Under the pieces are notes generated by a model that was not told the DNA's origin, made no database searches, and saw only the letters and a program-made list of their open reading frames with translations. Of a stretch of 64,000 bases of DNA, positions 1 to 64,000 are shown piece after piece (within the stretch, counting starts at the first letter, position 1; each line of letters opens with the position of its first letter). Position numbers and translations under genes: made by a program. Source of the stretch: Methanomassiliicoccaceae archaeon DOK (GTDB taxonomy: Archaea > Thermoplasmatota > Thermoplasmata > Methanomassiliicoccales > Methanomethylophilaceae); the NCBI GenBank assembly GCA_009911715.1, contig CP047880.1:1488001-1552000 (forward strand), read 5' to 3'.

Positions 1-55
1 TGAGCGCTCCGGCGGATGCGCGCGTGCGAACCCTATGATTATAAGGGGGAAAGGG

Positions 56-1072
56 ATGGGGCTAGACATGGCCGGAATGGACTTCAAGATCCCCACAGTG
101 CTGACGTCGGAAGAGCTCATGGAGAAGGCTTTCCACAGGGCGTCCAAGATCCGCAAGAACGGCACCAACGCGCTCGACTCCAGGAAGAAGACGGCGCTGG
201 CGAAGGTGACCGCGTCGGGGGACATCGTCGTCACGGCCCTGCAGGGCTACGTTGACAGGTTCCCCCGCCTCGACAAGGAGGACGACTTCTTCCCCGAGCT
301 CGTGGACATCGTCATCGGCATAGACCGCTACAAGAAGGCACTGGGCGCCGTCAACTGGTGCGCCACCAAGGCGGAGAAGCTGAAGAACGACACCCTGAAG
401 GACATCCGCCGCACCAAGGACCCCGAGATAGTCGAGGCCACCAGGAGGAGCTTCTACGGGAGGCTCAACTCCTACGTCGACAGGATATCCGACGACCTGC
501 TCTTCCTGCAGGACGCCAAGAACAAGTTCAGGAAGCTCCCCGCCGTGGACCCGAAGGTCCCGACCATAGTCGTCGCCGGGTTCCCCAACGTCGGCAAGAG
601 CAACCTCGTCAACGTCCTCTCCACCGCGGAGCCCGAGATCGCCCCCTACCCGTTCACCACCAAGGGGGTCATCGTCGGCCACATAGAGGACGACTGGCGC
701 AAGTACCAGATCATAGACACCCCCGGTCTGCTGGACAGGCAGTTCGACGAGAGGAACGACATCGAGAAGCAGGCGGTCCTGGCCCTCAGGTACCTGACCG
801 ACGTGATGCTGTTCGTCATAGACCCGTCCGAGACCTGCGGATTCCCCCTGGAGATGCAGGAGAGGCTGCTGGAGACCGTGGAGAAGGGATTCCCCGGCGT
901 CCCCATCATCATAGCCGAGAGCAAGTGCGACGTCCTGAAGACCGACGACGGCAGGCTCTGCTTCTCCGCCCAGACCGGGGAGAACATGGACGTCCTCACA
1001 GAGACGATCATGAGGGAGCTCAGGGCGGTTTTCAAGCGCAAGGCCGCAGAGGCGGAGCCTGAGGGAGAATGA
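56..1072 (+). CDS. Nog1/Obg-like GTPase (ribosome biogenesis)
   Basis: A 338-aa GTP-binding protein of the archaeal NOG1 type, expected to act in large-subunit ribosome assembly. An N-terminal helical region (about residues 1-165) precedes a G domain with G1 GFPNVGKS (175-182), an FTTKG switch region and G3 DTPG. The expected G4 NKxD appears as SKCD, which is unusual. I start at ATG 56 because AAGGGGGA (43-50) sits just upstream; an in-frame ATG at 35 would overlap that ribosome binding site. The stop overlaps the polC start by 4 nt (ATGA), so the two genes are translationally coupled. The family assignment is confident; the exact role is inferred from homologues. Confidence 0.85.
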   Translation: MGLDMAGMDFKIPTVLTSEELMEKAFHRASKIRKNGTNALDSRKKTALAKVTASGDIVVTALQGYVDRFPRLDKEDDFFPELVDIVIGIDRYKKALGAVNWCATKAEKLKNDTLKDIRRTKDPEIVEATRRSFYGRLNSYVDRISDDLLFLQDAKNKFRKLPAVDPKVPTIVVAGFPNVGKSNLVNVLSTAEPEIAPYPFTTKGVIVGHIEDDWRKYQIIDTPGLLDRQFDERNDIEKQAVLALRYLTDVMLFVIDPSETCGFPLEMQERLLETVEKGFPGVPIIIAESKCDVLKTDDGRLCFSAQTGENMDVLTETIMRELRAVFKRKAAEAEPEGE

Positions 1073-4000
1073 CCGAGGGTCCAGCGACCAGTCCCGAGAT
1101 GGCGAGGTACTTCGCCGAGCTCGCGGCCAAGAAGGACGAGTGCTACGCCATCGCCGAGAAGGCGAGGGGCATGGGGTACGACCCCGAGACGTTCGTGGAG
1201 ATCCCCCAGGCCGAGGACCTGGCGTCCCGTGTGGAGAAGCTCCTGTCGGACTACCACGTGGAGGGCGTGGCGGAGGACATCCGCAGGCTCACCGCGGAGT
1301 ACGGGAACCGCGAGCTGGTCGCCCTGATGGTGGCCAAGGAGATGGCCAAGAGGCCCGCCGAGAGCACCGAGAAGGCCCTGGACAGGGCCGTCAGGGTGGG
1401 ACTCGCCGTCCTCACCGAGGGCATCCTCGTCGCCCCGCTCGAGGGGATCGCCGACACCCGCATCAGGAAGAACGGGGACGGGTCGAACTACGTCGACCTC
1501 GTGTTCGCCGGGCCCATCAGGGCCGCCGGAGGAACCGGCCAGGCCATGAGCGTCCTCATCGCGGACGTGGTCAGGACGGAGCTGGGCATCGGGAAATACC
1601 AGCCCACCGAAGGTGAGATCGCCAGGTTCGACGAGGAGATCCCCCTGTACAAGCAGTGTCAGCACCTCCAGTACACGCCCACCTCCGAGGAGATCGACCT
1701 CATCGTGAGGAACTGCCCCGTCTGCGTCGACGGCGAGGGCACCGAGCAGATGGAGATCTCCGGATTCAGGGACCTGCCCCGCATAGACACGAACAGGGTC
1801 AGGGGAGGAGCGTGCCTGGTCATAGCGGAGGGTATGTGTCAGAAGGCGTCCAAGCTGAAGAAGCACGTGGACAAGCTCGGCCTGGAGGGCTGGGAGTTCA
1901 TCGGGAAGTACCTGGACGCCCACAAGGCGCCTCCGAAGGAGGAGAAGCCGGGCGAGGTCAAGAAGCCCACCGTGGAGCCCAAGGAGAAGTACCTCATGGA
2001 CATCGTCGCGGGACGCCCCATCTTCGGGCACCCCTGCGCGGTCGGGGGATTCAGGCTCAGGTACGGCAGGGCGAGGACGTCCGGACTCGCGGCCCTGGCC
2101 TTCAACACGGGCAGCATGTACGCCATGGACGAGTTCATGGCCCTCGGGACCCAGGTGAAGATCGAGAGGCCCGGCAAGGCCTGCGTCGTCACCCCCTGCG
2201 ACCAGCTGGAGGGGCCCACCCTGCTGCTGAAGAACGGAGACCTGGTCTACTGCCACACCAGGGACGAGGTCCTGGCCGTGAGGAACCAGATCTCCGAGAT
2301 AACCGACAACGGGGAGATCCTCGTGCCGTTCGGAGAGTTCTGCGAAAACAACCACACGCTGGTGCCCTGCGGGTACCCCGTGGAGTGGCACAGGCTGGAG
2401 ATCCTCGAGAAGGGGGAGCTCCCCGAGGACTGGAGGGACCCGACATACGACCGCGCCAAGGAGATGAGCGCGCAGCTCGGCGTCCCGCTGCACCCCAAGT
2501 TCAACCTGTTCTGGTCGGACTGGCCGCTGGACAGGATTAAGGCCCTGAGGGAGCACGTGCTCTCCACGGGAAGGTACGACGGCGTCAACCTCTCCGTCGA
2601 GAGGGAGCCGGTGTCGAAGCGCATGCTGGAGGACCTCGGAGCCCTCCACAGGGTGGTCGACGGCAGGGTCGTCATCGACGAGAGATACTCCAGACCCATG
2701 CTGGACTGCCTGGGCGTCAGGATCGCGGACGGCGTCCTGGTCGCCGGGCCGGAGCTGGAGGGCGGGAGCACCCTGGAGGCCATCAGCAGGGCGGCGGGCT
2801 ACGAGGTCCGCGCCAGGGCCATGACCCGCATCGGGACCAGGATGGCCCGTCCGGAGAAGGCGAAGGAGCGCGAGATGACCCCCAAGGTCCACGCGCTGTT
2901 CCCCATCGGCAAGGACGCCGACGCCAAGAACGAGCTCATAGCCGCAATAGCGGTCTGCAGGAACAACGCATCCAAGAGCAGGAACGGGAAGAACGAGGTC
3001 GTCGTGGAGGTGGGAAACAGGTTCTGCCCCGTCTGCAAGACCTACACCTACCGCAACTGGTGCAGGGACTGCGGGTCGCACACGGCGTACACCCCCAGGC
3101 AGAACAGCTTCGGGAACATGGGCCCCGTGGACATCGGAATCAACCTCGAGGAGGAGTTCAAGGCGGCCTGCGACGGTCTGCACGAGAAGCCCCCATCGGA
3201 CCTGAAATGCCTGGAGACGCTCGCGTCGAAGACGAAGACCTGCGAGGCCATGGAGAAGGGCATACTCAGGCAGAAGAACGGTGTCAGCACGTTCAAGGAC
3301 GGGACGATCAGGTTCGACATGACCGACATCCCCCTCACCCATTTCAAGCCCAGGGAGATCGGCCTCAGCATCGAAAAGGCCCACGAGCTGGGATACACCC
3401 ACGACTGGAACGGCGACCCGCTCACCGATCCCGAGCAGATATGCGAGCTCAAGGTCCAGGACATCATCCCCGCCAAGGACTGCGGGACGTACCTCGTGAA
3501 CGTCGCCAAGTTCATCGACGACGAGCTGGAGGAGTTCTACCACCTGCCCAGGTACTACAACGTGCAGAACAGGAACGACCTCATCGGGCACATCACGTTC
3601 GGACTCGCGCCCCACACCTCCGGAGGCATCCTCTGCAGGATCATCGGCTACGCCGACCTCCGCGGATGCTACGGCCACCCGTTCTTCCACGCGGCCAAGA
3701 GGAGGAACTGCGACGGCGACGAGGACTGCGTCATCCTGGCCATGGACGGCCTGCTGAACTTCTCCAGGACCTTCCTCCCCGACAGGAGGGGAGGCCTCAT
3801 GGACGCGCCCCTGGTTCTCACCACCAGGTTGGATCCCAACGAGATCGACAAGGAGGCCCACAACGTGGACTGCCGCAGGGAGTACCCGATCGAGCTCTAC
3901 AGGGCCGCCATGGAGATGAAGGACCCCAAGGAGATCGAGAAGCAGATGGACCTCATCGCGGGGAGGATCGGGACCCCGGACCAGTACGAGCACCTCGGGT

Positions 4001-4461
4001 TCACCCACGACACCCACGACATCTCGGACGGGCCGAAGTACTCCGCCTACACCACCCTGGAGACCATGATGGACAAGATGGACGCCCAGCTCATGCTCGG
4101 GAAGAAGATCCGCGCAGTGGACGAGCAGGACGTCGCCAGACGCGTTCTGAACAAGCACTTCCTGCCCGACATGATCGGGAACCTGAGGTCTTTCTCGACC
4201 CAGACCGTCAGATGCACCAAGTGCGGGGAGAAGTACCGCAGGATGCCCCTCGCCGGAAAGTGCACCAAGTGCGGCAACGCGCTCACGCTGACCGTCCACG
4301 AGGCGAGCGTCAAGAAGTACCTGGAGATCTCCAAGGTCATCGGCGAGAAGTACGGTCTCGACACCTACACCAGGGAGAGGATCGAGATCCTCGAGATGAG
4401 CATGGACTCCGTCTTCAACAACGACAAGGTCAAGAAGTGCAAACTGTCCGACTTCTTCTGA
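1069..4461 (+). CDS. polC: DNA polymerase D large subunit DP2
   Basis: Catalytic large subunit (1130 aa) of the archaea-specific replicative DNA polymerase D, which pairs with the exonuclease subunit DP1 and PCNA at the replication fork. The catalytic signature NCDGDEDC lies near residue 880. A zinc-binding pair CTKCGEKY...CTKCGN is near the C-terminus, and other Cys pairs (CPVC, CRDCG) lie in the middle. The length matches intein-free DP2; many archaeal orthologues carry an intein near the catalytic motif and this one does not. It begins at ATGA overlapping the Nog1 stop. DP1 is not in this window. Confidence 0.97.
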   Translation: MTEGPATSPEMARYFAELAAKKDECYAIAEKARGMGYDPETFVEIPQAEDLASRVEKLLSDYHVEGVAEDIRRLTAEYGNRELVALMVAKEMAKRPAESTEKALDRAVRVGLAVLTEGILVAPLEGIADTRIRKNGDGSNYVDLVFAGPIRAAGGTGQAMSVLIADVVRTELGIGKYQPTEGEIARFDEEIPLYKQCQHLQYTPTSEEIDLIVRNCPVCVDGEGTEQMEISGFRDLPRIDTNRVRGGACLVIAEGMCQKASKLKKHVDKLGLEGWEFIGKYLDAHKAPPKEEKPGEVKKPTVEPKEKYLMDIVAGRPIFGHPCAVGGFRLRYGRARTSGLAALAFNTGSMYAMDEFMALGTQVKIERPGKACVVTPCDQLEGPTLLLKNGDLVYCHTRDEVLAVRNQISEITDNGEILVPFGEFCENNHTLVPCGYPVEWHRLEILEKGELPEDWRDPTYDRAKEMSAQLGVPLHPKFNLFWSDWPLDRIKALREHVLSTGRYDGVNLSVEREPVSKRMLEDLGALHRVVDGRVVIDERYSRPMLDCLGVRIADGVLVAGPELEGGSTLEAISRAAGYEVRARAMTRIGTRMARPEKAKEREMTPKVHALFPIGKDADAKNELIAAIAVCRNNASKSRNGKNEVVVEVGNRFCPVCKTYTYRNWCRDCGSHTAYTPRQNSFGNMGPVDIGINLEEEFKAACDGLHEKPPSDLKCLETLASKTKTCEAMEKGILRQKNGVSTFKDGTIRFDMTDIPLTHFKPREIGLSIEKAHELGYTHDWNGDPLTDPEQICELKVQDIIPAKDCGTYLVNVAKFIDDELEEFYHLPRYYNVQNRNDLIGHITFGLAPHTSGGILCRIIGYADLRGCYGHPFFHAAKRRNCDGDEDCVILAMDGLLNFSRTFLPDRRGGLMDAPLVLTTRLDPNEIDKEAHNVDCRREYPIELYRAAMEMKDPKEIEKQMDLIAGRIGTPDQYEHLGFTHDTHDISDGPKYSAYTTLETMMDKMDAQLMLGKKIRAVDEQDVARRVLNKHFLPDMIGNLRSFSTQTVRCTKCGEKYRRMPLAGKCTKCGNALTLTVHEASVKKYLEISKVIGEKYGLDTYTRERIEILEMSMDSVFNNDKVKKCKLSDFF

Positions 4462-4465
4462 GCCC

Positions 4466-5359
4466 TCAGGACTGCTGTCCCGACTTCATGCCGGGCGCGA
4501 GGTACATCGCCACGAAGGAGTCCAGCTGCATGTCGCGAGCCTTGACGGCCACCTTGGAGCCGAGCCACCCGGTGGCAATGAGCTGGGCGTTCATGTTGGA
4601 CGCCCCCATGATTACGTCCGAGAACCTGGATGTGGACCTGTCCGCCCAGTAGTCGGACAGGGTCTCGAGCGTTGCCGGGTCGGTCTTCTCGACGGCGTTG
4701 TCGATCTTCCCTCCGAGGATCTGGAAGAACTGGGTGTAGTTCTGCAGGAACGCCTTGGGATCGTGTTTGGACTGCGCGGGCTCCAGTGATTCCACCCTCC
4801 CGGAAGCGTCGGTGAACACGCGGACGGCCTCTGCGCATATCGCCGAGAGGTCGTTCAGGTCGGTGTAGACCGAGAAGGACTCTATCGCCAGGAACATGTA
4901 CTCATTCATGGTGTTCATCAGCTCCCTCTGGGTGCCGAGCTGCTGGGACCTGTCCCTTAGCCCTGCCATGAGATCGGTGATGAGGTCGTAGTCGTCTATG
5001 AGGATGGCCAGGTCCGCTATCCCTGCACGACTGTGGGTGGATGTGTCCGCCGAGGACCTGACGATCTCGTCGACGCATCCGTCCAGCATCCTGCCGTAGA
5101 CCTCTGCGGACGGCGCGAGCCCCGCCTTGACGGCCTGAGTCCATGCGGCGACGGCTCCTGCGAAGTCACCCGCCTGGATCTTGGCGAAACCCTGCTCCAT
5201 GGACGCTTCCGCATCGACGGCGCCGTGCACGGGCGCTCCCGGCATCGACGTCGTGGCCGTCGTCGGGGCCGCCGGCTCCGATTCGAAGTATGCCCCGCAT
5301 TTCATGCAGAAGCTGGAGTCGTCAGGGGAGGCGTAACCGCATTTGGAACAGGTCTTCAT
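4466..5359 (-). CDS. zinc-ribbon protein, paralogue A
   Basis: A 297-aa protein with an N-terminal zinc ribbon (CSKCG...CMKCG, residues 4-21), a Pro/Ala/Thr-rich linker to about residue 60, then a roughly 230-residue helical domain that I do not recognise. It is paralogous to the next gene upstream (5423-6292), sharing the ribbon, linker and helical layout, including runs such as YTDLNDLSAICA versus YTDLRDVNEICA. There is no signal peptide or membrane segment, so it is probably cytosolic. It converges on polC with only 4 bp between the stops. Function unknown; the ribbon may mediate protein or nucleic-acid contacts. Confidence 0.8.
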   Translation of the reverse strand: MKTCSKCGYASPDDSSFCMKCGAYFESEPAAPTTATTSMPGAPVHGAVDAEASMEQGFAKIQAGDFAGAVAAWTQAVKAGLAPSAEVYGRMLDGCVDEIVRSSADTSTHSRAGIADLAILIDDYDLITDLMAGLRDRSQQLGTQRELMNTMNEYMFLAIESFSVYTDLNDLSAICAEAVRVFTDASGRVESLEPAQSKHDPKAFLQNYTQFFQILGGKIDNAVEKTDPATLETLSDYWADRSTSRFSDVIMGASNMNAQLIATGWLGSKVAVKARDMQLDSFVAMYLAPGMKSGQQS

Positions 5360-5422
5360 GGGGCGGGCATGAGGCTCTCGGTATAAGCAGATGACCCTCG
5401 GAAACGCGAGGAACGCGAACGG

Positions 5423-6292
5423 TCATCTCTTGGGGCCTGCCAGGTACATCTTGGAGTACGCCGCGAGCTGGGAGTTGCTGGACCTGCCGAGGACCTTCCC
5501 GGACAGCTTGCCGGCCATCGTGGAGTGCGTGGCCAGGAAGAACGCGTTGTTCAGAGGCGACAGGTACGTCAGCCCGGGTGCGGAGGCCCAGGCGTCCGCC
5601 AGCTCCTCCACCCGACCGGGTGCGGTGGAGTTCACCATGTCCTCCACTGTGTCCAGGACCTTGCCCGTGAAAACGCTGTAGCAGGAGAGCCAATCCAGGG
5701 GACCGGGCCTGCTGTCCGGGAACGCGTTGGACAGGTGAATCGCCTTCTCCACCATCTCGCCCACGGCGTCCTCCGCGTCGGCGCAGATCTCGTTAACGTC
5801 GCGCAGGTCCGTGTAGAGGGCGAAGGTGTCCATGAACAGGTACATGTACGGGTTCGCCAGGCCCAGGACCCCGTTCTGGATCGTGCACACGTCGAGACTG
5901 TTCGCCAGCCTGGACATTATGTCTGTCAGCGGCTCCCTGTCCGGCATGGTCATGGCGAAGCTGATCATCCCCGCGTCACGGTACGTGGTGGGGTCGACCG
6001 CGATGCCGAGGAGGCACCTCGTGGTGGCGTCGACCACCCTGCCGTAGGCGGAGTCGTCCAGCTGGATCCCCGGGATCGCATCCCTCCAGCATGCTATGCC
6101 CTCCACGAACCTGCCGGAGTCCATCAGCATCTCGCCACGGAGCATCGGGTCGTCGGGCAGCGACGACGAGGCGGGCTGCGCGGGTGCGGAGCCCTGTCTG
6201 ACCATGAAATACGAACCGCAGTGCGTGCAGAAGTCAAGCGAGTCGTCCTCGGTCACCTTGCCGCAGGAAGGGCATCTCCTCATGTGCGACAC
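5423..6292 (-). CDS. zinc-ribbon protein, paralogue B
   Basis: A 289-aa paralogue of the downstream 4466-5359 product and probably co-transcribed with it (63-bp gap). It has an N-terminal zinc ribbon (CPSCG...CTHCG, about residues 8-26), a low-complexity linker, then the same type of helical domain with a YTDLRDVNEICADAE segment. Alternative starts are ATG 6292 and an in-frame ATG three codons later. No catalytic motif is evident. The tandem arrangement indicates gene duplication. Function unknown. Confidence 0.8.
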   Translation of the reverse strand: MSHMRRCPSCGKVTEDDSLDFCTHCGSYFMVRQGSAPAQPASSSLPDDPMLRGEMLMDSGRFVEGIACWRDAIPGIQLDDSAYGRVVDATTRCLLGIAVDPTTYRDAGMISFAMTMPDREPLTDIMSRLANSLDVCTIQNGVLGLANPYMYLFMDTFALYTDLRDVNEICADAEDAVGEMVEKAIHLSNAFPDSRPGPLDWLSCYSVFTGKVLDTVEDMVNSTAPGRVEELADAWASAPGLTYLSPLNNAFFLATHSTMAGKLSGKVLGRSSNSQLAAYSKMYLAGPKR

Positions 6293-6337
6293 TATGCGAA
6301 GGGGGATGATAATTGTTGGCTCGAAAGGGGTTGTATC

Positions 6338-6364
6338 GGCCCCTCCCGGAGAAGGGGAGGGGCC
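6338..6364 (-). terminator. hairpin terminator after rpoD
   Basis: A perfect 10-bp stem (6338-6347 with 6355-6364, arm GGCCCCTCCC) with a 7-nt loop lies 11 nt past the rpoD stop. It separates the S13-S4-S11-RpoD operon from the zinc-ribbon genes on the same strand. Confidence 0.6.
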
Positions 6365-6374
6365 TTCAGTGGTT

Positions 6375-7220
6375 TCAGTTGGACTCGAGCTCCTCGAGCT
6401 GGATCTTGAAGTCCTTGGCCTCGTCGGCCAGGACCTCGAGGGCCTTGTCGAGGGTCTGCTGGGCCGTCAGGGACCCGTCCGTCTCGAACTTGAACAGGAA
6501 GTTCCTGTCGTCGGCGGTGATCCTGACGCCGCCCCTCTCGCCGAGGGACTGCTCGCAGGTCCTGCAGAGGCTGCAGTCCAGCGGGTTCTTGGCCACGAGC
6601 TTCCCGTCCTCCACGGAGAACACCTTCCTGGGGCAGATCTCCGCGCAGTTCACGACGTCCTCGTCGCCCGCCCTGGCGGGGTCGACCTCGACGCCGGGCA
6701 TGTACTTGTACCCGACACCGTTGGCGACCTGCCACTTGACGTGCTTCCTGGCGGTGCCCATGACCGCTGTCGCGTAGATGAGCACGGCCTGTCCGTCGGT
6801 GAGCTCAACGATGGGTATGAACTCGTCCTTGACCCTGAGGTCGGGGTTGCCCAGAGGCTCGAGGTCTCCGGAGTACACAGTGCACGGCCCGATCTTGTTC
6901 AGGCTGTACATTATGGTGCAGTTGGGGCAGCCCTCCCCGCCGCAGGTGCATTCGCTCTGCGGGACGAAGAGGTCCAGATCGGTGGGCACAGGGACCATTC
7001 CCAGCCTGTGGGCGATGATCTCGTCGAACAAGGGCGTGACGCTCTCGTACTCCTTGTCATCGTACATGATCGGTCCGAGGTGGAACTCGACCTTGTCGAT
7101 GGCCATCTTGGGGATGTCGGAGAGGAGTGTCCTCCTGAGGGCGTTAGCCATGGCCGGGGAGGAGTTCTTCAGGATGAACTTGGCCTTCCTCTCGGCCATT
7201 TCGAGAATCTCTATGTCCAT
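6375..7220 (-). CDS. rpoD: DNA-directed RNA polymerase subunit D
   Basis: Archaeal RNA polymerase subunit D (281 aa), the alpha-like subunit that heterodimerises with RpoL to nucleate polymerase assembly. The N-terminal core carries the NALRRTLLSD motif. The insert domain has a ferredoxin-like cysteine set (CAEICPRKVF ... CSLCRTCEQSL, around residues 190-230), so an Fe-S cluster is likely; an earlier CTCGGEGCPNC segment adds cysteines. It is the last gene of the S13-S4-S11-RpoD operon, 12 nt after rps11, and is followed by a strong hairpin. Confidence 0.96.
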   Translation of the reverse strand: MDIEILEMAERKAKFILKNSSPAMANALRRTLLSDIPKMAIDKVEFHLGPIMYDDKEYESVTPLFDEIIAHRLGMVPVPTDLDLFVPQSECTCGGEGCPNCTIMYSLNKIGPCTVYSGDLEPLGNPDLRVKDEFIPIVELTDGQAVLIYATAVMGTARKHVKWQVANGVGYKYMPGVEVDPARAGDEDVVNCAEICPRKVFSVEDGKLVAKNPLDCSLCRTCEQSLGERGGVRITADDRNFLFKFETDGSLTAQQTLDKALEVLADEAKDFKIQLEELESN

Positions 7221-7232
7221 AGGAGATCCCCC

Positions 7233-7619
7233 TCAGACCCTGCGTCCCCTGCGTCCGCCCTTCTTCTTGGTACCGTCGTGCGGTATGGGTGTGACATCCT
7301 CGATTCTGCCGATCTTCAGGCCGGCCCTGGTGAGGGCACGGATCGCGGCCTGGGCTCCGGGACCGGGGGAGACGGATTTGTTGCCTCCGGGGGCCCTGAC
7401 CCTGACGTGGATACCGACGAACTCCTTCTCCTTGGCGACCTCGGCGACCTTCTCGGCTGCCTTCTGGGCCGCGTAGGGCGAGGACTCGTCCTTGGCCTGC
7501 TTGACGACCATTCCACCGGTGGCCTTGGTGATGGTCTCGGCTCCGGTGATGTCGGTCAGCGTGATCATGATGTTGTTGTAGCTGGCGTAGATGTTGGCAA
7601 TTCCCCATTTCGCTGTCAT
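7233..7619 (-). CDS. rps11: 30S ribosomal protein S11 (uS11)
   Basis: Small-subunit platform protein uS11, 128 aa, starting [10 protein letters not shown] and ending in a basic tail [11 protein letters not shown]. The family signature around [20 protein letters not shown] is intact. The start at 7619 overlaps the rps4 stop (ATGA-type coupling). A longer frame read upstream to 8030 is only the shadow of rps4. It lies between rps4 and rpoD, the usual archaeal order. Confidence 0.97.
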
Positions 7620-8266
7620 CAGTGAACACCGTCCTCTGCTGTGATTCCCGCCTCCTCGGCGTCTGCCTTCGCGGCCGCGGCGTCGGCTGCGGCCTGGTCC
7701 GCCTCCGCCTTGGCCCTGACCGCTGCGTTGGCGGCGGCCTGCTCGGCGGAGATCCTCATGGGGTGCATCTCGTCGGTGAAGGGGGATGCGGGGTTGAACT
7801 CGATCGAGGACTCCTCGGCCCTGGTGACCAGGTATCCGGGGACGGTCACCCTGTGGCCGTTCATGAAGATGTGGCCGTGGGTGATCATCTGCCTGGCCTG
7901 CTTGATGGTGCTGGCCAGTCCCTTCTCGTAGACGATGGTCTGCAGGCGCCTGGACAGGACGTCCTCGTCCTTCAGCGCCAGGATGTCGTTCAGGTTGGAT
8001 CCGACGGGCAGGTATCCCAGACGGCCGCACTTGGCCAGCAGGGCGTCTGCCTCGATCTTGGCCTGCTCGTCGCCGGTCCTCAGGCGTGCCTGGAGGTCCC
8101 TGGACTGCTTCCTCAGGTTCCTGAGGATGGTCTCGGCCTTCCAGACCTCGGTCTTGTTCTTGAGACCGAAGGCGCGAACGACCTCGACCTCGGCTTTGAT
8201 CCTCTCGCCCTGCCAGGGGTGGGAGGGCGTGTCGTATGTCTTCCTTGAAAACTTAGGGTCTCCCAT
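7619..8266 (-). CDS. rps4: 30S ribosomal protein S4 (uS4)
   Basis: uS4, a primary 16S-binding protein (215 aa). The S4 RNA-binding domain is visible around [12 protein letters not shown] and [18 protein letters not shown] (about residues 105-145). The last 45 residues form an alanine/acid-rich tail ([19 protein letters not shown]-type) longer than in most orthologues. Second gene of the operon, 10 nt after rps13. Confidence 0.97.
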
Positions 8267-8276
8267 TCAAACCACC

Positions 8277-8750
8277 TCAGGATTTCCTCTGGACACCCAT
8301 GGTGAGTCCGTGCCTTCCGTTGGACCTGGTCCTCTGTCCGCGCACCTTGTGGCGGCCCTCGTGCCTGATTCCGCGGTAGCAGCGGATCATCTTCATCCTG
8401 TTGATGTCATCCTTCTGGATGATGTCCAGGTCGTTTCCGAACAGGTGCATGTCGGCACCGGTCTCGTAGTCCATCTGCCTGTTGATGGCCCAGGAGGGGG
8501 CGTACTCGACGTAGGACTTGACGAGGGCCTCGATCTCCTTGACCTTCTCGTCGGAAAGGGATCCCATCTTGACGCTGGGGTCGACGTCGGCCTTCTTGGC
8601 GACGATCTGGGCGACCCTCTTTCCCACTCCTTTGATGCTCTGGAGTCCGACGACGGTCCTCTTCTGACCGTCGATGTCGGTGTTGACGATACGGACGATG
8701 AAGTTGAAGTTCTCGTCCTCCGTCTGCTGCTGCTCTTTCTTCTTAGCCAT
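8277..8750 (-). CDS. rps13: 30S ribosomal protein S13 (uS13)
   Basis: uS13, small-subunit head protein at the tRNA and subunit interface (157 aa). Recognisable by the helix-two-turn-helix region (LQSIKGVGKRVAQIVAKKA) and the basic C-terminus RHKVRGQRTRSNGRHG. The N-terminus is Lys/Gln-rich. First gene of the S13-S4-S11-RpoD operon; the nearest TATA-like element is at 8896-8906, which would give a leader of roughly 120 nt. Confidence 0.97.
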   Translation of the reverse strand: MAKKKEQQQTEDENFNFIVRIVNTDIDGQKRTVVGLQSIKGVGKRVAQIVAKKADVDPSVKMGSLSDEKVKEIEALVKSYVEYAPSWAINRQMDYETGADMHLFGNDLDIIQKDDINRMKMIRCYRGIRHEGRHKVRGQRTRSNGRHGLTMGVQRKS

Positions 8751-8895
8751 TTCGCTAAACCTCCGTAAATGCCTCCCGGTCTGGGCCGGGTTGGACGCAA
8801 GCTCCTTTCCCCCATGGGGAGGAGCTCTCAGTTTTCACCGTCCGGAACGTACGCCGAGCGAGGGTCCTGAGTTCACGTGGTTCGTGCGATGCCCT

Positions 8896-8906
8896 TCTTA
8901 TAAATA
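8896..8906. promoter_or_regulatory. TATA-like element, possibly divergent
   Basis: The sequence TCTTATAAATA and its complement both resemble an archaeal TATA box. On the minus strand it could drive the S13 operon. On the plus strand it could drive the non-coding segment that follows. Orientation is undecided. Confidence 0.5.
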
Positions 8907-9114
8907 AAGGATTGGTCGGGAGCAAACCCCTGTGTCCCGATGATGAGCATCGTGATACGTCGGCACAGCAGTAAGAACAGCATGTTCCGTCAGACAGACC
9001 CCCAAGGGACGGGAGACCTGAAAACAGCCTTTCCTAGGACTGCTGGCACATTGCAATGACGGGTGTTGCGGCCCCGGCAGAAGGAGGTCGCCGGGACCGC
9101 CAAGCGGTTTAGCG
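8907..9114 (+). other. non-coding segment with strong hairpin; possible ncRNA
   Basis: About 208 nt without a credible ORF between the S13 promoter region and the end of dys. It has a plus-strand TATA-like element at its left edge and a near-perfect 11-bp hairpin at its right (9068-9078 with 9090-9100, one mismatch, 11-nt loop). I could not match it to SRP RNA, RNase P RNA, 5S rRNA or a tRNA. It may be an unclassified small RNA or only 3' UTR structure of dys. Confidence 0.3.
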
Positions 9115-10059
9115 TCAGGGCCTTGTGTCCAACCTCTCCCGGAGGGCCGCATAGATGATCGGCAGCGATATCGTGGCGTCACCCTCCACGATCATCTTGG
9201 CCGCGTCCGGCTTGACCTTCCCCCAGGACACGGCCTCGCGGATCTGCGCCCCCGAGGCAGAGCCATCGTACTCCATGGCCGTGGTCAGGTACACGCAGTA
9301 GTCCAGCCCTCCGCGGAACTGGTTCCACCAGATGACATGGTGCTTCGAGATGCCGCCGCCCACGAGCAGTCCCCCGGTGCGTTCGGCATGGTTCGTCATC
9401 TCCGAGAGCATCTGCTCGTCACCGAACAGGTCGATCCTCAGACCCCGGTGCGTCTGGTAGTACATCCACAGCTGGCATCCGAAGGACCCGTCCGTGATGC
9501 CTGGGACGACCACCGGCACACCGTGCAGATGGCATTGACGGAGCAGCGAGCCCTCGTCCTCCATCCTCGCACCGACCTCGTCGATGATCTCATGCGTGCT
9601 GAGCGACTTGGTCTCCGCGAAGATCTCGTCGAACATGGGCAGGAGGACATCCTCCAGGACCTCTCCGTAGCACGAGTCCGGGACGAGCACATTGCCCAGC
9701 CTGCTGATGGACTCCTCCCTCAGTTCGGCATCGTCCAGCATGAAGTCCCCCTTGTAGTATGCCGCGTACGTCCTGGAGATGTCGTGATCCAGCGTCCCGC
9801 AGGTCGTGATGATCAGGTCCACCATGCCGTTCCTGACCATGTCCACGATCACCCCGCGGGTGCCGGTGGCCATGATGCACGCCGGGAACGACAGTATCCT
9901 CAGACATCCCTCGTCCCTCACCATGGACTCCACCACGTCCACGGCCTCGGCCAGCTTCCTTCCCGTGAATCCTCCCGAAGCCCCCATCATCCTGATGAGA
10001 CCGTCCACGGAGACCTTCCCGTCTATCCTTATGTCGATTACCTCTTCGAGTCCTTCCAT
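9115..10059 (-). CDS. dys: deoxyhypusine synthase
   Basis: Transfers the aminobutyl group of spermidine to a lysine of aIF5A, the first step of hypusine formation (314 aa). The family active-site region is present as EYDGSASGAQIREAVSWGK, whose final Lys aligns with the catalytic lysine. NAD-binding segments (TTCGTLDHDISR, GGGISKHHVIWWNQF) are also visible. It starts at ATG 10059, 16 nt after the second SMR gene, so it may share that transcript, though there is no clear functional link. Confidence 0.95.
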   Translation of the reverse strand: MEGLEEVIDIRIDGKVSVDGLIRMMGASGGFTGRKLAEAVDVVESMVRDEGCLRILSFPACIMATGTRGVIVDMVRNGMVDLIITTCGTLDHDISRTYAAYYKGDFMLDDAELREESISRLGNVLVPDSCYGEVLEDVLLPMFDEIFAETKSLSTHEIIDEVGARMEDEGSLLRQCHLHGVPVVVPGITDGSFGCQLWMYYQTHRGLRIDLFGDEQMLSEMTNHAERTGGLLVGGGISKHHVIWWNQFRGGLDYCVYLTTAMEYDGSASGAQIREAVSWGKVKPDAAKMIVEGDATISLPIIYAALRERLDTRP

Positions 10060-10075
10060 ATGATGCCCTCTCTGT

Positions 10076-10435
10076 TCATTGCTCGCGGACGCCGCCGTGG
10101 CTCCTCCCGGTCGCCTGCAGCCCGATGACGCCGACGGCGACCATCAGCACGAACAGCAGCGACCCTGCGGAGAGGTGCTCCATGCCGATCAGCGAGCTCA
10201 CTGCTACTGTCCCCAGCGCGCCTATGCCCACCCATGTGGCGTACGCACCGCCCACCGGGAGGCCGTGGTCGAGGGCCCTGGACAGCAGCCATGTGCTGAC
10301 CGTCAGGAACAGAGCCGTGACCAGCGTCCATCCGACCTCCCTGAATCCGTCCGACAGCCCCATCGCGGTGGCCCACACCACCTCGGTGAGCCCCGCTGCC
10401 AGCAGTATCATCCATCCCCTCGAGTCCCCGTCCAT
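10076..10435 (-). CDS. SMR-family exporter subunit 2
   Basis: A 119-aa four-helix membrane protein of the small multidrug resistance family. The conserved glutamate of helix 1 lies in AAGLTEVVWATAM and the helix 3 motif is YATWVGIGALGT. It starts 1 nt after the stop of the adjacent SMR gene, so the two are probably translated as a pair. Paired unequal SMR genes usually form heterodimeric exporters (EbrAB/YkkCD type) for cationic or guanidinium-like compounds. The substrate cannot be read from sequence. Confidence 0.88.
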   Translation of the reverse strand: MDGDSRGWMILLAAGLTEVVWATAMGLSDGFREVGWTLVTALFLTVSTWLLSRALDHGLPVGGAYATWVGIGALGTVAVSSLIGMEHLSAGSLLFVLMVAVGVIGLQATGRSHGGVREQ

Positions 10436-10436
10436 G

Positions 10437-10766
10437 TCAGTGGCCCCCCGTCGTGAGATGCAGGCCGACTATGCCCGCCACTAGCAGAACCGCGAAGAAC
10501 ACCCTGGCCGGGGACATCGGGTCCCTGTACAGCACGACGCCCATGATCAGCGTCACCACCGCCCCTATGCCCGCCCACACGGCGTAGGCGACACCGGCGC
10601 CGATGGACCTCATCGCGACCGACAGCAGCGCCAGGTCAACCACGATCAGGACAACCGTGGCCAGGGCGAACCCGGGCCTGCGGAAGCGCTCTGAGCGTTC
10701 CATGGTGTACACCCAGCAGGGCTCCATCAGCCCTGCTATTACCAGCAGGATCCACGCGACATCCAT
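10437..10766 (-). CDS. SMR-family exporter subunit 1
   Basis: A 109-aa four-helix SMR protein, first of the pair. The helix 1 glutamate is in AGLMEPCWVYTM and helix 3 reads YAVWAGIGAVVT. It reads divergently from the winged-helix gene at 10850. The 80-bp gap between them contains a perfect palindrome (10809-10825), so control by that regulator is likely. Confidence 0.88.
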   Translation of the reverse strand: MDVAWILLVIAGLMEPCWVYTMERSERFRRPGFALATVVLIVVDLALLSVAMRSIGAGVAYAVWAGIGAVVTLIMGVVLYRDPMSPARVFFAVLLVAGIVGLHLTTGGH

Positions 10767-10808
10767 AACATGATTATACGGCGTAGGATACTAAGAGACT
10801 CCCGCCAG

Positions 10809-10825
10809 GTGTATAGCCTATACAC
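10809..10825. promoter_or_regulatory. palindromic operator between SMR genes and wHTH regulator
   Basis: The perfect inverted repeat GTGTATA-GCC-TATACAC lies in the divergent intergenic region. Its arms are TATA-like, so a dimeric regulator bound here could block promoters on both sides. Confidence 0.6.
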
Positions 10826-10849
10826 GTGAGGGCGGACGGGGACCGGACC

Positions 10850-11179
10850 ATGGAGGAGGGAGACGGACTGAGGATGTTCGAACGGAAGCACATGTCAGCG
10901 ATCATGCTGTACCTGCGTGCGAACGGCGGTTCCGCCACCAGGATGTCGATCTACAACGACATAGCCAACAACGACCACATGCCGGACAAGTTCGCAATCC
11001 TGGAGAGTGCGGGCCTCATAGTGCAGACAAGGGACAGGTTCACACGCGCCGTCACCCTGACCCTCACCGACAGGGGGCGGGCGGTCGCGGACGCCCTCGC
11101 CGAGCTCGACTCGATGGTTCTCGGGCGACGGCCCTCCGGACGGACGGCGCCGCGGATGTATGGAATGTGTACGTTCTGA
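10850..11179 (+). CDS. winged-helix transcriptional regulator
   Basis: A small DNA-binding protein of about 109 aa. The core (from MFERKHMSAIMLYLR to LTDRGRAVADALAEL) reads as a winged helix: helix, recognition helix around RMSIYNDIANND, then a beta wing ending TLTDRGR. The start is uncertain: GTG 10826 abuts the palindrome, ATG 10850 has a GGGG run upstream, and ATG 10874 follows GGAGGAGGGAG, which would be a good ribosome binding site. It is divergent from the SMR pair and is its probable local regulator. Confidence 0.7.
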   Translation: MEEGDGLRMFERKHMSAIMLYLRANGGSATRMSIYNDIANNDHMPDKFAILESAGLIVQTRDRFTRAVTLTLTDRGRAVADALAELDSMVLGRRPSGRTAPRMYGMCTF

Positions 11180-11211
11180 AGAAAGCGGTCCGCAGGCACG
11201 GATGCATGGGA

Positions 11212-11299
11212 TGGTGCTGGGGAAGGGATTCGAACCCTTGAAACCCTACGGTAAGGGATCTTGAGTCCCTCGCCTTTGACCAGGCTCGGCTACCCCAGC
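11212..11299 (-). tRNA. tRNA-Leu (anticodon CAA)
   Basis: A class II tRNA read on the minus strand. The 7-bp acceptor stem GCTGGGG / CCCCAGC is perfect. The anticodon loop is CTCAAGA (anticodon CAA), followed by a long variable arm and the T-arm GGGTTCGAATCCC. The CCA end is encoded (11212-11214). It lies 35 bp after methionine aminopeptidase on the same strand. Confidence 0.95.
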
Positions 11300-11334
11300 T
11301 TGGAGGATGAGGAAAGGGGTTTGATTGAAAACGT

Positions 11335-12225
11335 TTACGGAAGGGTGGTGACCTCACCGCGCTTCCCGTCGATGTAGAACGTGTACTCGTGCTGGGAGAC
11401 GATTCCCCCGTCGACCTCCACCAGCTGGGCGTAGCTGGAGAGGACGCCGTGTCTGATCAGGGTCCTGACATGCTTCTCCGCATCGGGAAAGTCGCAGCTC
11501 CTGGCGCAGAACGGGAAGGTCTTGAACTCCCCCTTCACGTAGTCGAAGAACTCCTGGGTCTTGGGGTCGGCGATGGGCCTCTCCCTCAGGATCCTGACGA
11601 TGTTCCCGGGCTTGCCGTTCTTGACCTCGCCCCTACCGTTGGTCGCGAAGGGCTCGACGGCCACGATCATGCCGGCCTTGATCTGCGTCTCCTCGCCGCT
11701 GGCGTAGCTGGGCACGGACATGCCCGCGTGGAGGTTGTACTGCTCGATCTGATGCCCGCAGAGGTTGACTATGGGGTGGAAACCCTTGCCCTCGATGGTC
11801 ATCTGTACCGCGCGGCCGATCTCCCCGAGGGGGACGCCGTCCCCGATGAACTCCGCGACGGTGTTCCTGGCGGTCTTCGAGATCTCTACGAGATCCCTGT
11901 ACGTGTTGGTCCCGACCTCGACGGTCCCGGCGGTGTCGCCGACGTACCCGTCGAGCTCCGCTCCGCAGTCGACCTTGACGACGTCGCCGACCTGGAACAC
12001 GGACTTGTCCGTGCAGCTGGGCGTGTAGTGCGCCGCAATCTCGTTGATGCTGATGTTGCAGGGGAACGCGAGGCCGCACCCGTGCTCGCGGATGTAACCC
12101 TCCACCTCCTGAGCGACATCGTACAGCTTGACCCCTTCCTTCACCATGGAGAGGCCGAGCTCCCTGGCCGCTCCGGCGACCTTCCCGGCCGTGCGGAGCT
12201 TCGCCAACTGATCCTCGTTCAGCAT
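11335..12225 (-). CDS. map: methionine aminopeptidase, type II
   Basis: Removes initiator methionine from nascent proteins (296 aa). Dinuclear metal ligands of the family are visible: FPCNISINEIAAHYTP (substrate His), KVDCGAELDGYVGDTA (two Asp), LCGHQIEQYNLHAG (His), AVEPFAT (Glu) and SQHEYTFYI (final Glu). Start ATG 12225 lies inside the end of sua5 (7-nt overlap). A longer frame to 12330 is a shadow of sua5. Confidence 0.96.
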   Translation of the reverse strand: MLNEDQLAKLRTAGKVAGAARELGLSMVKEGVKLYDVAQEVEGYIREHGCGLAFPCNISINEIAAHYTPSCTDKSVFQVGDVVKVDCGAELDGYVGDTAGTVEVGTNTYRDLVEISKTARNTVAEFIGDGVPLGEIGRAVQMTIEGKGFHPIVNLCGHQIEQYNLHAGMSVPSYASGEETQIKAGMIVAVEPFATNGRGEVKNGKPGNIVRILRERPIADPKTQEFFDYVKGEFKTFPFCARSCDFPDAEKHVRTLIRHGVLSSYAQLVEVDGGIVSQHEYTFYIDGKRGEVTTLP

Positions 12226-12857
12226 TCTAAGACTTCCTTGATCTTGTCGACCGGGATCGCCCCCTGACGGACGATCTCGACCTGCTTGTCCATGAGCCAG
12301 ACTATGGTCGAGGGCTGTCCCAGGGTGCACGGTCCGGCGTCGACGTAGGTGTCGACCGCGTCGCCGAAGTCGGAGATCGCGGCATCGACGTCGACGGCAT
12401 CGGGACGTCCGTGGAGGTTGGCGGAGGTGGCCACGACGGGCCCCGTGCGCCTGATCATCTCCAGTGCGAACCTGTTGTCCGGGATGCGTATGCCAACCTT
12501 CTGGGATGATGACGTGACGATGTCTGGCACATCGGGCTGCTTCTTGATGATGATCGTCAGAGGTCCGGGCAGGAACGCCTTGACGAGCTTGTCGGCGTTC
12601 TCGTTGAGGACGGCGATGCTCTCGAGCATGGCCTTGTCCGAGACGGCGACGGAGAGAGGCATGTCGAACGGCCTGTTCTTGGCCACGTACAGGTTCTTGA
12701 CAGTGGACTCGTTGTAGATGTCTGCACCGATTCCGTAGACTGTCTCAGTCGGGTACACGATGAGCCTGCCCGCTGCGAGATCCTCGGCAGCGGCGGCGAC
12801 GGCCTCTTCGCAGTGGGCGTCGAAGCCGTGGGAGTAATCGCACTTGATGATCTTCAT
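12219..12857 (-). CDS. sua5: L-threonylcarbamoyladenylate synthase (Sua5/YrdC)
   Basis: Makes the threonylcarbamoyl-AMP donor for t6A at position 37 of ANN-decoding tRNAs (212 aa). YrdC-fold motifs are present: YPTETVYGIGAD near the N-terminus, KNRP, and TSANLHGRPDA in the C-terminal half. It starts directly after the MBL hydrolase stop and overlaps map. A tRNA t6A methylthiotransferase that modifies the same nucleotide is at 46205-47434. Confidence 0.94.
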   Translation of the reverse strand: MKIIKCDYSHGFDAHCEEAVAAAAEDLAAGRLIVYPTETVYGIGADIYNESTVKNLYVAKNRPFDMPLSVAVSDKAMLESIAVLNENADKLVKAFLPGPLTIIIKKQPDVPDIVTSSSQKVGIRIPDNRFALEMIRRTGPVVATSANLHGRPDAVDVDAAISDFGDAVDTYVDAGPCTLGQPSTIVWLMDKQVEIVRQGAIPVDKIKEVLEC

Positions 12858-13502
12858 TCAAATACCTACCAGTGTCTTGATCCTCGCCATCATAGCTGGA
12901 TCATAGTTCTCACAGATGTTTCCATGACCCGGATACAATTCCCTTATGTCAATGTTGCTCAGACACTCAATCGAGTGACGGAGGTCCCTCATGGATCCGC
13001 CGGGGAAATCCGTCCTCCCGACACCCGTGTCGAAAAGGGTGTCTCCCGAGAAAAGCGCCCCCGAGACCTCATCGTAGAGGCAGATGCCCCCCTCGGTGTG
13101 GCCCGGTGTCCACATCACACGAAACCTGGAATCCCCCAGATCGACCACGTCCCCATCCGATAGATCTAAGATCTCCACGGGCTCCACGGACCCTCCGAAG
13201 ACATCGGAGAGGACATGACGTCTCTCGGCCATGCGGATGTACGGCGCGTCGTAGTGCCCCGCATACGCGGGACAGCCGAACTCCTCCATCAGCATCTTGA
13301 GGCCCCCGACATGGTCGAAATGACAGTGGGTCAGGACGATCATATCGAGCTTCGCATCGCCCAGGACCCTGCGGATGCCGTCGACGACACGGTCGTGACC
13401 GGCTCCCGACCCCGCATCGACGAGCATGTTCCTCTCGCCGGTGACGAGATAGATGTTGGAGTCATAAGGCACTCCGGAATCGATCCTCTGTATACACATC
13501 AA
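12858..13502 (-). CDS. MBL-fold metallo-hydrolase (glyoxalase II-like)
   Basis: A 214-aa metallo-beta-lactamase-fold hydrolase with the dinuclear metal motif THCHFDH (about residues 57-63), a second-shell histidine in TPGHTEGG, FSGDTLF and the final YPGHG. The length and TEGG loop fit the small glyoxalase II-like hydrolase group, but the substrate is unknown. First gene of a run with sua5, map and tRNA-Leu. Confidence 0.85.
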   Translation of the reverse strand: MMCIQRIDSGVPYDSNIYLVTGERNMLVDAGSGAGHDRVVDGIRRVLGDAKLDMIVLTHCHFDHVGGLKMLMEEFGCPAYAGHYDAPYIRMAERRHVLSDVFGGSVEPVEILDLSDGDVVDLGDSRFRVMWTPGHTEGGICLYDEVSGALFSGDTLFDTGVGRTDFPGGSMRDLRHSIECLSNIDIRELYPGHGNICENYDPAMMARIKTLVGI

Positions 13503-13555
13503 TGAGGCTAGAGGCTGATTGTATTTAACCGTAGAGCCGAAGCTGAACAGATAGA

Positions 13556-13569
13556 TGATGAAAAAATTA
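13556..13569 (-). terminator. oligo-T terminator of 23S rRNA
   Basis: On the minus strand the 23S precursor 3' end runs into a T-tract (plus strand AAAAAATTAA). U-rich tracts of this kind end transcripts in archaea. Confidence 0.5.
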
Positions 13570-13600
13570 AGGGGGTTTCTTAGAGGATGAGATTTTGATT

Positions 13601-13628
13601 CATACGAAACCTGTTTAACTGCTAGATC
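13601..13628 (-). other. 23S processing stem, 3' arm
   Basis: The plus-strand sequence CATACGAAACCTG (13601-13613) and TGCTAGATC (13620-13628) are exact complements of CAGGTTTCGTATG (16567-16579) and GATCTAGCA (16552-16560). The two helices of 13 and 9 bp enclose the 23S gene, with a 6-nt internal loop on each side, as expected for archaeal bulge-helix-bulge processing by the splicing endonuclease. Confidence 0.8.
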
Positions 13629-16551
<2,923 letters not shown>

Positions 16552-16579
16552 GATCTAGCACACGTCCAGGTTTCGTATG
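16552..16579 (-). other. 23S processing stem, 5' arm
   Basis: Partner of the 13601-13628 arm: GATCTAGCA (16552-16560), 6 unpaired nt, CAGGTTTCGTATG (16567-16579). Confidence 0.8.
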
Positions 16580-16734
16580 ATTGGTGATCATCGGGCTTTA
16601 TCCGCTCTCATCCTCCGTTTACGGAGCCCTACACCACTTCCCCAGAACAGGACCTCTGTCTGGGTGCATGTTTTGATTCTGATTCTGAATCCCTGCCAGT
16701 TTCTGACAGGAGCGGAACCCCCGTACACATCGGA

Positions 16735-16746
16735 GGTATATAAGCC
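16735..16746 (-). promoter_or_regulatory. 23S promoter P3 (proximal TATA)
   Basis: Minus-strand GGCTTATATACC, matching the TATA boxes of the 16S promoters at 51419 and 51542. It lies about 155 nt upstream of the processing stem. Unlike the other copies it lacks an obvious GCGCGATG start motif downstream. Confidence 0.65.
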
Positions 16747-16831
16747 TTCCGATGGACCCGGTTGTTCCAAAGATTCCTTGTGTTCGGAATCACCGATCCT
16801 CGGCTTTCCGCCGGGACCGCCCGATGCTTCA

Positions 16832-16870
16832 CATCGCGCAGAATCGGGTAAAGGGCAGAAGTATATAAGT
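16832..16870 (-). promoter_or_regulatory. 23S promoter P2
   Basis: Minus-strand CTTATATA (16862-16869) is followed about 27 nt downstream by TGCGCGATG (16832-16840), the probable initiation motif shared with the other rRNA promoters. The 300-nt stretch 16580-16890 holds only these promoters and leader sequence. Confidence 0.7.
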
Positions 16871-16970
16871 CTTCCGCTCGGCCCCGGTTTTCCGCGATCG
16901 AAGCAAGCTCCGAACCACATCGAATCGGTCTAACACTCCGGATTTTCTCCGTGTGTCACACGATGCCACA

Positions 16971-17008
16971 CATCGCGCAAACCCCTCTACACACATGTAG
17001 TATAAATA
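16971..17008 (-). promoter_or_regulatory. 23S promoter P1 (distal)
   Basis: Minus-strand TATTTATA (17001-17008), with TTGCGCGATG (16971-16980) 28 nt downstream. The same TATA-to-start spacing occurs in the other rRNA promoters. It lies just past the stop of the DUF61 gene. Confidence 0.65.
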
Positions 17009-17026
17009 TTTTTCGTAACCTCGAGC

Positions 17027-17422
17027 TCACGGAGTGAAGACGATCATCACACAATCGGGGATTTTCGCCCTCAAATCCTTCAAATCGGGGTGATAGAGCC
17101 TGATGTAGTCGTCCCTGTGGAGCCTCTTGCCGAGTATCGCCGCCACCACCGGCGCCTCCACGCAGCCGTCGACCTTCCACGCGGCGCCTTCGCCGCCGAT
17201 GTCGGTGGACACGTAGATCGGCAGACGGAGCGAAATGCGCTGCCTGTCGTCGCATACCCCCCACAGGAACTCCAGCTGCTCCTCCGGGATCTCGACGACC
17301 GAGCCGTCCCTCGTCCTGTAGGTGTGGTCCCCGCTGTCCATCATCTGCTCGATCGTCCTCTTGTTGACGGCGAGGTTGGAGTTGAGGTCCTTCATGATGG
17401 AGTTCACGAATGATTCTTCCAT
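17027..17422 (-). CDS. DUF61 / UPF0216 family protein
   Basis: A 131-aa archaeal protein of the UPF0216 (DUF61) type, function unknown. Family features are LNSNLAVNKRTI near the N-terminus, a YRTRDGSVVEIPEEQLEFL segment and an RLPIYVSTDIGG segment. It sits directly upstream of the 23S promoters on the same strand and divergently from nifB. The 109-bp gap to nifB is AT-rich with several TATA-like stretches. Confidence 0.75.
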   Translation of the reverse strand: MEESFVNSIMKDLNSNLAVNKRTIEQMMDSGDHTYRTRDGSVVEIPEEQLEFLWGVCDDRQRISLRLPIYVSTDIGGEGAAWKVDGCVEAPVVAAILGKRLHRDDYIRLYHPDLKDLRAKIPDCVMIVFTP

Positions 17423-17531
17423 GTTTCAGTAATATTATATTATTATATTAAGGGAGACAGGGTTCACGCCACTACGAAAAGCGGCTAATAACGGCGTTAA
17501 TTTTAATATCCGAGCGCAATCACTGGACCGC

Positions 17532-18791
17532 ATGTTTCAGAACCAGCAGTTGGAGGAAGCGCTTTCCAGGCACCCGTGCTACAACAGGGATGCCCACCGT
17601 GAATTCGCGAGGATGCACGTCCCCGTGGCACCGCGCTGCAACATTCAGTGCAACTACTGCAACAGGAAGTACGACTGCTGCAACGAATCCCGTCCGGGGG
17701 TGACCAGCGAGGTCCTGACACCGGAGCAGGCGGCGGAGAAGGTCGCGTACGTGAAGTCGCTGATCCCCAACCTCAGCGTCGTCGGGATCGCCGGACCAGG
17801 GGACCCCCTGGCCAACGAGGAGACCTTCCGCACTCTGGAGCTTGTGTCGAAGGAGACTCCGGACCTGACCCTGTGCGTCTCCACCAACGGCCTCGCCCTC
17901 CCCGACAGCGCCCAGAGGCTGTACGACCTCGGCGTCAGGTTCATCACCGTGACCATGAACGCCTACGATCCGGACGTCGGGGCCGAGATCTACGGCTCCG
18001 TCCGCTGGGACGGCAGGGTCCTGAAGGGCAGGGAGGGGGCGGAGCTCCTGATCGCCCGCCAGACCGAGGGGATAGAAAGGTGCGCCGCGCTGGGGATGCT
18101 CATGAAGGTCAACATAGTCATGGTCCCCGGGATCAACGACGGGCACATCCCCGACCTGGTGAAGTACGTCAAGGGCAAGGGCGCCTACATCGTGAACATC
18201 CTCCCGCTCATCCCTGTGGAGGGCACGCCGTTCGCGGACCTGAGGGCGCCGACGCCCGAGGAGAGGAGGGAGATGATGGACCGCTGCTCCCTGGACGCCA
18301 GGATGATGCGCCACTGCAGGCAGTGCAGGGCGGACGCCATCGGGCTCCTTGACCAGGACCGCTCCCAGGAGTTCGTGAACTTCGGCGGCTGCGGATCCGG
18401 CTGCGGACCGCAGGGACAGGCCGCCGCCCCCAACGTCTTGTTCCGCGACCCGAAGATGGTCGCGGTCGCCACGTCCGACGGCGTGTCCGTGGACCGCGGG
18501 TTCGGCAACGCCTCCGCGTTCAGGATCTACAGGCGCGTCGACGACGGATGGGAATTCTTCCGCGAGGTCTCCGTCGACACCGGCGTCCCCGCGTCGGGAA
18601 GCGGCCACCGCGAGCACATAGCTTCCGTGGCTGCCTCCCTGGGGGAGTGTTCCACAGTCGTCGTCACCGAGATCGGGCACATGCCCTCGAGGCTCCTGGG
18701 CGAGATGGGCGTGACCGTAGTCGAGACGGACGTTCCCGTCGACAAGGCGCTCGCATCCCTGGGCCTCCGAGACCCCGGATACAAGTTTTAA
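17532..18791 (+). CDS. nifB: NifB-type radical SAM protein with NifX-like C-terminal domain
   Basis: A 419-aa two-domain protein. The N-terminal radical SAM domain has the CxxxCxxC motif in PRCNIQCNYC (about residues 35-44) followed by the NifB-typical CCNESRPGVTS; later cysteines (HCRQCRADA, GGCGSGCG) also match NifB. Residues 310-419 resemble the NifX/NafY dinitrogenase cofactor domain. NifB makes NifB-co, the Fe-S-carbide core of nitrogenase cofactor. No nifHDK or other nif gene lies nearby. A TATA-like TTAATTTTAATATC about 25 nt upstream of the ATG suggests a leaderless transcript. Confidence 0.9.
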   Translation: MFQNQQLEEALSRHPCYNRDAHREFARMHVPVAPRCNIQCNYCNRKYDCCNESRPGVTSEVLTPEQAAEKVAYVKSLIPNLSVVGIAGPGDPLANEETFRTLELVSKETPDLTLCVSTNGLALPDSAQRLYDLGVRFITVTMNAYDPDVGAEIYGSVRWDGRVLKGREGAELLIARQTEGIERCAALGMLMKVNIVMVPGINDGHIPDLVKYVKGKGAYIVNILPLIPVEGTPFADLRAPTPEERREMMDRCSLDARMMRHCRQCRADAIGLLDQDRSQEFVNFGGCGSGCGPQGQAAAPNVLFRDPKMVAVATSDGVSVDRGFGNASAFRIYRRVDDGWEFFREVSVDTGVPASGSGHREHIASVAASLGECSTVVVTEIGHMPSRLLGEMGVTVVETDVPVDKALASLGLRDPGYKF

Positions 18792-18814
18792 GGAGCGAAG
18801 ACCATATCCCCTCC

Positions 18815-19231
18815 ATGAGAACCTCATGGGTCATCGCCGCGCTGCTGGTCCTGGCATTGGTCGCCTCCCCCGTCTTGGCGTCGGATGACTCCGAGGCGGC
18901 CGACGGCCAGCCCAAGCAGGTGGTCTTCATCGACCGCGGAGAGGTCCATGCCGTCATGTACTATACGGACGGGTTCCACGCCCCGGACGACCCGAGGCAC
19001 CGCGGGCTGAGGCTGGTCGGCTGGGCATACGGCGACGATGTGGTGGACGTCGACACCTTCGACTTCGACACCGTTCCCGAGAACCCCGTCTACCTGTATG
19101 CCGTCTACGAGGAGGACCCCGTCGGGGGCGCCGTCAGCGACATCGCGTACTACGGCGCCATCGCCTTCATCCTGTTCTGCGCGTTCCTGGTTCTCCTCTG
19201 TCTGAGAGGCACTTTCCGCAGGTCGGGATGA
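18815..19231 (+). CDS. predicted membrane-anchored secreted protein
   Basis: A 138-aa protein with an N-terminal signal peptide (hydrophobic residues 5-22, then SPVLASDDSEA), an acidic Tyr-rich extracytoplasmic part and one C-terminal transmembrane helix (IAYYGAIAFILFCAFLVLL) followed by a short basic tail. The middle includes HRGLRLVGWAYGDD and VYLYAVYEEDP and resembles short InlB/Listeria-Bacteroides repeats seen on surface proteins; this is a weak impression. It starts 23 nt after nifB, probably by chance. Confidence 0.6.
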   Translation: MRTSWVIAALLVLALVASPVLASDDSEAADGQPKQVVFIDRGEVHAVMYYTDGFHAPDDPRHRGLRLVGWAYGDDVVDVDTFDFDTVPENPVYLYAVYEEDPVGGAVSDIAYYGAIAFILFCAFLVLLCLRGTFRRSG

Positions 19232-19251
19232 GACGCCCCGCACCATCCAAC

Positions 19252-19260
19252 ATATAAATA
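19252..19260 (+). promoter_or_regulatory. alaS TATA box
   Basis: ATATAAATA lies about 45 nt upstream of ATG 19302. This predicts a start near 19280 and a leader of about 20 nt containing the AGGAG ribosome binding site. Confidence 0.6.
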
Positions 19261-19301
19261 GAAGCTGAGGATAGTCCACGTCAGTTACAGGAGTGTACAT
19301 C

Positions 19302-21080
19302 ATGGACGCTCAGCAGATGAGAGAGACATACATCAACTTCTTCAAGGAGAGGGGCCACGCTCAGATCAGCTCCGCTCCGCTCATACCCGAGAACGACCCC
19401 ACCGTTCTCTTCACGACCGCCGGCATGCACCCCCTGGTGCCCTACCTCCTCGGCGAGAAGCACCCCGCCGGCAGGAGGCTGACGGACTTCCAGAAGTGCG
19501 TCAGGACCGGCGACATCGACGAGGTCGGCGACGCCAGCCACCTCACGTTCTTCGAGATGCTGGGCAACTGGTCCCTCGGCGACTACTTCAAGAAGGAGTC
19601 CATCGGATGGAGCTACGAGCTCCTCACCGACGTCCTCGGCATCAGGAGGGACCAGCTCGCGGTCACCGTCTTCGCGGGGGACGCCGACGCGCCCAGGGAC
19701 GACGAGACCGCCGACCTCTGGAGGAGCCACGGCATGACCGACGACCAGATCTTCTTCTACGGCAAGGCCGACAACTGGTGGGGCCCCGCCGGGCAGACAG
19801 GTCCCTGCGGACCCGACACCGAGATCTTCTTCGACGACGGCAGGCCGAAATGCGGACCCGACTGCGGACCCTCCTGCCACTGCGGGAAGTACACCGAGAT
19901 CTGGAACAACGTCTTCATGCAGTACTTCAAGGACGCCGAGGGCAAGTTCACCCCGCTCAAGCAGATGAACGTCGACACCGGCATGGGACTCGAGAGGATC
20001 CTCCGCGTGCTCAACCACGTGGAGACGGTCTACGACACGCCCCTGTTCACCGGCATCATCGCCAAGGTGGAGGAGATCACCGGCAGGAAGTACGGCTCCG
20101 ACGAGGAAACCACCCGTGCGTTCAGGATCGTCGCCGACCACCTCAGGGCGGCCACGTTCATCCTCGGAGACGGCGTAGTCCCCGCCAAGATCGGACAGGG
20201 CTACATCCTCAGGAGGCTCATCAGGAGGGCCAGCAGGTACCTCTCCAAACTGGGCATGGACGACGTCTGCATGCGCCAGGTCGCAGAGGTCGTCGTCGAG
20301 CAGTACTCCAAGGCGTACCCCGAGCTGGAGAGGAACAAGGACTTCATCTACAGCAACATCACCGCCGAGGAGGAGAAGTTCCACAAGACGCTGGTCAAGG
20401 GACTGAGGAGGTTCAACGAGATGATCGCCGAGGCAGGCGACTCGGAGACCCTCCCCGGCGACATGGTGTTCAGGCTCTACGACACCTTCGGGTTCCCCGT
20501 GGAGCTGACCCAGGAGCTTGCCGCGGAGCAGGGGAAGAAGGTCGACATCAACGACTTCCAGGAGAGGTTCAAGGCCCACCAGGAGAACTCCAGGATGGGC
20601 GCCGACCAGCAGTTCAAGGGAGGTCTGGCAGACCACGCCGTCGAGACCACCAAGCTGCACACAGCGACCCACCTGCTGAACGCCGCGCTGAGGAAGATCG
20701 TCAGCCCCGACATCCAGCAGAAGGGATCCAACATCACCGCCGAGAGGCTCAGATTCGACTTCAACCTCGACAGGAAGTGCACCCCCGAGGAGCTGAAGGC
20801 CGTCGAGCAGTACGTCAACGACGCGATCAAGGCCGCCATCCCCGTGGTCTGCGAGGAGATGCCCATCGAGAAGGCCCGCGAGCGCGGCGCCATCGGGGTC
20901 TTCGGGGACAAGTACGGGGAGATGGTCAAGGTCTACACGATCGGCGACGTCTCCTGCGAGATCTGCGGAGGGCCCCACGTGTCCAACACCTCCGAGCTCC
21001 AGGGATTCAAGATCAAGAAGGAGGAGAGCTCCGCCGCCGGGATCAGGAGGATCAAGGCGGTCGTCGGCAAATTCGACTGA
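19302..21080 (+). CDS. alaS: alanyl-tRNA synthetase, short form
   Basis: Charges tRNA-Ala (592 aa). The class II catalytic domain is intact (FTTAGMHPLVPYL, SHLTFFEMLGNWS, GMGLERI), as is the editing domain with its zinc ligands (HTATHLLNAAL and CEICGGPHVSNT). The C-terminal dimerisation (C-Ala/DHHA1) region is absent, so it is about 300 residues shorter than typical archaeal AlaRS. An insert KCGPDCGPSCHCGK adds cysteines in the catalytic domain. Start ATG 19302 has AGGAG 9 nt upstream. A tRNA-Ala gene lies 260 bp downstream. Confidence 0.93.
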   Translation: MDAQQMRETYINFFKERGHAQISSAPLIPENDPTVLFTTAGMHPLVPYLLGEKHPAGRRLTDFQKCVRTGDIDEVGDASHLTFFEMLGNWSLGDYFKKESIGWSYELLTDVLGIRRDQLAVTVFAGDADAPRDDETADLWRSHGMTDDQIFFYGKADNWWGPAGQTGPCGPDTEIFFDDGRPKCGPDCGPSCHCGKYTEIWNNVFMQYFKDAEGKFTPLKQMNVDTGMGLERILRVLNHVETVYDTPLFTGIIAKVEEITGRKYGSDEETTRAFRIVADHLRAATFILGDGVVPAKIGQGYILRRLIRRASRYLSKLGMDDVCMRQVAEVVVEQYSKAYPELERNKDFIYSNITAEEEKFHKTLVKGLRRFNEMIAEAGDSETLPGDMVFRLYDTFGFPVELTQELAAEQGKKVDINDFQERFKAHQENSRMGADQQFKGGLADHAVETTKLHTATHLLNAALRKIVSPDIQQKGSNITAERLRFDFNLDRKCTPEELKAVEQYVNDAIKAAIPVVCEEMPIEKARERGAIGVFGDKYGEMVKVYTIGDVSCEICGGPHVSNTSELQGFKIKKEESSAAGIRRIKAVVGKFD

Positions 21081-21096
21081 GCCCCTCGTGAATCAT

Positions 21097-21120
21097 CCGG
21101 GACGTCTCCGGACGTCCCGG
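21097..21120 (+). terminator. alaS terminator hairpin
   Basis: A perfect 10-bp stem (21097-21106 with 21111-21120, arm CCGGGACGTC) and 4-nt loop lies 16 nt after the alaS stop. The remaining stretch to the tRNA-Ala gene (21121-21341) shows nothing recognisable. Confidence 0.7.
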
Positions 21121-21341
21121 GAAACCCACTTACTTCTCAACACCGACAAAATAATTCCAGCAGTGCCAGACAGCGAAGGGCATCCTCCGTGACGCATCCA
21201 AAGAATGCGCATGGCTAGCCGTCTCGGAACAAACGATACGACACAATGCGTCCCCGGATGTCCGCTTAGGCTGACGCCATGCGAACGTTCTTCAAAAAGC
21301 TCGAATTACAACCCGCATGGGTAGATTTTCAAATGATAAGA

Positions 21342-21418
21342 TGGTGGACTGGGCGAGATTCGAACTCGCGACTTCTGGCTTGCAAAGCCAGCGATCTAAC
21401 CAGCTGATCTACCAGCCC
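21342..21418 (-). tRNA. tRNA-Ala (anticodon TGC)
   Basis: The minus-strand cloverleaf has an anticodon loop TTTGCAA between CTGGC and GCCAG, T-arm CGAGTTCGAATCTCG and an encoded CCA (21342-21344). A TATA-like TTTATATC lies about 27 nt upstream (21445-21452). Confidence 0.95.
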
Positions 21419-21444
21419 ACTGAGACTGCTGTAAAAAGGACAGC

Positions 21445-21452
21445 GATATAAA
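21445..21452 (-). promoter_or_regulatory. tRNA-Ala TATA box
   Basis: Minus-strand TTTATATC, correctly spaced for initiation at the tRNA 5' end. The plus-strand sequence between here and the aro operon (21453-21690) has no gene; a TATA-like CATATATTAC near 21629 is the probable aro promoter. Confidence 0.55.
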
Positions 21453-21690
21453 CCTATCGTGAGGGAGTTCCGGCGCCCCCCAGAGATCGTCCCAGATGCC
21501 GTCCATTCCCCAGTGCTTCGCCGAGACGTATGTCTCGAAACATCCTTCCACGGAACTCAAATGTCTATCCAGTCGAACAGGTTCAAACCACTATAACCGA
21601 TTCCTTAAAGAACACGCGTGCATACGCCCATATATTACGCGCGGGCGCACGCGGGAGCGTCGCCCGTCGACACGTTGAAATAGAATGTGG

Positions 21691-21702
21691 CGTGTTAACA
21701 CG
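21691..21702 (+). promoter_or_regulatory. palindrome in aro operon leader
   Basis: The perfect 12-bp palindrome CGTGTTAACACG lies between the probable TATA box and the ribosome binding site of the aromatic operon. A related half-site ACACGTT occurs about 22 nt upstream. It is a plausible operator for control of the pathway. Confidence 0.5.
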
Positions 21703-21720
21703 TAGCACGGGGTGAACCCA

Positions 21721-22515
21721 ATGTTCGGAAAAAGCATCAGAATCGAGAGGATAATGGACAGGAAAACCGGGAACTGCGTAATAGTTCCCATGGACCACGG
21801 GATCTCCGCGGGACCCATCGAGGGACTGATCGACATGAAGAAGACGGTCGACGACGTGGCGAACGGCGGAGCCACGGCTGTGGTCATGCACAAGGGACTG
21901 ATCCGTTATAGTCACCGCACCAGCGGACACGACATCGGTCTGATCCTCCACCTATCCGCTTCCACCGACATCGGCGTCACCAAGAACAGCAAGGTGCTGG
22001 TCGCCTCCGTAGAGGAGGCCCTCAAGATCAGTGCCGACGCGGTCTCCGTGCACATCAACGTCGGAGCCGAGACGGAGCCGGAGATGCTCGCCGACCTCGG
22101 ACAGGTCGCCAAGGACTGCAACGAGTGGGGAATGCCCCTCCTCGTCATGGCGTACCCCCGCGGACCCAAGATCGAGAACTCCTACGACCCCCAGGCGGTC
22201 GCCCATGCGGCCAGGGTCGCCACGGAGCTCGGCGCCGACATCGTCAAATGCAGCTACACCGGGGACATCGACTCCTTCAGGGATATCGTGAGGGGGACCC
22301 TGGCCCCCGTCGTGATCGCCGGAGGACCCAAGATGAACTCCGACGACGACATCCTCCAGATGGTCTACGACTCCATCCAGGCCGGAGGACACGGCGTGTC
22401 CATCGGCAGGAACGTGTTCCAGCACAGGAACGTCGAGGGCATGACGAGGGCCATTTCGGACATCGTCCTCCGCGGATACACCGTCGAAGAGGCGAAGAAG
22501 GACAACCTGAGCTGA
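21721..22515 (+). CDS. aroA': 2-amino-3,7-dideoxy-D-threo-hept-6-ulosonate synthase
   Basis: An aldolase-type enzyme (264 aa) that opens the archaeal alternative to DAHP synthesis, condensing a methylglyoxal-derived 6-deoxyketohexose phosphate with aspartate semialdehyde. The class I aldolase fold shows [11 protein letters not shown], a Schiff-base lysine in [10 protein letters not shown] and the phosphate-binding [10 protein letters not shown]. Start ATG 21721 follows GGGGTGA; the in-frame GTG at 21712 falls within that site. First gene of the aromatic operon. Confidence 0.9.
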
Positions 22516-22520
22516 TCCCC

Positions 22521-23534
22521 ATGGACAAGGAGATTTGGGTCAGGGCCGACGTGCCCGACAGCAAGGAGGAGCGCAAGAACATCGTCCTCTCCGCACTGGA
22601 GACCGGCATCGACACCGCGATCGTCAGACCTGGGGACGAGGACTTCGCCGAGCTCGGCAAGGTCACCCTGCGCATCAACGACGGCGGCTCCCTTTCCGAC
22701 GGCTACGAGATCGTGGAGCTCAGCACACCCGAGGACCAGGACAGGGCCATGGCGATGGCCGGGAAGAGGGCGGGGGTCATCCTCGACTCCTCCGACTGGA
22801 CCGTCATCCCCCTGGAGAACCTCATCGCCAAGTTCAGGAACTCCGGGACCAAGGTCCTCGCCTGCGCATCCGACAAGGAGCAGGCCAAGCTGTACATGCA
22901 GACGCTGGAGAAGGGTGTGGACGGCATCGTGGTCTCCACCGACGACCCCAACGCCATAAGGGGGTTCGCCGGGATCGTCTCCGGAACCTCCGATGTCGAG
23001 CTCACCGAGCTGGAGGTCCTGGATGTCAGGAACATAGAGATGGGCGACCGCGTATGCGTCGACACCGTGTCCATCATGGTCCCCGGCGAGGGGATGCTGA
23101 TCGGCTCCCAGGCGTCATGCCTCTTCCTGATACAGTCCGAGAGCGAGGACAACGGCTACGTCGCCGCCAGGCCCTTCAGGGTCAACGCCGGCGCCGTTCA
23201 CGCCTACGTCATGGGCCCGGAGGGGAGAACGAGGTACCTGGGCGAGCTGAAGTCCGGCGAGCCCGTCGTCCTCGTCAAGAGGGACGGGACCACCAGGCTC
23301 TCCGCCGTCGGGAGGTGCAAGATCGAGCAGAGGCCGCTGGTCCTGCTTACCGCCACCGACGGGCAGAGCAAGTACTCCACCATCCTGCAGAACGCCGAGA
23401 CCGTCAGGCTCGTGACCAGGGACGGCTCCTTGTCCGTCTCCGCCGTCAAGAAGGGCGACAGGGTCCTCGGAAGGCTGGAGTCCGGCGGAAGGCACTTCGG
23501 GATGAAGATCGACGAGACCATAAGGGAGATCTGA
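22521..23534 (+). CDS. aroB': 3-dehydroquinate synthase type II
   Basis: Converts the aminodideoxyheptulosonate made by the preceding gene to 3-dehydroquinate by NAD-dependent oxidative deamination and cyclisation, the archaeal DHQ synthase II route (337 aa). The family pattern is clear: an N-terminal KEIWVRAD segment, a central VDTVSIMVPGEGMLIGSQ segment and RPFRVNAGAVHAYV. Starts 6 nt after the aroA' stop; its stop shares one base with the next start (TGATG). Confidence 0.92.
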   Translation: MDKEIWVRADVPDSKEERKNIVLSALETGIDTAIVRPGDEDFAELGKVTLRINDGGSLSDGYEIVELSTPEDQDRAMAMAGKRAGVILDSSDWTVIPLENLIAKFRNSGTKVLACASDKEQAKLYMQTLEKGVDGIVVSTDDPNAIRGFAGIVSGTSDVELTELEVLDVRNIEMGDRVCVDTVSIMVPGEGMLIGSQASCLFLIQSESEDNGYVAARPFRVNAGAVHAYVMGPEGRTRYLGELKSGEPVVLVKRDGTTRLSAVGRCKIEQRPLVLLTATDGQSKYSTILQNAETVRLVTRDGSLSVSAVKKGDRVLGRLESGGRHFGMKIDETIREI

Positions 23535-24841
23535 TGAGGGTCTGCGCATCGCTCAGCAGCGCGTCCGACATGGACGCAGCCATGGATGCCGACATGGTCG
23601 AGGTCCGCCTCGACCTCCTCGGATCGGTCCCGGACACCCGCGGGAAGGACACACTCGTCACATACCGCGACCCGGTGGACCTGTCGGTCCTGCCGGATGG
23701 CTTCTCGGGGATGATCGACGTCGGCGAGCAGCCCAGGCCCGACACGGGCCTCACGGTGGTCGGCTCGTACCACGACTACCAGTCCACCCCTGGATCCGAC
23801 TGGATAGCGTCCAGGCTGAACTCCATGGACGCGGACGTCCGCAAGGGCGCGTTCAGGGTCAACAGGCTGGCCGACCTGGCGTCCGTACTGGACGCCTCGA
23901 AGGCGGTGGATGGCAGACACGTCCTCCTGGGCATGGGCGCCCTGGGCGCCGTCACCCGCATCAGGGCGGATGTCCTGGGCAACGAGTTCTCGTTCGGATA
24001 CGTCGGCGAGCCGACAGCCCCCGGACAGTTCAGCGTGGAGGAGATGCTGGGGATGGGCGACGGATGCACCGTCCTCGGGATACTGGGGAACCCGCTCGGG
24101 AAGAGCAGGTCTCCCGCCATGCACAACGCCGCGATGAGGGCGAACGGCATCAGGGGAGCTTACCTCCCGTTCGAGACCCCGGACCTGGACAGGGCCGAGG
24201 ACGTCATCCGCGGATACGGGATCCGCGGGGTGAACGTGACCATCCCTTACAAGAGGGAGATTATGGACCACCTCGACCGCATCGACCCCGTCGCAGAGAG
24301 GATCGGCGCCGTCAACACGGTCGTCAACGACGGGGGCGTCCTGACAGGGTACAACACCGACGTCATAGGCATAGGGGTCGCCCTCGAAAGGGCCGGGATC
24401 GACGTGACCGACAGGCGCGTCGCCGTCATGGGCTCCGGAGGGGCCGCCAGGGCATGCATGCAGTACCTGGACGAGCACAACTGCAGTGTCACGGTCGCCG
24501 CCAGGAACGAGGAGACCGGAACGGCGCTGGCCAGGGAGTTCGGGCAGACGTACAGAAGACCAAGCTCCGTGTCGCTAAGGATGCACGACCTCCTCGTCAA
24601 CTGCACGCCAGTAGGCATGTACTCGGACGGGCCTTACCCTGTGAGCATCGAGGCCCTCGACCACGGGGTCGCGGTCTTCGACATGGTCTACGGACCGACC
24701 CCCCTGACAAGGAGGGCGGAGGAGACCGGCTGCAGGATCGCGTACGGCGCGGACATGCTGGCTGGACAGGGCGCGGCGTCATTCGAGATGTGGACCGGCG
24801 TGAAGGATTCCTTCGATACCATGAGGAAGGAGTTGGAATGA
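23534..24841 (+). CDS. aroDE: 3-dehydroquinate dehydratase / shikimate dehydrogenase fusion
   Basis: A 435-aa bifunctional enzyme. Residues 1-170 are a compact type I dehydroquinase (EVRLDLL, VTYRDP, VVGSYHDY with the catalytic His, and a Schiff-base lysine in ADVRKGAF), shorter than free-standing enzymes. Residues 175-435 are shikimate dehydrogenase (GNPLGKSRSPAMHN, NVTIPYKRE with catalytic Lys, GYNTDVIG, NADP-binding GSGGAARA). It turns dehydroquinate into shikimate in two steps. Coupled to both neighbours by overlapping start and stop codons. Confidence 0.93.
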   Translation: MRVCASLSSASDMDAAMDADMVEVRLDLLGSVPDTRGKDTLVTYRDPVDLSVLPDGFSGMIDVGEQPRPDTGLTVVGSYHDYQSTPGSDWIASRLNSMDADVRKGAFRVNRLADLASVLDASKAVDGRHVLLGMGALGAVTRIRADVLGNEFSFGYVGEPTAPGQFSVEEMLGMGDGCTVLGILGNPLGKSRSPAMHNAAMRANGIRGAYLPFETPDLDRAEDVIRGYGIRGVNVTIPYKREIMDHLDRIDPVAERIGAVNTVVNDGGVLTGYNTDVIGIGVALERAGIDVTDRRVAVMGSGGAARACMQYLDEHNCSVTVAARNEETGTALAREFGQTYRRPSSVSLRMHDLLVNCTPVGMYSDGPYPVSIEALDHGVAVFDMVYGPTPLTRRAEETGCRIAYGADMLAGQGAASFEMWTGVKDSFDTMRKELE

Positions 24842-25677
24842 CCGGAGAGGGCAGGTCCCACGGCTCGATCACCGTGATCAACGCCATGCCCTGCGGCATA
24901 GGCGCCACCATAGGCGTCGGGCTGAGCACATCGGCCAGGTTCTCCGAGCACGGGGACGCCAGGGTCGTCAGGATAAACAACGACGTGTCCGAGGACACGA
25001 ACATGGCGCGCATCTGCGTCAGGAGGGCGTACGAGCGCGCCGGGATCGAGGAGCCGGAGGGATGGTCCCTCGAGACCGACTCCCAGATCCCCGTGTCCAG
25101 GGGTCTGAAGAGCTCCAGCTGCGCGTGCAACGCAATACTCAGGGCGGTCTTCTCCCACCTGGACTTCTCCATGGACCCCGTGGACCTAATCAGGCTCGGG
25201 GTCGAATGCGCCAGGGAGGCGAAGGTCACCGTCACGGGGTCCTTCGACGACGCCTGCGGCTGCGGGCTCGGAGGGCTGGTCATGACGGACAACCGCAGGG
25301 ACGAGATCATCGACCGTGCGGACATAGGGGACTACGATGTGGTCATCCACGTCCCCGCATTCAAGATAAGGAAGACGGGCCTGCCTCTGGACAGGCTCCA
25401 TGAGGTCGCACCGCTGATCCAGCGTGCGATAGACATCACGATGAGCGACCCGTTCGCCGCCATGACCATGAACGGCCGCATCATCTCGGAGGCCTCCGGC
25501 GTCGACAACTCGGTCGCCGAGAGGGCGCTGGACATGGGGGCCCTCGGGGCGGGCATGTCCGGCTCCGGACCCGCGGTGGCCATCGTGGTCGCCGAGGGGG
25601 ACGGGAAGAGGTTCGCAGAGGACATGGGCATGACGAGTGAAGAGACCATACTCACAGTGACGAGGTGCGGAGAATGA
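24838..25677 (+). CDS. aroK: archaeal (GHMP-type) shikimate kinase
   Basis: Phosphorylates shikimate at O3 (279 aa). This is the archaeal GHMP-superfamily enzyme, unrelated to the P-loop bacterial AroK. The ATP-binding motif is PVSRGLKSSSCACNAI (about residues 86-101) and the C-terminal GHMP motif is GAGMSGSGPAVAIVV. ATGA overlaps join it to aroDE upstream and aroA downstream. Confidence 0.93.
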   Translation: MTGEGRSHGSITVINAMPCGIGATIGVGLSTSARFSEHGDARVVRINNDVSEDTNMARICVRRAYERAGIEEPEGWSLETDSQIPVSRGLKSSSCACNAILRAVFSHLDFSMDPVDLIRLGVECAREAKVTVTGSFDDACGCGLGGLVMTDNRRDEIIDRADIGDYDVVIHVPAFKIRKTGLPLDRLHEVAPLIQRAIDITMSDPFAAMTMNGRIISEASGVDNSVAERALDMGALGAGMSGSGPAVAIVVAEGDGKRFAEDMGMTSEETILTVTRCGE

Positions 25678-26933
25678 CATCCATGGCGTTCCACGGAGGG
25701 AGGCTGGAGGGGACCGTTTCCCCGCCTCCGTCCAAGAGCCACACCCACAGGGCGTTCTTCCTCGCATCCATGGCCAGGGGCAGGTCGGTCGTTTCCAACG
25801 CCCTGATGTCCGCCGACACCAGGGCCACCCTGGCGGCGTGTAGGGCCATGGGCGCCGATGTGGAGGGAGACGGGGACGTCAAGACGATCACGGGCGGCGA
25901 CCTCCATGCGCCCGGGTTCGTGGACGCCGAGAACTCCGGGACGACCATGAGGATCTTCGCTGGCATCTGTTCGATGTTCGACGGCGAGTCCACCATTACG
26001 GGGGACGACTCCCTCAGGAAGAGGCCGATGGGCCCGCTCCTCTCCGCGTTGGAGCAGACCGGGACCGTCTGCGGATCCGACAACGGGCTCCCTCCGGTCA
26101 CCGTGAGGGGACCCAACCGCGGCGGCAGGGTTTCGATCGACGGGGGCGTGAGCTCCCAGTTCATCACCTCCCTCCTGATGGTCTCGCCGATGCTGGAGCG
26201 CGACTCCGAGATAACGGTTGAGGGGGACATGGTCTCCGCGCCGTACCTCGACGTAACCCTGCACATGATGCACCTCTTCGGCGCGGACGCCGAGAGGGAC
26301 GGGAACGTGTTCAGGGTGAGGGGCGGGACCGGCTACAGGCCGTTCGACTACATGGTCCCCGCGGACTTCTCCTCCGCGGCGTTCCCCCTGGTCGCGGGTG
26401 CGCTGGGAGGCAGGGTGACCGTCAGGGGCATGGACATGGACGATCCCCAGGGCGACAAGGCCATAGTCGACATCCTCAGGATGGCAGGCGCCGACGTGGA
26501 GGTGAACGGCACGGAGATAACCGTGTCCGAATCGGAATTGAAGGGATGCGAGGTCGACATGGGCAGTGTCCCGGACCTGTTCCCCGTCGTGGCGGTGCTG
26601 CTGAGCACCGCGAAGGGCGACAGCCGCCTGTACGGTGCGCCCCAGCTCAAATTCAAGGAGAGCAACAGGATCGAGACCGTCGTCAACATGATCAACGCCA
26701 TAGGCGGAGATGCCGTCGCCACCGACGACGGATGCATCATCCACGGCAGGCCGAGACTGAAGGGCGGCGCCATCGTCCACAAGGGGGACCACAGGATCAT
26801 GATGTCCGCGGCGGTCGCATCGATCGTCTGCGACGGACCGGTCACCATGGACGACGTGGAGTGCTGCGCCGTCTCCTACCCGGGATTCCCGGAGGAGATG
26901 GCCGCCATAGGCATGCGCGAGGAGGTCATCTGA
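25674..26933 (+). CDS. aroA: 5-enolpyruvylshikimate-3-phosphate synthase
   Basis: Joins PEP to shikimate 3-phosphate (419 aa). Family motifs are PPPSKSHTHRA near the N-terminus, ENSGTTMRIFAGI, DSLRKRPM, the S3P-binding GVSSQFITSLLM, and KESNRIETVVNMI with GDHRIMMSAAV at the C-terminus. Start ATG 25674 overlaps the aroK stop; an in-frame ATG at 25683 is the alternative. The stop overlaps the aroC start. Confidence 0.96.
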   Translation: MTSMAFHGGRLEGTVSPPPSKSHTHRAFFLASMARGRSVVSNALMSADTRATLAACRAMGADVEGDGDVKTITGGDLHAPGFVDAENSGTTMRIFAGICSMFDGESTITGDDSLRKRPMGPLLSALEQTGTVCGSDNGLPPVTVRGPNRGGRVSIDGGVSSQFITSLLMVSPMLERDSEITVEGDMVSAPYLDVTLHMMHLFGADAERDGNVFRVRGGTGYRPFDYMVPADFSSAAFPLVAGALGGRVTVRGMDMDDPQGDKAIVDILRMAGADVEVNGTEITVSESELKGCEVDMGSVPDLFPVVAVLLSTAKGDSRLYGAPQLKFKESNRIETVVNMINAIGGDAVATDDGCIIHGRPRLKGGAIVHKGDHRIMMSAAVASIVCDGPVTMDDVECCAVSYPGFPEEMAAIGMREEVI

Positions 26934-27997
26934 TGTATTCCACAGGAGAGAAGTTCAGATTCACATTGTTCGGGAAGAGCCACGGGCCCTTCGTCGGGGG
27001 GATACTCGAAGGTGTCCCCGCCGGATTCAGGATAGACATGGAGAGGGTGGCAGCCGAGATGGCGCTCAGGAAGCCCACGGGCGGCATAGGCACGCCCAGG
27101 AAGGAAGACGACGAGGTCGAGTTCGTCCAGGGTGTCAGGGACGGTGTGGCGGACGGCAACCCCGTGCTGCTCAGGATCGCCAACAGGAACACCGACAGCT
27201 CGAAGTACCAGGAGTTCTACGACAAGCCCAGGCCGGGCCACGCCGACCTTCCGGCGCTGCTGAAGTTCCCGGACCACGACCTCAGCGGGAGCGGCCAGTT
27301 CTCGGGCAGGCTCACTGCGGCGATCGTCGCCGCAGGGGCGATAGCCAAGCAGATCATAGAGCAGAAGGGCGTCCGCGTGGACGCGTTCACGAGGTCCATC
27401 GGTGACCAGAACGACAGGTGGATCCGCGTCCCCGAGGAGGCCCGCATGTCCCCCCAGTACCCGACAAGGTCGTGCAGCAGGAGGATGGACGCCGCGTTCA
27501 CGGAGTGCATCGAGAAGGCCGCGGCCGAGGGGGACAGCGTGGGAGGTGTGGTGGAGTGCTTCATCACCGGCCTGCCCATCGGCTTCGGGGGGATATGGTT
27601 CGAGGCCCTGGACGCCGAGCTGGCGAGGGCCATGTTCGGCATACCCGCGTGCAAGGGGGTCGAGTTCGGCGACGGCTTCGGTCTCGCCAGGATGTGCGGC
27701 TCCCAGACCAACGACGCGTACCGTTTCAAGGACGGCAGGATCGTCACCGCCACCAACCATCTGGGAGGCATCGTCGGCGGCATGTGCGACGGGGCCCCGG
27801 TGTGCTTCCGCGTGGCGTTCAAGCCCACGCCGTCCATATCGATCGAACAGCAGACGGTCAACCTCAGGACCGAGCAGGACGACACCGTCTCGGTCAAGGG
27901 AAGGCACGACCCGTGCATCGTCCCGAGGGCCGTGGCAGTGGTGGAGGCGATGGCGGCGCTGACCGTCGCGGACCAGATGGCGAGGGGGCTCCGATGA
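26933..27997 (+). CDS. aroC: chorismate synthase
   Basis: FMN-dependent 1,4-elimination of EPSP to chorismate (354 aa). Signature segments are FGKSHGPFVGG at the N-terminus, RPGHADLPALLKF, GRLTAAIVAAGAIAKQ and RHDPCIVPRAVAVVEAM at the C-terminus, the last being the FMN-binding region. Coupled on both sides (TGATG with aroA, ATGA with tyrA). Confidence 0.97.
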   Translation: MYSTGEKFRFTLFGKSHGPFVGGILEGVPAGFRIDMERVAAEMALRKPTGGIGTPRKEDDEVEFVQGVRDGVADGNPVLLRIANRNTDSSKYQEFYDKPRPGHADLPALLKFPDHDLSGSGQFSGRLTAAIVAAGAIAKQIIEQKGVRVDAFTRSIGDQNDRWIRVPEEARMSPQYPTRSCSRRMDAAFTECIEKAAAEGDSVGGVVECFITGLPIGFGGIWFEALDAELARAMFGIPACKGVEFGDGFGLARMCGSQTNDAYRFKDGRIVTATNHLGGIVGGMCDGAPVCFRVAFKPTPSISIEQQTVNLRTEQDDTVSVKGRHDPCIVPRAVAVVEAMAALTVADQMARGLR

Positions 27998-29046
27998 CGC
28001 TGGAGGACGTGCGCACGGAGATCCAGGACATCGACCTCCAGCTCCTGAGACTCATGAAGAGGAGGCTCGAGCTGGCGAAGCTCGTGGGAGAGGACAAGGC
28101 GTCGAGGAACGCCGCCGTGAGGAACATCCCGCAGGAGAACAAGGTCATCGACAGGTACCGCGGGTTCGCCCTGGAGAACGGGATGAACCCCGTCTACGCC
28201 GAACAGGTCTGCAGGGTCCTGATGCAGGAGTCCATAGAGATCCAGGCCGCGATGCCCAGGCCCTCCTCGAGGATCCGTCACATCGCGATCGTCGGAGGAT
28301 ACGGGAAGATGGGACGCTGGTTCGCCGACCTGCTCAAGGACGCAGGCCACCGCGTCGACATCATCGACCCGTCCTCGGGGAACGGGCTGGTCATCGAGGA
28401 CGCCAAATGGGCGGACTCGGTCATCGTGTCCGTGCCGATATCCCGCACCGGATCCGTGCTCAAGAAACTGGACGAGATCTGCAGACCGGAGACGCTCATC
28501 TTCGATGTGGCCTCGCTGAAGTCCCCGTTCATCGACGTACTGAAGGATATGGGGTCGAGACGCCGCGTATGCTCCGTGCACCCGATGTTCGGGCCTTCCG
28601 CGGAATCGATGTACGAGAGGAACCTGGTCGTCTGCGACTGCGGGTCGGAGGAGGCCACGGACGAGGCGATCGAGCTGCTGGGCAACCACGGCGCCGACGT
28701 CCGCAGGATGCCCGTGGAGGACCACGACATGTACATGTCATACGTCCTGGGGCTGAGCCACGCGGTCAACATCGCGTTCTTCACCGTCCTGGACAGGAGC
28801 GGCATAGACTTCCAGGACATGAAGTCGGTGGCGTCCACCACGTTCAACAAGCTGATGGACACCAACGAGTCCGTCGCCCTGGAGGACCCTTACCTGTACT
28901 ACGAGATCCAGCACCTGAACTCGAACAGGGAGCAGATGCTGAGGGAGTTCGACTCCGCCGTGCACGACGTCGTGGACGCAGCCCTCAGCGACGACCCGCG
29001 CGCGTTCAAGGAGCTCATGGACAGGGGAAGGGAGTACTTCACCTGA
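27994..29046 (+). CDS. tyrA: chorismate mutase / prephenate dehydrogenase
   Basis: A bifunctional 350-aa enzyme leading towards tyrosine. Residues 1-85 are an AroQ-type chorismate mutase (VRTEIQDIDLQLLRLMKRRLE; KASRNAAVRNIPQE). Residues 92-350 are the NAD(P)-dependent prephenate dehydrogenase (AIVGGYGKMGRWFADLL Rossmann motif, VHPMFGPSAESM). Last gene of the seven-gene aromatic operon; its stop overlaps the convergent FGGY kinase by 8 nt. Prephenate dehydratase is not in the window. Confidence 0.95.
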   Translation: MTLEDVRTEIQDIDLQLLRLMKRRLELAKLVGEDKASRNAAVRNIPQENKVIDRYRGFALENGMNPVYAEQVCRVLMQESIEIQAAMPRPSSRIRHIAIVGGYGKMGRWFADLLKDAGHRVDIIDPSSGNGLVIEDAKWADSVIVSVPISRTGSVLKKLDEICRPETLIFDVASLKSPFIDVLKDMGSRRRVCSVHPMFGPSAESMYERNLVVCDCGSEEATDEAIELLGNHGADVRRMPVEDHDMYMSYVLGLSHAVNIAFFTVLDRSGIDFQDMKSVASTTFNKLMDTNESVALEDPYLYYEIQHLNSNREQMLREFDSAVHDVVDAALSDDPRAFKELMDRGREYFT

Positions 29047-30580
29047 GACCGCCCATCGCCTTGAGCGTGCCGAAAACATCTTTCATCCCCTTCACCACGG
29101 ACATGCGCTCGGCGTAGAACCTGCGGTAGAGCCTTGTGTTCGCTTCGTCGGGGTGGAACGTGCGGTCCACCTCGGCGGATTTCTCGAGCACGGACAGCAG
29201 GTCCTTCTCGTCGCCGACCGCGAACGCACCCATGGCGCAGTCGGTCATGACGGCCCCTCCGCGGGTCCTCATCACGACGGCTTCGCTCCCTATCATGTCG
29301 GACTTCATCTGGTTCCACACATCGTCCGCGCTGCCGCCCTCCGTGATTGTGATCCTCGACAGATCCACCCCGGCCTCGCGGTACTCGTCAGTGACCCCCA
29401 TGTAGTCGTATCCGATGGCCTCGAGGACGGACCTCCAGAGAGCGGAGCGGTCGGTGTCCAGGGTCATGTTCAGGAAGGCGCCGCTGGCGTCCATCATGTC
29501 GCCGTAGCCTCCCGTGAGATAGGGGAGGAACGTCACCCCGCGTGAACCGGGCGGCACCTCCGCCGCTTCGCGGCTGAGCTCCTCGTAACCCACGTTCCCG
29601 CCGTAGACGCTGTCCTTGAACCATCTCAGGGACAGCCCGCCTGTGCGGATGAAGCCCCAGTAGAAGTACGAGTCGTCGAGCGACCCGCTGTTGAATATGA
29701 GTCCGGTCCCATGACTGCTGAGCTTCGGGACGATGCCGTCCGTGGACACGCAGAACATAGCGCATGTCCCCGCGACGTCCACCGCCATCCCGGGCCTGAA
29801 GACCCCGCATCCGAGCATGGACTGCATGGTGTCCCCGGCCCCTCCGCACACCGGAGTGCCTGCCCTCAGACCCGTGGCCTCCGCGATCTCGGAGGGGATA
29901 TGCCCTATGACGTCCCACGGCTTGACGATCCTGGGCATGTAGCCCGGGTCGATGCCGAGGATCCCCAGCTGCTCCTCCGACCATTTCTTCTCGAGGACGT
30001 TGTAACCGAGTCCCCAGCCGGACATGGTGCCCTGGTCGATGAACGCGTCTGACGCCTTGAGTCCGGCGAGATGCATGAGGATGTAGGGCGCGTTGTGCAC
30101 GAACCTGCATCCGCGCTCCCGGAAATCTTCGGAGTTTTTGAGGAACCATCTGGCGAACATCGCCGGGAACATGCAGCTGGCATCGGCGTTGCCCGTCTCC
30201 TGGCCCCATATGTCGAGACCCATGGCGTTTACGGAGTCGGCGTCGTCCTGGGTCCTGGAATCCAGATAGTTGATGAACGGCGTCACGGAATCGCCGTTCT
30301 CGTCCACGCCGGTTATCCCGCAGATGATCCCGTCGCCCATGACGGAGCGGATCGCCAGGGGATCCAGGCCCTTGGAGAGCATCTCCTCGGTACATTCGCG
30401 GATCCCCTGGATGGTCAGACGGAGGTACTCGTCCGGATCCATCTCGACACAGCGTGGCTCGGGATAGCGTATCGTGGTCGGGTGCGAGACCTGTGCGACG
30501 CATTCCCCGTCGCCGTCATAGACGGCGACCTTGACGCTCTGTGTGCCGGCATCGAATCCGAGATAGTATCTGTCCGACAT
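29039..30580 (-). CDS. FGGY-family carbohydrate kinase (xylulokinase-like)
   Basis: A 513-aa sugar kinase of the FGGY family. The N-terminal ATPase motif is YLGFDAGTQSVKVAVYD, the second phosphate loop AGDTMQSMLGCG lies near residue 250, and the adenosine-region ITEGGSADDVWNQM segment is near residue 410. The length and substrate region resemble xylulose kinases, but the sugar cannot be assigned from sequence. It stands alone, with no sugar transporter or isomerase beside it, and converges on tyrA. Confidence 0.88.
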   Translation of the reverse strand: MSDRYYLGFDAGTQSVKVAVYDGDGECVAQVSHPTTIRYPEPRCVEMDPDEYLRLTIQGIRECTEEMLSKGLDPLAIRSVMGDGIICGITGVDENGDSVTPFINYLDSRTQDDADSVNAMGLDIWGQETGNADASCMFPAMFARWFLKNSEDFRERGCRFVHNAPYILMHLAGLKASDAFIDQGTMSGWGLGYNVLEKKWSEEQLGILGIDPGYMPRIVKPWDVIGHIPSEIAEATGLRAGTPVCGGAGDTMQSMLGCGVFRPGMAVDVAGTCAMFCVSTDGIVPKLSSHGTGLIFNSGSLDDSYFYWGFIRTGGLSLRWFKDSVYGGNVGYEELSREAAEVPPGSRGVTFLPYLTGGYGDMMDASGAFLNMTLDTDRSALWRSVLEAIGYDYMGVTDEYREAGVDLSRITITEGGSADDVWNQMKSDMIGSEAVVMRTRGGAVMTDCAMGAFAVGDEKDLLSVLEKSAEVDRTFHPDEANTRLYRRFYAERMSVVKGMKDVFGTLKAMGGLR

Positions 30581-30661
30581 GTGATCGGTCGGTCTACGGC
30601 CGTCTGAATAAATACGATTTAGGTAGCTATATAGAAAATTGGTAAGTGGTTTGTATAGCGT

Positions 30662-32143
30662 TCAGAGATACCTGCGGTAGTCGTACCTGCCGTCGGCGAT
30701 CCTGGCGTTGACCTCGTCGGCGACCCTCTCCAGGTCGTCCGGCTCGAACAGACCGGAGGTGATCTCCTTGAACCCGACGGATGACATCATGTTCACCGTG
30801 CACTGGGCGAGACCGAAGGGCCTCTGAAGCGGTCCGGAGGTCACACGGGTGAACTGCACCTTGTCGTAGTTGATGAACTCGGTGCATATGTCGTAGCCTC
30901 CGTAGACGAACATGAACGAGTCCTTCCCGGTGTCGAACGTGCGGTGCCTCTGCGCCATGCCTGAGCGGCCGAAGATCAGTATCGGGACGACCACTGCGGC
31001 GAAGAGCTCCGTCGCCCTGACTGCAAGTGTCAGCGTCTCGCTCTCCCCGACGAGGTAGGTCTCGGCGGTGAAGAACAGGGCCAGACAGACGCCCACGATG
31101 AACACCGTGGCGATGGCGTCGGTGATGAGCATGGGAACCAGGGCCCTTCTGGGCTGACGCTCCGGCGCGGACTCGAACACCAGCTCGGGGAGGAGCCTGT
31201 TCAGGACGTCCTCCACGTCCTTCCTGCCCTTGAGGGGACAGAGCACGGGGGCGTTGTTGTTGTCCTCATCGGCCATCCCGACGACCTCGGCCTCGAGCAT
31301 GGCCTTGTGGAACAGCCTGGCGAGCAGGGGCTCCCTTATCCTGACTGAGTTGATCTTGTTGACCTTGAACGAGCGGCGCTGGGATGTTATGAGTCCGCTC
31401 TCGACGGTCACGGTGTCTCCGACCCTGTAGATCCTGTAGTTGTAGTACTTGAGGATGACAGAGATGAATGGCAGAACCTCTCCTATCCCGAACAGGACGA
31501 TGGCTGTAAGGAATCCGCCGCTGCTCTCTGCGAACAGCATCACGACGGCGTAGAACAGCATCAGCAGACCGAACAGGGCCTGCCAGGTGGGCTGCCCCAG
31601 TATCGCATGTAGGACGATGTCCGCGTTTGACACGCGGACCAGCGTCTGGCATTCGACGAGCTCCTGCTCGACGGTGACCTGCTTCTCGAAGATCATGGAG
31701 TTCAGCTGGTCCCTGAGACGGTCGGCCATCTGCTTCTTGAGGACCAGGGTCGCCTCGGCGGAGGCGGCGTTCATGCTGGAGTTCACGTTGAAGATCAGGG
31801 TGGAGGTCCCGAAGATCCTGTTGACCAGATCCCTCTTGACCCCGACGGATGCGAGCCTCGTGTACTGGATGTGCTTGTCCATCTTGTAGATGGCATCCCT
31901 CGTCACATGGATCTCGCTGTCCTCGAACACGTAGAACGTCCTCTTCCAGAAGAAGTAGGCCCAGCCCAGCGTGGCCAGCATGACGAGCGCCACTATGATG
32001 ATGGTCTCGAACTTGTTGTCCCAGGCGTACTCCCTGAGACTGAGGAAGACCAGGACGATCATCACGATGGCAGCGGTGAGCAGGTAGCTCACGATGACCG
32101 ACGGGTGATTGCGGAACACGCGCTTGCTCTCATCCTGCTGCAA
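30662..32143 (-). CDS. PH-domain (DUF304/YdbT-like) membrane protein
   Basis: A 493-aa integral membrane protein with bacterial-PH (bPH2, DUF304) domains between pairs of transmembrane helices, similar in layout to B. subtilis YdbT. Helices are near residues 18-34, 45-64, 195-210, 214-232, 345-365 and 382-398. PH segments include FYVFEDSEIHVTRDAIYKMDKHIQYTR-like, RIYRVGDTVTVESGLI and CTEFINYDKVQFTR. The start is TTG 32143, one base after the stop of the smaller PH gene, so translation is probably coupled. In bacteria ydbS-ydbT pairs have been linked to membrane stress or exported-toxin resistance; the role here is unknown. Confidence 0.8.
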   Translation of the reverse strand: MQQDESKRVFRNHPSVIVSYLLTAAIVMIVLVFLSLREYAWDNKFETIIIVALVMLATLGWAYFFWKRTFYVFEDSEIHVTRDAIYKMDKHIQYTRLASVGVKRDLVNRIFGTSTLIFNVNSSMNAASAEATLVLKKQMADRLRDQLNSMIFEKQVTVEQELVECQTLVRVSNADIVLHAILGQPTWQALFGLLMLFYAVVMLFAESSGGFLTAIVLFGIGEVLPFISVILKYYNYRIYRVGDTVTVESGLITSQRRSFKVNKINSVRIREPLLARLFHKAMLEAEVVGMADEDNNNAPVLCPLKGRKDVEDVLNRLLPELVFESAPERQPRRALVPMLITDAIATVFIVGVCLALFFTAETYLVGESETLTLAVRATELFAAVVVPILIFGRSGMAQRHRTFDTGKDSFMFVYGGYDICTEFINYDKVQFTRVTSGPLQRPFGLAQCTVNMMSSVGFKEITSGLFEPDDLERVADEVNARIADGRYDYRRYL

Positions 32144-32144
32144 C

Positions 32145-32675
32145 TCAGTCCCTCTCCTTCAGGAGCTTGATGACCTTCTCGTTAAGCTTGGACGCGATAG
32201 CCTCCGCGACATCGGATTTAAGGTACTCGATGGTCACGACGCCTCCGGCGGTCGTGATGTTGACGTTGGCGAGACCGTACATGCGGTTGATGGGGCCCTC
32301 CGAGACGTCCACCTGATGGACCCTCTCGATGGGGACCATGTCGTGCGTGATGTAGATAATCCCCCTGCGGACCTCGATCTTGTCGTCGTCCATCCTGTAC
32401 CTGTAGCGCATGTACGTGATCTGCGGCTCCACGAGCCCGTAGACCCCGATGACGACGAGCAGGACGTACATGCAGATGCATGCGGTGTCGTAGTAGTCCC
32501 CGATCTAGGCATCCCCGTATCTGACGACCAGCAGGATTATGGCGGCGGCGATGACGAAGAATATGACGTTGCCGAGATACATCGACTTCTTGCTCTCGGG
32601 TTCGAGACATCTGTAACCGTCAACGGTAAGGCCGTTCTCGTCGACCTTGAAGCGGTTAACCTTCCCATCCTTCAT
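32145..32675 (-). CDS. PH-domain (YdbS-like) membrane protein with in-frame TAG (candidate pyrrolysine codon)
   Basis: Read as one gene, this encodes 176 aa with a single TAG at codon 57 (32505-32507). Before it: a cytosolic N-terminus with LEPESKK, then TM1 (about residues 33-51). After it, in the same frame: 11 codons leading straight into TM2 (MYVLLVVIGVYGLV), then a bPH2 domain (RMDDDKIEVRRGIIYITHDMVPIERV, VTIEYLKSDVAEAIASKL). Neither half alone makes a YdbS-like protein; together they do. Start ATG 32675 with GGGGA upstream. It leads the large PH gene at 32143. UAG read-through as pyrrolysine, recent pseudogenisation or a sequence error are the options. Confidence 0.65.
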
Positions 32676-32700
32676 AAATTCCCCATCGGAGGATCGATAT

Positions 32701-32717
32701 TTAACGATAATCGTTAA
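32701..32717 (-). promoter_or_regulatory. palindrome in PH-gene promoter
   Basis: The perfect inverted repeat TTAACGAT-A-ATCGTTAA starts 26 nt upstream of the ATG at 32675, overlapping a TATA-like ATATTTAA. It is a candidate operator controlling the PH-domain pair. Confidence 0.5.
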
Positions 32718-32723
32718 ATCAAA

Positions 32724-32758
32724 CGTTCGGAAGGAACCTCCCGATCGTCTTCCGAACG
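32724..32758. repeat. 10-bp inverted repeat upstream of PH genes
   Basis: The arms CGTTCGGAAG (32724-32733) and CTTCCGAACG (32749-32758) are perfectly complementary across a 15-nt spacer. A further hairpin (CCGGAGG, 32793-32799, with CCTCCGG, 32803-32809) follows. No gene is seen in 32676-32906; the stretch holds these repeats and the ilvD terminator. Confidence 0.55.
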
Positions 32759-32882
32759 CCCTTCGGCACTTGTCATCACATTTCACAGGCTGCCGGAGGA
32801 CTCCTCCGGAAACCGCGGCGGAAAGCCGTCGACCGAGAAAACCGGACATCGGAGGATTCCACACCGATGATTGGGAAAGATG

Positions 32883-32900
32883 TCCGGGGAGGGCCCCGGA
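32883..32900 (-). terminator. ilvD terminator hairpin
   Basis: A perfect 7-bp stem TCCGGGG / CCCCGGA with a 4-nt loop lies 6 nt after the ilvD stop. Confidence 0.55.
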
Positions 32901-32906
32901 TGTGTT

Positions 32907-34559
32907 TCAGTCGCGGTTAAGGTACGCGCCGGTCGCTCCGGAGGAGACCAGCTTCCTGTACTTCTTCTGGACGCCGGTGACCGGCCTCTCGACGGGCTTG
33001 AAGTCCTTGAGGCGGGCGGCGATCTCCTCGTCGGAGAGCCTGACGTTCAGCGACCTTGCGGGGATGTCGATGTCGATGATGTCCCCGTCCCTGATGGCTG
33101 CGATGGGGCCGCCGGTGTAGGCCTCGGGCGAGACGTGTCCGATGGCCCCTCCGCGGGAGGCGCCTGAGAACCTGCCGTCGGTGATCAGCGCGACGGACTC
33201 CCCGAGCCCCCTTCCCACGATGAGACTGGTGGGAGAGAGCATCTCGGGCATCCCGGGGGCCCCCTTCGGACCCTCGTTCCTGATGACAACGACATCGCCG
33301 GCGACGATCTTCCCCGATGTTATGGCCTCGGCGGCGTCCTTCTCCCCGTCGAAAACCTTGGCGGTGCCGGTGAACTGCATCATCTTGGGACTGACCGCGG
33401 CCTGCTTGATGACGGAACCCTCGGGAGCGATGTTGCCCTTAAGGACGGCGATCCCTCCCTGCTGATGGAAGGGCCTGTCGAGTGGCCTGAGGACCTCCTC
33501 GTCGTTGACCTTGGCCGCGTCGGCGATCTGGTACACCGTGGTGCCGTTCCCGGTGGGGGTGTCGGCGAGACTGTCCCTGAGGACCTTCAGGATCGCGGGC
33601 ACACCCCCGGCCCTGTCCAGGTCCTTGATGGCGTAGGGGCCGGCGGGCCTGAGGCTGGTAATGTGGGGCGTGTCCCTGGAGATCTCGTCGAAGTCGTCCA
33701 GTGTGACGGGGCATCCGAACTCCTGGGAGATGGCCGGGAGATGCAGGGCCGTGTTGGTCGAGCCGCCGATGGCCATGTCAACGCGGATGGCGTTGCGGAA
33801 CGAGTCCCTCGAGACGATGTCCCTGGGCTTGATGTCCTTCCTCACCAGCTCCACGATCCTTCTGCCGGTCTCCCTGGCGATCTGCAGCTTCCTGTTGTCG
33901 TCTGCGAGGGATGTCCCGCACCCGGTCAGGCTCATCCCGATGGTCTCGGTCAGGCATGCCATGGTGTTCGCCGTGAACAGACCGGAGCAGCTCCCCCTGC
34001 CGGGACATGCGGTGCACTCGACCATGCGGAGCTCGTCCTCGCCTATGGTGCCGGCGCTGTAGGCTCCGACGGCCTCGAAGACGGACTGGAGGTCCATGTT
34101 CCCGTCCTTGCCGACGCCGGGCTCCATGGCTCCGCCCGTCACGATCAGAGCGGGGACGTTCATGCGTCCGGCGGCCATCAGCATTCCGGGAGTGACCTTG
34201 TCGCAGTTGGAGACGCCGACCCATCCGTCAAGCGCGTGGCCTTCGACCATGACCTCGCAGCAGTCGGATATGACCTCTCTGGAGATGAGGGAGTACCTCA
34301 TCCCCTTGTGGCCCATGGCGATGCCGTCGCAGACCGCCGGGACCCCGAAGACGAACGGCTTCCCGCCTGCCTCGATGATGCCCTCCTTGACGGCCTCCAC
34401 AATCTCGTTGAGATGGATGTGCCCGGGGACGATGTCGTTCCAGGAGTTGGCAATGCCGATGAACGGCTTCTCGAAATCCTCGTCGTCCAGACCGTCAGCG
34501 CGGAGCAGGCTCCTTGCCGGTGCCTTGTCCAGACCCTTCTTAACAGCATCACTTCTCAT
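32907..34559 (-). CDS. ilvD: dihydroxy-acid dehydratase
   Basis: Fe-S dehydratase of valine, leucine and isoleucine synthesis (550 aa). Cluster cysteines are in GVSNCDKVTPGMLM and ACPGRGSCSGLFTANTM, with a GRMNVPALIVTGG segment between. The C-terminal half carries GRFSGASRGGAIGHVSPEA. I start at ATG 34559 (MRSDAVKKGL); the in-frame upstream starts add a non-conserved 11-residue leader. It stands alone; no other ilv/leu genes are in the window. Confidence 0.95.
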   Translation of the reverse strand: MRSDAVKKGLDKAPARSLLRADGLDDEDFEKPFIGIANSWNDIVPGHIHLNEIVEAVKEGIIEAGGKPFVFGVPAVCDGIAMGHKGMRYSLISREVISDCCEVMVEGHALDGWVGVSNCDKVTPGMLMAAGRMNVPALIVTGGAMEPGVGKDGNMDLQSVFEAVGAYSAGTIGEDELRMVECTACPGRGSCSGLFTANTMACLTETIGMSLTGCGTSLADDNRKLQIARETGRRIVELVRKDIKPRDIVSRDSFRNAIRVDMAIGGSTNTALHLPAISQEFGCPVTLDDFDEISRDTPHITSLRPAGPYAIKDLDRAGGVPAILKVLRDSLADTPTGNGTTVYQIADAAKVNDEEVLRPLDRPFHQQGGIAVLKGNIAPEGSVIKQAAVSPKMMQFTGTAKVFDGEKDAAEAITSGKIVAGDVVVIRNEGPKGAPGMPEMLSPTSLIVGRGLGESVALITDGRFSGASRGGAIGHVSPEAYTGGPIAAIRDGDIIDIDIPARSLNVRLSDEEIAARLKDFKPVERPVTGVQKKYRKLVSSGATGAYLNRD

Positions 34560-34725
34560 GATGATCACATCGGTTGAATGGTTTGGCATCATGGGGACGT
34601 ATGTTAAGTTTGCGCATATACGCAGCGTTACTGTCGACCGTACGATGCGGTGCGGCTCCGTAAGGTAGACGGATGTCTAGAACCTGAAAGGTTTTGGCGA
34701 GAGGCTGGAGCCCCTCAAATGGGTT

Positions 34726-34974
34726 TCAGATGACCGTCGAGGAGCCTTCCAGATACACCGTGTAGAGATCCTCGCCGACGATGGTCTCCGTCACGAGGTT
34801 CTGGGTGCGGTACCCGTCGGAGTCCTCGTAGATGTCGACGTAGATGCGGTAGTCTCCCACCTGCATCTCTCTCCTGTCCTCGGAACCGTCGTCCATTTAG
34901 AGGTACGAGAACAGCAGACAGACGACGATGACGACCGCCGCCACGCCCATGAGCTTGACGTTGTTACTGTTCAT
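34726..34974 (-). other. small membrane-anchored ORF split by an in-frame TAA
   Basis: ATG 34974 opens a 25-codon stretch (MNSNNVKLMGVAAVVIVVC, then LLFSYL) that is a single transmembrane helix and ends at TAA (34897-34899). The next codon, in the same frame, is ATG, opening a 56-aa acidic segment (MDDGSEDRREMQVGDYRIYV, with a GEDLYTVYLEG end) that stops at TGA 34726-34728. It is either one 82-residue tail protein broken by a stop mutation or two overlapping mini-genes. No known family. The rest of 34560-35091 shows only promoter-like AT stretches and the rps10 terminator. Confidence 0.4.
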
Positions 34975-35058
34975 GGGAACGAATCAAAGTGACGGTTCAA
35001 AAAGACGACAGGCGGAACGGGTGCGGAATCTGTTCCGAAAAAATAGATAATGGTAAGG

Positions 35059-35076
35059 GACGGGGTTTCCCCCGTC
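35059..35076 (-). terminator. terminator of the S12-S7-EF2-EF1A-S10 cluster
   Basis: A perfect 7-bp stem GACGGGG / CCCCGTC with a 4-nt loop, 16 nt past the rps10 stop. On the minus strand it is followed within 25 nt by a T6 run. Confidence 0.7.
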
Positions 35077-35091
35077 TTGATTGTAGAGGTT

Positions 35092-35406
35092 TCAGACGCT
35101 GCGGAGAACGATCTCGATGTTGACGCCATCGGGAACCTGGATCCTCATGAGCTGCCTGAGGGCGCGCTCGTCAGCGTCCAGGTCGATGAGCCTCTTGTGG
35201 ATACGCTTCTCCCAGTGGTCCCACGTCTCGCTTCCCTCTCCGTCAGGACTCTTCCTGCAGGGAACCCTGAGCTTCTTCGTGGGAAGGGGCACGGGGCCGC
35301 GGATGTCCACTCCGGTCCTCTGCGAGATACCCTTGATCTGGGCGCAGACGCTGTCGACCTTTGCGGAATCCTCGCCGCTGAGAGAGATTCTTGCGCGCTG
35401 TGACAT
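35092..35406 (-). CDS. rps10: 30S ribosomal protein S10 (uS10)
   Basis: uS10 of the small-subunit head (104 aa). Family motifs are [40 protein letters not shown] and [19 protein letters not shown]. It lies 39 nt after the EF-1A gene, the standard archaeal order, and closes the cluster before a strong terminator. Confidence 0.97.
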
Positions 35407-35445
35407 CTTTTATCCCTTAGAGATAAAGTGAAGGGGAGAGGGCCT

Positions 35446-36717
35446 TCAGGCCTTCTCGACTTCGATGCACATTCCAGCAGCGACGGTCTGTCCCATGTCA
35501 CGGATGGCGAACCTTCCGAGAGGCGGGAACTCTTTGGCGGTCTCGATGACCATGGGCTTGGTGGGCTCCAGCTTCACGACGGCGATGTCACCGGTCTTGA
35601 GGAAGTCGGGGTGGTCGGCCTTGACCTGTCCGGACTTGGGGTCGATGGTCTTGACGAGCTCGACGAACCTGCAGGCGGTCTGGGTGGTGTGGCAGTGGAA
35701 CACGGGGGTGTATCCGACTGTGATGACCGAGGGGTGGTTCAGCACGACGATCTGAGCGGTGAAGGTCTTGGCGACGGACGGAGGGTTCTCGATGGGTCCG
35801 GCGACATCTCCCCTCTTGACGTCGTTCTTGGCGACTCCACGGACGTTGAATCCGACGTTGTCACCGGGAAGAGCCTGGGGCAGCTGCTCGTGGTGCATCT
35901 CGATGGACTTGACCTCTCCCTGAACGTGGGAAGGCTCGAACATGACCTTCATGTTGGGCTTGAGGATTCCGGTCTCGACACGTCCGACGGGAACGGTTCC
36001 GATTCCAGTGATGGTGTAGACATCCTGGATGGGCAGCCTGAGGGGCTTCTCGGTGTGCTTCTCGGGGACCTTGAGGTTGTCGAGGGCCTGGATGAGGGTG
36101 GGTCCCTTGTACCAGGGCATCTCAGCGGAGGCGACCTTGATGTTGTCTCCGTTGTAGGCGGACACGGGGATGAAGGGGACCTCGTCGGTCTTGACTCCGA
36201 CCATCTTCATCAGCTTGGTCATGGCCTCTTTGGCCTCGTTGTACTTGGCCTGGTCGTACTTGACGGCGTCCATCTTGTTGATGGCGACGATGATCTGCTT
36301 GACACCGAGGGTGGTGGCGAGGAAGACGTGCTCCTTGGTCTGAGCCTGGGGTCCCTCGATAGCGGAGCAGGTGATGATAGCGGCATCGGCCTGGGAGGTT
36401 CCGGTGATCATGTTCTTGACGAAGTCACGGTGTCCGGGGGCGTCGATGACGGTGAAGTAGTACTTGTCGGTGTAGAACTTCTTGTGGGCGACATCGATGG
36501 TAACTCCCCTCTCCCTCTCCTCTTTGAGTCCGTCCATGACCCAAGCGAAGTAGAAGGATCCCTTTCCTTTCTCCTCTGCCTCTTTCTTGTATTTCTCGAC
36601 GATGTGGGGGTCGATCGCGCCGGTCTCCAGGAGGATCCTTCCGGTGAGGGTGGACTTTCCGTGGTCGACGTGGCCGATGATGACCAGATTCATGTGCTCT
36701 TTCTCTGCCATTTTCAT
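35446..36717 (-). CDS. tuf: translation elongation factor 1-alpha (EF-1A)
   Basis: GTPase that delivers aminoacyl-tRNA to the ribosome (423 aa). G motifs: GHVDHGKST (G1), [12 protein letters not shown] (G3) and NKMD (G4), followed by the two beta-barrel domains. Length is typical for archaea. It has its own TATA box in the 72-bp gap behind EF-2, so it can be transcribed separately from fusA. Confidence 0.98.
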
Positions 36718-36759
36718 TCCTCCGATATGGAACGCTATTGTGAGCGATAAGGGGTTTGG

Positions 36760-36767
36760 TATATAAG
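36760..36767 (-). promoter_or_regulatory. EF-1A TATA box
   Basis: Minus-strand CTTATATA, about 43 nt upstream of the EF-1A ATG, between the EF-2 stop and the EF-1A start. It predicts a leader of about 20 nt. Confidence 0.65.
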
Positions 36768-36789
36768 GTTTACAGACTGCGGCTCAGCC

Positions 36790-39030
36790 TCAGAGGCCGG
36801 CGTAGTACTTGTCGTCGTAGGGCTCGGGGTTGAGTCCCTTGCGGGTCCTGATCTCGGTGACGATCTTCTTCTGAAGCTCGGGCGGGACCTGGTGGAACCC
36901 TGCGTTCTCCAGGGACCAGATTGCGCGTCCCTGGGTCGATCCACGGATGTCGGACGAGAATCCGAACATGTCCGCGACGGGCACCTCGGCGGTGACTGTG
37001 GAGTCGGAACCCTCCTGACCCATCTCGAGGATGGTTCCGCGGCGCTGGTTGATCAGGTTGACAGCTCCACCCATGTAGTCGGGGGGAACTGCGACGTACA
37101 GCTTCTGCATGGGCTCGAGCAGGATCCTGCCGGCCTGGCACATGGCTCCGTAGATACCGTCCCTGACTGCGGGGATGATCTGGGCGGGTCCCCTGTGGAT
37201 GGTGTCCTCGTGCAGCTTGGCGTCCATCAGGCAGACCTTGAGTCCGGCGACCTTCTCGTTGGCGAGGGGTCCCCTCATCATGGCCTCCTCGAAGGACTGC
37301 TTCACGAGCTCCATGGTCTCGTGCAGGTACTGGATTCCCTTGGTGCAGTCGATCAGGACGTTGTTGTTCTTGAACGCGACGACGCCCTTGGCCTCGACAT
37401 CGCTCATTCCGAGTCCCATCAGCTGCTGGGCAAGGGCCTTGGGGTCCTTGATCTTGGAGTCCACGTCGATCTCGTTCCTCCTGATGGCGTCCTTGACGGA
37501 CTCCTCCAGGGGGCTGACGATGAAGTAGAACTTGTTGTGCTTGTTGGGCGACTTACCCTCGAACTCGCTGGGGTTGGATCCCTTGACGGACTCCTGGTAC
37601 ACGACGATCGGAGGGGACGCGATGATGTCGACGCCCTGCTCGTTCTTGATCCTGTACTCGGTGATCTCCAGGTGGAGCTCTCCCATTCCGGACATCAGGT
37701 GCTCGCCGGTCTCGTTGTTGATCTCGATGTTCAGCGAGGGGTCGGCCTTGGCGATGACCCTGAGGACCTCGACCAGCTTGGGCAGGTCGGCCATGTTCTT
37801 GGCCTCGATGGCCTTGGTGATGACGGGCTCGGAGTAGTGGGACATCTTCTCGAAGGGCTCCATGTCCTTGATGGAGGACACGGTGCTTCCGGCGATGGCG
37901 TCCTTGAGTCCGGTCAGCGCGACGATGTTACCGGCCTTACACTCCTCGATGGGTGTCCTGTCGGCTCCGACCATCAGGGCGACGGTCTGGACCCTCTGGG
38001 GGTTGGGCTGTCCGGCGATGTACAGGGTCTGACCCTTCTTGACGGTACCGGAGAACAGCCTTCCGATGGCGATCTCTCCGGCCTGCTTGTCCATGATGAT
38101 CTTGGTGACCATCATGGCGACGTCTCCGTTGGGGTCGCAGTTCAGCATCTCCTGACCGATCTTGGACTTCAGGTCTCCCTTCCAGATGACGGGGATACGG
38201 ACCTTCTGCGCGTCGGGCGGGCAGGGGATGTGGTTGATGGCCATCTCGAGGGCGACATCGGCGAGGGGGATCAGCTTGGCCAGCTCGGCCTGTCCGCCCT
38301 CCCTTCCGCAGTACTCGAAGACCTTGGTCAGGTTCATGCCCATCTTCTTGAGCTCGGGCCTCTGGAGGTAGGGGATGGAGACCGCCCAGTTGTTGTAGGC
38401 GGATCCCAGAGCGACGGTACCGTCCTGGAGGCTGACCTGCCACTGCTTGTTGAGGGGTGCGGGGAGGATGTCGGCAATCTTCTTGTTGAACTCGGTGATG
38501 ATCTTGGAGAACTTGTCGATCATCATCTGGGGGGTGAGCTGCTGCTCGACGATGGCCCTGTCGACCTTGTTGATGAACAGCATGGGCCTGACCCTCTCCT
38601 TCAGAGCCTGCCTGATGACGGTCTCTGTCTGAGGCATGATTCCCTCGACCGCGCAGCACAGGATGTAGACACCGTCCAGAGCCCTCATGGCCCTGGTGAC
38701 GTCTCCGCCGAAGTCGACGTGTCCGGGGGTGTCGATCAGGTTGACCAGGTAATGGTCGACCTTGTTGGTTCCGGGCTCCCTGTAGGGAACGACCATGGCC
38801 GCGGACGCGGCGTTGATGGTGATTCCCCTGGCGGCCTCCTGCTCGTCGTAGTCGAGCAGGCGCTGCTCTCCGGCTGTCTCGGAGGACATCATTCCGGCAC
38901 CTGCGATCAGGTTGTCGGAGAATGTGGTCTTTCCGTGGTCGATATGCGCGGCAGTTCCGAGGTTCCTGATGAGCTTCTGGTCTTTCATCAGCTCGACTGC
39001 TTTCTTTGCGTTGTCTTCTCTGCGGCCCAT
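36790..39030 (-). CDS. fusA: translation elongation factor 2 (EF-2)
   Basis: Ribosomal translocase GTPase (746 aa). G1 AAHIDHGKTT, G3 DTPGHVDFGGD and G4 NKVD are in the N-terminal domain. The domain IV loop LHEDTIHRGPAQI carries the histidine that archaea convert to diphthamide. I start at ATG 39030, which has GGTGAG just upstream; the in-frame GTG two codons earlier is less likely. Confidence 0.98.
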   Translation of the reverse strand: MGRREDNAKKAVELMKDQKLIRNLGTAAHIDHGKTTFSDNLIAGAGMMSSETAGEQRLLDYDEQEAARGITINAASAAMVVPYREPGTNKVDHYLVNLIDTPGHVDFGGDVTRAMRALDGVYILCCAVEGIMPQTETVIRQALKERVRPMLFINKVDRAIVEQQLTPQMMIDKFSKIITEFNKKIADILPAPLNKQWQVSLQDGTVALGSAYNNWAVSIPYLQRPELKKMGMNLTKVFEYCGREGGQAELAKLIPLADVALEMAINHIPCPPDAQKVRIPVIWKGDLKSKIGQEMLNCDPNGDVAMMVTKIIMDKQAGEIAIGRLFSGTVKKGQTLYIAGQPNPQRVQTVALMVGADRTPIEECKAGNIVALTGLKDAIAGSTVSSIKDMEPFEKMSHYSEPVITKAIEAKNMADLPKLVEVLRVIAKADPSLNIEINNETGEHLMSGMGELHLEITEYRIKNEQGVDIIASPPIVVYQESVKGSNPSEFEGKSPNKHNKFYFIVSPLEESVKDAIRRNEIDVDSKIKDPKALAQQLMGLGMSDVEAKGVVAFKNNNVLIDCTKGIQYLHETMELVKQSFEEAMMRGPLANEKVAGLKVCLMDAKLHEDTIHRGPAQIIPAVRDGIYGAMCQAGRILLEPMQKLYVAVPPDYMGGAVNLINQRRGTILEMGQEGSDSTVTAEVPVADMFGFSSDIRGSTQGRAIWSLENAGFHQVPPELQKKIVTEIRTRKGLNPEPYDDKYYAGL

Positions 39031-39052
39031 GTTCACTCACCTTTTATCGTTA

Positions 39053-39637
39053 TCATCTGGCCGACTGGGCGACCCTCTCGACCTCTTCCTTCTTGGCGAC
39101 GGAGTAGGAGGTGATGTCACCCTTCGCGGCGAGCATCAGCTCGTCGGCGAGGCACTCGTAGATGGGTTTCTTGTTCTTGGTGGAAGCCTGTACGACACCG
39201 GTGCTGAGGTTCCTCAGGGCGATGTCGAGCCTCCTCTGGGGGGAGATGTCCACGGCCTTGGGGACGGAGATTCCTCCGAACTGCAGCCTGGTGACCTCCT
39301 CGCGGGGGGCGGCGTTCTCGAGACCCTCGATCAGGACCTGGACCGGGTTCTTGTGGGTCTTGGCGGCGACGATGTCGAACGCCTGGGCCACGGTCTTGTA
39401 CGCCTTCATCTTCTTTCCGGTGTACTTCTCGGTCCTCATGATGTTGTTGATGAGCCTCTCGACGATGCTCAGCTTCGACTTCCCGAACCACCTGTTGGCG
39501 TGCTTTCCACCGGAGTGGGGGACGTTGGTGGGCGTGAGGTCGATGTATTTGGCAAGTCCTCCGTCGTTGACGACGACCTCGGAGGTGTCGTACTTGCCGA
39601 AGATGAGCGCTTTCTGTGCTACGATCTCGTCTGCCAT
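39053..39637 (-). CDS. rps7: 30S ribosomal protein S7 (uS7)
   Basis: uS7, the primary assembly protein of the small-subunit head (194 aa). Typical segments are KLSIVERLINNIMRTEKYTGKK, ENAAPREEVTRLQFGG and SPQRRLDIALRNLSTG. Start ATG 39637 lies 6 nt after the rps12 stop; a longer frame to 39874 is a shadow of rps12. Confidence 0.97.
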   Translation of the reverse strand: MADEIVAQKALIFGKYDTSEVVVNDGGLAKYIDLTPTNVPHSGGKHANRWFGKSKLSIVERLINNIMRTEKYTGKKMKAYKTVAQAFDIVAAKTHKNPVQVLIEGLENAAPREEVTRLQFGGISVPKAVDISPQRRLDIALRNLSTGVVQASTKNKKPIYECLADELMLAAKGDITSYSVAKKEEVERVAQSAR

Positions 39638-39642
39638 GTGAA

Positions 39643-40071
39643 TCATCTCACGGGTTTGTCCGTCCTGCCCCTGACCATCTGGTCCAGGGAGACGTTGTTG
39701 ACTTTGATGACTTTGTAACGGACTCCGGGAATGTCTCCGTAGGACCTTCCCATCCTTCCGCCGATACCCTCGACCATGACCTCGTCGTGCTCGTCGATGA
39801 AGTTGATGGCTCCGTCTCCGACGGCGAAGGCAGTGATCTGGCGTCCATTCTTGATGAGCTGGACCTTGACGCACTTCCTGATCGCAGAGTTGGGCTGCTT
39901 GGCCTCGATACCGACCTTCTCCAGGACGATTCCACGGGCCTGGGCGGATCCCTCGAGCGGATCGGACTTCTCCCTCAGCTTGAGGACCCTCTTCTTGTAG
40001 CCCCTGTCCAGCCAGCGGAACTTCTGGCGGTCAGTCTTCATTTTCCTTGCGGTGTACAGACCGTTTCCCAC
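39643..40071 (-). CDS. rps12: 30S ribosomal protein S12 (uS12)
   Basis: uS12 at the decoding centre (142 aa). The family hallmark [16 protein letters not shown] is present, as is the C-terminal [13 protein letters not shown] loop. First gene of the S12-S7-EF2-(EF1A-S10) cluster, preceded by a leader with a 14-bp palindrome and a TATA box near 40168. Confidence 0.97.
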
Positions 40072-40117
40072 TTTTTCACCTCGAATTTCTCTTGATTTCG
40101 ATTGGAACGTCGATAGC

Positions 40118-40131
40118 CCGACCTAGGTCGG
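40118..40131 (-). promoter_or_regulatory. palindrome in the rps12 leader
   Basis: The perfect 14-bp palindrome CCGACCTAGGTCGG lies about 47 nt upstream of the rps12 ATG and downstream of the TATA box, so it is probably transcribed. It may be a protein-binding site or an RNA hairpin for autoregulation. Confidence 0.45.
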
Positions 40132-40162
40132 ACCTCTAATGCTAAGGTGGCTAGCCTCACAT

Positions 40163-40173
40163 GATATTTAAAA
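40163..40173 (-). promoter_or_regulatory. rps12 operon TATA box
   Basis: Minus-strand TTTTTAAATATC about 95 nt upstream of rps12, in the only AT-rich patch of this 160-bp gap. Confidence 0.5.
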
Positions 40174-40230
40174 ATATTCAGATGGAGGGCTTAGTTTCAG
40201 GACCCCTACGTACAGATGGGTAAAGGACCG

Positions 40231-41406
40231 TTAACTATATAGGTCCCTGCATGCGGCCCCGAGCACCCTCATGCCGTCCGCGATCTGCTCGTCAGACGGG
40301 GTGGCGAAGTTCAGCCTGATCGTGTTGGCTCCGCCCCTCACGTGGAACGGGTGCCCCGGCATGACCACGAGCTTGCCCTCCAGGGCCCTCTCGTAGAGCC
40401 TCATCGCATCGGTCCCCTCGGGGGTCCTGAGCCAGACGAACATCCCGCCCTCCGGGTCGTTCCAGGACACGGTGTCCGGGAGGCAGTCCTCCATGGCGTC
40501 CATGAAGACCTGCTTCTTGCGGGCGTAGCCCCTGCGGAGGACGTCCAGGTACGAGTCGTAGTCGACGTCGGCCATGAACCTGTCGATGACCCTCTGGCAG
40601 AAGGTGTTGGACTGGAGGCAGCATGCCTCCAGGGACCTCCCCGCCTTCTTCCTCATCCACTCCGGGACCACCATCCAGCCGACCCTCATGCCGGGCGATA
40701 TAGTCTTGGAGAAGGACCCGGTCAGGATGGTGTCGTCGGGGATCATGGACTTCATGGTCCTGCCGACCCTCCCGTGGTATCCCAGCTCGCCGTAGGCGTC
40801 GTCCTCCACTAGGACGCACCCCGACCCGCCTATGATCTCGGCGACGCCCCTCCTGGCGTCCTCGGAGTAGCTGACCCCCGACGGGTTCTGGTGGTTGGGG
40901 ATCGAGTAGAACAGCCTGGCGCCGTCCCCCACCGCGGCGGACAGCTGGCCCAGGTCGGGGCCTTCGCCGTCGATGTCGACGCCGCGGAAGTCGGGCGAGT
41001 AGGCGGAGTAGGCCTGTATCGCGCCCAGGTAGCCGGGGTTCTCCACGGCCATCACGTCGCCGTGGTCCAGGAACATCTTCCCGATGAGGTCGAAGCACAC
41101 CTGGGAGCCGCTGGTCATCAGCACATCCTCGTACCCGACGTCGAACCCGAGGACCCTGCCGCACCTCTCCGCGATGCGCTTCCTCAGGGGGATGTATCCC
41201 GTGGGCGTGTCGTACTGCAGCGCCCCGCAGGGGTCCTCGGACATGACCTCCTCCATCGCCCTGACGAGCGCCTGGGTGTCGAACAGCGTGTTGTCCGGGA
41301 GACCCGTGGCGAACGAGATCATCCCGGGCCGGGCCGCGACCTCCACGAGGCCCATGATGAACGAGTCCATGGTGGACTCCGCCGAGCGTGAGAACCTGCG
41401 CTCCAT
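40231..41406 (-). CDS. class I/II PLP aminotransferase (LysN/AAA-like)
   Basis: A fold-type I PLP enzyme (391 aa). The Schiff-base lysine lies in SFSKTISPGMRVGWMV (about residues 230-245). Other cofactor contacts are SGSQVCFDLIG, NHQNPSGV, EDDAYGEL and the C-terminal RLNFATPSDEQI with its carboxylate-binding Arg. It resembles broad-specificity aromatic or 2-aminoadipate aminotransferases, so a late step of aromatic amino acid synthesis is possible but not proven. Its ATG lies 2 nt after the stop of the orphan gene 41408-43306. Confidence 0.88.
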   Translation of the reverse strand: MERRFSRSAESTMDSFIMGLVEVAARPGMISFATGLPDNTLFDTQALVRAMEEVMSEDPCGALQYDTPTGYIPLRKRIAERCGRVLGFDVGYEDVLMTSGSQVCFDLIGKMFLDHGDVMAVENPGYLGAIQAYSAYSPDFRGVDIDGEGPDLGQLSAAVGDGARLFYSIPNHQNPSGVSYSEDARRGVAEIIGGSGCVLVEDDAYGELGYHGRVGRTMKSMIPDDTILTGSFSKTISPGMRVGWMVVPEWMRKKAGRSLEACCLQSNTFCQRVIDRFMADVDYDSYLDVLRRGYARKKQVFMDAMEDCLPDTVSWNDPEGGMFVWLRTPEGTDAMRLYERALEGKLVVMPGHPFHVRGGANTIRLNFATPSDEQIADGMRVLGAACRDLYS

Positions 41407-41407
41407 G

Positions 41408-43306
41408 TCACCACTCCGCGGTGTCGAACGCCCTCTGCATCATCTGCGTGGTGACGTCCCTGAGCTCGGGGTTCATGCGTGTTATCTGATCGTGCCAGGC
41501 CCTGACCCTGGCCGCGTCCGGCCTGCCCGCCGACACCAGGTCGTCGGGGAGCGGGATGCGCTTGCTCCTGCTGACGTATAGCCAGAACTCGCCGGTCTCG
41601 TCCCTCCAGAGGAACGGCAGCGGTCTGACGGACACTGGCACGGACGCCCTGTCCCTCCCGTCGTGGACCTCGGCCACCTCGGCCTCCACCACATCGGCGG
41701 ACACCGGGACGGTGTTGGACCCGGCCTGGAGCGCGACCTCCTCGACGGTCTTGTCCATCCTGTAGAGGCGGCAGACGTAGTCGCCCGTCTGGGAGACCTC
41801 GGCGATGATGCTGCCGTCCGCGAAGGAGGCGGACATGCGCGGAGGGTTCCTTATGGTCATGAACCTCCTCATGGGGAACGAGTTCACCGTGATGTACACC
41901 GTGAACTCAGGGGCGTTGGACGAGTACACCTCATCCTTGATTGGATCCAGGGGGACCCTGTAGGTGTCGTCCGTCCAGTCGGGGGTGATCTCCCTCTTCT
42001 TGCCCTTCTCGCCACCGAAGAACAGCGCCTTCTTCCTGGCGCCGGTGACCGTCACGATGAGCGTGTCCCCCAGCTCGCCGACGTCCGCCGAGAACGGCTC
42101 GAAGCGGACGGGCCCGGCGCCGATGTCGTAGGTCACGGCGGGGATGTTCCAGAGTATGGTTATCTCCTTCCCGTTGCGGGTGACCGTGTACGGGCCCTCG
42201 TAGATGTCGGTCTCGACGGTCTCGCCGAACGCGGTGAACGTGAGGCCCGGATCCGCTGGGATGTCCCCCTTGCCCGGACGGCTGCACTCGAGGTCCGGTA
42301 TGTAGACGAACCTCTCGGATGCCAGCACCTGCGCGTCCCTGCTCAGGACGATCTCGAGGAGGCCGTCCGACCCGGTCTCGAACGTCATGTTCGCCGACAC
42401 GGGGGCGGTCCCTCCGGCGATCTCCGCGCCTGACGCGTCCTTGAGAGACACGGTGCACTCCTCCAGCTCGCAGTTCTCCACCGACACGGTGAACGCAGGG
42501 AACCTCCTGTGGATCTGGTAGCGGACGCCGTCCACGGAGGCCTCAGCCTCCTGCACGCCGGCGGGGACCTTCAGGGACCCCTTGGCCTTCTTCCTCTTGG
42601 CCTTCGGCTTCGCCTTCGGGGCCTCCTCGGCGGTCGGCTCAGGGGTCGCGGCGACGTCCTCGGCCGGCTGATCCCCCTTCATTGCCGCATCGGAGGGCCT
42701 GTCGCGCCTCCTGTCGTCGAGCCAGATGCCGCCTGCGACGGAGACCTCCGCCCTGACGACCACGGCGTCGCCCACCTCGATGGTGTCCAGGACCTCGGTC
42801 TTGACCGTCCTCAGGGACGTCCCCCTGGCATGGACGGCGTAGACCTCGCCGACGGGTCTCCCGACCGGGAGACCGATGTTGTTGAAGAAGAGGACGTTGC
42901 GCGGCTTGTAGCGGAAGGCGTCCTCGCCGTCGATGACGAGGGTGAACGGCTCCAGCGGCGAGATCCCAGCCTCGGTGATGTCCACCGTCGTGGAGCGGCT
43001 GAGCCTGCCGCCTGCGCGGGGTGCGGACTCCAGCCTTCCGAGGGGGACCACGCCCTGGGCGCAGTCCACGGCGACCTCGAACCTGGCGTTCTCGCCCGAC
43101 CCGTACCTGGGTATGTAGAGCAGGAACCTTCCGTCCTTGTAGTTGATCTTGGGGCTGACGCTGCCGAAGCCCGTCTGGACGTCTCCCTTCTGCTGGGCCT
43201 GGCGCTGGCGCCTGGGCTCCTGTGCGGGCACCTGAACCGGCGCCCTGTCCTTCTCGGAGAAGAATTCCTCGAAGCTCATCTCGGAAATGTCCTTGTGCCC
43301 TTCCAT
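41408..43306 (-). CDS. large orphan protein, beta-rich
   Basis: A 632-aa protein that I do not recognise. It lacks a signal peptide and membrane segments. Residues 1-45 are charged and Gln-rich. Residues 50-205 form a beta-rich domain (INYKDGRFLLYIPRYG ... EVLDTIEVGDAVVV). Residues 210-245 are a low-complexity Pro/Ala/Lys linker (KAKPKAKRKKAKG). Residues 250-632 are several beta-sandwich-like repeats with FTVSVENCELEEC and FTVYITVNSFPM segments. Codon use is host-like. Only the aminotransferase is co-directional and adjacent. Confidence 0.75.
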   Translation of the reverse strand: MEGHKDISEMSFEEFFSEKDRAPVQVPAQEPRRQRQAQQKGDVQTGFGSVSPKINYKDGRFLLYIPRYGSGENARFEVAVDCAQGVVPLGRLESAPRAGGRLSRSTTVDITEAGISPLEPFTLVIDGEDAFRYKPRNVLFFNNIGLPVGRPVGEVYAVHARGTSLRTVKTEVLDTIEVGDAVVVRAEVSVAGGIWLDDRRRDRPSDAAMKGDQPAEDVAATPEPTAEEAPKAKPKAKRKKAKGSLKVPAGVQEAEASVDGVRYQIHRRFPAFTVSVENCELEECTVSLKDASGAEIAGGTAPVSANMTFETGSDGLLEIVLSRDAQVLASERFVYIPDLECSRPGKGDIPADPGLTFTAFGETVETDIYEGPYTVTRNGKEITILWNIPAVTYDIGAGPVRFEPFSADVGELGDTLIVTVTGARKKALFFGGEKGKKREITPDWTDDTYRVPLDPIKDEVYSSNAPEFTVYITVNSFPMRRFMTIRNPPRMSASFADGSIIAEVSQTGDYVCRLYRMDKTVEEVALQAGSNTVPVSADVVEAEVAEVHDGRDRASVPVSVRPLPFLWRDETGEFWLYVSRSKRIPLPDDLVSAGRPDAARVRAWHDQITRMNPELRDVTTQMMQRAFDTAEW

Positions 43307-43546
43307 TCACTAAACACCGTTTCCCTGGATGGGTCGGTTGTAGATAATTATGACGAGGGAAGGAACGGTGCCAGAGGCGGCACCGTTGTTTGTCTCGCCT
43401 TATGCCGACGCGGTCGTCTGTTACCGACGAGCTCCATTGGCATTTGTCTTATATTATTATGCGTATCACAACAATTGTCTAAATAATTCCGATAAACAGA
43501 ATCCTTTATCTAGTAAATATGCCTACATCCAATCCCGTTGATTCGA

Positions 43547-45163
43547 ATGAAGTTGATTTTCGTCAGCGGAGGCGTGATTTCCGGCCTAGGCAAGGGGATC
43601 ACGGCATCGTCCATCGGCAGGCTGCTTGAGTCCCGCGGGATCAAGGTGTCCGCCATCAAGATCGACCCGTACCTGAACATAGACGCGGGGACCATGAACC
43701 CGTTCGAGCACGGCGAGGTGTACGTGCTGGACGACGGAGGGGAGGTGGACCTGGACTTGGGCAACTACGAGAGGTTCATGGACCTCCATCTGACCAAGGA
43801 CCACAACATCACCACGGGCAAGGTGTACCGCTCTGTCATCGAGAACGAGAGGCGCGGCGAGTACCTGGGGAAGACGGTGCAGATCATCCCCCATGTCACC
43901 AACGAGATCAAGCGCAGGATCACGACCGTCGCCAGGGAGTCCGGGGCCGACGTGGTCATCGTCGAGCTAGGAGGGACCGTCGGGGACATGGAGTCCATGC
44001 CGTTCCTCGAGGCCGCGAGGCAGCTGGGCAGGGACCTCGGCAGGGAGGAGAACGTCATGTTCGTCCACACCACGCTCATCCCGATCATGGGATCGGTGGG
44101 GGAGGAGAAGACCAAGCCGACCCAGCATTCCGTCAAGGAGCTCATGTCCATCGGCATCAGACCCGACATCATCGTCGGAAGGTGCTCCGAGCCCATATCA
44201 GCAGCGGCCAGGGCGAAGATCGCCATGTTCTGCGACGTGCCCGAGGAGGCCGTGATCTCCACGCCCGATGCGAGGTCGATCTACGAGGTGCCGCTGAACC
44301 TGGAGAGACAGGGGGTGGCGGACTACATCATAGACAAGATGAAGCTGGGACCCATGACCACAAGGAGGGACATGGACTCCTGGGAGAGGTTCGTCAGCAG
44401 GATCGTCAATCCCAGGAGGGAGGTCACCATCGCCCTCGTCGGGAAGTACACGGCCTTGGCCGACTCCTACCTGTCGCATCTCGAGGCCTTCACCCATGCC
44501 GGCGCCGCCAGGGAGTGCAAGGTCAGAATCAGGTTCATCGATTCGGACGACCTGCTGAAGGAGGATCCGGAGAAGCTGCTCGGAGGAATCCACGGCGTCA
44601 TCGTCCCGGGAGGTTTCGGCATAAGGGGGGTCGAGGGGAAGATCGTCGCCGCCCGTTACGCCAGAGAGAACATGATCCCGTTCCTGGGCGTCTGCCTGGG
44701 ATTCCAGATAGCCACCATAGAGTTCTGCAGGCACGTGCTGGGCCTCGGAATGGCCAGCAGCACGGAGTTCGACCCCCAGACCCCCGACCCAGTGATATGC
44801 ATCATGGGCGAGCAGATAGGTGTCACGGACATGGGTGCGACCATGAGACTGGGGGCACAGGACGTCGCCATCACCGAGGGTTCCAGGGCCCATGCCCTGT
44901 ACGGCACCGCCCGCATCTCCGAGAGGCACAGGCACAGGTACGAGGTGAACCCAGACTACATCCAGAGGATGGAGGACGCCGGATGGAGGTTCACCGGCAG
45001 ATCAGAGTGCGGCACCAGGATGGAGATCGGGGAGTTGGAGGGCCACCCGTTCTTCGTGGCGTCCCAGTTCCATCCGGAGTTCAAGTCCAGGCCGGGCTCG
45101 CCGTCGCCGCTTCACCAGGGTCTGGTGGACGCCGCGATAGCGTACAAGGAAGGACATGACTGA
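43547..45163 (+). CDS. pyrG: CTP synthase
   Basis: Glutamine-dependent amination of UTP to CTP (538 aa). The N-terminal synthetase domain has [19 protein letters not shown] and [19 protein letters not shown]. The C-terminal class I glutamine amidotransferase has its nucleophile in GVCLGFQ and the His/Glu pair in SQFHPEF. The start is ATG 43547 (MKLIFVSGG); an in-frame TTG lies 9 nt upstream. The 240-bp gap upstream (43307-43546) is AT-rich, has TATA-like ATCCTTTATC and TAAATATG, and contains no gene. Confidence 0.97.
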
Positions 45164-45569
45164 TTCAAAAAAGGGGGATTGTCTCCCGGGAAAACGGTTT
45201 CAACTGAGGTCATGGGACGTGGTTGTTGAGAAGATCGGCTGGCCGACGATGTCGGATCCCGCGAAAGGGTTGCCGTTTGCACCCGGAGCGTTGCGCGTCC
45301 TCTCCGTCTGTACACCCGGACGTCACGGTGTCCCGTCATTGCAGTCCTGTGATGCGAAGGTGCTGCCACCGCCCCGTGGACCTACTGCAGCTCCGAACTC
45401 GGCTGGATGAGTACGGACACGTGCATCCGGCCAAAACTCGTGGAACCGCCGCCGGAACGACACAGACGGAGACTGGAAAATCGTCGAACGACGAAGAGAC
45501 TAGCACACGCACGTGCGCGATACAAGGCTTTATAAGTAACCCTATAATAGCCGTCCCAAGGTGTTTGAA
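45164..45569. other. 400-bp intergenic region, no gene recognised
   Basis: Between pyrG and aIF2-beta. Short frames occur on both strands but none has a ribosome binding site or recognisable motif. I saw no 5S rRNA, tRNA, SRP or RNase P signatures. The right end holds the aIF2-beta TATA box (CTTTATAAG, 45528-45536). Confidence 0.4.
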
Positions 45570-46205
45570 ATGTCCGATGAAGATGACTACATGGCACTGC
45601 TCAACAGAGCGAAGATCGCATGCCCCGAGACCATCGAGAACCACGAGAGGTTCGAGATTCCCGAGCTGGAGATCCTCCAGGAGGGCAAGATCACCGTGTT
45701 CAGGAACTTCATCGACGTCACCGACAAACTCAGGCGCGACCCGCAGCACGTTCTCCAGTTCCTCCTCAAGGAGCTGGGCGCCCCGGGTAACGTCGAGGGA
45801 CGCAGGGCCGTTTTCAAGGCCAAGATCAGCCCCAACCAGATCAACGACAAGATCCAGATGTACACGGAGACGTACGTCATCTGCTCCGAGTGCGGACTGC
45901 CCGACACCAAGATGATCAAGGATGGGAGGACGCTCATGCTCGAGTGCGAGGCATGCGGGGCCCGCAGGCCCATCACCGTCAGGAAGTCCGTCAGGGCCGA
46001 CACCGCCAACACCCTCCGCGAGGGCGACATCATCGAGCTGCAGATCACCGACGTCGGGAAGAAGGGCGACGGTGTGGGCAAGTTCCACGACTACCTCGTC
46101 GTCGTCCCCGGAACAGTCAAAGGCGCCAAGATCCACGCGAAGATCTCCAAGATCTCCGCCAAGACCGCCTTCGCCGTGCCCACGACCGAGGCCTGCACCC
46201 GCTGA
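45570..46205 (+). CDS. translation initiation factor 2 subunit beta with TRAM domain
   Basis: aIF2-beta (211 aa), part of the heterotrimer that brings Met-tRNAi to the small subunit. The core domain (LEILQEGKITVFRNF) precedes a zinc ribbon (CSECGLPDTKM ... LECEACGARR, about residues 105-130). Residues 145-205 form a TRAM RNA-binding domain (EGDIIELQITDVGKKGDGVG), an extension seen in some archaeal lineages. Start ATG 45570 with AAGGTG upstream. Its stop overlaps the start of the tRNA methylthiotransferase by one base. Confidence 0.94.
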   Translation: MSDEDDYMALLNRAKIACPETIENHERFEIPELEILQEGKITVFRNFIDVTDKLRRDPQHVLQFLLKELGAPGNVEGRRAVFKAKISPNQINDKIQMYTETYVICSECGLPDTKMIKDGRTLMLECEACGARRPITVRKSVRADTANTLREGDIIELQITDVGKKGDGVGKFHDYLVVVPGTVKGAKIHAKISKISAKTAFAVPTTEACTR

Positions 46206-47434
46206 TGAGGTACTACGTCGAGACCTATGGATGCACCATGAACTTCGGCGAGGGCCGCGAGCTCTCCGAGGTCATGGCATCCCTCGGGTACGAACCGGCG
46301 GACAGCGCCGACGATGCGGACGTCGTCGTCCTCAACACATGCACAGTCGTGGAGACCACCGAGAAGCGCATGCTCTCGAGGATCTCCGAACTCAAGAGAC
46401 AGGGCAAGAGGGTCGTCGTCACGGGATGCATGGCGCAGGTCCAGCCGAAGCGCATCCGCATAAGGCTCCCGGACTCCCCCGTCGTCAGGTTCGAGGAGTA
46501 CGGCAGGTTCGGGGAGATAGTCGAAGGATGCTACGGGAGGGCGGGTTCGCCGATCCGCCTGGAGACCGGGTCCGACGCCATCCTGCCGATAGCCCAGGGG
46601 TGCCTTGGCCACTGCTCCTACTGCATCACCAAGTTCGCCAGAGGGGACCTACGCAGCTACCCCGCCGACACGCTTCTCGCAAGGTTCGACGGGTTCCTCG
46701 CCGGAGGTGCCAGGGAGATCCTGATAACGGCCCAGGACACCTCCAGCTACGGCAGGGACATCGGAACGGATCTGCCCGCTCTCGTGCGTTCGATGCTGCA
46801 AAGGGACGGGGAGTACAGGATCAGACTGGGGATGACGAACCCCGACAGCCTGTCCAGGGTCGTGGACGGCATCCTCGAGGCCATGGACGACGACAGGATG
46901 TACAGGTTCGTCCACATCCCGGTCCAGAGCGGCAGCGACTCCGTCCTGAGGGGCATGCGCAGGAAGTACACCGTCGAGGGGTTCATGGAACTGGTCGACA
47001 CCCTCCGCGCCGGATGCCCCGACATAAGCATAGCCACGGACCTCATCTGCGGATTCCCGGAGGAGACCGACGAGGACCACGAGAGGAGCGTCGGGCTCAT
47101 CAAGGAGCTCAGGGCCGACACGGTAAACATCACCAGGTTCTCAGCCCGTCCCGGGACCGATGCCGCATCCATGGAGCAGGTCCACGGCAGGATCTCGGCG
47201 GAGAGATCGGCGGAACTGACCAGAGTCAAGAACGAGACAGAGCTAGACGTCAACGCGACAATGGTCGGCAGGAGGTACCGTGCGTTGGCGACTGAGTCCG
47301 GCAAGGATGGAACCATCCTCAGGACCGGCAACTACAGACCCGTGGTGGTCAGGGACGCCGTCCCCCTTGGGACGTTCGTCGACGTCGAGGTCACGGAGAA
47401 CCGTCCGACGTATCTTCTCGGAAAACTTGTCTGA
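46205..47434 (+). CDS. tRNA-t6A37 methylthiotransferase (MtaB/CDKAL1 type)
   Basis: A radical SAM methylthiotransferase (409 aa). The N-terminal UPF0004 domain carries cluster cysteines in YVETYGCTMN, LNTCTVVETT and VTGCMAQV. The radical SAM motif CLGHCSYC lies near residue 140, and a TRAM-like domain occupies the C-terminus (GRRYRALATES ... FVDVEVTENRPTYLLG). It should convert t6A to ms2t6A at tRNA position 37. Translationally coupled to aIF2-beta. Confidence 0.93.
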   Translation: MRYYVETYGCTMNFGEGRELSEVMASLGYEPADSADDADVVVLNTCTVVETTEKRMLSRISELKRQGKRVVVTGCMAQVQPKRIRIRLPDSPVVRFEEYGRFGEIVEGCYGRAGSPIRLETGSDAILPIAQGCLGHCSYCITKFARGDLRSYPADTLLARFDGFLAGGAREILITAQDTSSYGRDIGTDLPALVRSMLQRDGEYRIRLGMTNPDSLSRVVDGILEAMDDDRMYRFVHIPVQSGSDSVLRGMRRKYTVEGFMELVDTLRAGCPDISIATDLICGFPEETDEDHERSVGLIKELRADTVNITRFSARPGTDAASMEQVHGRISAERSAELTRVKNETELDVNATMVGRRYRALATESGKDGTILRTGNYRPVVVRDAVPLGTFVDVEVTENRPTYLLGKLV

Positions 47435-47437
47435 GGT

Positions 47438-48334
47438 TCAGAAGAGGGACCTCACTATTCTGGTGGCAGCGCCCATCTTGGCACCCTCCACCGGCCTGAC
47501 GCCCTTTCCTCCCTCGATGCGGATGATGGTGTCCAGGACCTCCTGCTCGTATGCCCACTGGTTGTGGATGTGGATGTTCATGTTACGGCAGGCGAGCAGG
47601 AACAGGACCAGTGAGAACAGACCGAACGTTATCACGAAGAGCACGCCCACGATTATCCTGTGGGGCTTTCCAACGATAGGCTTCATAGACGGGAAGCTCA
47701 GGCCGACGTCGTCCATGCGGCGGGAGAACTCATCGGTGAACTCGACCTGGACCTTCTCATGCTTGTATGGGAAGCCGTATGTGGCGCCTGTCGAGAGCAG
47801 GAACTGGAGCAACAGCAGGACATAGGATATCATGCCCAGGAGATAGACCCTCTGATCCAGGGGCTCAGACAGGAGACCCAGATACACACCGAGCAGCAGG
47901 AGGAACAGAACAGAGAAGCCCCACATCACCAACGAAAGGGCCCTGAGCGGTCCCCTCCCCCTCCTGTGCATCCTTCTCGCGAGATCCTCCATCCCCGAGG
48001 TGTCGGCACCCTTCGACCGGGCGTAGCCGATGAGCGCTTCCGCCCAGATGTCGTCGCGTTTCTGATGGCGCGCAGTCCTTCCGGACAGCATGTAGAGCAT
48101 GTATCCGATCACGCAGCACTCGGTGACGAGAGCGACCAGGATTCCTGCGCTCACGCCCTCCTCGGTGAAGTTCACACCGATGTTCACATCGATTACGATC
48201 GTCACGACGGCCAGTGCCAGAAGCGCAGGCAGAGCCATGGTCAGAAGGATGATTCCTGGCTTCATCACGGTGTCGTACTCCGTGCGTCTGACCACACAGT
48301 CTGCGAACATGTCCGCGTACGCGTTGCGCTCCAT
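47438..48334 (-). CDS. multi-pass membrane protein of unknown function
   Basis: A 298-aa protein with about six hydrophobic segments (LLTMALPALLALAVVTIVI; AGILVALVTECCVIGYMLYML; LSLVMWGFSVLFLLLLGVYLG; two more pairs towards the C-terminus) and a cytosolic loop rich in Arg/Lys (MEDLARRMHRRGRGPLRAL). I start at ATG 48334 (MERNAYADMF), since the upstream frame runs through the divergent promoter. Converges on the methylthiotransferase (3-bp gap). No family recognised. Confidence 0.7.
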   Translation of the reverse strand: MERNAYADMFADCVVRRTEYDTVMKPGIILLTMALPALLALAVVTIVIDVNIGVNFTEEGVSAGILVALVTECCVIGYMLYMLSGRTARHQKRDDIWAEALIGYARSKGADTSGMEDLARRMHRRGRGPLRALSLVMWGFSVLFLLLLGVYLGLLSEPLDQRVYLLGMISYVLLLLQFLLSTGATYGFPYKHEKVQVEFTDEFSRRMDDVGLSFPSMKPIVGKPHRIIVGVLFVITFGLFSLVLFLLACRNMNIHIHNQWAYEQEVLDTIIRIEGGKGVRPVEGAKMGAATRIVRSLF

Positions 48335-48376
48335 CGGGCACGGGGATGATATATACAGTAAAAACGATGTCGCCTC

Positions 48377-48955
48377 ATGCCTGACAGCCCCGAGGACATC
48401 CTGAGGAGGATTCCGGTAGCCGGAAGCGTGATCGCGGGTGCCGAGAGGATCGGAAGGCAGATTGAAGGGCATGAGCGCCTGCCCATCCCCCTGTACATCG
48501 CGGAGCTCTTTCTCTTCCTCATCATAGCGGTGTACTTCATGCAGCTGGCCGTTCTCGGAATGGGCATAACCAGCGACTACGGGGATGTCGTCATCAGCGT
48601 GGCGACCTACATCATCGACGTGATCATGATCATAGCCACCGTGGACGCCGTCCTGGGCATATCATCCAAAAAGCCGTCATCGTGGCGCAAGGTGATGAGG
48701 GGTGCCCTGCTCCTGTTCGTGTTCTCCATAATCGGTGCAGTCCTGGGATCCGCATCGGCCACAGGACTTGTGACGCTCAGTCCGCTGTTCGTCACCGTGG
48801 TATGCATCCCGATCGCGGCGATCATGATGCTGAAGTCCGTCAGGAGATACTATGTTCCTCCGATGCTCGAGATGCCGTCCGCCGGACGCTGGCTCGGTTT
48901 CGTCCTGTTCACCCAGCTCTTCCCAGCCAGGGAATATGAGATAGACTACGGGTGA
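48377..48955 (+). CDS. four-helix membrane protein of unknown function
   Basis: A 192-aa protein: a soluble amphipathic N-terminus (PDSPEDILRRIPVAGSVIAG), four predicted helices between about residues 40 and 155, and an acidic C-terminal tail (PAREYEIDYG). Divergent from the 47438-48334 membrane protein, with TATA-like GATATATAC in the 42-bp gap. The pair may be functionally linked, but nothing identifies the role. Confidence 0.65.
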   Translation: MPDSPEDILRRIPVAGSVIAGAERIGRQIEGHERLPIPLYIAELFLFLIIAVYFMQLAVLGMGITSDYGDVVISVATYIIDVIMIIATVDAVLGISSKKPSSWRKVMRGALLLFVFSIIGAVLGSASATGLVTLSPLFVTVVCIPIAAIMMLKSVRRYYVPPMLEMPSAGRWLGFVLFTQLFPAREYEIDYG

Positions 48956-48971
48956 GCTCCGACCAAAGAGA

Positions 48972-48980
48972 ATTATAAAT
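48972..48980 (+). promoter_or_regulatory. tRNA-Gln TATA box
   Basis: ATTATAAAT lies 27 nt upstream of the tRNA-Gln 5' end, the standard archaeal spacing. Confidence 0.65.
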
Positions 48981-49002
48981 GAAACACCTGGGGGCTCTCC
49001 AT

Positions 49003-49078
49003 AGTCCCGTGGTGTAGTGGTCAATCATGCTGGCCTTTGGAGCCGGCGACTTCGGTTCGAACCCGGACGGGACTGCCA
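49003..49078 (+). tRNA. tRNA-Gln (anticodon TTG)
   Basis: Acceptor arms AGTCCCG / CGGGACT, anticodon loop CTTTGGA between CTGGC and GCCGG, T-arm TCGGTTCGAACCCGGA, CCA encoded. It converges on the flavodoxin gene, whose stop is 2 nt away. Confidence 0.95.
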
Positions 49079-49079
49079 T

Positions 49080-49553
49080 TCATCCCTTCGATTCCACGAA
49101 CATCACGATGGAATCCAGATATTTCTCGTCATAGAAGCTGCCGCCCTCCATCATCGCGTCGAATACAGCCTGGTTGTACTCGTTGAGGCCCTTCAGCTTC
49201 ATCATCGCGCTTACCCATGTGAGAACGGCCTTCTCGATGATATTCAGCTTGGATCTGTCGATCCATCCGCGAAGATAGTACACGGGAACCTTGACACCGT
49301 TCTTCTCTGCGACCCTCGGCCTGTCGAATCTTCCGACATCGTCGAGGCCGATGACACCGACGGCGATCAGGCGGGACTTGTCCAGGCCCTTCAGACCGAC
49401 GATCTCGTCGTTGCGCAGCCATCCCATGAAGATGATCGCCCCGGATTCTGGTTCCTTTCCGAGCGGATACGCTTCAAGCCCTGTCTTCGATGAAAGTGAC
49501 AGGGCGTACTTCTCGGTAGAACCGGATTTTGAAGAATAGACGATGACTGTCAT
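49080..49553 (-). CDS. flavodoxin-domain protein
   Basis: A 157-aa single-domain flavodoxin-like protein. The FMN phosphate loop is SSKSGSTEKYA (residues 6-16). It has the overall pattern of the protoporphyrinogen-oxidase/HemG-like flavodoxins (FMGWLRNDEIVGLKGLDK; VYYLRGWIDRSKLN). A cytosolic redox role is likely; the partner is unknown. Start ATG 49553 (MTVIVYSSK); the frame upstream runs into the 16S trailer. Confidence 0.82.
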   Translation of the reverse strand: MTVIVYSSKSGSTEKYALSLSSKTGLEAYPLGKEPESGAIIFMGWLRNDEIVGLKGLDKSRLIAVGVIGLDDVGRFDRPRVAEKNGVKVPVYYLRGWIDRSKLNIIEKAVLTWVSAMMKLKGLNEYNQAVFDAMMEGGSFYDEKYLDSIVMFVESKG

Positions 49554-49591
49554 GGTGAACAACAGATAATCGAAGTGGAATAAAAGGAAGT

Positions 49592-49628
49592 GACGTTCGA
49601 TGCTACGTTTAGTGCATGGTAAGCTGCC
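49592..49628 (-). other. 16S processing stem, 3' arm
   Basis: GACGTTCGATGCTACG (49592-49607) is the exact complement of 51304-51319. CATGGTAAGCTGCC (49615-49628) pairs with 51231-51244 with one G-U pair. Together they form the stem enclosing the 16S precursor. A hairpin with arms GGAAACTC / GAGTTTCC follows at about 49642-49665. Confidence 0.8.
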
Positions 49629-49694
49629 AAGGAATTGCCGGGAAACTCGCTCGGAGTTTCCTTGCAATATGTACTCGAAAGTACGGTGTGTTGA

Positions 49695-49716
49695 GGGTGG
49701 GGTTTGAACCCCACCC
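49695..49716. repeat. 8-bp hairpin in the 16S trailer
   Basis: GGGTGGGG (49695-49702) and CCCCACCC (49709-49716) flank a 6-nt loop, 4 nt outside the mature 16S 3' end. On the minus strand it resembles an isolated T-arm, but no rest of a tRNA is present. Confidence 0.55.
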
Positions 49717-49720
49717 TGCG

Positions 49721-51190
<1,470 letters not shown>

Positions 51191-51230
51191 CAAATCTTTG
51201 ACTTTTCGTCTCTGATGGATGAAAGAAACT

Positions 51231-51319
51231 GGCAGTTTACCATGTTTCACCGCTGTCCCGCTAAACGGCACACTCAATCGAATGATCCGTCTAACGGAAC
51301 ATTCGTAGCATCGAACGTC
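51231..51319 (-). other. 16S processing stem, 5' arm
   Basis: Inner arm GGCAGTTTACCATG (51231-51244) and outer arm CGTAGCATCGAACGTC (51304-51319), partners of 49615-49628 and 49592-49607. The 59 nt between them on this side form a side loop. Confidence 0.8.
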
Positions 51320-51389
51320 AGAATTCATGAGTGCACTCCCTCGCAGGGAGGAGATCATGATTCTCCATCTTCGCAAGCCGCCTTGGCGA

Positions 51390-51426
51390 CCCGCGCATTC
51401 CCGTGTATATCGAAGAGGTATATAAG
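51390..51426 (-). promoter_or_regulatory. 16S promoter P3 (proximal)
   Basis: Minus-strand CTTATATA (51419-51426), followed 27 nt later by GGGAATGCGCGG. The surrounding 60 bp are an almost exact repeat of P2, 123 bp upstream. Confidence 0.75.
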
Positions 51427-51510
51427 CCTTGTGTTTCAGGCTCTTCCTCGCCGACATACAGGTCGTCGTGACTTGGATCGGTGGTTTCTCACCAGGTGAG
51501 TCACCCCGCC

Positions 51511-51549
51511 GCATCGCGCATTCCCCTGTATATCGCAGAGGTATATAAG
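51511..51549 (-). promoter_or_regulatory. 16S promoter P2
   Basis: Minus-strand CTTATATA (51542-51549) and GGGGAATGCGCGATGC (51511-51526) at the expected start distance. It shares the TATATAAGCCTTGTGTTTCAGG block with P3. Confidence 0.75.
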
Positions 51550-51630
51550 CCTTGTGTTTCAGGCCCTTCCTCGTCGATACACGACTTGCGACTTGTCCAG
51601 TAGAAGCCCACTGGAGTGGGTCTCTCCGAC

Positions 51631-51670
51631 GCATCGCACAATACCCTTGACACACAACCTCTATTTAAAG
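51631..51670 (-). promoter_or_regulatory. 16S promoter P1 (distal)
   Basis: Minus-strand CTTTAAATA (51662-51670) with TGTGCGATGC (51631-51640) about 28 nt downstream. It is the same arrangement as distal 23S promoter P1 at 17001. Confidence 0.65.
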
Positions 51671-51761
51671 TTTTCCTATATTGGAAGAATTTGAATGATT
51701 ATTTAAGTTGTTTAATGTATAATATAATACATCATTCTCGGATTCGTTTGCGGACGTAAGC

Positions 51762-51787
51762 GGCGGAGTCCCGGAACGGGAGCCGCC
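51762..51787. repeat. GC-rich hairpin in AT-rich spacer
   Basis: GGCGG-TCCCG paired with CGGGA-CCGCC around a GAA loop, with a small internal bulge. It lies 77 nt past the stop of the UPF0158-like gene and could be its terminator. The surrounding 51671-51863 is AT-rich and has no credible gene. Confidence 0.5.
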
Positions 51788-51863
51788 GCCACCCGCGGAC
51801 TGTTTTCCCTTGATTATTGATAGGTTAATATTACCTATAATAGAGGAGGGGATCCCGGCCGGA

Positions 51864-52271
51864 TCACTCCGAAATCGGGACGCCATTCGCCTCGCACCAT
51901 GCACGCGCCTCGGACTCCAGGAAATCCTGGCGGAAGCTCTTCCACACATCGAGGATCCCCGAATCCTCGACCACGTTCCTGAAACGTCTCATACCTCCGG
52001 CTGAAACCGCCTCAGTAAGCCTGTCCTTCAGATCGCCTTCGGGCTGCGAGACTGCGAACGCTTGCATGGCGGCGTAACCGATGTTCTCGACAGGATCGAC
52101 CATCACGAACTTCGCACCCCCGTCCGACTCGACCCTCTTGAGCAGACTCCTCTGCGCGGGGAGGAACGCGTCGATGATGCACACCACCTCGTCTTCCTTT
52201 CTGTCGTAGTAGAACCGGACCGTGCTATTGCTGGAATCCAGGACCTTTGCGACATCGCTTAACTTGACCAT
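51864..52271 (-). CDS. UPF0158-like protein
   Basis: A 135-aa soluble protein resembling the UPF0158 family: an N-terminal segment KVLDSSNSTVRFYYDRKEDEVV, a central FVMVDPVENIGYAAMQAFA and the C-terminal VWKSFRQDF ... ARAWCEANGV. Function unknown. Its upstream side borders the tRNA-Ser gene that hosts the integrated element; it belongs to the chromosome, not the element. Confidence 0.7.
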   Translation of the reverse strand: MVKLSDVAKVLDSSNSTVRFYYDRKEDEVVCIIDAFLPAQRSLLKRVESDGGAKFVMVDPVENIGYAAMQAFAVSQPEGDLKDRLTEAVSAGGMRRFRNVVEDSGILDVWKSFRQDFLESEARAWCEANGVPISE

Positions 52272-52379
52272 GGACCCCGGAACCGACTGTCAGGGTTAAT
52301 ATTTGTACGGAACTCGTCGACGTGGCAAACCGTTCAGGCAAAGTTTTAAAGAGAATGCACGCTTCCCGCGTACGTAACT

Positions 52380-52467
52380 GTGGAGATGGCCCAGCCTGGT
52401 AAGGCGTAGGACTGCTAATCCTATGTCCCAAAAGGACCCGGGGGTTCGAATCCCCCTCTCCACGCCA
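52380..52467 (+). tRNA. tRNA-Ser (anticodon GCT), integration site
   Basis: A class II tRNA with acceptor GTGGAGA / TCTCCAC, anticodon loop CTGCTAA between TAGGA and TCCTA, long variable arm, T-arm GGGGGTTCGAATCCCCC and encoded CCA. A TATA-like GTTTTAAAG is about 30 nt upstream. The last 15 nt (52453-52467) recur at 59065-59079, so this gene is the attachment site of the element to its right. Confidence 0.96.
52453..52467 (+). repeat. attL (tRNA-Ser 3' end)
   Basis: CCCCTCTCCACGCCA, the tRNA 3' terminus including CCA; identical to 59065-59079. Confidence 0.88.
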
Positions 52468-52558
52468 ATTCGCCATCTGGCTGTGAATTCAATTTTTTCG
52501 AGCCGGAATTTTCCAAGCTGATTTTTTCCGAAAATTACGACGATCGTCGGAGGTACTC

Positions 52559-53758
52559 ATGACCTCCGTCGGCTACCTCTCGCAGCCGACACTGGAGGGG
52601 TTCGGACCTCCGCCGGAGGACGATTCCCGTCCGGAGACCTGCTGGCGCACGAACTCCGACGGCGGATGGGTCGATTCGCATTGGCTCTACGAGGCCCTGA
52701 TCGGAGGCGACGTCTTCCTCGCCGACGACTGGCTGCAGGAGACCTTCCTCGACTACATCGAGAAGCAGGTCCGCATCGAGTTCTACAACTACGATACCCA
52801 CGAGTTCTTCTATGCTCCGGTCGCCAAGCGCGGGAACCTGTACTACGCGATGAAGAAGGGCGCGGTCCGCGACGAGATCTCCGAGGCCATGTCCGGCATC
52901 GCATTCGACGAACCCGTCCCGGGATTCAGAAACCTAAGGAGGACCAGACTTCTCTTCGTGACGTTGACCTTCGACCCGAGGAAGTTCACGGCCGAGAGGG
53001 CCTGGGCGGCTTTGAAGTCCACCCGCCCCGAGGGCATGGACAACATCTATAACGTGATCAACGGGTTCACGGCCAACATCTCGAAGATCTTCGGGACCAA
53101 CGGGAAGCTCGTGTCGAAGGAGGCACAGGCCAACGGCTATCCTGCACCGCATCTCCTGATCGTCCTTGACGAGCCCGTCCTCGTCCGCAGGAAGAAGGTC
53201 AGGGGAGACATAGTCAAGTGGTACATCGAGGATCCGGCGATTCTGAGACGTCTCGGGAAGGACGACGAGTCCAGGAGACTTGTCAGGTCGGATTACAGGG
53301 CGGCGATAGACTCCAACCCCGTCTGGAAGCACGGGTTCTTCGACATCGAGGGCGTGGTCTCCGACCAGAAGTTCAACGGCAGGAAGAACGTCTGCGCATA
53401 CCTGTTCAAGTACATGTCCAAGTGCCTCACCAGGGACCACTGCCACTCCACCTCGTCCCTGAGGACCATCAAGGACTGCAAGGACCACAACCTCCTGGTG
53501 GCCCTCCACACCCACATGTGCAACAAGTGCTTCAGGAACAGGGACATCACCTACGGGAAGGGGTTCAGGGATAGGATCGGGCTACTGCGCGAGAAGCGGG
53601 AAGAGACCGAAAGTGAACCGTCGCCCTGGACCTACCTCGGCATGGTCGATGAATCCATCGTCCTCGAACACGTTCGTCATCACAGGAACGGAACTGTCAC
53701 CGAAGACTCACACGACATTGGACAGAACGGTCATGGTTCAGACCGGTTCACAGATTGA
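52559..53758 (+). CDS. rep: HUH-family rolling-circle replication initiator-like protein
   Basis: A 399-aa protein with the three motifs of HUH endonucleases in order: motif I LLFVTLTFDP (131-140), a motif II-like PAPHLLIVLDEP (195-206) in which only one histidine is evident, and motif III AYLFKYMSK (280-288) with the candidate catalytic tyrosines. A Cys/His-rich segment (CKDHNLLVALHTHMCNKC, 307-324) follows and may bind zinc. Start ATG 52559 with GGAGGT upstream. It would nick the element's replication origin. First gene of the element, 91 bp from tRNA-Ser. Confidence 0.75.
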   Translation: MTSVGYLSQPTLEGFGPPPEDDSRPETCWRTNSDGGWVDSHWLYEALIGGDVFLADDWLQETFLDYIEKQVRIEFYNYDTHEFFYAPVAKRGNLYYAMKKGAVRDEISEAMSGIAFDEPVPGFRNLRRTRLLFVTLTFDPRKFTAERAWAALKSTRPEGMDNIYNVINGFTANISKIFGTNGKLVSKEAQANGYPAPHLLIVLDEPVLVRRKKVRGDIVKWYIEDPAILRRLGKDDESRRLVRSDYRAAIDSNPVWKHGFFDIEGVVSDQKFNGRKNVCAYLFKYMSKCLTRDHCHSTSSLRTIKDCKDHNLLVALHTHMCNKCFRNRDITYGKGFRDRIGLLREKREETESEPSPWTYLGMVDESIVLEHVRHHRNGTVTEDSHDIGQNGHGSDRFTD

Positions 53759-54113
53759 TGAGGATCAGAGTCAGAATCCCCAACTCCAACAGAAGGAAGA
53801 AGATACTTACCCCGATTGTCGTTCTGTGCATGAACATCTCACTGGATTTGCCGTCCCCGTACGTCTCCCCTTTCACGACTCTCGTGACGCCCATGCAAGC
53901 CAGACATATGATTGTAAAAAGCGTGGGTGCGATGATGAGTTCGAATTTCGAACCCCAACGGTTGGGTTCTGTTGAATCGAAGCCCCAGTGTGCAGGAATC
54001 GTATCCGGCAAGAAGATGATGGCCACAATCACCACCGCCCATAAGATCACCAGTATCACGAAAGATGCACGGTTCTCGCGGTAGACCTCAACCATCATGC
54101 AGGATGAATCCAA
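53748..54113 (-). CDS. DUF1648/SdpI-like membrane protein
   Basis: A 121-aa protein with three predicted helices. The DUF1648 signature IPAHWGFDSTEPNRWGSK lies near residues 39-56. Full-length SdpI proteins (toxin immunity) are longer; this single-domain form has unknown function. In-frame alternative starts are at the two methionines of MMVEV. It overlaps the rep stop by 11 nt on the opposite strand. The gap 54114-54381 holds only the double hairpin and an AT-rich promoter region. Confidence 0.75.
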   Translation of the reverse strand: MDSSCMMVEVYRENRASFVILVILWAVVIVAIIFLPDTIPAHWGFDSTEPNRWGSKFELIIAPTLFTIICLACMGVTRVVKGETYGDGKSSEMFMHRTTIGVSIFFLLLELGILTLILINL

Positions 54114-54231
54114 AACAGACCTTATCTTTGTTTCTTTGTTTTATCAAGACAGGCTTGAGATGTTCTCCGAATCTCTCTGCACTTCCAACCATGCTCTGTC
54201 CCAATCACCGCGTCAGCGGTGACAGCGTCGG

Positions 54232-54313
54232 ACGGTCGCCGCCCGTCCCGCCTTTGGCGGAGGGCGCGACCGTACGGCGCTCGGGAGCCGCGAAGCGGCG
54301 ACCGACCCGAGCG
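54232..54313. repeat. double GC-rich hairpin at the left edge of the AT-rich cassette
   Basis: Two nested stem-loops in tandem. The first pairs ACGGTCG (54232-54238) with CGACCGT (54267-54273) and contains CGCCC/GGGCG and CCGCC-TTT-GGCGG. The second pairs CGCTCGGG (54278-54285) with CCCGAGCG (54306-54313) and contains GCCGC-GAA-GCGGC. It lies exactly where composition drops from GC-rich to AT-rich. Confidence 0.7.
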
Positions 54314-54381
54314 TAGCGAGGGTCAGACTTGATAGAGAATACATCAGTTAAAACTATTATTTTGAACTGGTATGTCTGAAT

Positions 54382-55392
54382 ATGCGTAATGCAACACCAA
54401 CTCAGACTGGCTTTCATTTCCAGGATTGTGCTGGTGTTGTTTTGTTTTTTGACTATATCAAAGATGTCGATTCATTGAGAATTGAAGGATCAGAGGAGGA
54501 CATTGCACTCTTCCTTGATGACGGAAGCAAAATCCTCTCTCAAGCTAAATATTGTGATCTTGACCTTCAATCAAAATACGCGATCCGTGATTTGAAAAAG
54601 GCTCTGTCCACCCTGTCTGAATCCGACTCTACCGACTGTCGCAGGTTGATTTATGCCACAAATATTATATTTCCATTGGGTGAAAAATCTGTTATCAATT
54701 TTGGTTCACAAGACAGAACCATACACTATTCAGAGTTAACCGAAGATGGAAAAAATTACATCGATGAAATAATTGAAAATAATAAGCTGTCATTAAATCC
54801 AGAGAAATTGTCTTTCAGGATAATCAGTTTCTATGGCATAGATTCGCGTTCTCGTTATGAAGTGATGTACCGTAGTTTGAATCGCTTTTTGTCTAAACTT
54901 GGCAATAATCGTATTTTTGATGATGAAAAAATCCTATCGTTGATTCTCAGCATTATTGTGAATAATAAAACTGAACGGGACCTATCCGTAACTATAAGCA
55001 AGAACGACATAGTTTGGATTGTTGTTGAACAAGTTTTATCGGATATCTGCAGCGAGTTGGATACATTAGATGAAGCAACTCGGTTTGAAGTTGAAAGCAT
55101 GTATCATGAAATAATTTCAATTCATCAAGAACGTATTGATTTTGCTTCAAGAGTGCATTATGACTTTGCGAAATGGAGACGTGATCTGCCAAGAACTGAT
55201 GAAACAATACGTCAATTCATAACGCTTCAGTGGAATCAATATGCAGATGAATTTGACAATTGCGGCATAGATCCAGAAATAAAAACAACGCTCATATCGA
55301 TAATTCTATCCAAAATACTGGGACTTAGATATCTTTTGCCTAAAATCAAGGAGGCATCTGGAATTGTTGATAAAAGAGATACATCTTATTGA
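54382..55392 (+). CDS. Cap4/DUF4297-like nuclease (putative defence effector)
   Basis: A 336-aa protein. The first 60 residues match the DUF4297/Cap4 endonuclease pattern: GFHFQDCAGVVLFFDYI, then acidic residues in IEGSEEDI (E35, D40), then SQAK (Q54, K56), i.e. a PD-(D/E)xK active site. Residues 70-330 are helical and unassigned. The gene is strikingly AT-rich beside its neighbours. It overlaps the downstream ATPase by 29 nt, so the two are translated together. Known Cap4-type nucleases cut double-stranded DNA when a partner senses infection or plasmids; that role here is inference. Confidence 0.7.
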   Translation: MRNATPTQTGFHFQDCAGVVLFFDYIKDVDSLRIEGSEEDIALFLDDGSKILSQAKYCDLDLQSKYAIRDLKKALSTLSESDSTDCRRLIYATNIIFPLGEKSVINFGSQDRTIHYSELTEDGKNYIDEIIENNKLSLNPEKLSFRIISFYGIDSRSRYEVMYRSLNRFLSKLGNNRIFDDEKILSLILSIIVNNKTERDLSVTISKNDIVWIVVEQVLSDICSELDTLDEATRFEVESMYHEIISIHQERIDFASRVHYDFAKWRRDLPRTDETIRQFITLQWNQYADEFDNCGIDPEIKTTLISIILSKILGLRYLLPKIKEASGIVDKRDTSY

Positions 55393-56824
55393 AGGTTCTT
55401 TTGAAAAACATATTGTTTTTGATAATGGAATTAACCACATATTTAGTGGAAACAATTCATGTGGAAAAACGACTCTGATTCGTTTTATTCTTCATGGCTT
55501 GGGCTTCGCCATACCAGATTTAAACCAACTGTCTATGGACCAATGCCATGTAAAGATGATTATAGAGTCTGGAACCCATACCATCCATACGTCACGGAAG
55601 GATCAATACATTACAGTAAAGCATGAGAGTGAGTCAAAATCGTACAGACTGCCTCGCCAGTCTAATGAAGTTCTCCAAGAACTATTTCAAACAGATAATG
55701 CCGGACTCCTCGAATGTATACTCGGAGCAATGTATATTGATCAAGATAAGGGCTGGTCGTTATTGAATCGTGGAAAAGTTATAGGAAAAAATATATTTGA
55801 CATTGATAAATTTCTATCCTCATTTACAAATGGTGATGTATACGCCCTTGTTGATAAAAGAAATGCTCTTTCAAATGAATTAAAAAGATACAAAAAATTA
55901 ATATCGCTTTTTGATAGACAAAGAACTTTAGAGAATTATTCGACAGATGGTGTTGACCTTAGAACCTTGGAGTCATTACAAATTCAACTTAGTTCAGAAA
56001 AGTCAATAATGTCGACATTAAAAAAAGAAGAGAATAGACTCAAACACTCTTTGGATGACAATAAGAGATTTCTAGATTTTGTGGATCAGATGAAACTTGT
56101 TTTATCGGTTGATAATAAAGAAATTCTCCTAACTCATGATATGATCGTCTCTTGTCCTGACAATTTAAGTTTAATTGATGCTCGTTTAAAAATAATTCAA
56201 TCCAGGATTGAAACATCAAAACAATTAATATTTAAATTAGAAGAAAAGATTGATTCATATATTAAAGAAAAACAGTCTGAAACTTTAATAGAATCATTTT
56301 CAGTGCTGCCAATTTCTAAAATCAACCTAGACCCAATAGAAATCCAATCCTCCATAGAAGTAATGGCCAAATCAGCCTCTGATTTAAACGATGAAATACG
56401 TCAAGCGATCAACAGTGATGATGCAATTCATATTTTAGATGAATTTATTATTCGTAATACAAAGACGCTGAAGGTCTACGAATATATAGAAAATAAAACC
56501 CCTCATTGTTTCATTAAGGATTTAAAAAAATATTCAGGAACTGATTATAAAAAAATCATCTTTGCGTACAGACTAGCATATAATTCCCTGATAGAAGAGA
56601 AAACGGGAATTGTTCTACCTATTATTGTAGATTCTCCAAAAAATGAAGTGGATAATGATAATTTGAATCTGATGATGGATCTTCTCAATAGATTCTACAG
56701 ACATCACCAAATAATCGTTGCTTCGATAGATGAAATTCCATACTCTGATACTATCATCGAATTGAAAACAGTAAAACGGTTGATTGATGAACCACGCCAA
56801 ACACATCAAGAAACAATAATATGA
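55364..56824 (+). CDS. SMC/ABC-type ATPase (LmuB-like)
   Basis: A 486-aa ATPase. Walker A GNNSCGKT (29-36), ABC-type signature YSGTD (390-394) and Walker B-like LPIIVDSP (419-426), with Ser where most ABC ATPases have the catalytic Glu; residues 160-330 are charged and probably coiled coil. This layout matches short SMC/Rad50-like defence ATPases. The TTG start at 55364 (or 55367) has AAGGAGG about 10 nt upstream, inside the nuclease gene. AT-rich like its partner. It is probably the sensor or DNA clamp controlling the nuclease, as in Lamassu; function not shown here. Confidence 0.75.
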   Translation: MLIKEIHLIEGSFEKHIVFDNGINHIFSGNNSCGKTTLIRFILHGLGFAIPDLNQLSMDQCHVKMIIESGTHTIHTSRKDQYITVKHESESKSYRLPRQSNEVLQELFQTDNAGLLECILGAMYIDQDKGWSLLNRGKVIGKNIFDIDKFLSSFTNGDVYALVDKRNALSNELKRYKKLISLFDRQRTLENYSTDGVDLRTLESLQIQLSSEKSIMSTLKKEENRLKHSLDDNKRFLDFVDQMKLVLSVDNKEILLTHDMIVSCPDNLSLIDARLKIIQSRIETSKQLIFKLEEKIDSYIKEKQSETLIESFSVLPISKINLDPIEIQSSIEVMAKSASDLNDEIRQAINSDDAIHILDEFIIRNTKTLKVYEYIENKTPHCFIKDLKKYSGTDYKKIIFAYRLAYNSLIEEKTGIVLPIIVDSPKNEVDNDNLNLMMDLLNRFYRHHQIIVASIDEIPYSDTIIELKTVKRLIDEPRQTHQETII

Positions 56825-56862
56825 TACAAGACCTTTAAAAATAAACCCTCAGACATGATAAT

Positions 56863-57057
56863 GTGAAGAAATCACCTGAACAAATCCATTACAATATGTC
56901 ACGTATCCGTTCAAAAGATACCAAGATAGAAGTAGAACTCAGAAAAGAACTTTGGTCCCGCGGACTTCGTTACCGTAAGAATGTCAACAATGTTCCGGGC
57001 AAACCTGACATCGCCTTCATCGGGAAGAAGAAAAAGGTCCAAACAACACTCGATTGA
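56863..57057 (+). pseudogene. vsr: truncated Vsr-type endonuclease
   Basis: A GTG start opens a 64-codon frame whose first 52 residues match the N-terminal half of very-short-patch repair endonucleases: MSRIRSKDTKIEVELRKELW, GLRYRKN and GKPDIAF (the Asp is the catalytic residue). It then runs into unrelated sequence (KKKKVQTTLD) and stops; the downstream GCFWH zinc/catalytic block is missing. AT-rich to about 57030, GC-rich beyond. It lies 38 bp after the ATPase gene, so it was once probably the third gene of that operon. Confidence 0.8.
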
Positions 57058-57622
57058 CGTTGCCCAGTTCCTTCCTTATCCGTTCCAGCTCCTTCTCCAA
57101 CGCCTTGCCGTTATCCCTGGTAGACTGGAACTCTGAAACCACTTCCAATCCATTCTCCACATCCCCCATATGGTTCAGCATCCAGTGGACAGCAGTCTTA
57201 ATCAGTTCCTGATTACTCGAGAACAGATTCGTTGACTCCACCGTTCTGAGGATCCTATCGTTGAGTCCCGTTGGGAAGCTCACCAGAACGCTGATATCCT
57301 GACCCTTCGGACTGCCCTCCTTCGACTTCCTGTAGGATTCCGTCTCGGGGAACATCCTCTCCCCCATCCTCTCGATGAAGAACATATCCTTGGCCTGGCG
57401 GGAAACGTCCACCGCCTCGATCTCAGTGATGACCGTCGCCGCCTCCCTGACAATGTGCGGAATGTACTGACGAACGGAGTCGATGACAAAATCCGGGCGT
57501 GAGGAGTGGGTGTCGCCGGCGTAGTCGTCAATCCTCTCAACGGTGTACTTCGGGAAACGCACCATGACCTGCTTGGTCCTCTTCCCATCGGAATCTGTTA
57601 CCTTTCCCTTTCCTTCCGCCAT
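57017..57622 (-). CDS. ribbon-helix-helix regulator with two RHH domains
   Basis: A 201-aa protein with two CopG/NikR-like segments: KQVMVRFPKYTVERIDDYAG (residues 17-36) and DISVLVSFPTGLNDRILRTVE (about 109-129), each a short strand plus helix. The C-terminal 40 residues are charged. The last residues (GPFSSSR) are encoded by the complement of the vsr fragment, so the reading frame now ends in foreign sequence. Divergent from the small gene at 57730, with repeated motifs between them, so autoregulation is likely. Confidence 0.72.
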   Translation of the reverse strand: MAEGKGKVTDSDGKRTKQVMVRFPKYTVERIDDYAGDTHSSRPDFVIDSVRQYIPHIVREAATVITEIEAVDVSRQAKDMFFIERMGERMFPETESYRKSKEGSPKGQDISVLVSFPTGLNDRILRTVESTNLFSSNQELIKTAVHWMLNHMGDVENGLEVVSEFQSTRDNGKALEKELERIRKELGNVNRVLFGPFSSSR

Positions 57623-57639
57623 TGAAAGTAATACTTTGA

Positions 57640-57709
57640 TTAGTGTTCATAAACAGTTGCTAAGTTTTCACTTACATACTTTTAAATTATGCTTAGTGTT
57701 TACTTACAT
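57640..57709. promoter_or_regulatory. repeated operator-like motifs
   Basis: The divergent promoter region holds two direct repeats of TT[C/T]ACTTACAT (57667-57677, 57699-57709; 32 bp apart, about three helical turns) and two of TTAGTGTT[C/T]A (57640-57649, 57693-57702). They are candidate sites for the RHH protein. A TATA-like CTTTTAAATTAT lies between. Confidence 0.5.
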
Positions 57710-57729
57710 CACAGAGGAGGTAAACATAC

Positions 57730-58044
57730 ATGCCTAACATGTCCGATCAGAGCCATGCCATGGTTCCCGTGTGTGCCGTGGCAGCGAAGTTAGCTGCGAC
57801 CGCCCAAACCGGTTTAGAGGAGGTGATAACAGGCCTCCGTCCGATCGACCGCGAGGCCGAACCCTTTCCGAAGATCCCCTACCACCAGTTCTCCCGTCTG
57901 ATAGACGTCTGCTGCATCGCCAACATCCTCCGCGAGTTCCCCATGAGCTCCCTCCGCGGGGACGAGATCGACCGCTTCCTCGAGCTCCAGTCCTTCTTCA
58001 TCCGCCTGGAGTCCCGCTGCCTCGACGAGGCGGGGTTCGAGTGA
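57730..58044 (+). CDS. small element protein of unknown function
   Basis: A 104-aa soluble protein, helix-rich, with PKIPYHQFSRLIDVCCIANIL in the middle and an acidic C-terminal helix. An excellent ribosome binding site (AGAGGAGGT) is 8 nt upstream of ATG 57730. It ends 4 nt before the integrase, so it is co-transcribed with it; its position suggests an excisionase or recombination accessory role, but no motif supports this. Confidence 0.6.
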   Translation: MPNMSDQSHAMVPVCAVAAKLAATAQTGLEEVITGLRPIDREAEPFPKIPYHQFSRLIDVCCIANILREFPMSSLRGDEIDRFLELQSFFIRLESRCLDEAGFE

Positions 58045-58048
58045 TCCC

Positions 58049-59014
58049 ATGGGCCGCTATCCGTTCCGCGAGTGCGTCAACGAGGTCATGCGCCAGTACA
58101 CGGGGAACCGTGCCGAATCGACCCTCGAGATCATGGAGAGACGCTACAACCGCATGGAGAAGGACCTGAATCTCCTGAGGTCCGAGGGCAGGATATCCAC
58201 GACCTCCCCCAAGCACCTGACCGTGGAGGACATCGCGGTCTACCACGAGTTCCTGAGGACCCGCCTTGTGAACGGAGGGCACGTCTGTAACGACTCCATC
58301 AAGAAGGACTTCATCGACCTGGACAAACTCTGTTCTTACTACGGGAACGGGTGCATCCATGACTACAAGGCCAGATGCCCGTCGCTGTCCTCCAGGAAGA
58401 GCTCCCACCGCCTTCCGGTGATGTCCGAGAAGGACCTCGACCGTATTCTGGAGATCGCCTCCGAGGTCCCCGACAACGACTTCTGGGGGCTTCGCGCGTT
58501 CGCCCTCTTCGCGCTCTACGCGGGGGCAGGTCTCCGCACCGTGGAGATGGTTCATGCCAAGGCGGAGAACATCATTATTGAGGACGAATGCGCCACCATA
58601 TTCCTGGATCACGTGAAGGGCAACGACACCTACGGCGAGCCGAGAACCGTGTTCATAATCCCGAAGTTCGTCCCCGCCATTGAGCGCTACCTCCGCATAC
58701 GCCGGCAGTACCTGGACCTGTGCGGTGCCGAGTGCGAATACGTGTTCTTCTCCCACAAGCGCTTCGAGATCCTCACCGACAAGTCCATCCGCCAAATCCG
58801 CGGGAACGTTGAGAAAGCGTGCGGTATGAGATTCGATGGCCGCATGTGCCGTCGCACCTACGGGCAGTACCTCAAGGACAAGGGGGTCTCCATCGAGAAC
58901 GTCAGCGTGAACATGGGCCACAGCTCCACCAAGACCACCGAGCGCTACTACGCCCGCCAGAGGTCCGAGAGGGCCATCCGCGAGACCAAGAATTCGTTCA
59001 TTGACGGAGAGTGA
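58049..59014 (+). CDS. int: tyrosine recombinase / integrase
   Basis: A 321-aa site-specific recombinase. An N-terminal SAM-like core-binding domain (residues 1-115) precedes the catalytic domain: Arg I in AGAGLRTVEM (about 165-174), a lysine in HVKGND, box II CRRTYGQYL, NMGHSSTKTT with the conserved His, and the nucleophile in ERYYARQ. The first position of the usual HxxR motif is Arg here (RMCR). It lies 50 bp from attR and is the probable integration enzyme of the element. Confidence 0.9.
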   Translation: MGRYPFRECVNEVMRQYTGNRAESTLEIMERRYNRMEKDLNLLRSEGRISTTSPKHLTVEDIAVYHEFLRTRLVNGGHVCNDSIKKDFIDLDKLCSYYGNGCIHDYKARCPSLSSRKSSHRLPVMSEKDLDRILEIASEVPDNDFWGLRAFALFALYAGAGLRTVEMVHAKAENIIIEDECATIFLDHVKGNDTYGEPRTVFIIPKFVPAIERYLRIRRQYLDLCGAECEYVFFSHKRFEILTDKSIRQIRGNVEKACGMRFDGRMCRRTYGQYLKDKGVSIENVSVNMGHSSTKTTERYYARQRSERAIRETKNSFIDGE

Positions 59015-59064
59015 CGGATTGGGCCTGTTATCGTTACCGTCTGGATGCGAAAAGGTTTGGTGCA

Positions 59065-59079
59065 CCCCTCTCCACGCCA
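59065..59079 (+). repeat. attR (tRNA-Ser 3' end copy)
   Basis: CCCCTCTCCACGCCA, identical to the last 15 nt of tRNA-Ser (52453-52467). No tRNA sequence precedes it, so it is the distal boundary of the element. The rest of 59015-59192 has no gene; a TATA-like GATTTTATCT near 59158 serves the next gene. Confidence 0.88.
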
Positions 59080-59192
59080 TACATTTCTTATCGAGATTAT
59101 CGAGTCCCCTCTGCACTGTCCTTTCCGACAACAGTCGGGATACTCTGGAACCCACTGTCGATTTTATCTTGATAGACCAACATGGACCCTGC

Positions 59193-59672
59193 ATGATTGA
59201 CCTCGAGTTCGTCGGACCGGATGAGGCGGAGACGGTCTCGGAGATCGCATATCCACTGTTCTACGAGGTCTACGGATACGAACCGGAGGATGTGGTCCGG
59301 GAGTTCCTGGAAGACAACCAGTCCCCTGATGCGATAAGGAGACATATGTCCGAGGGCATCCGCTACGCCTTCATAATGTACGACGGCGAGCGTGCGGGCT
59401 ACGTGGCATTCGGTATCGCCGGGGAAAGCATGGTCCTCAGCAAGCTCTATCTGTTCGGGGAGTTCCGCGGAATGGGGATCGGCACCCTGATCCTGCACAT
59501 GGTCGAGGATCTGGCCCGGTCCGAGGGCATATCCGCCGTCCGGCTTGACGTGAACGTCGAGAACTCCGGCGCACTGCGCCTGTACGAGAGATCGGGGTAC
59601 GTCGCGAAGGGGAGGATGGGACTCCACAACAGACGCCTCGTCATGGAGAAGCGTCTGGATACGGACCTCTGA
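59193..59672 (+). CDS. GNAT-family N-acetyltransferase
   Basis: A 159-aa acetyltransferase. The acetyl-CoA loop is in FRGMGIGTLIL (about residues 92-102), followed by VRLDVNVENSGALRLYERSGYVAKG, the typical GNAT C-terminal pattern. Start ATG 59193; the frame extends upstream to 59001 but that part crosses attR and is not conserved-looking. The substrate is unknown. First chromosomal gene after the element. Confidence 0.85.
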   Translation: MIDLEFVGPDEAETVSEIAYPLFYEVYGYEPEDVVREFLEDNQSPDAIRRHMSEGIRYAFIMYDGERAGYVAFGIAGESMVLSKLYLFGEFRGMGIGTLILHMVEDLARSEGISAVRLDVNVENSGALRLYERSGYVAKGRMGLHNRRLVMEKRLDTDL

Positions 59673-59734
59673 GATCATGCAGGCATCGGTGAAGTTTCCG
59701 CCGTTTTTTTATGGAGGGAAGGCCTGGCTTGAGC

Positions 59735-61642
59735 ATGGACGGCAGGACTCTGGGCGGCAAGACGGCCATGTTCCTCATCATAGGGCTCTTCATGGTCGTG
59801 TTCCTGGCCCTTTTCGGGACCTCGTACGCGGTGGTCGGCGTGACCGTCGCATCGGCCGCCATGATCATGCTGTCCAAGGATCTGTCGGTGAGACCCTTCT
59901 CCAACCTGTGCAGCATCATGGTCTTCATGGTCCTGATGGGCGTGGGCGCGTTCCTAGCGTCCCTGGACCCCTACCTGGGCCTCCTGATGAACTTCATCGT
60001 TGTGTTCCTGGTGGTCTTCCTGTCCATGCAGGACCTGAAGTCGCCGATGCACTTCCCGATGCTGCTGTTCTACGTGACGATGGTCACGACCCCCATCACC
60101 ATATCCGAGATGCCGGACCGTCTCCTGGTCCTTGCCGTGAGCGCCGTGTTCATCGTCGGACTGAACGTGGTCATGAACAGGGGGAGCCGCAGCAGGACCA
60201 GCCACAACGGGATCGTGGCGATGTGCGAGGAGATACGCAGGTGCTCGGAGGCTGTGCTCCGCGGAGAGTCCCCCGACCACTCCGAGATCGACAGGCTCGC
60301 GGCCGACCTGAACCGCAACATGTACGACAGGCTGAAGAGCCACTTCTTCACGACGCCCAACGACCGCACTGTTCTTGACCTGGCGGTGTCCCTGGCTGAC
60401 CTGGGCCGCGTGGTGTGCAGGGGCGACTGGTCCGAGGACTCCCTGAGGAACCTCGGGTCCGTCCTTGATGCTGTCGTCTCCCACGAGAGAGGAGAGTGCG
60501 GCGCATCGGATGTCAGGGGCGCGGTGGAGTCATACCTCGCCTCCAACCCCGGGGCTGCCGGCGGGACCGACCTCATCCTGAGGGACATACACAGGGAGCT
60601 GGCCTACCTCGAGTCCGGCGGGGACGACAGCACGTACGGGTCGGAGAGGGGCCGCGACATCGGCACCGTCGTCAAGGCCCTGAGGGAGGAGGCCCGCCGC
60701 GACTCCGCCAGATTCACCTTCGCGGTTCGCATGGGCCTCATCTTCGCGATGGTCGCCTTCGCCTGGGAGTACTGGGGCTGGGAGAACGCGCAGGTGCTGC
60801 TCTACACAGTCATCGCACTGATAGTGCCCTATGTGGAGGACTCCTGGAAGATGTCCGTCATGCGTTTCAGCGGAACCGTGCTCGGAGTCCTGGTGTTCGC
60901 AGTCGCGGTGATCGCCACCGGCGACAACAGCATCGCCCTGACGGCCGTGGGTGTGGTGGCCGCCTACGTCTACGTGCTCCTGGACGACGGACGCTACGAC
61001 AGGAAGATGTTCCTGTTCACGCTGCTGGTCATGATAGTCTCGTCCCTGACGGCCGACACCCCCGAATCCGGGATGGTCACGGACCGTGTGATGTTCACCG
61101 CCGCGGGGATCATGGTGGCCACCATCGCCAACCGCGTCGTCCTCCCGTACAGGGTCAGGGACGAGAACGTGGAGCTCTCCGTGAGGTCGGTACGCATCAG
61201 CCTGGAGAGGATCCACAACATACGCGATGCCCTGGATGGCAGAAAGGACCCCGAGGAGGAGGCGGGACTCACGGTGCTCTCGGCCAGCATCTCCCAGAAG
61301 ATGATGCTCAACGCGGACAGGGAGTCCGACCCCCTCGCCCGCAAGTTCCTGATGAGACAGGACTCCCTGTCCATCCAGTGCTCCTCGCTCTACAAGGCCA
61401 TCCCCCAGCTGTCCGAGGATGGCAGGAGGGCGGTGGCGGACGTCATGTCGGACGACCCGGACTCGGATACTGCGAGAGGCGTGGCGGAAACCGACGGCCT
61501 CGAACCGTTCGACATGGAATGCGTCCGCAGGGCGGAGGCGGTCATGGCCACCTACAGGAAGAACCGCCGTATGATGATGGACATGATTGTCGAAGGCTAC
61601 CTCAAGGACGGCCCGGTCGCATCCCTCAGGGTCCGACCGTGA
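59735..61642 (+). CDS. FUSC/aromatic-acid-exporter-like membrane protein
   Basis: A 635-aa protein with the twofold layout of FUSC transporters: about five to six helices at residues 10-140, a cytosolic domain (140-300), a second helix cluster (315-455) with the family-like RMGLIFAMVAFAWEYW, and a cytosolic C-terminal domain. Such proteins export aromatic or other organic acids; the substrate is unknown. I start at ATG 59735 because TTTTTTTAT sits about 27 nt upstream, implying a leaderless mRNA; ATG 59711 is the in-frame alternative. Confidence 0.8.
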   Translation: MDGRTLGGKTAMFLIIGLFMVVFLALFGTSYAVVGVTVASAAMIMLSKDLSVRPFSNLCSIMVFMVLMGVGAFLASLDPYLGLLMNFIVVFLVVFLSMQDLKSPMHFPMLLFYVTMVTTPITISEMPDRLLVLAVSAVFIVGLNVVMNRGSRSRTSHNGIVAMCEEIRRCSEAVLRGESPDHSEIDRLAADLNRNMYDRLKSHFFTTPNDRTVLDLAVSLADLGRVVCRGDWSEDSLRNLGSVLDAVVSHERGECGASDVRGAVESYLASNPGAAGGTDLILRDIHRELAYLESGGDDSTYGSERGRDIGTVVKALREEARRDSARFTFAVRMGLIFAMVAFAWEYWGWENAQVLLYTVIALIVPYVEDSWKMSVMRFSGTVLGVLVFAVAVIATGDNSIALTAVGVVAAYVYVLLDDGRYDRKMFLFTLLVMIVSSLTADTPESGMVTDRVMFTAAGIMVATIANRVVLPYRVRDENVELSVRSVRISLERIHNIRDALDGRKDPEEEAGLTVLSASISQKMMLNADRESDPLARKFLMRQDSLSIQCSSLYKAIPQLSEDGRRAVADVMSDDPDSDTARGVAETDGLEPFDMECVRRAEAVMATYRKNRRMMMDMIVEGYLKDGPVASLRVRP

Positions 61643-61675
61643 TAGTTGTAAGTACGGATGATGCGATTCGGGTGC

Positions 61676-62320
61676 ATGAAATTCCTCGTCATCACCGACC
61701 TGCACCAGAACGAATCCATGATCGACCGTTTCAACGCGGAGATCGAGAGGAGCGGGGCCGAGTTCGTCGTGTTCCTCGGCGACGTGACCGATTTCGGAAC
61801 CGGGGAGCAGGCCGCGGAGATCATATCCAAGATCAAGTCCAGGGTCTACGTCATCCCCGGCAACTGCGACCCGCTGGACCTGCCCGAGAAGATCAGGGAT
61901 GTAGCGGTCGACATGCACGGCAACTCCGCAGCGATGGGCGGATACAGACTGGTCGGCCTCGGGGGCTCCAACATCACCATATTCCACACCGCCTTCGAAC
62001 TGGAGGAGGATGACCTGTACGAAGGTCTGAGGAAGAACGCTTGCGAGGGCATGATCCTCATGACCCATGCCCCGTCGTTCGGCATCCTCGACGAGATCCC
62101 CTCCGGAGCGCATGTGGGAAGTCCCGCGGTCAAGAGGATCGTCGATGAGTTCCATCCCATCCTGGCTCTCTCCGGGCACATCCACGAGGCCATCGGATGC
62201 AAAGTCGTCGACGGCACCACATTCGTCAACCCCGGACCGGCGAAGGAGGGATACTGCGCCGTAGTCGACATCTCCGACGGAAAGGTCGAGGTTGAGATGC
62301 TCGGCCCGGCATCCGCATGA
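61676..62320 (+). CDS. calcineurin-like metallophosphoesterase
   Basis: A 214-aa phosphoesterase. Metal-binding motifs occur in order: TDLHQN (residues 8-13), GDVTD, GNCD, THAPSFG and SGHIHE, then FVNPGPA at the C-terminus, as in small archaeal phosphodiesterases. Start ATG 61676 (MKFLVITDL); an in-frame ATG at 61658 is less likely. It starts 33 nt after the FUSC gene. The substrate is unknown. Confidence 0.87.
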   Translation: MKFLVITDLHQNESMIDRFNAEIERSGAEFVVFLGDVTDFGTGEQAAEIISKIKSRVYVIPGNCDPLDLPEKIRDVAVDMHGNSAAMGGYRLVGLGGSNITIFHTAFELEEDDLYEGLRKNACEGMILMTHAPSFGILDEIPSGAHVGSPAVKRIVDEFHPILALSGHIHEAIGCKVVDGTTFVNPGPAKEGYCAVVDISDGKVEVEMLGPASA

Positions 62321-62398
62321 GAGTTGTCCCGGGGAGATGCCCCGGGTCCCCCACGCTTAACTTTAAATATGGAACCATGATTAGCCTGCTTGATTACA

Positions 62399-62779
62399 AT
62401 GGCACTTTGGCAGGGTAAATCCAACAGGAAGCCCACAGGCGGCAGGCTCGTCGCCAACCAGGGCAAGAGGAAGTTCGAGATCGGCAGAGAGAAGCAGTTC
62501 ACCAGAATCGGTGAGCAGAGCCTCAAGCAGTATCGCGGAGCCGGCGGAAGTGTCAAGGTTGGAATGCTCAGCGCCCAGTACGCCAATGTGGTCGATAAGA
62601 AGACCAACACAGTCAAGAAAGTCAAAATCCTGACTGTGAAGTCCAACCCGGCTGACCCCAACTACGTTCAGCGTAACATCATGAACAAAGGGGCGACCAT
62701 CACTACCGAGATCGGCGACGCCATCGTCACGTCCAGGCCTGGACAGGATGGCGCCATCAATGCTGTTCTGCTTGAGTAA
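62399..62779 (+). CDS. rps8e: 30S ribosomal protein S8e (eS8)
   Basis: Archaeal/eukaryotic small-subunit protein eS8 (126 aa). The N-terminal MALWQGKSNRKPTGGRL and the C-terminal NYVQRNIMNKGATI are diagnostic. Start ATG 62399; the preceding in-frame TTG is unlikely. A TATA-like CTTTAAATATG (about 62360) gives a short leader. Monocistronic, followed by a hairpin. Confidence 0.96.
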   Translation: MALWQGKSNRKPTGGRLVANQGKRKFEIGREKQFTRIGEQSLKQYRGAGGSVKVGMLSAQYANVVDKKTNTVKKVKILTVKSNPADPNYVQRNIMNKGATITTEIGDAIVTSRPGQDGAINAVLLE

Positions 62780-62799
62780 TCGAATCCATTAAACCCCTT

Positions 62800-62820
62800 A
62801 CCGGCCCCCGTGGGCCCGGT
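62800..62820 (+). terminator. S8e terminator hairpin
   Basis: Stem ACCGG-CCC / GGG-CCGGT with one C-C mismatch and a 3-nt loop, 20 nt after the stop. Confidence 0.5.
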
Positions 62821-62874
62821 TCTCATATTATCCTCACGAGTTCGTGTTCATCAGCTCGCAGGACTCTCCATGAT

Positions 62875-63612
62875 TCAATCCTGATGGTTCTCACGATACA
62901 ACTCCGGCAGCATCCCGTCAAGACAGGCGTACTGACGATAGCATACCTCTGCGAGACCCATCATTCTCCGCTCGTTCAGAAGGAGCAGACGAAGCAACAG
63001 GTTTCCGTTGTTGCGGCCTATCCAGAATCTCGCGTTGAACAGACTGCCGTATTCCGTAGGGTACACAGAGTAGACGAAGTCCGAGTAGAGGAACTTGCCC
63101 TTGCGGGCCATCATGTGACCGCATACCAGCAACGGGTCCCCTGCCTCCTCGATGTCCTTCTCCGTGAAGCCGAATTGGTCCGGCATGACCAGATCTATCC
63201 TGAACGGCAAGAAGAAATCGCCGACCGCCTGGTTCGGATAGAGCGTGACGGGACGGAAGGACGGAACATCCTGCGCCATGAAAAAATCGCGGTCGTCCTC
63301 GGAGTACGTGATCTCGAAGTTCGCCTCGGGCAGCCAGGCACGGAAGCGTTCGACATCCTGCGGGAACCACCATAGCCACCACACGAGCATGTCCCGTGTC
63401 ACTCCGTGCATGGGACAAGACACGGAGACCATGAAGGAACCGTCGACAAACTCCCCGACACCGTTCTCGAATCTCAGCTTGGGATCTGTGATGACTCTTC
63501 CACGCTCTTCGAACGGGACCATGGTGACCCTGTGATTCCTGAACGATTCGATGACTTCGGGGGGCACCGGCGGGATGTCTCTGACCTTCAGTCTCCTGAG
63601 AGTGGCATCCAT
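62875..63612 (-). CDS. PhlG-like (DAPG hydrolase family) protein
   Basis: A 245-aa soluble protein resembling the 2,4-diacetylphloroglucinol hydrolase family: FMVSVSCPMHGVTRDMLVWWLWWFPQ near residues 60-85 corresponds to the family GVTxEMxxWWxxWHP block. Other segments are FLPFRIDLVMPDQFGFTEKDI and GHMMARKGKFLYSDFVY. Candidate metal ligands are the histidines and acids around these blocks, though the usual WHP histidine appears as WFP. Start ATG 63612; the frame upstream is not coding. The substrate is unknown. Confidence 0.6.
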   Translation of the reverse strand: MDATLRRLKVRDIPPVPPEVIESFRNHRVTMVPFEERGRVITDPKLRFENGVGEFVDGSFMVSVSCPMHGVTRDMLVWWLWWFPQDVERFRAWLPEANFEITYSEDDRDFFMAQDVPSFRPVTLYPNQAVGDFFLPFRIDLVMPDQFGFTEKDIEEAGDPLLVCGHMMARKGKFLYSDFVYSVYPTEYGSLFNARFWIGRNNGNLLLRLLLLNERRMMGLAEVCYRQYACLDGMLPELYRENHQD

Positions 63613-63748
63613 GGTTCGGATATTGATGCATAGTATAAAATGTACACTTCGGAACACTTGGAGGCGCATCTCAGTTTCCGAGCCGTGAGGCAAAGTCCCC
63701 GAACCACAGTCGCCAAGTAATAAATATCGAAGAGCGAATGAGTGGGAC

Positions 63749-64000
63749 ATGGCATACGACCCGGACATAGCGATAACCCTCTGGCCCGAGTACTTCGATA
63801 TCAACCGCACCAGGTCCGAGGGAAGAAGGCTCCCCAAGGAGCTGTGCGTGTCCAACCCCGACCTCGACATCATCGCCAAAGGCGCGATGATTCTCGACCT
63901 CGAGTACGAGGTCCGCGAGGACATGTCCTATCCGAAGGCACCCCGCGCCAGGCACGGATGCGTCAAGGTCGAGAGAGGCGTCATGTCCAAGACCGAGCTG
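63749..64000 (+). CDS. srp19: signal recognition particle subunit SRP19 (partial)
   Basis: The first 84 codons of SRP19, cut by the window end. It binds the tetraloops of SRP RNA and promotes SRP54 loading. Diagnostic features are the N-terminal ITLWPEYFDINRTRSEGRRL, which carries the RNA-binding Arg residues, and the later basic KAPRARHGCVKV region. Start ATG 63749; TATA-like AATAAATATC about 25 nt upstream suggests a very short leader. Confidence 0.9.
   Translation, partial: MAYDPDIAITLWPEYFDINRTRSEGRRLPKELCVSNPDLDIIAKGAMILDLEYEVREDMSYPKAPRARHGCVKVERGVMSKTEL

Follow-up and report, generated by a model that had tools for sequence, protein, structure and literature searches.

An in-frame UAG codon, probably decoded as pyrrolysine, in a YdbS-like membrane PH-domain gene of a Methanomassiliicoccales archaeon

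Archaeal genetic codes in which all TAG codons stand for pyrrolysine were reportedly described in 2025. Among individual proteins, pyrrolysine has been physically observed in the tRNA-His guanylyltransferase (Thg1) of Methanosarcina acetivorans where, as recounted in PMC2933860 (citing Heinemann et al. 2009), it is not essential for function. For Candidatus Methanomethylophilus alvus, 16 non-methylamine pyrrolysine proteins have been predicted (PMC4153887, Table 7), and PMC5011839 mentions 46 genes with in-frame amber codons, methyltransferases included, in the methanogenic archaeon ISO4-H5, of which 17 code for hypothetical proteins. The share of TAG among stop codons is 1.6% in M. alvus and 11.3% in M. 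luminyensis (PMC4153887). Here we describe a YdbS-like gene with a single in-frame TAG from a Methanomethylophilaceae archaeon (Methanomassiliicoccales), a methanogen of gut type, whose genome is one contig of 1,889,135 bases and is 99.79% complete; its nearest relative in our comparisons is the Candidatus Methanomethylophilaceae MAG CALUHQ010000014.1 (88% protein identity).

The YdbS-like gene and its codon 57

The gene occupies 32145..32675 on the minus strand of the window (the whole stretch of 64,000 nucleotides analyzed here) and reads in one frame from an ATG at 32675 to a TGA at 32145, comprising 176 codons with the TAG of codon 57 (32505..32507, minus strand) as the sole internal stop. 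A sequence-only reading of the window had reported this single TAG, leaving the strand unstated, and had taken the sequence on both sides of it to be coding; both points stand. Under the codon usage of this genome, the 56 codons upstream of TAG57 score 26 nats and the 119 codons downstream score 64 nats, while the orthologues run through the position without a stop; the gene is thus strongly coding on either side, with homologous coding sequence flanking the TAG as expected of a pyrrolysine protein.

The Pfam bPH_2 domain (PF03703, E=6e-17) covers residues 88-162, entirely 3′ of TAG57. In the AlphaFold2 model (mean pLDDT 82.5), a helix hairpin (residues 26-53 and 55-90) is followed by a beta-rich domain and then a C-terminal helix. 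This arrangement, a pair of transmembrane helices leading into a bPH_2 domain with another bPH_2 gene adjacent, is that of a YdbS-like membrane PH-domain protein. The model refines the earlier placement of codon 57 in the loop between TM1 and TM2: the inter-helix break falls at residue 54, so that residue 57, at the hairpin apex, belongs to the opening turn of helix 2 and not to a long loop.

The second gene of the bPH_2 pair is YdbT-like, has two bPH_2 matches (30662..32143, minus strand) and is intact. Its TTG start directly abuts the TGA of the YdbS-like gene and its GGAG motif sits within the 3′ end of the latter, in line with the coupling of the two genes proposed earlier. On the other side, a palindrome recognized by inspection, TTAACGATAATCGTTAA (32701..32717), overlaps an A+T-rich box located about 21-26 nt before the YdbS-like start. 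The palindrome is possibly an operator or promoter, and it is absent upstream of the nearest orthologue. A search of 32100-32720 for a PYLIS-like element gave no Rfam match at E-values of up to 5, while an mtmB gene does contain a PYLIS_1 match, with a score under the gathering score; according to PMC9499178, a PYLIS element is not required for UAG decoding. Elsewhere in the window, a short ORF (34726-34974, minus strand) without a Pfam match has an in-frame TAA past a signal-anchor-like stretch, directly followed by an ATG, and the 23S and 16S rRNA genes are widely separated (13634-16546 and 49722-51190), scattered rRNA genes being known for the Methanomassiliicoccales (PMC4153887).

Matches to the YdbS-like protein were found in 93 of the 147 genomes of the order that were searched, and none of these except the host has a stop in the matched stretch. 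The matched orthologues are nearly always one gene, and because the parts before and after codon 57 share a reading frame in them, we reject the view that these parts are two distinct genes. In the nearest orthologue codon 57 is TGG (Trp), a single G-to-A change away from TAG, while the other orthologues have Trp, Val, Ile, Leu, Ser, Gln, Thr, Asp, Phe, Tyr, or a gap. The alignment of orthologues at this residue, which the sequence-only reading had proposed as a check, accordingly returned sense codons, with TAG conserved in no matched relative. An unconserved TAG at a variable site, with no PYLIS-like element behind it, is not what would be expected of a functional pyrrolysine of the methylamine methyltransferase type. 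In comparison with the nearest relative, the part upstream of TAG57 has a dN/dS of 0.23 and the part downstream one of 0.09, falling to 0.026 in the PH domain (19 synonymous and 2 non-synonymous changes). Selection downstream of TAG57 is therefore strongly purifying, though it may predate the TAG since the collections hold one close relative only.

Pyrrolysine genes and the use of TAG in the genome

The genome encodes a complete pyrrolysine system in the order pylT-pylS-pylB-pylC-pylD, so that the search for pyl genes suggested along with the initial observation came out in its favor. The pylS and pylD genes exceed their curated cut-offs (270 and 203 bits, respectively), pylB was identified via homology across the order, and pylC is the ORF located between pylB and pylD. 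The tRNA-Pyl gene, with the anticodon CTA, precedes pylS by about 21 nt and begins GGAGGGCGGTCCGGCGACCAGCGGGTCTCTAAAACCTAGCC; it was located via the TCTAAA motif and its position beside pylS, an ARAGORN run having given no tRNA-Pyl in the host genome. It folds as a tRNA-Pyl cloverleaf with an imperfect anticodon stem, a feature that PMC3941956 describes for the Methanomassiliicoccales, and near-identical copies stand beside pylS in two relatives. Adjoining the pyl genes are two mtmB genes and one mtbB gene, all with an in-frame TAG. A single aRF1 gene scores above cut-off, and pylS is also present in all ten relatives tested. The host thus has pylS, pylBCD and a tRNA-Pyl(CUA), the equipment required for a pyrrolysine protein.

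Two of these genes have unusual boundaries. The pylB gene (L038:11610-12665; genome C1:1271610-1272665) ends in TAG, after which 24 more sense codons overlap the start of pylC. The same ending is seen in 10 of the 30 pylB genes most similar to it in the order, its own included (loci L084-L113), and in all of the six closest, again with the host's own, in a group where TAG stops otherwise account for about 1%. All ten TAG-ending pylB genes have a backup TAA or TGA 19-24 codons further on, overlapping pylC. A TAG stop in pylB is likewise mentioned in PMC2933860 for M. mazei, M. acetivorans and M. burtonii. Such a stop may be a pyrrolysine feedback device, with possible autoregulation of pyrrolysine synthesis. 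As for pylC, it seemingly lacks a normal start at the expected place (L038:12667-12690; genome C1:1272667-1272690): the codon there is ACG, in contrast to the ATG that the translations of relatives suggest, and the first in-frame ATG, GTG or TTG is a GTG at L038:12682.

Stop-codon statistics were drawn from 684 kb of stretches, amounting to 36% of the genome. The 677 called genes or gene pieces therein end in TGA (594), TAA (58) and TAG (25). Inspection of the 25 TAG ends assigned about 10 to longer genes interrupted in frame, and most of the others have scores like those of antisense noise. This leaves about 4 plausible real TAG terminators among some 650 genes (~0.6%), namely those of pylB, of a carbonic-anhydrase-like gene, of a short ORF and of an MBL-fold gene that has a TGA one codon further on.

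Apart from the YdbS-like gene, the 684 kb contain at least six non-methylamine genes with a single in-frame TAG. In the Hcp/prismane gene (L051:1878-3458) a Pfam match over 19-519 spans TAG257, which is one step from the GAG of relatives; in the AMP phosphorylase-like gene (L059:8638-10164) TAG413 falls between the catalytic and C-terminal domains, where relatives have CAG, one step away, or GAG. The remaining four are a GNAT gene (TAG58), an MFS gene (TAG156), a DUF3784 gene (TAG83) and Cas1 (L062:8769-9677), for which an in-frame TAG is also reported in M. alvus; a TerB-like gene is a possible further case. Among close relatives, this genome alone has the Hcp and AMP phosphorylase TAGs, so such codons enter genes singly and without being conserved.

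The same sample yielded no convincing case of a gene interrupted by TAA or TGA. In-frame coding pairs across TGA, some of which were checked against Pfam, look like adjacent genes with a start just past the stop or like antisense shadows, and two weak TAA-split candidates gave no Pfam match when tested. Were the three stops equally likely in decaying genes, the chance that all seven interrupted genes carry TAG would be about 5e-4 by our own arithmetic. In sum, the host genome behaves as a UAG-decoding genome.

Accounting for UAG57

Together with the complete pyl system, this behavior gives good support to reading codon 57 as a candidate pyrrolysine. Neither a genome free of pyl genes nor orthologues with the halves as separate intact genes, two findings that the sequence-only reading had named as refuting it, turned up. 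The proposal of a candidate outside the methylamine enzymes therefore holds, with TAG-poor stops on its side; the special standing first accorded to it does not, such TAGs being common in this genome and already published. We posit that TAG57 is very likely a lineage-specific and nearly neutral TGG-to-TAG change rescued by general decoding of UAG as pyrrolysine. An ancestral Trp codon would have mutated to TAG in this lineage, and the substitution would be tolerated because the position is a variable one at the turn between two membrane helices. Pyrrolysine would be made constitutively or nearly so and the tRNA-Pyl reads UAG, on account of which ribosomes would mostly place pyrrolysine at 57, Pyl-tRNA beating aRF1 often enough for the full 176-residue membrane PH-domain protein to be made. 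The residue itself would have no special role, the UAG having been acquired neutrally under general UAG suppression. We infer as most likely the incorporation of pyrrolysine at 57, its efficiency and the neutrality of the change.

Termination at UAG57 would instead yield a fragment of 56 residues that has a single helix and lacks the PH domain. A recent nonsense mutation of this kind, with UAG terminating efficiently in an inactivated gene whose frame has not yet decayed, would fit the restriction of TAG57 to this one species among the matched genomes, and with a single close relative for comparison the mutation may be of any age. Yet the gene shows no other disruption and its YdbT-like partner is intact; moreover, the full pyl system, the avoidance of TAG as a stop and the presence of TAG rather than TAA or TGA in interrupted genes all speak against it, making inactivation unlikely. 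An artifact of sequencing or assembly, the true codon being TGG, would need just the single G-to-A difference from the nearest relative. However, TGG could equally turn into TGA by error, similar TAGs recur in at least six other non-methylamine genes, and the genome is a single contig at 99.79% completeness; we regard such an error as highly improbable.

UAG57 might also be read ambiguously, with both products being of importance: a short supply of pyrrolysine would give the fragment and an ample one the full protein, which would make the gene pair responsive to supply. Competition between aRF1 and Pyl-tRNA is given as the accepted model in PMC9499178, and as the second gene has its ribosome-binding motif within the end of the first, termination at 57 could lower the amount of the second protein too. 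Such dual use is nonetheless very unlikely, given that TAG57 is conserved in no relative and that position 57 tolerates many residues. The more specific idea that UAG57 serves as a sensor of pyrrolysine supply, and hence of methylamines, tuning the amount of the bPH_2 pair in one lineage, is extremely improbable.

Comparison with described pyrrolysine proteins

With routine decoding as the preferred account, the gene offers a clear example of UAG drifting into ordinary genes, the close relative having a Trp codon at the same place. In-frame UAG codons of this kind would hinder the loss of the pyrrolysine system, a proposal made in PMC4153887, and standard gene callers will split or truncate the affected genes in these genomes.

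Thg1 of M. acetivorans is a different protein in a different order of methanogens, and pyrrolysine was seen there, whereas for the YdbS-like protein it is predicted. Closer to the present case is M. alvus, which belongs to the same family as the host and shares with it both rare TAG stops (1.6% in M. alvus) and sporadic, unconserved in-frame TAGs; its set of pyrrolysine proteins, like the genes found here, includes Cas1, an acetyltransferase and a transporter, while its Table 7 (PMC4153887) names no bPH_2 or YdbS-like protein. ISO4-H5, from the same order, resembles the host in having in-frame TAGs across unrelated genes; the YdbS-like protein is not among the genes named in the portion of PMC5011839 drawn on here, 17 of the 46 being hypothetical. 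Since the decoding of UAG as pyrrolysine by general suppression has already been described for many genes in the order, the phenomenon itself is documented, and what is new is most likely this bPH_2 gene as a further, ordinary example of it.
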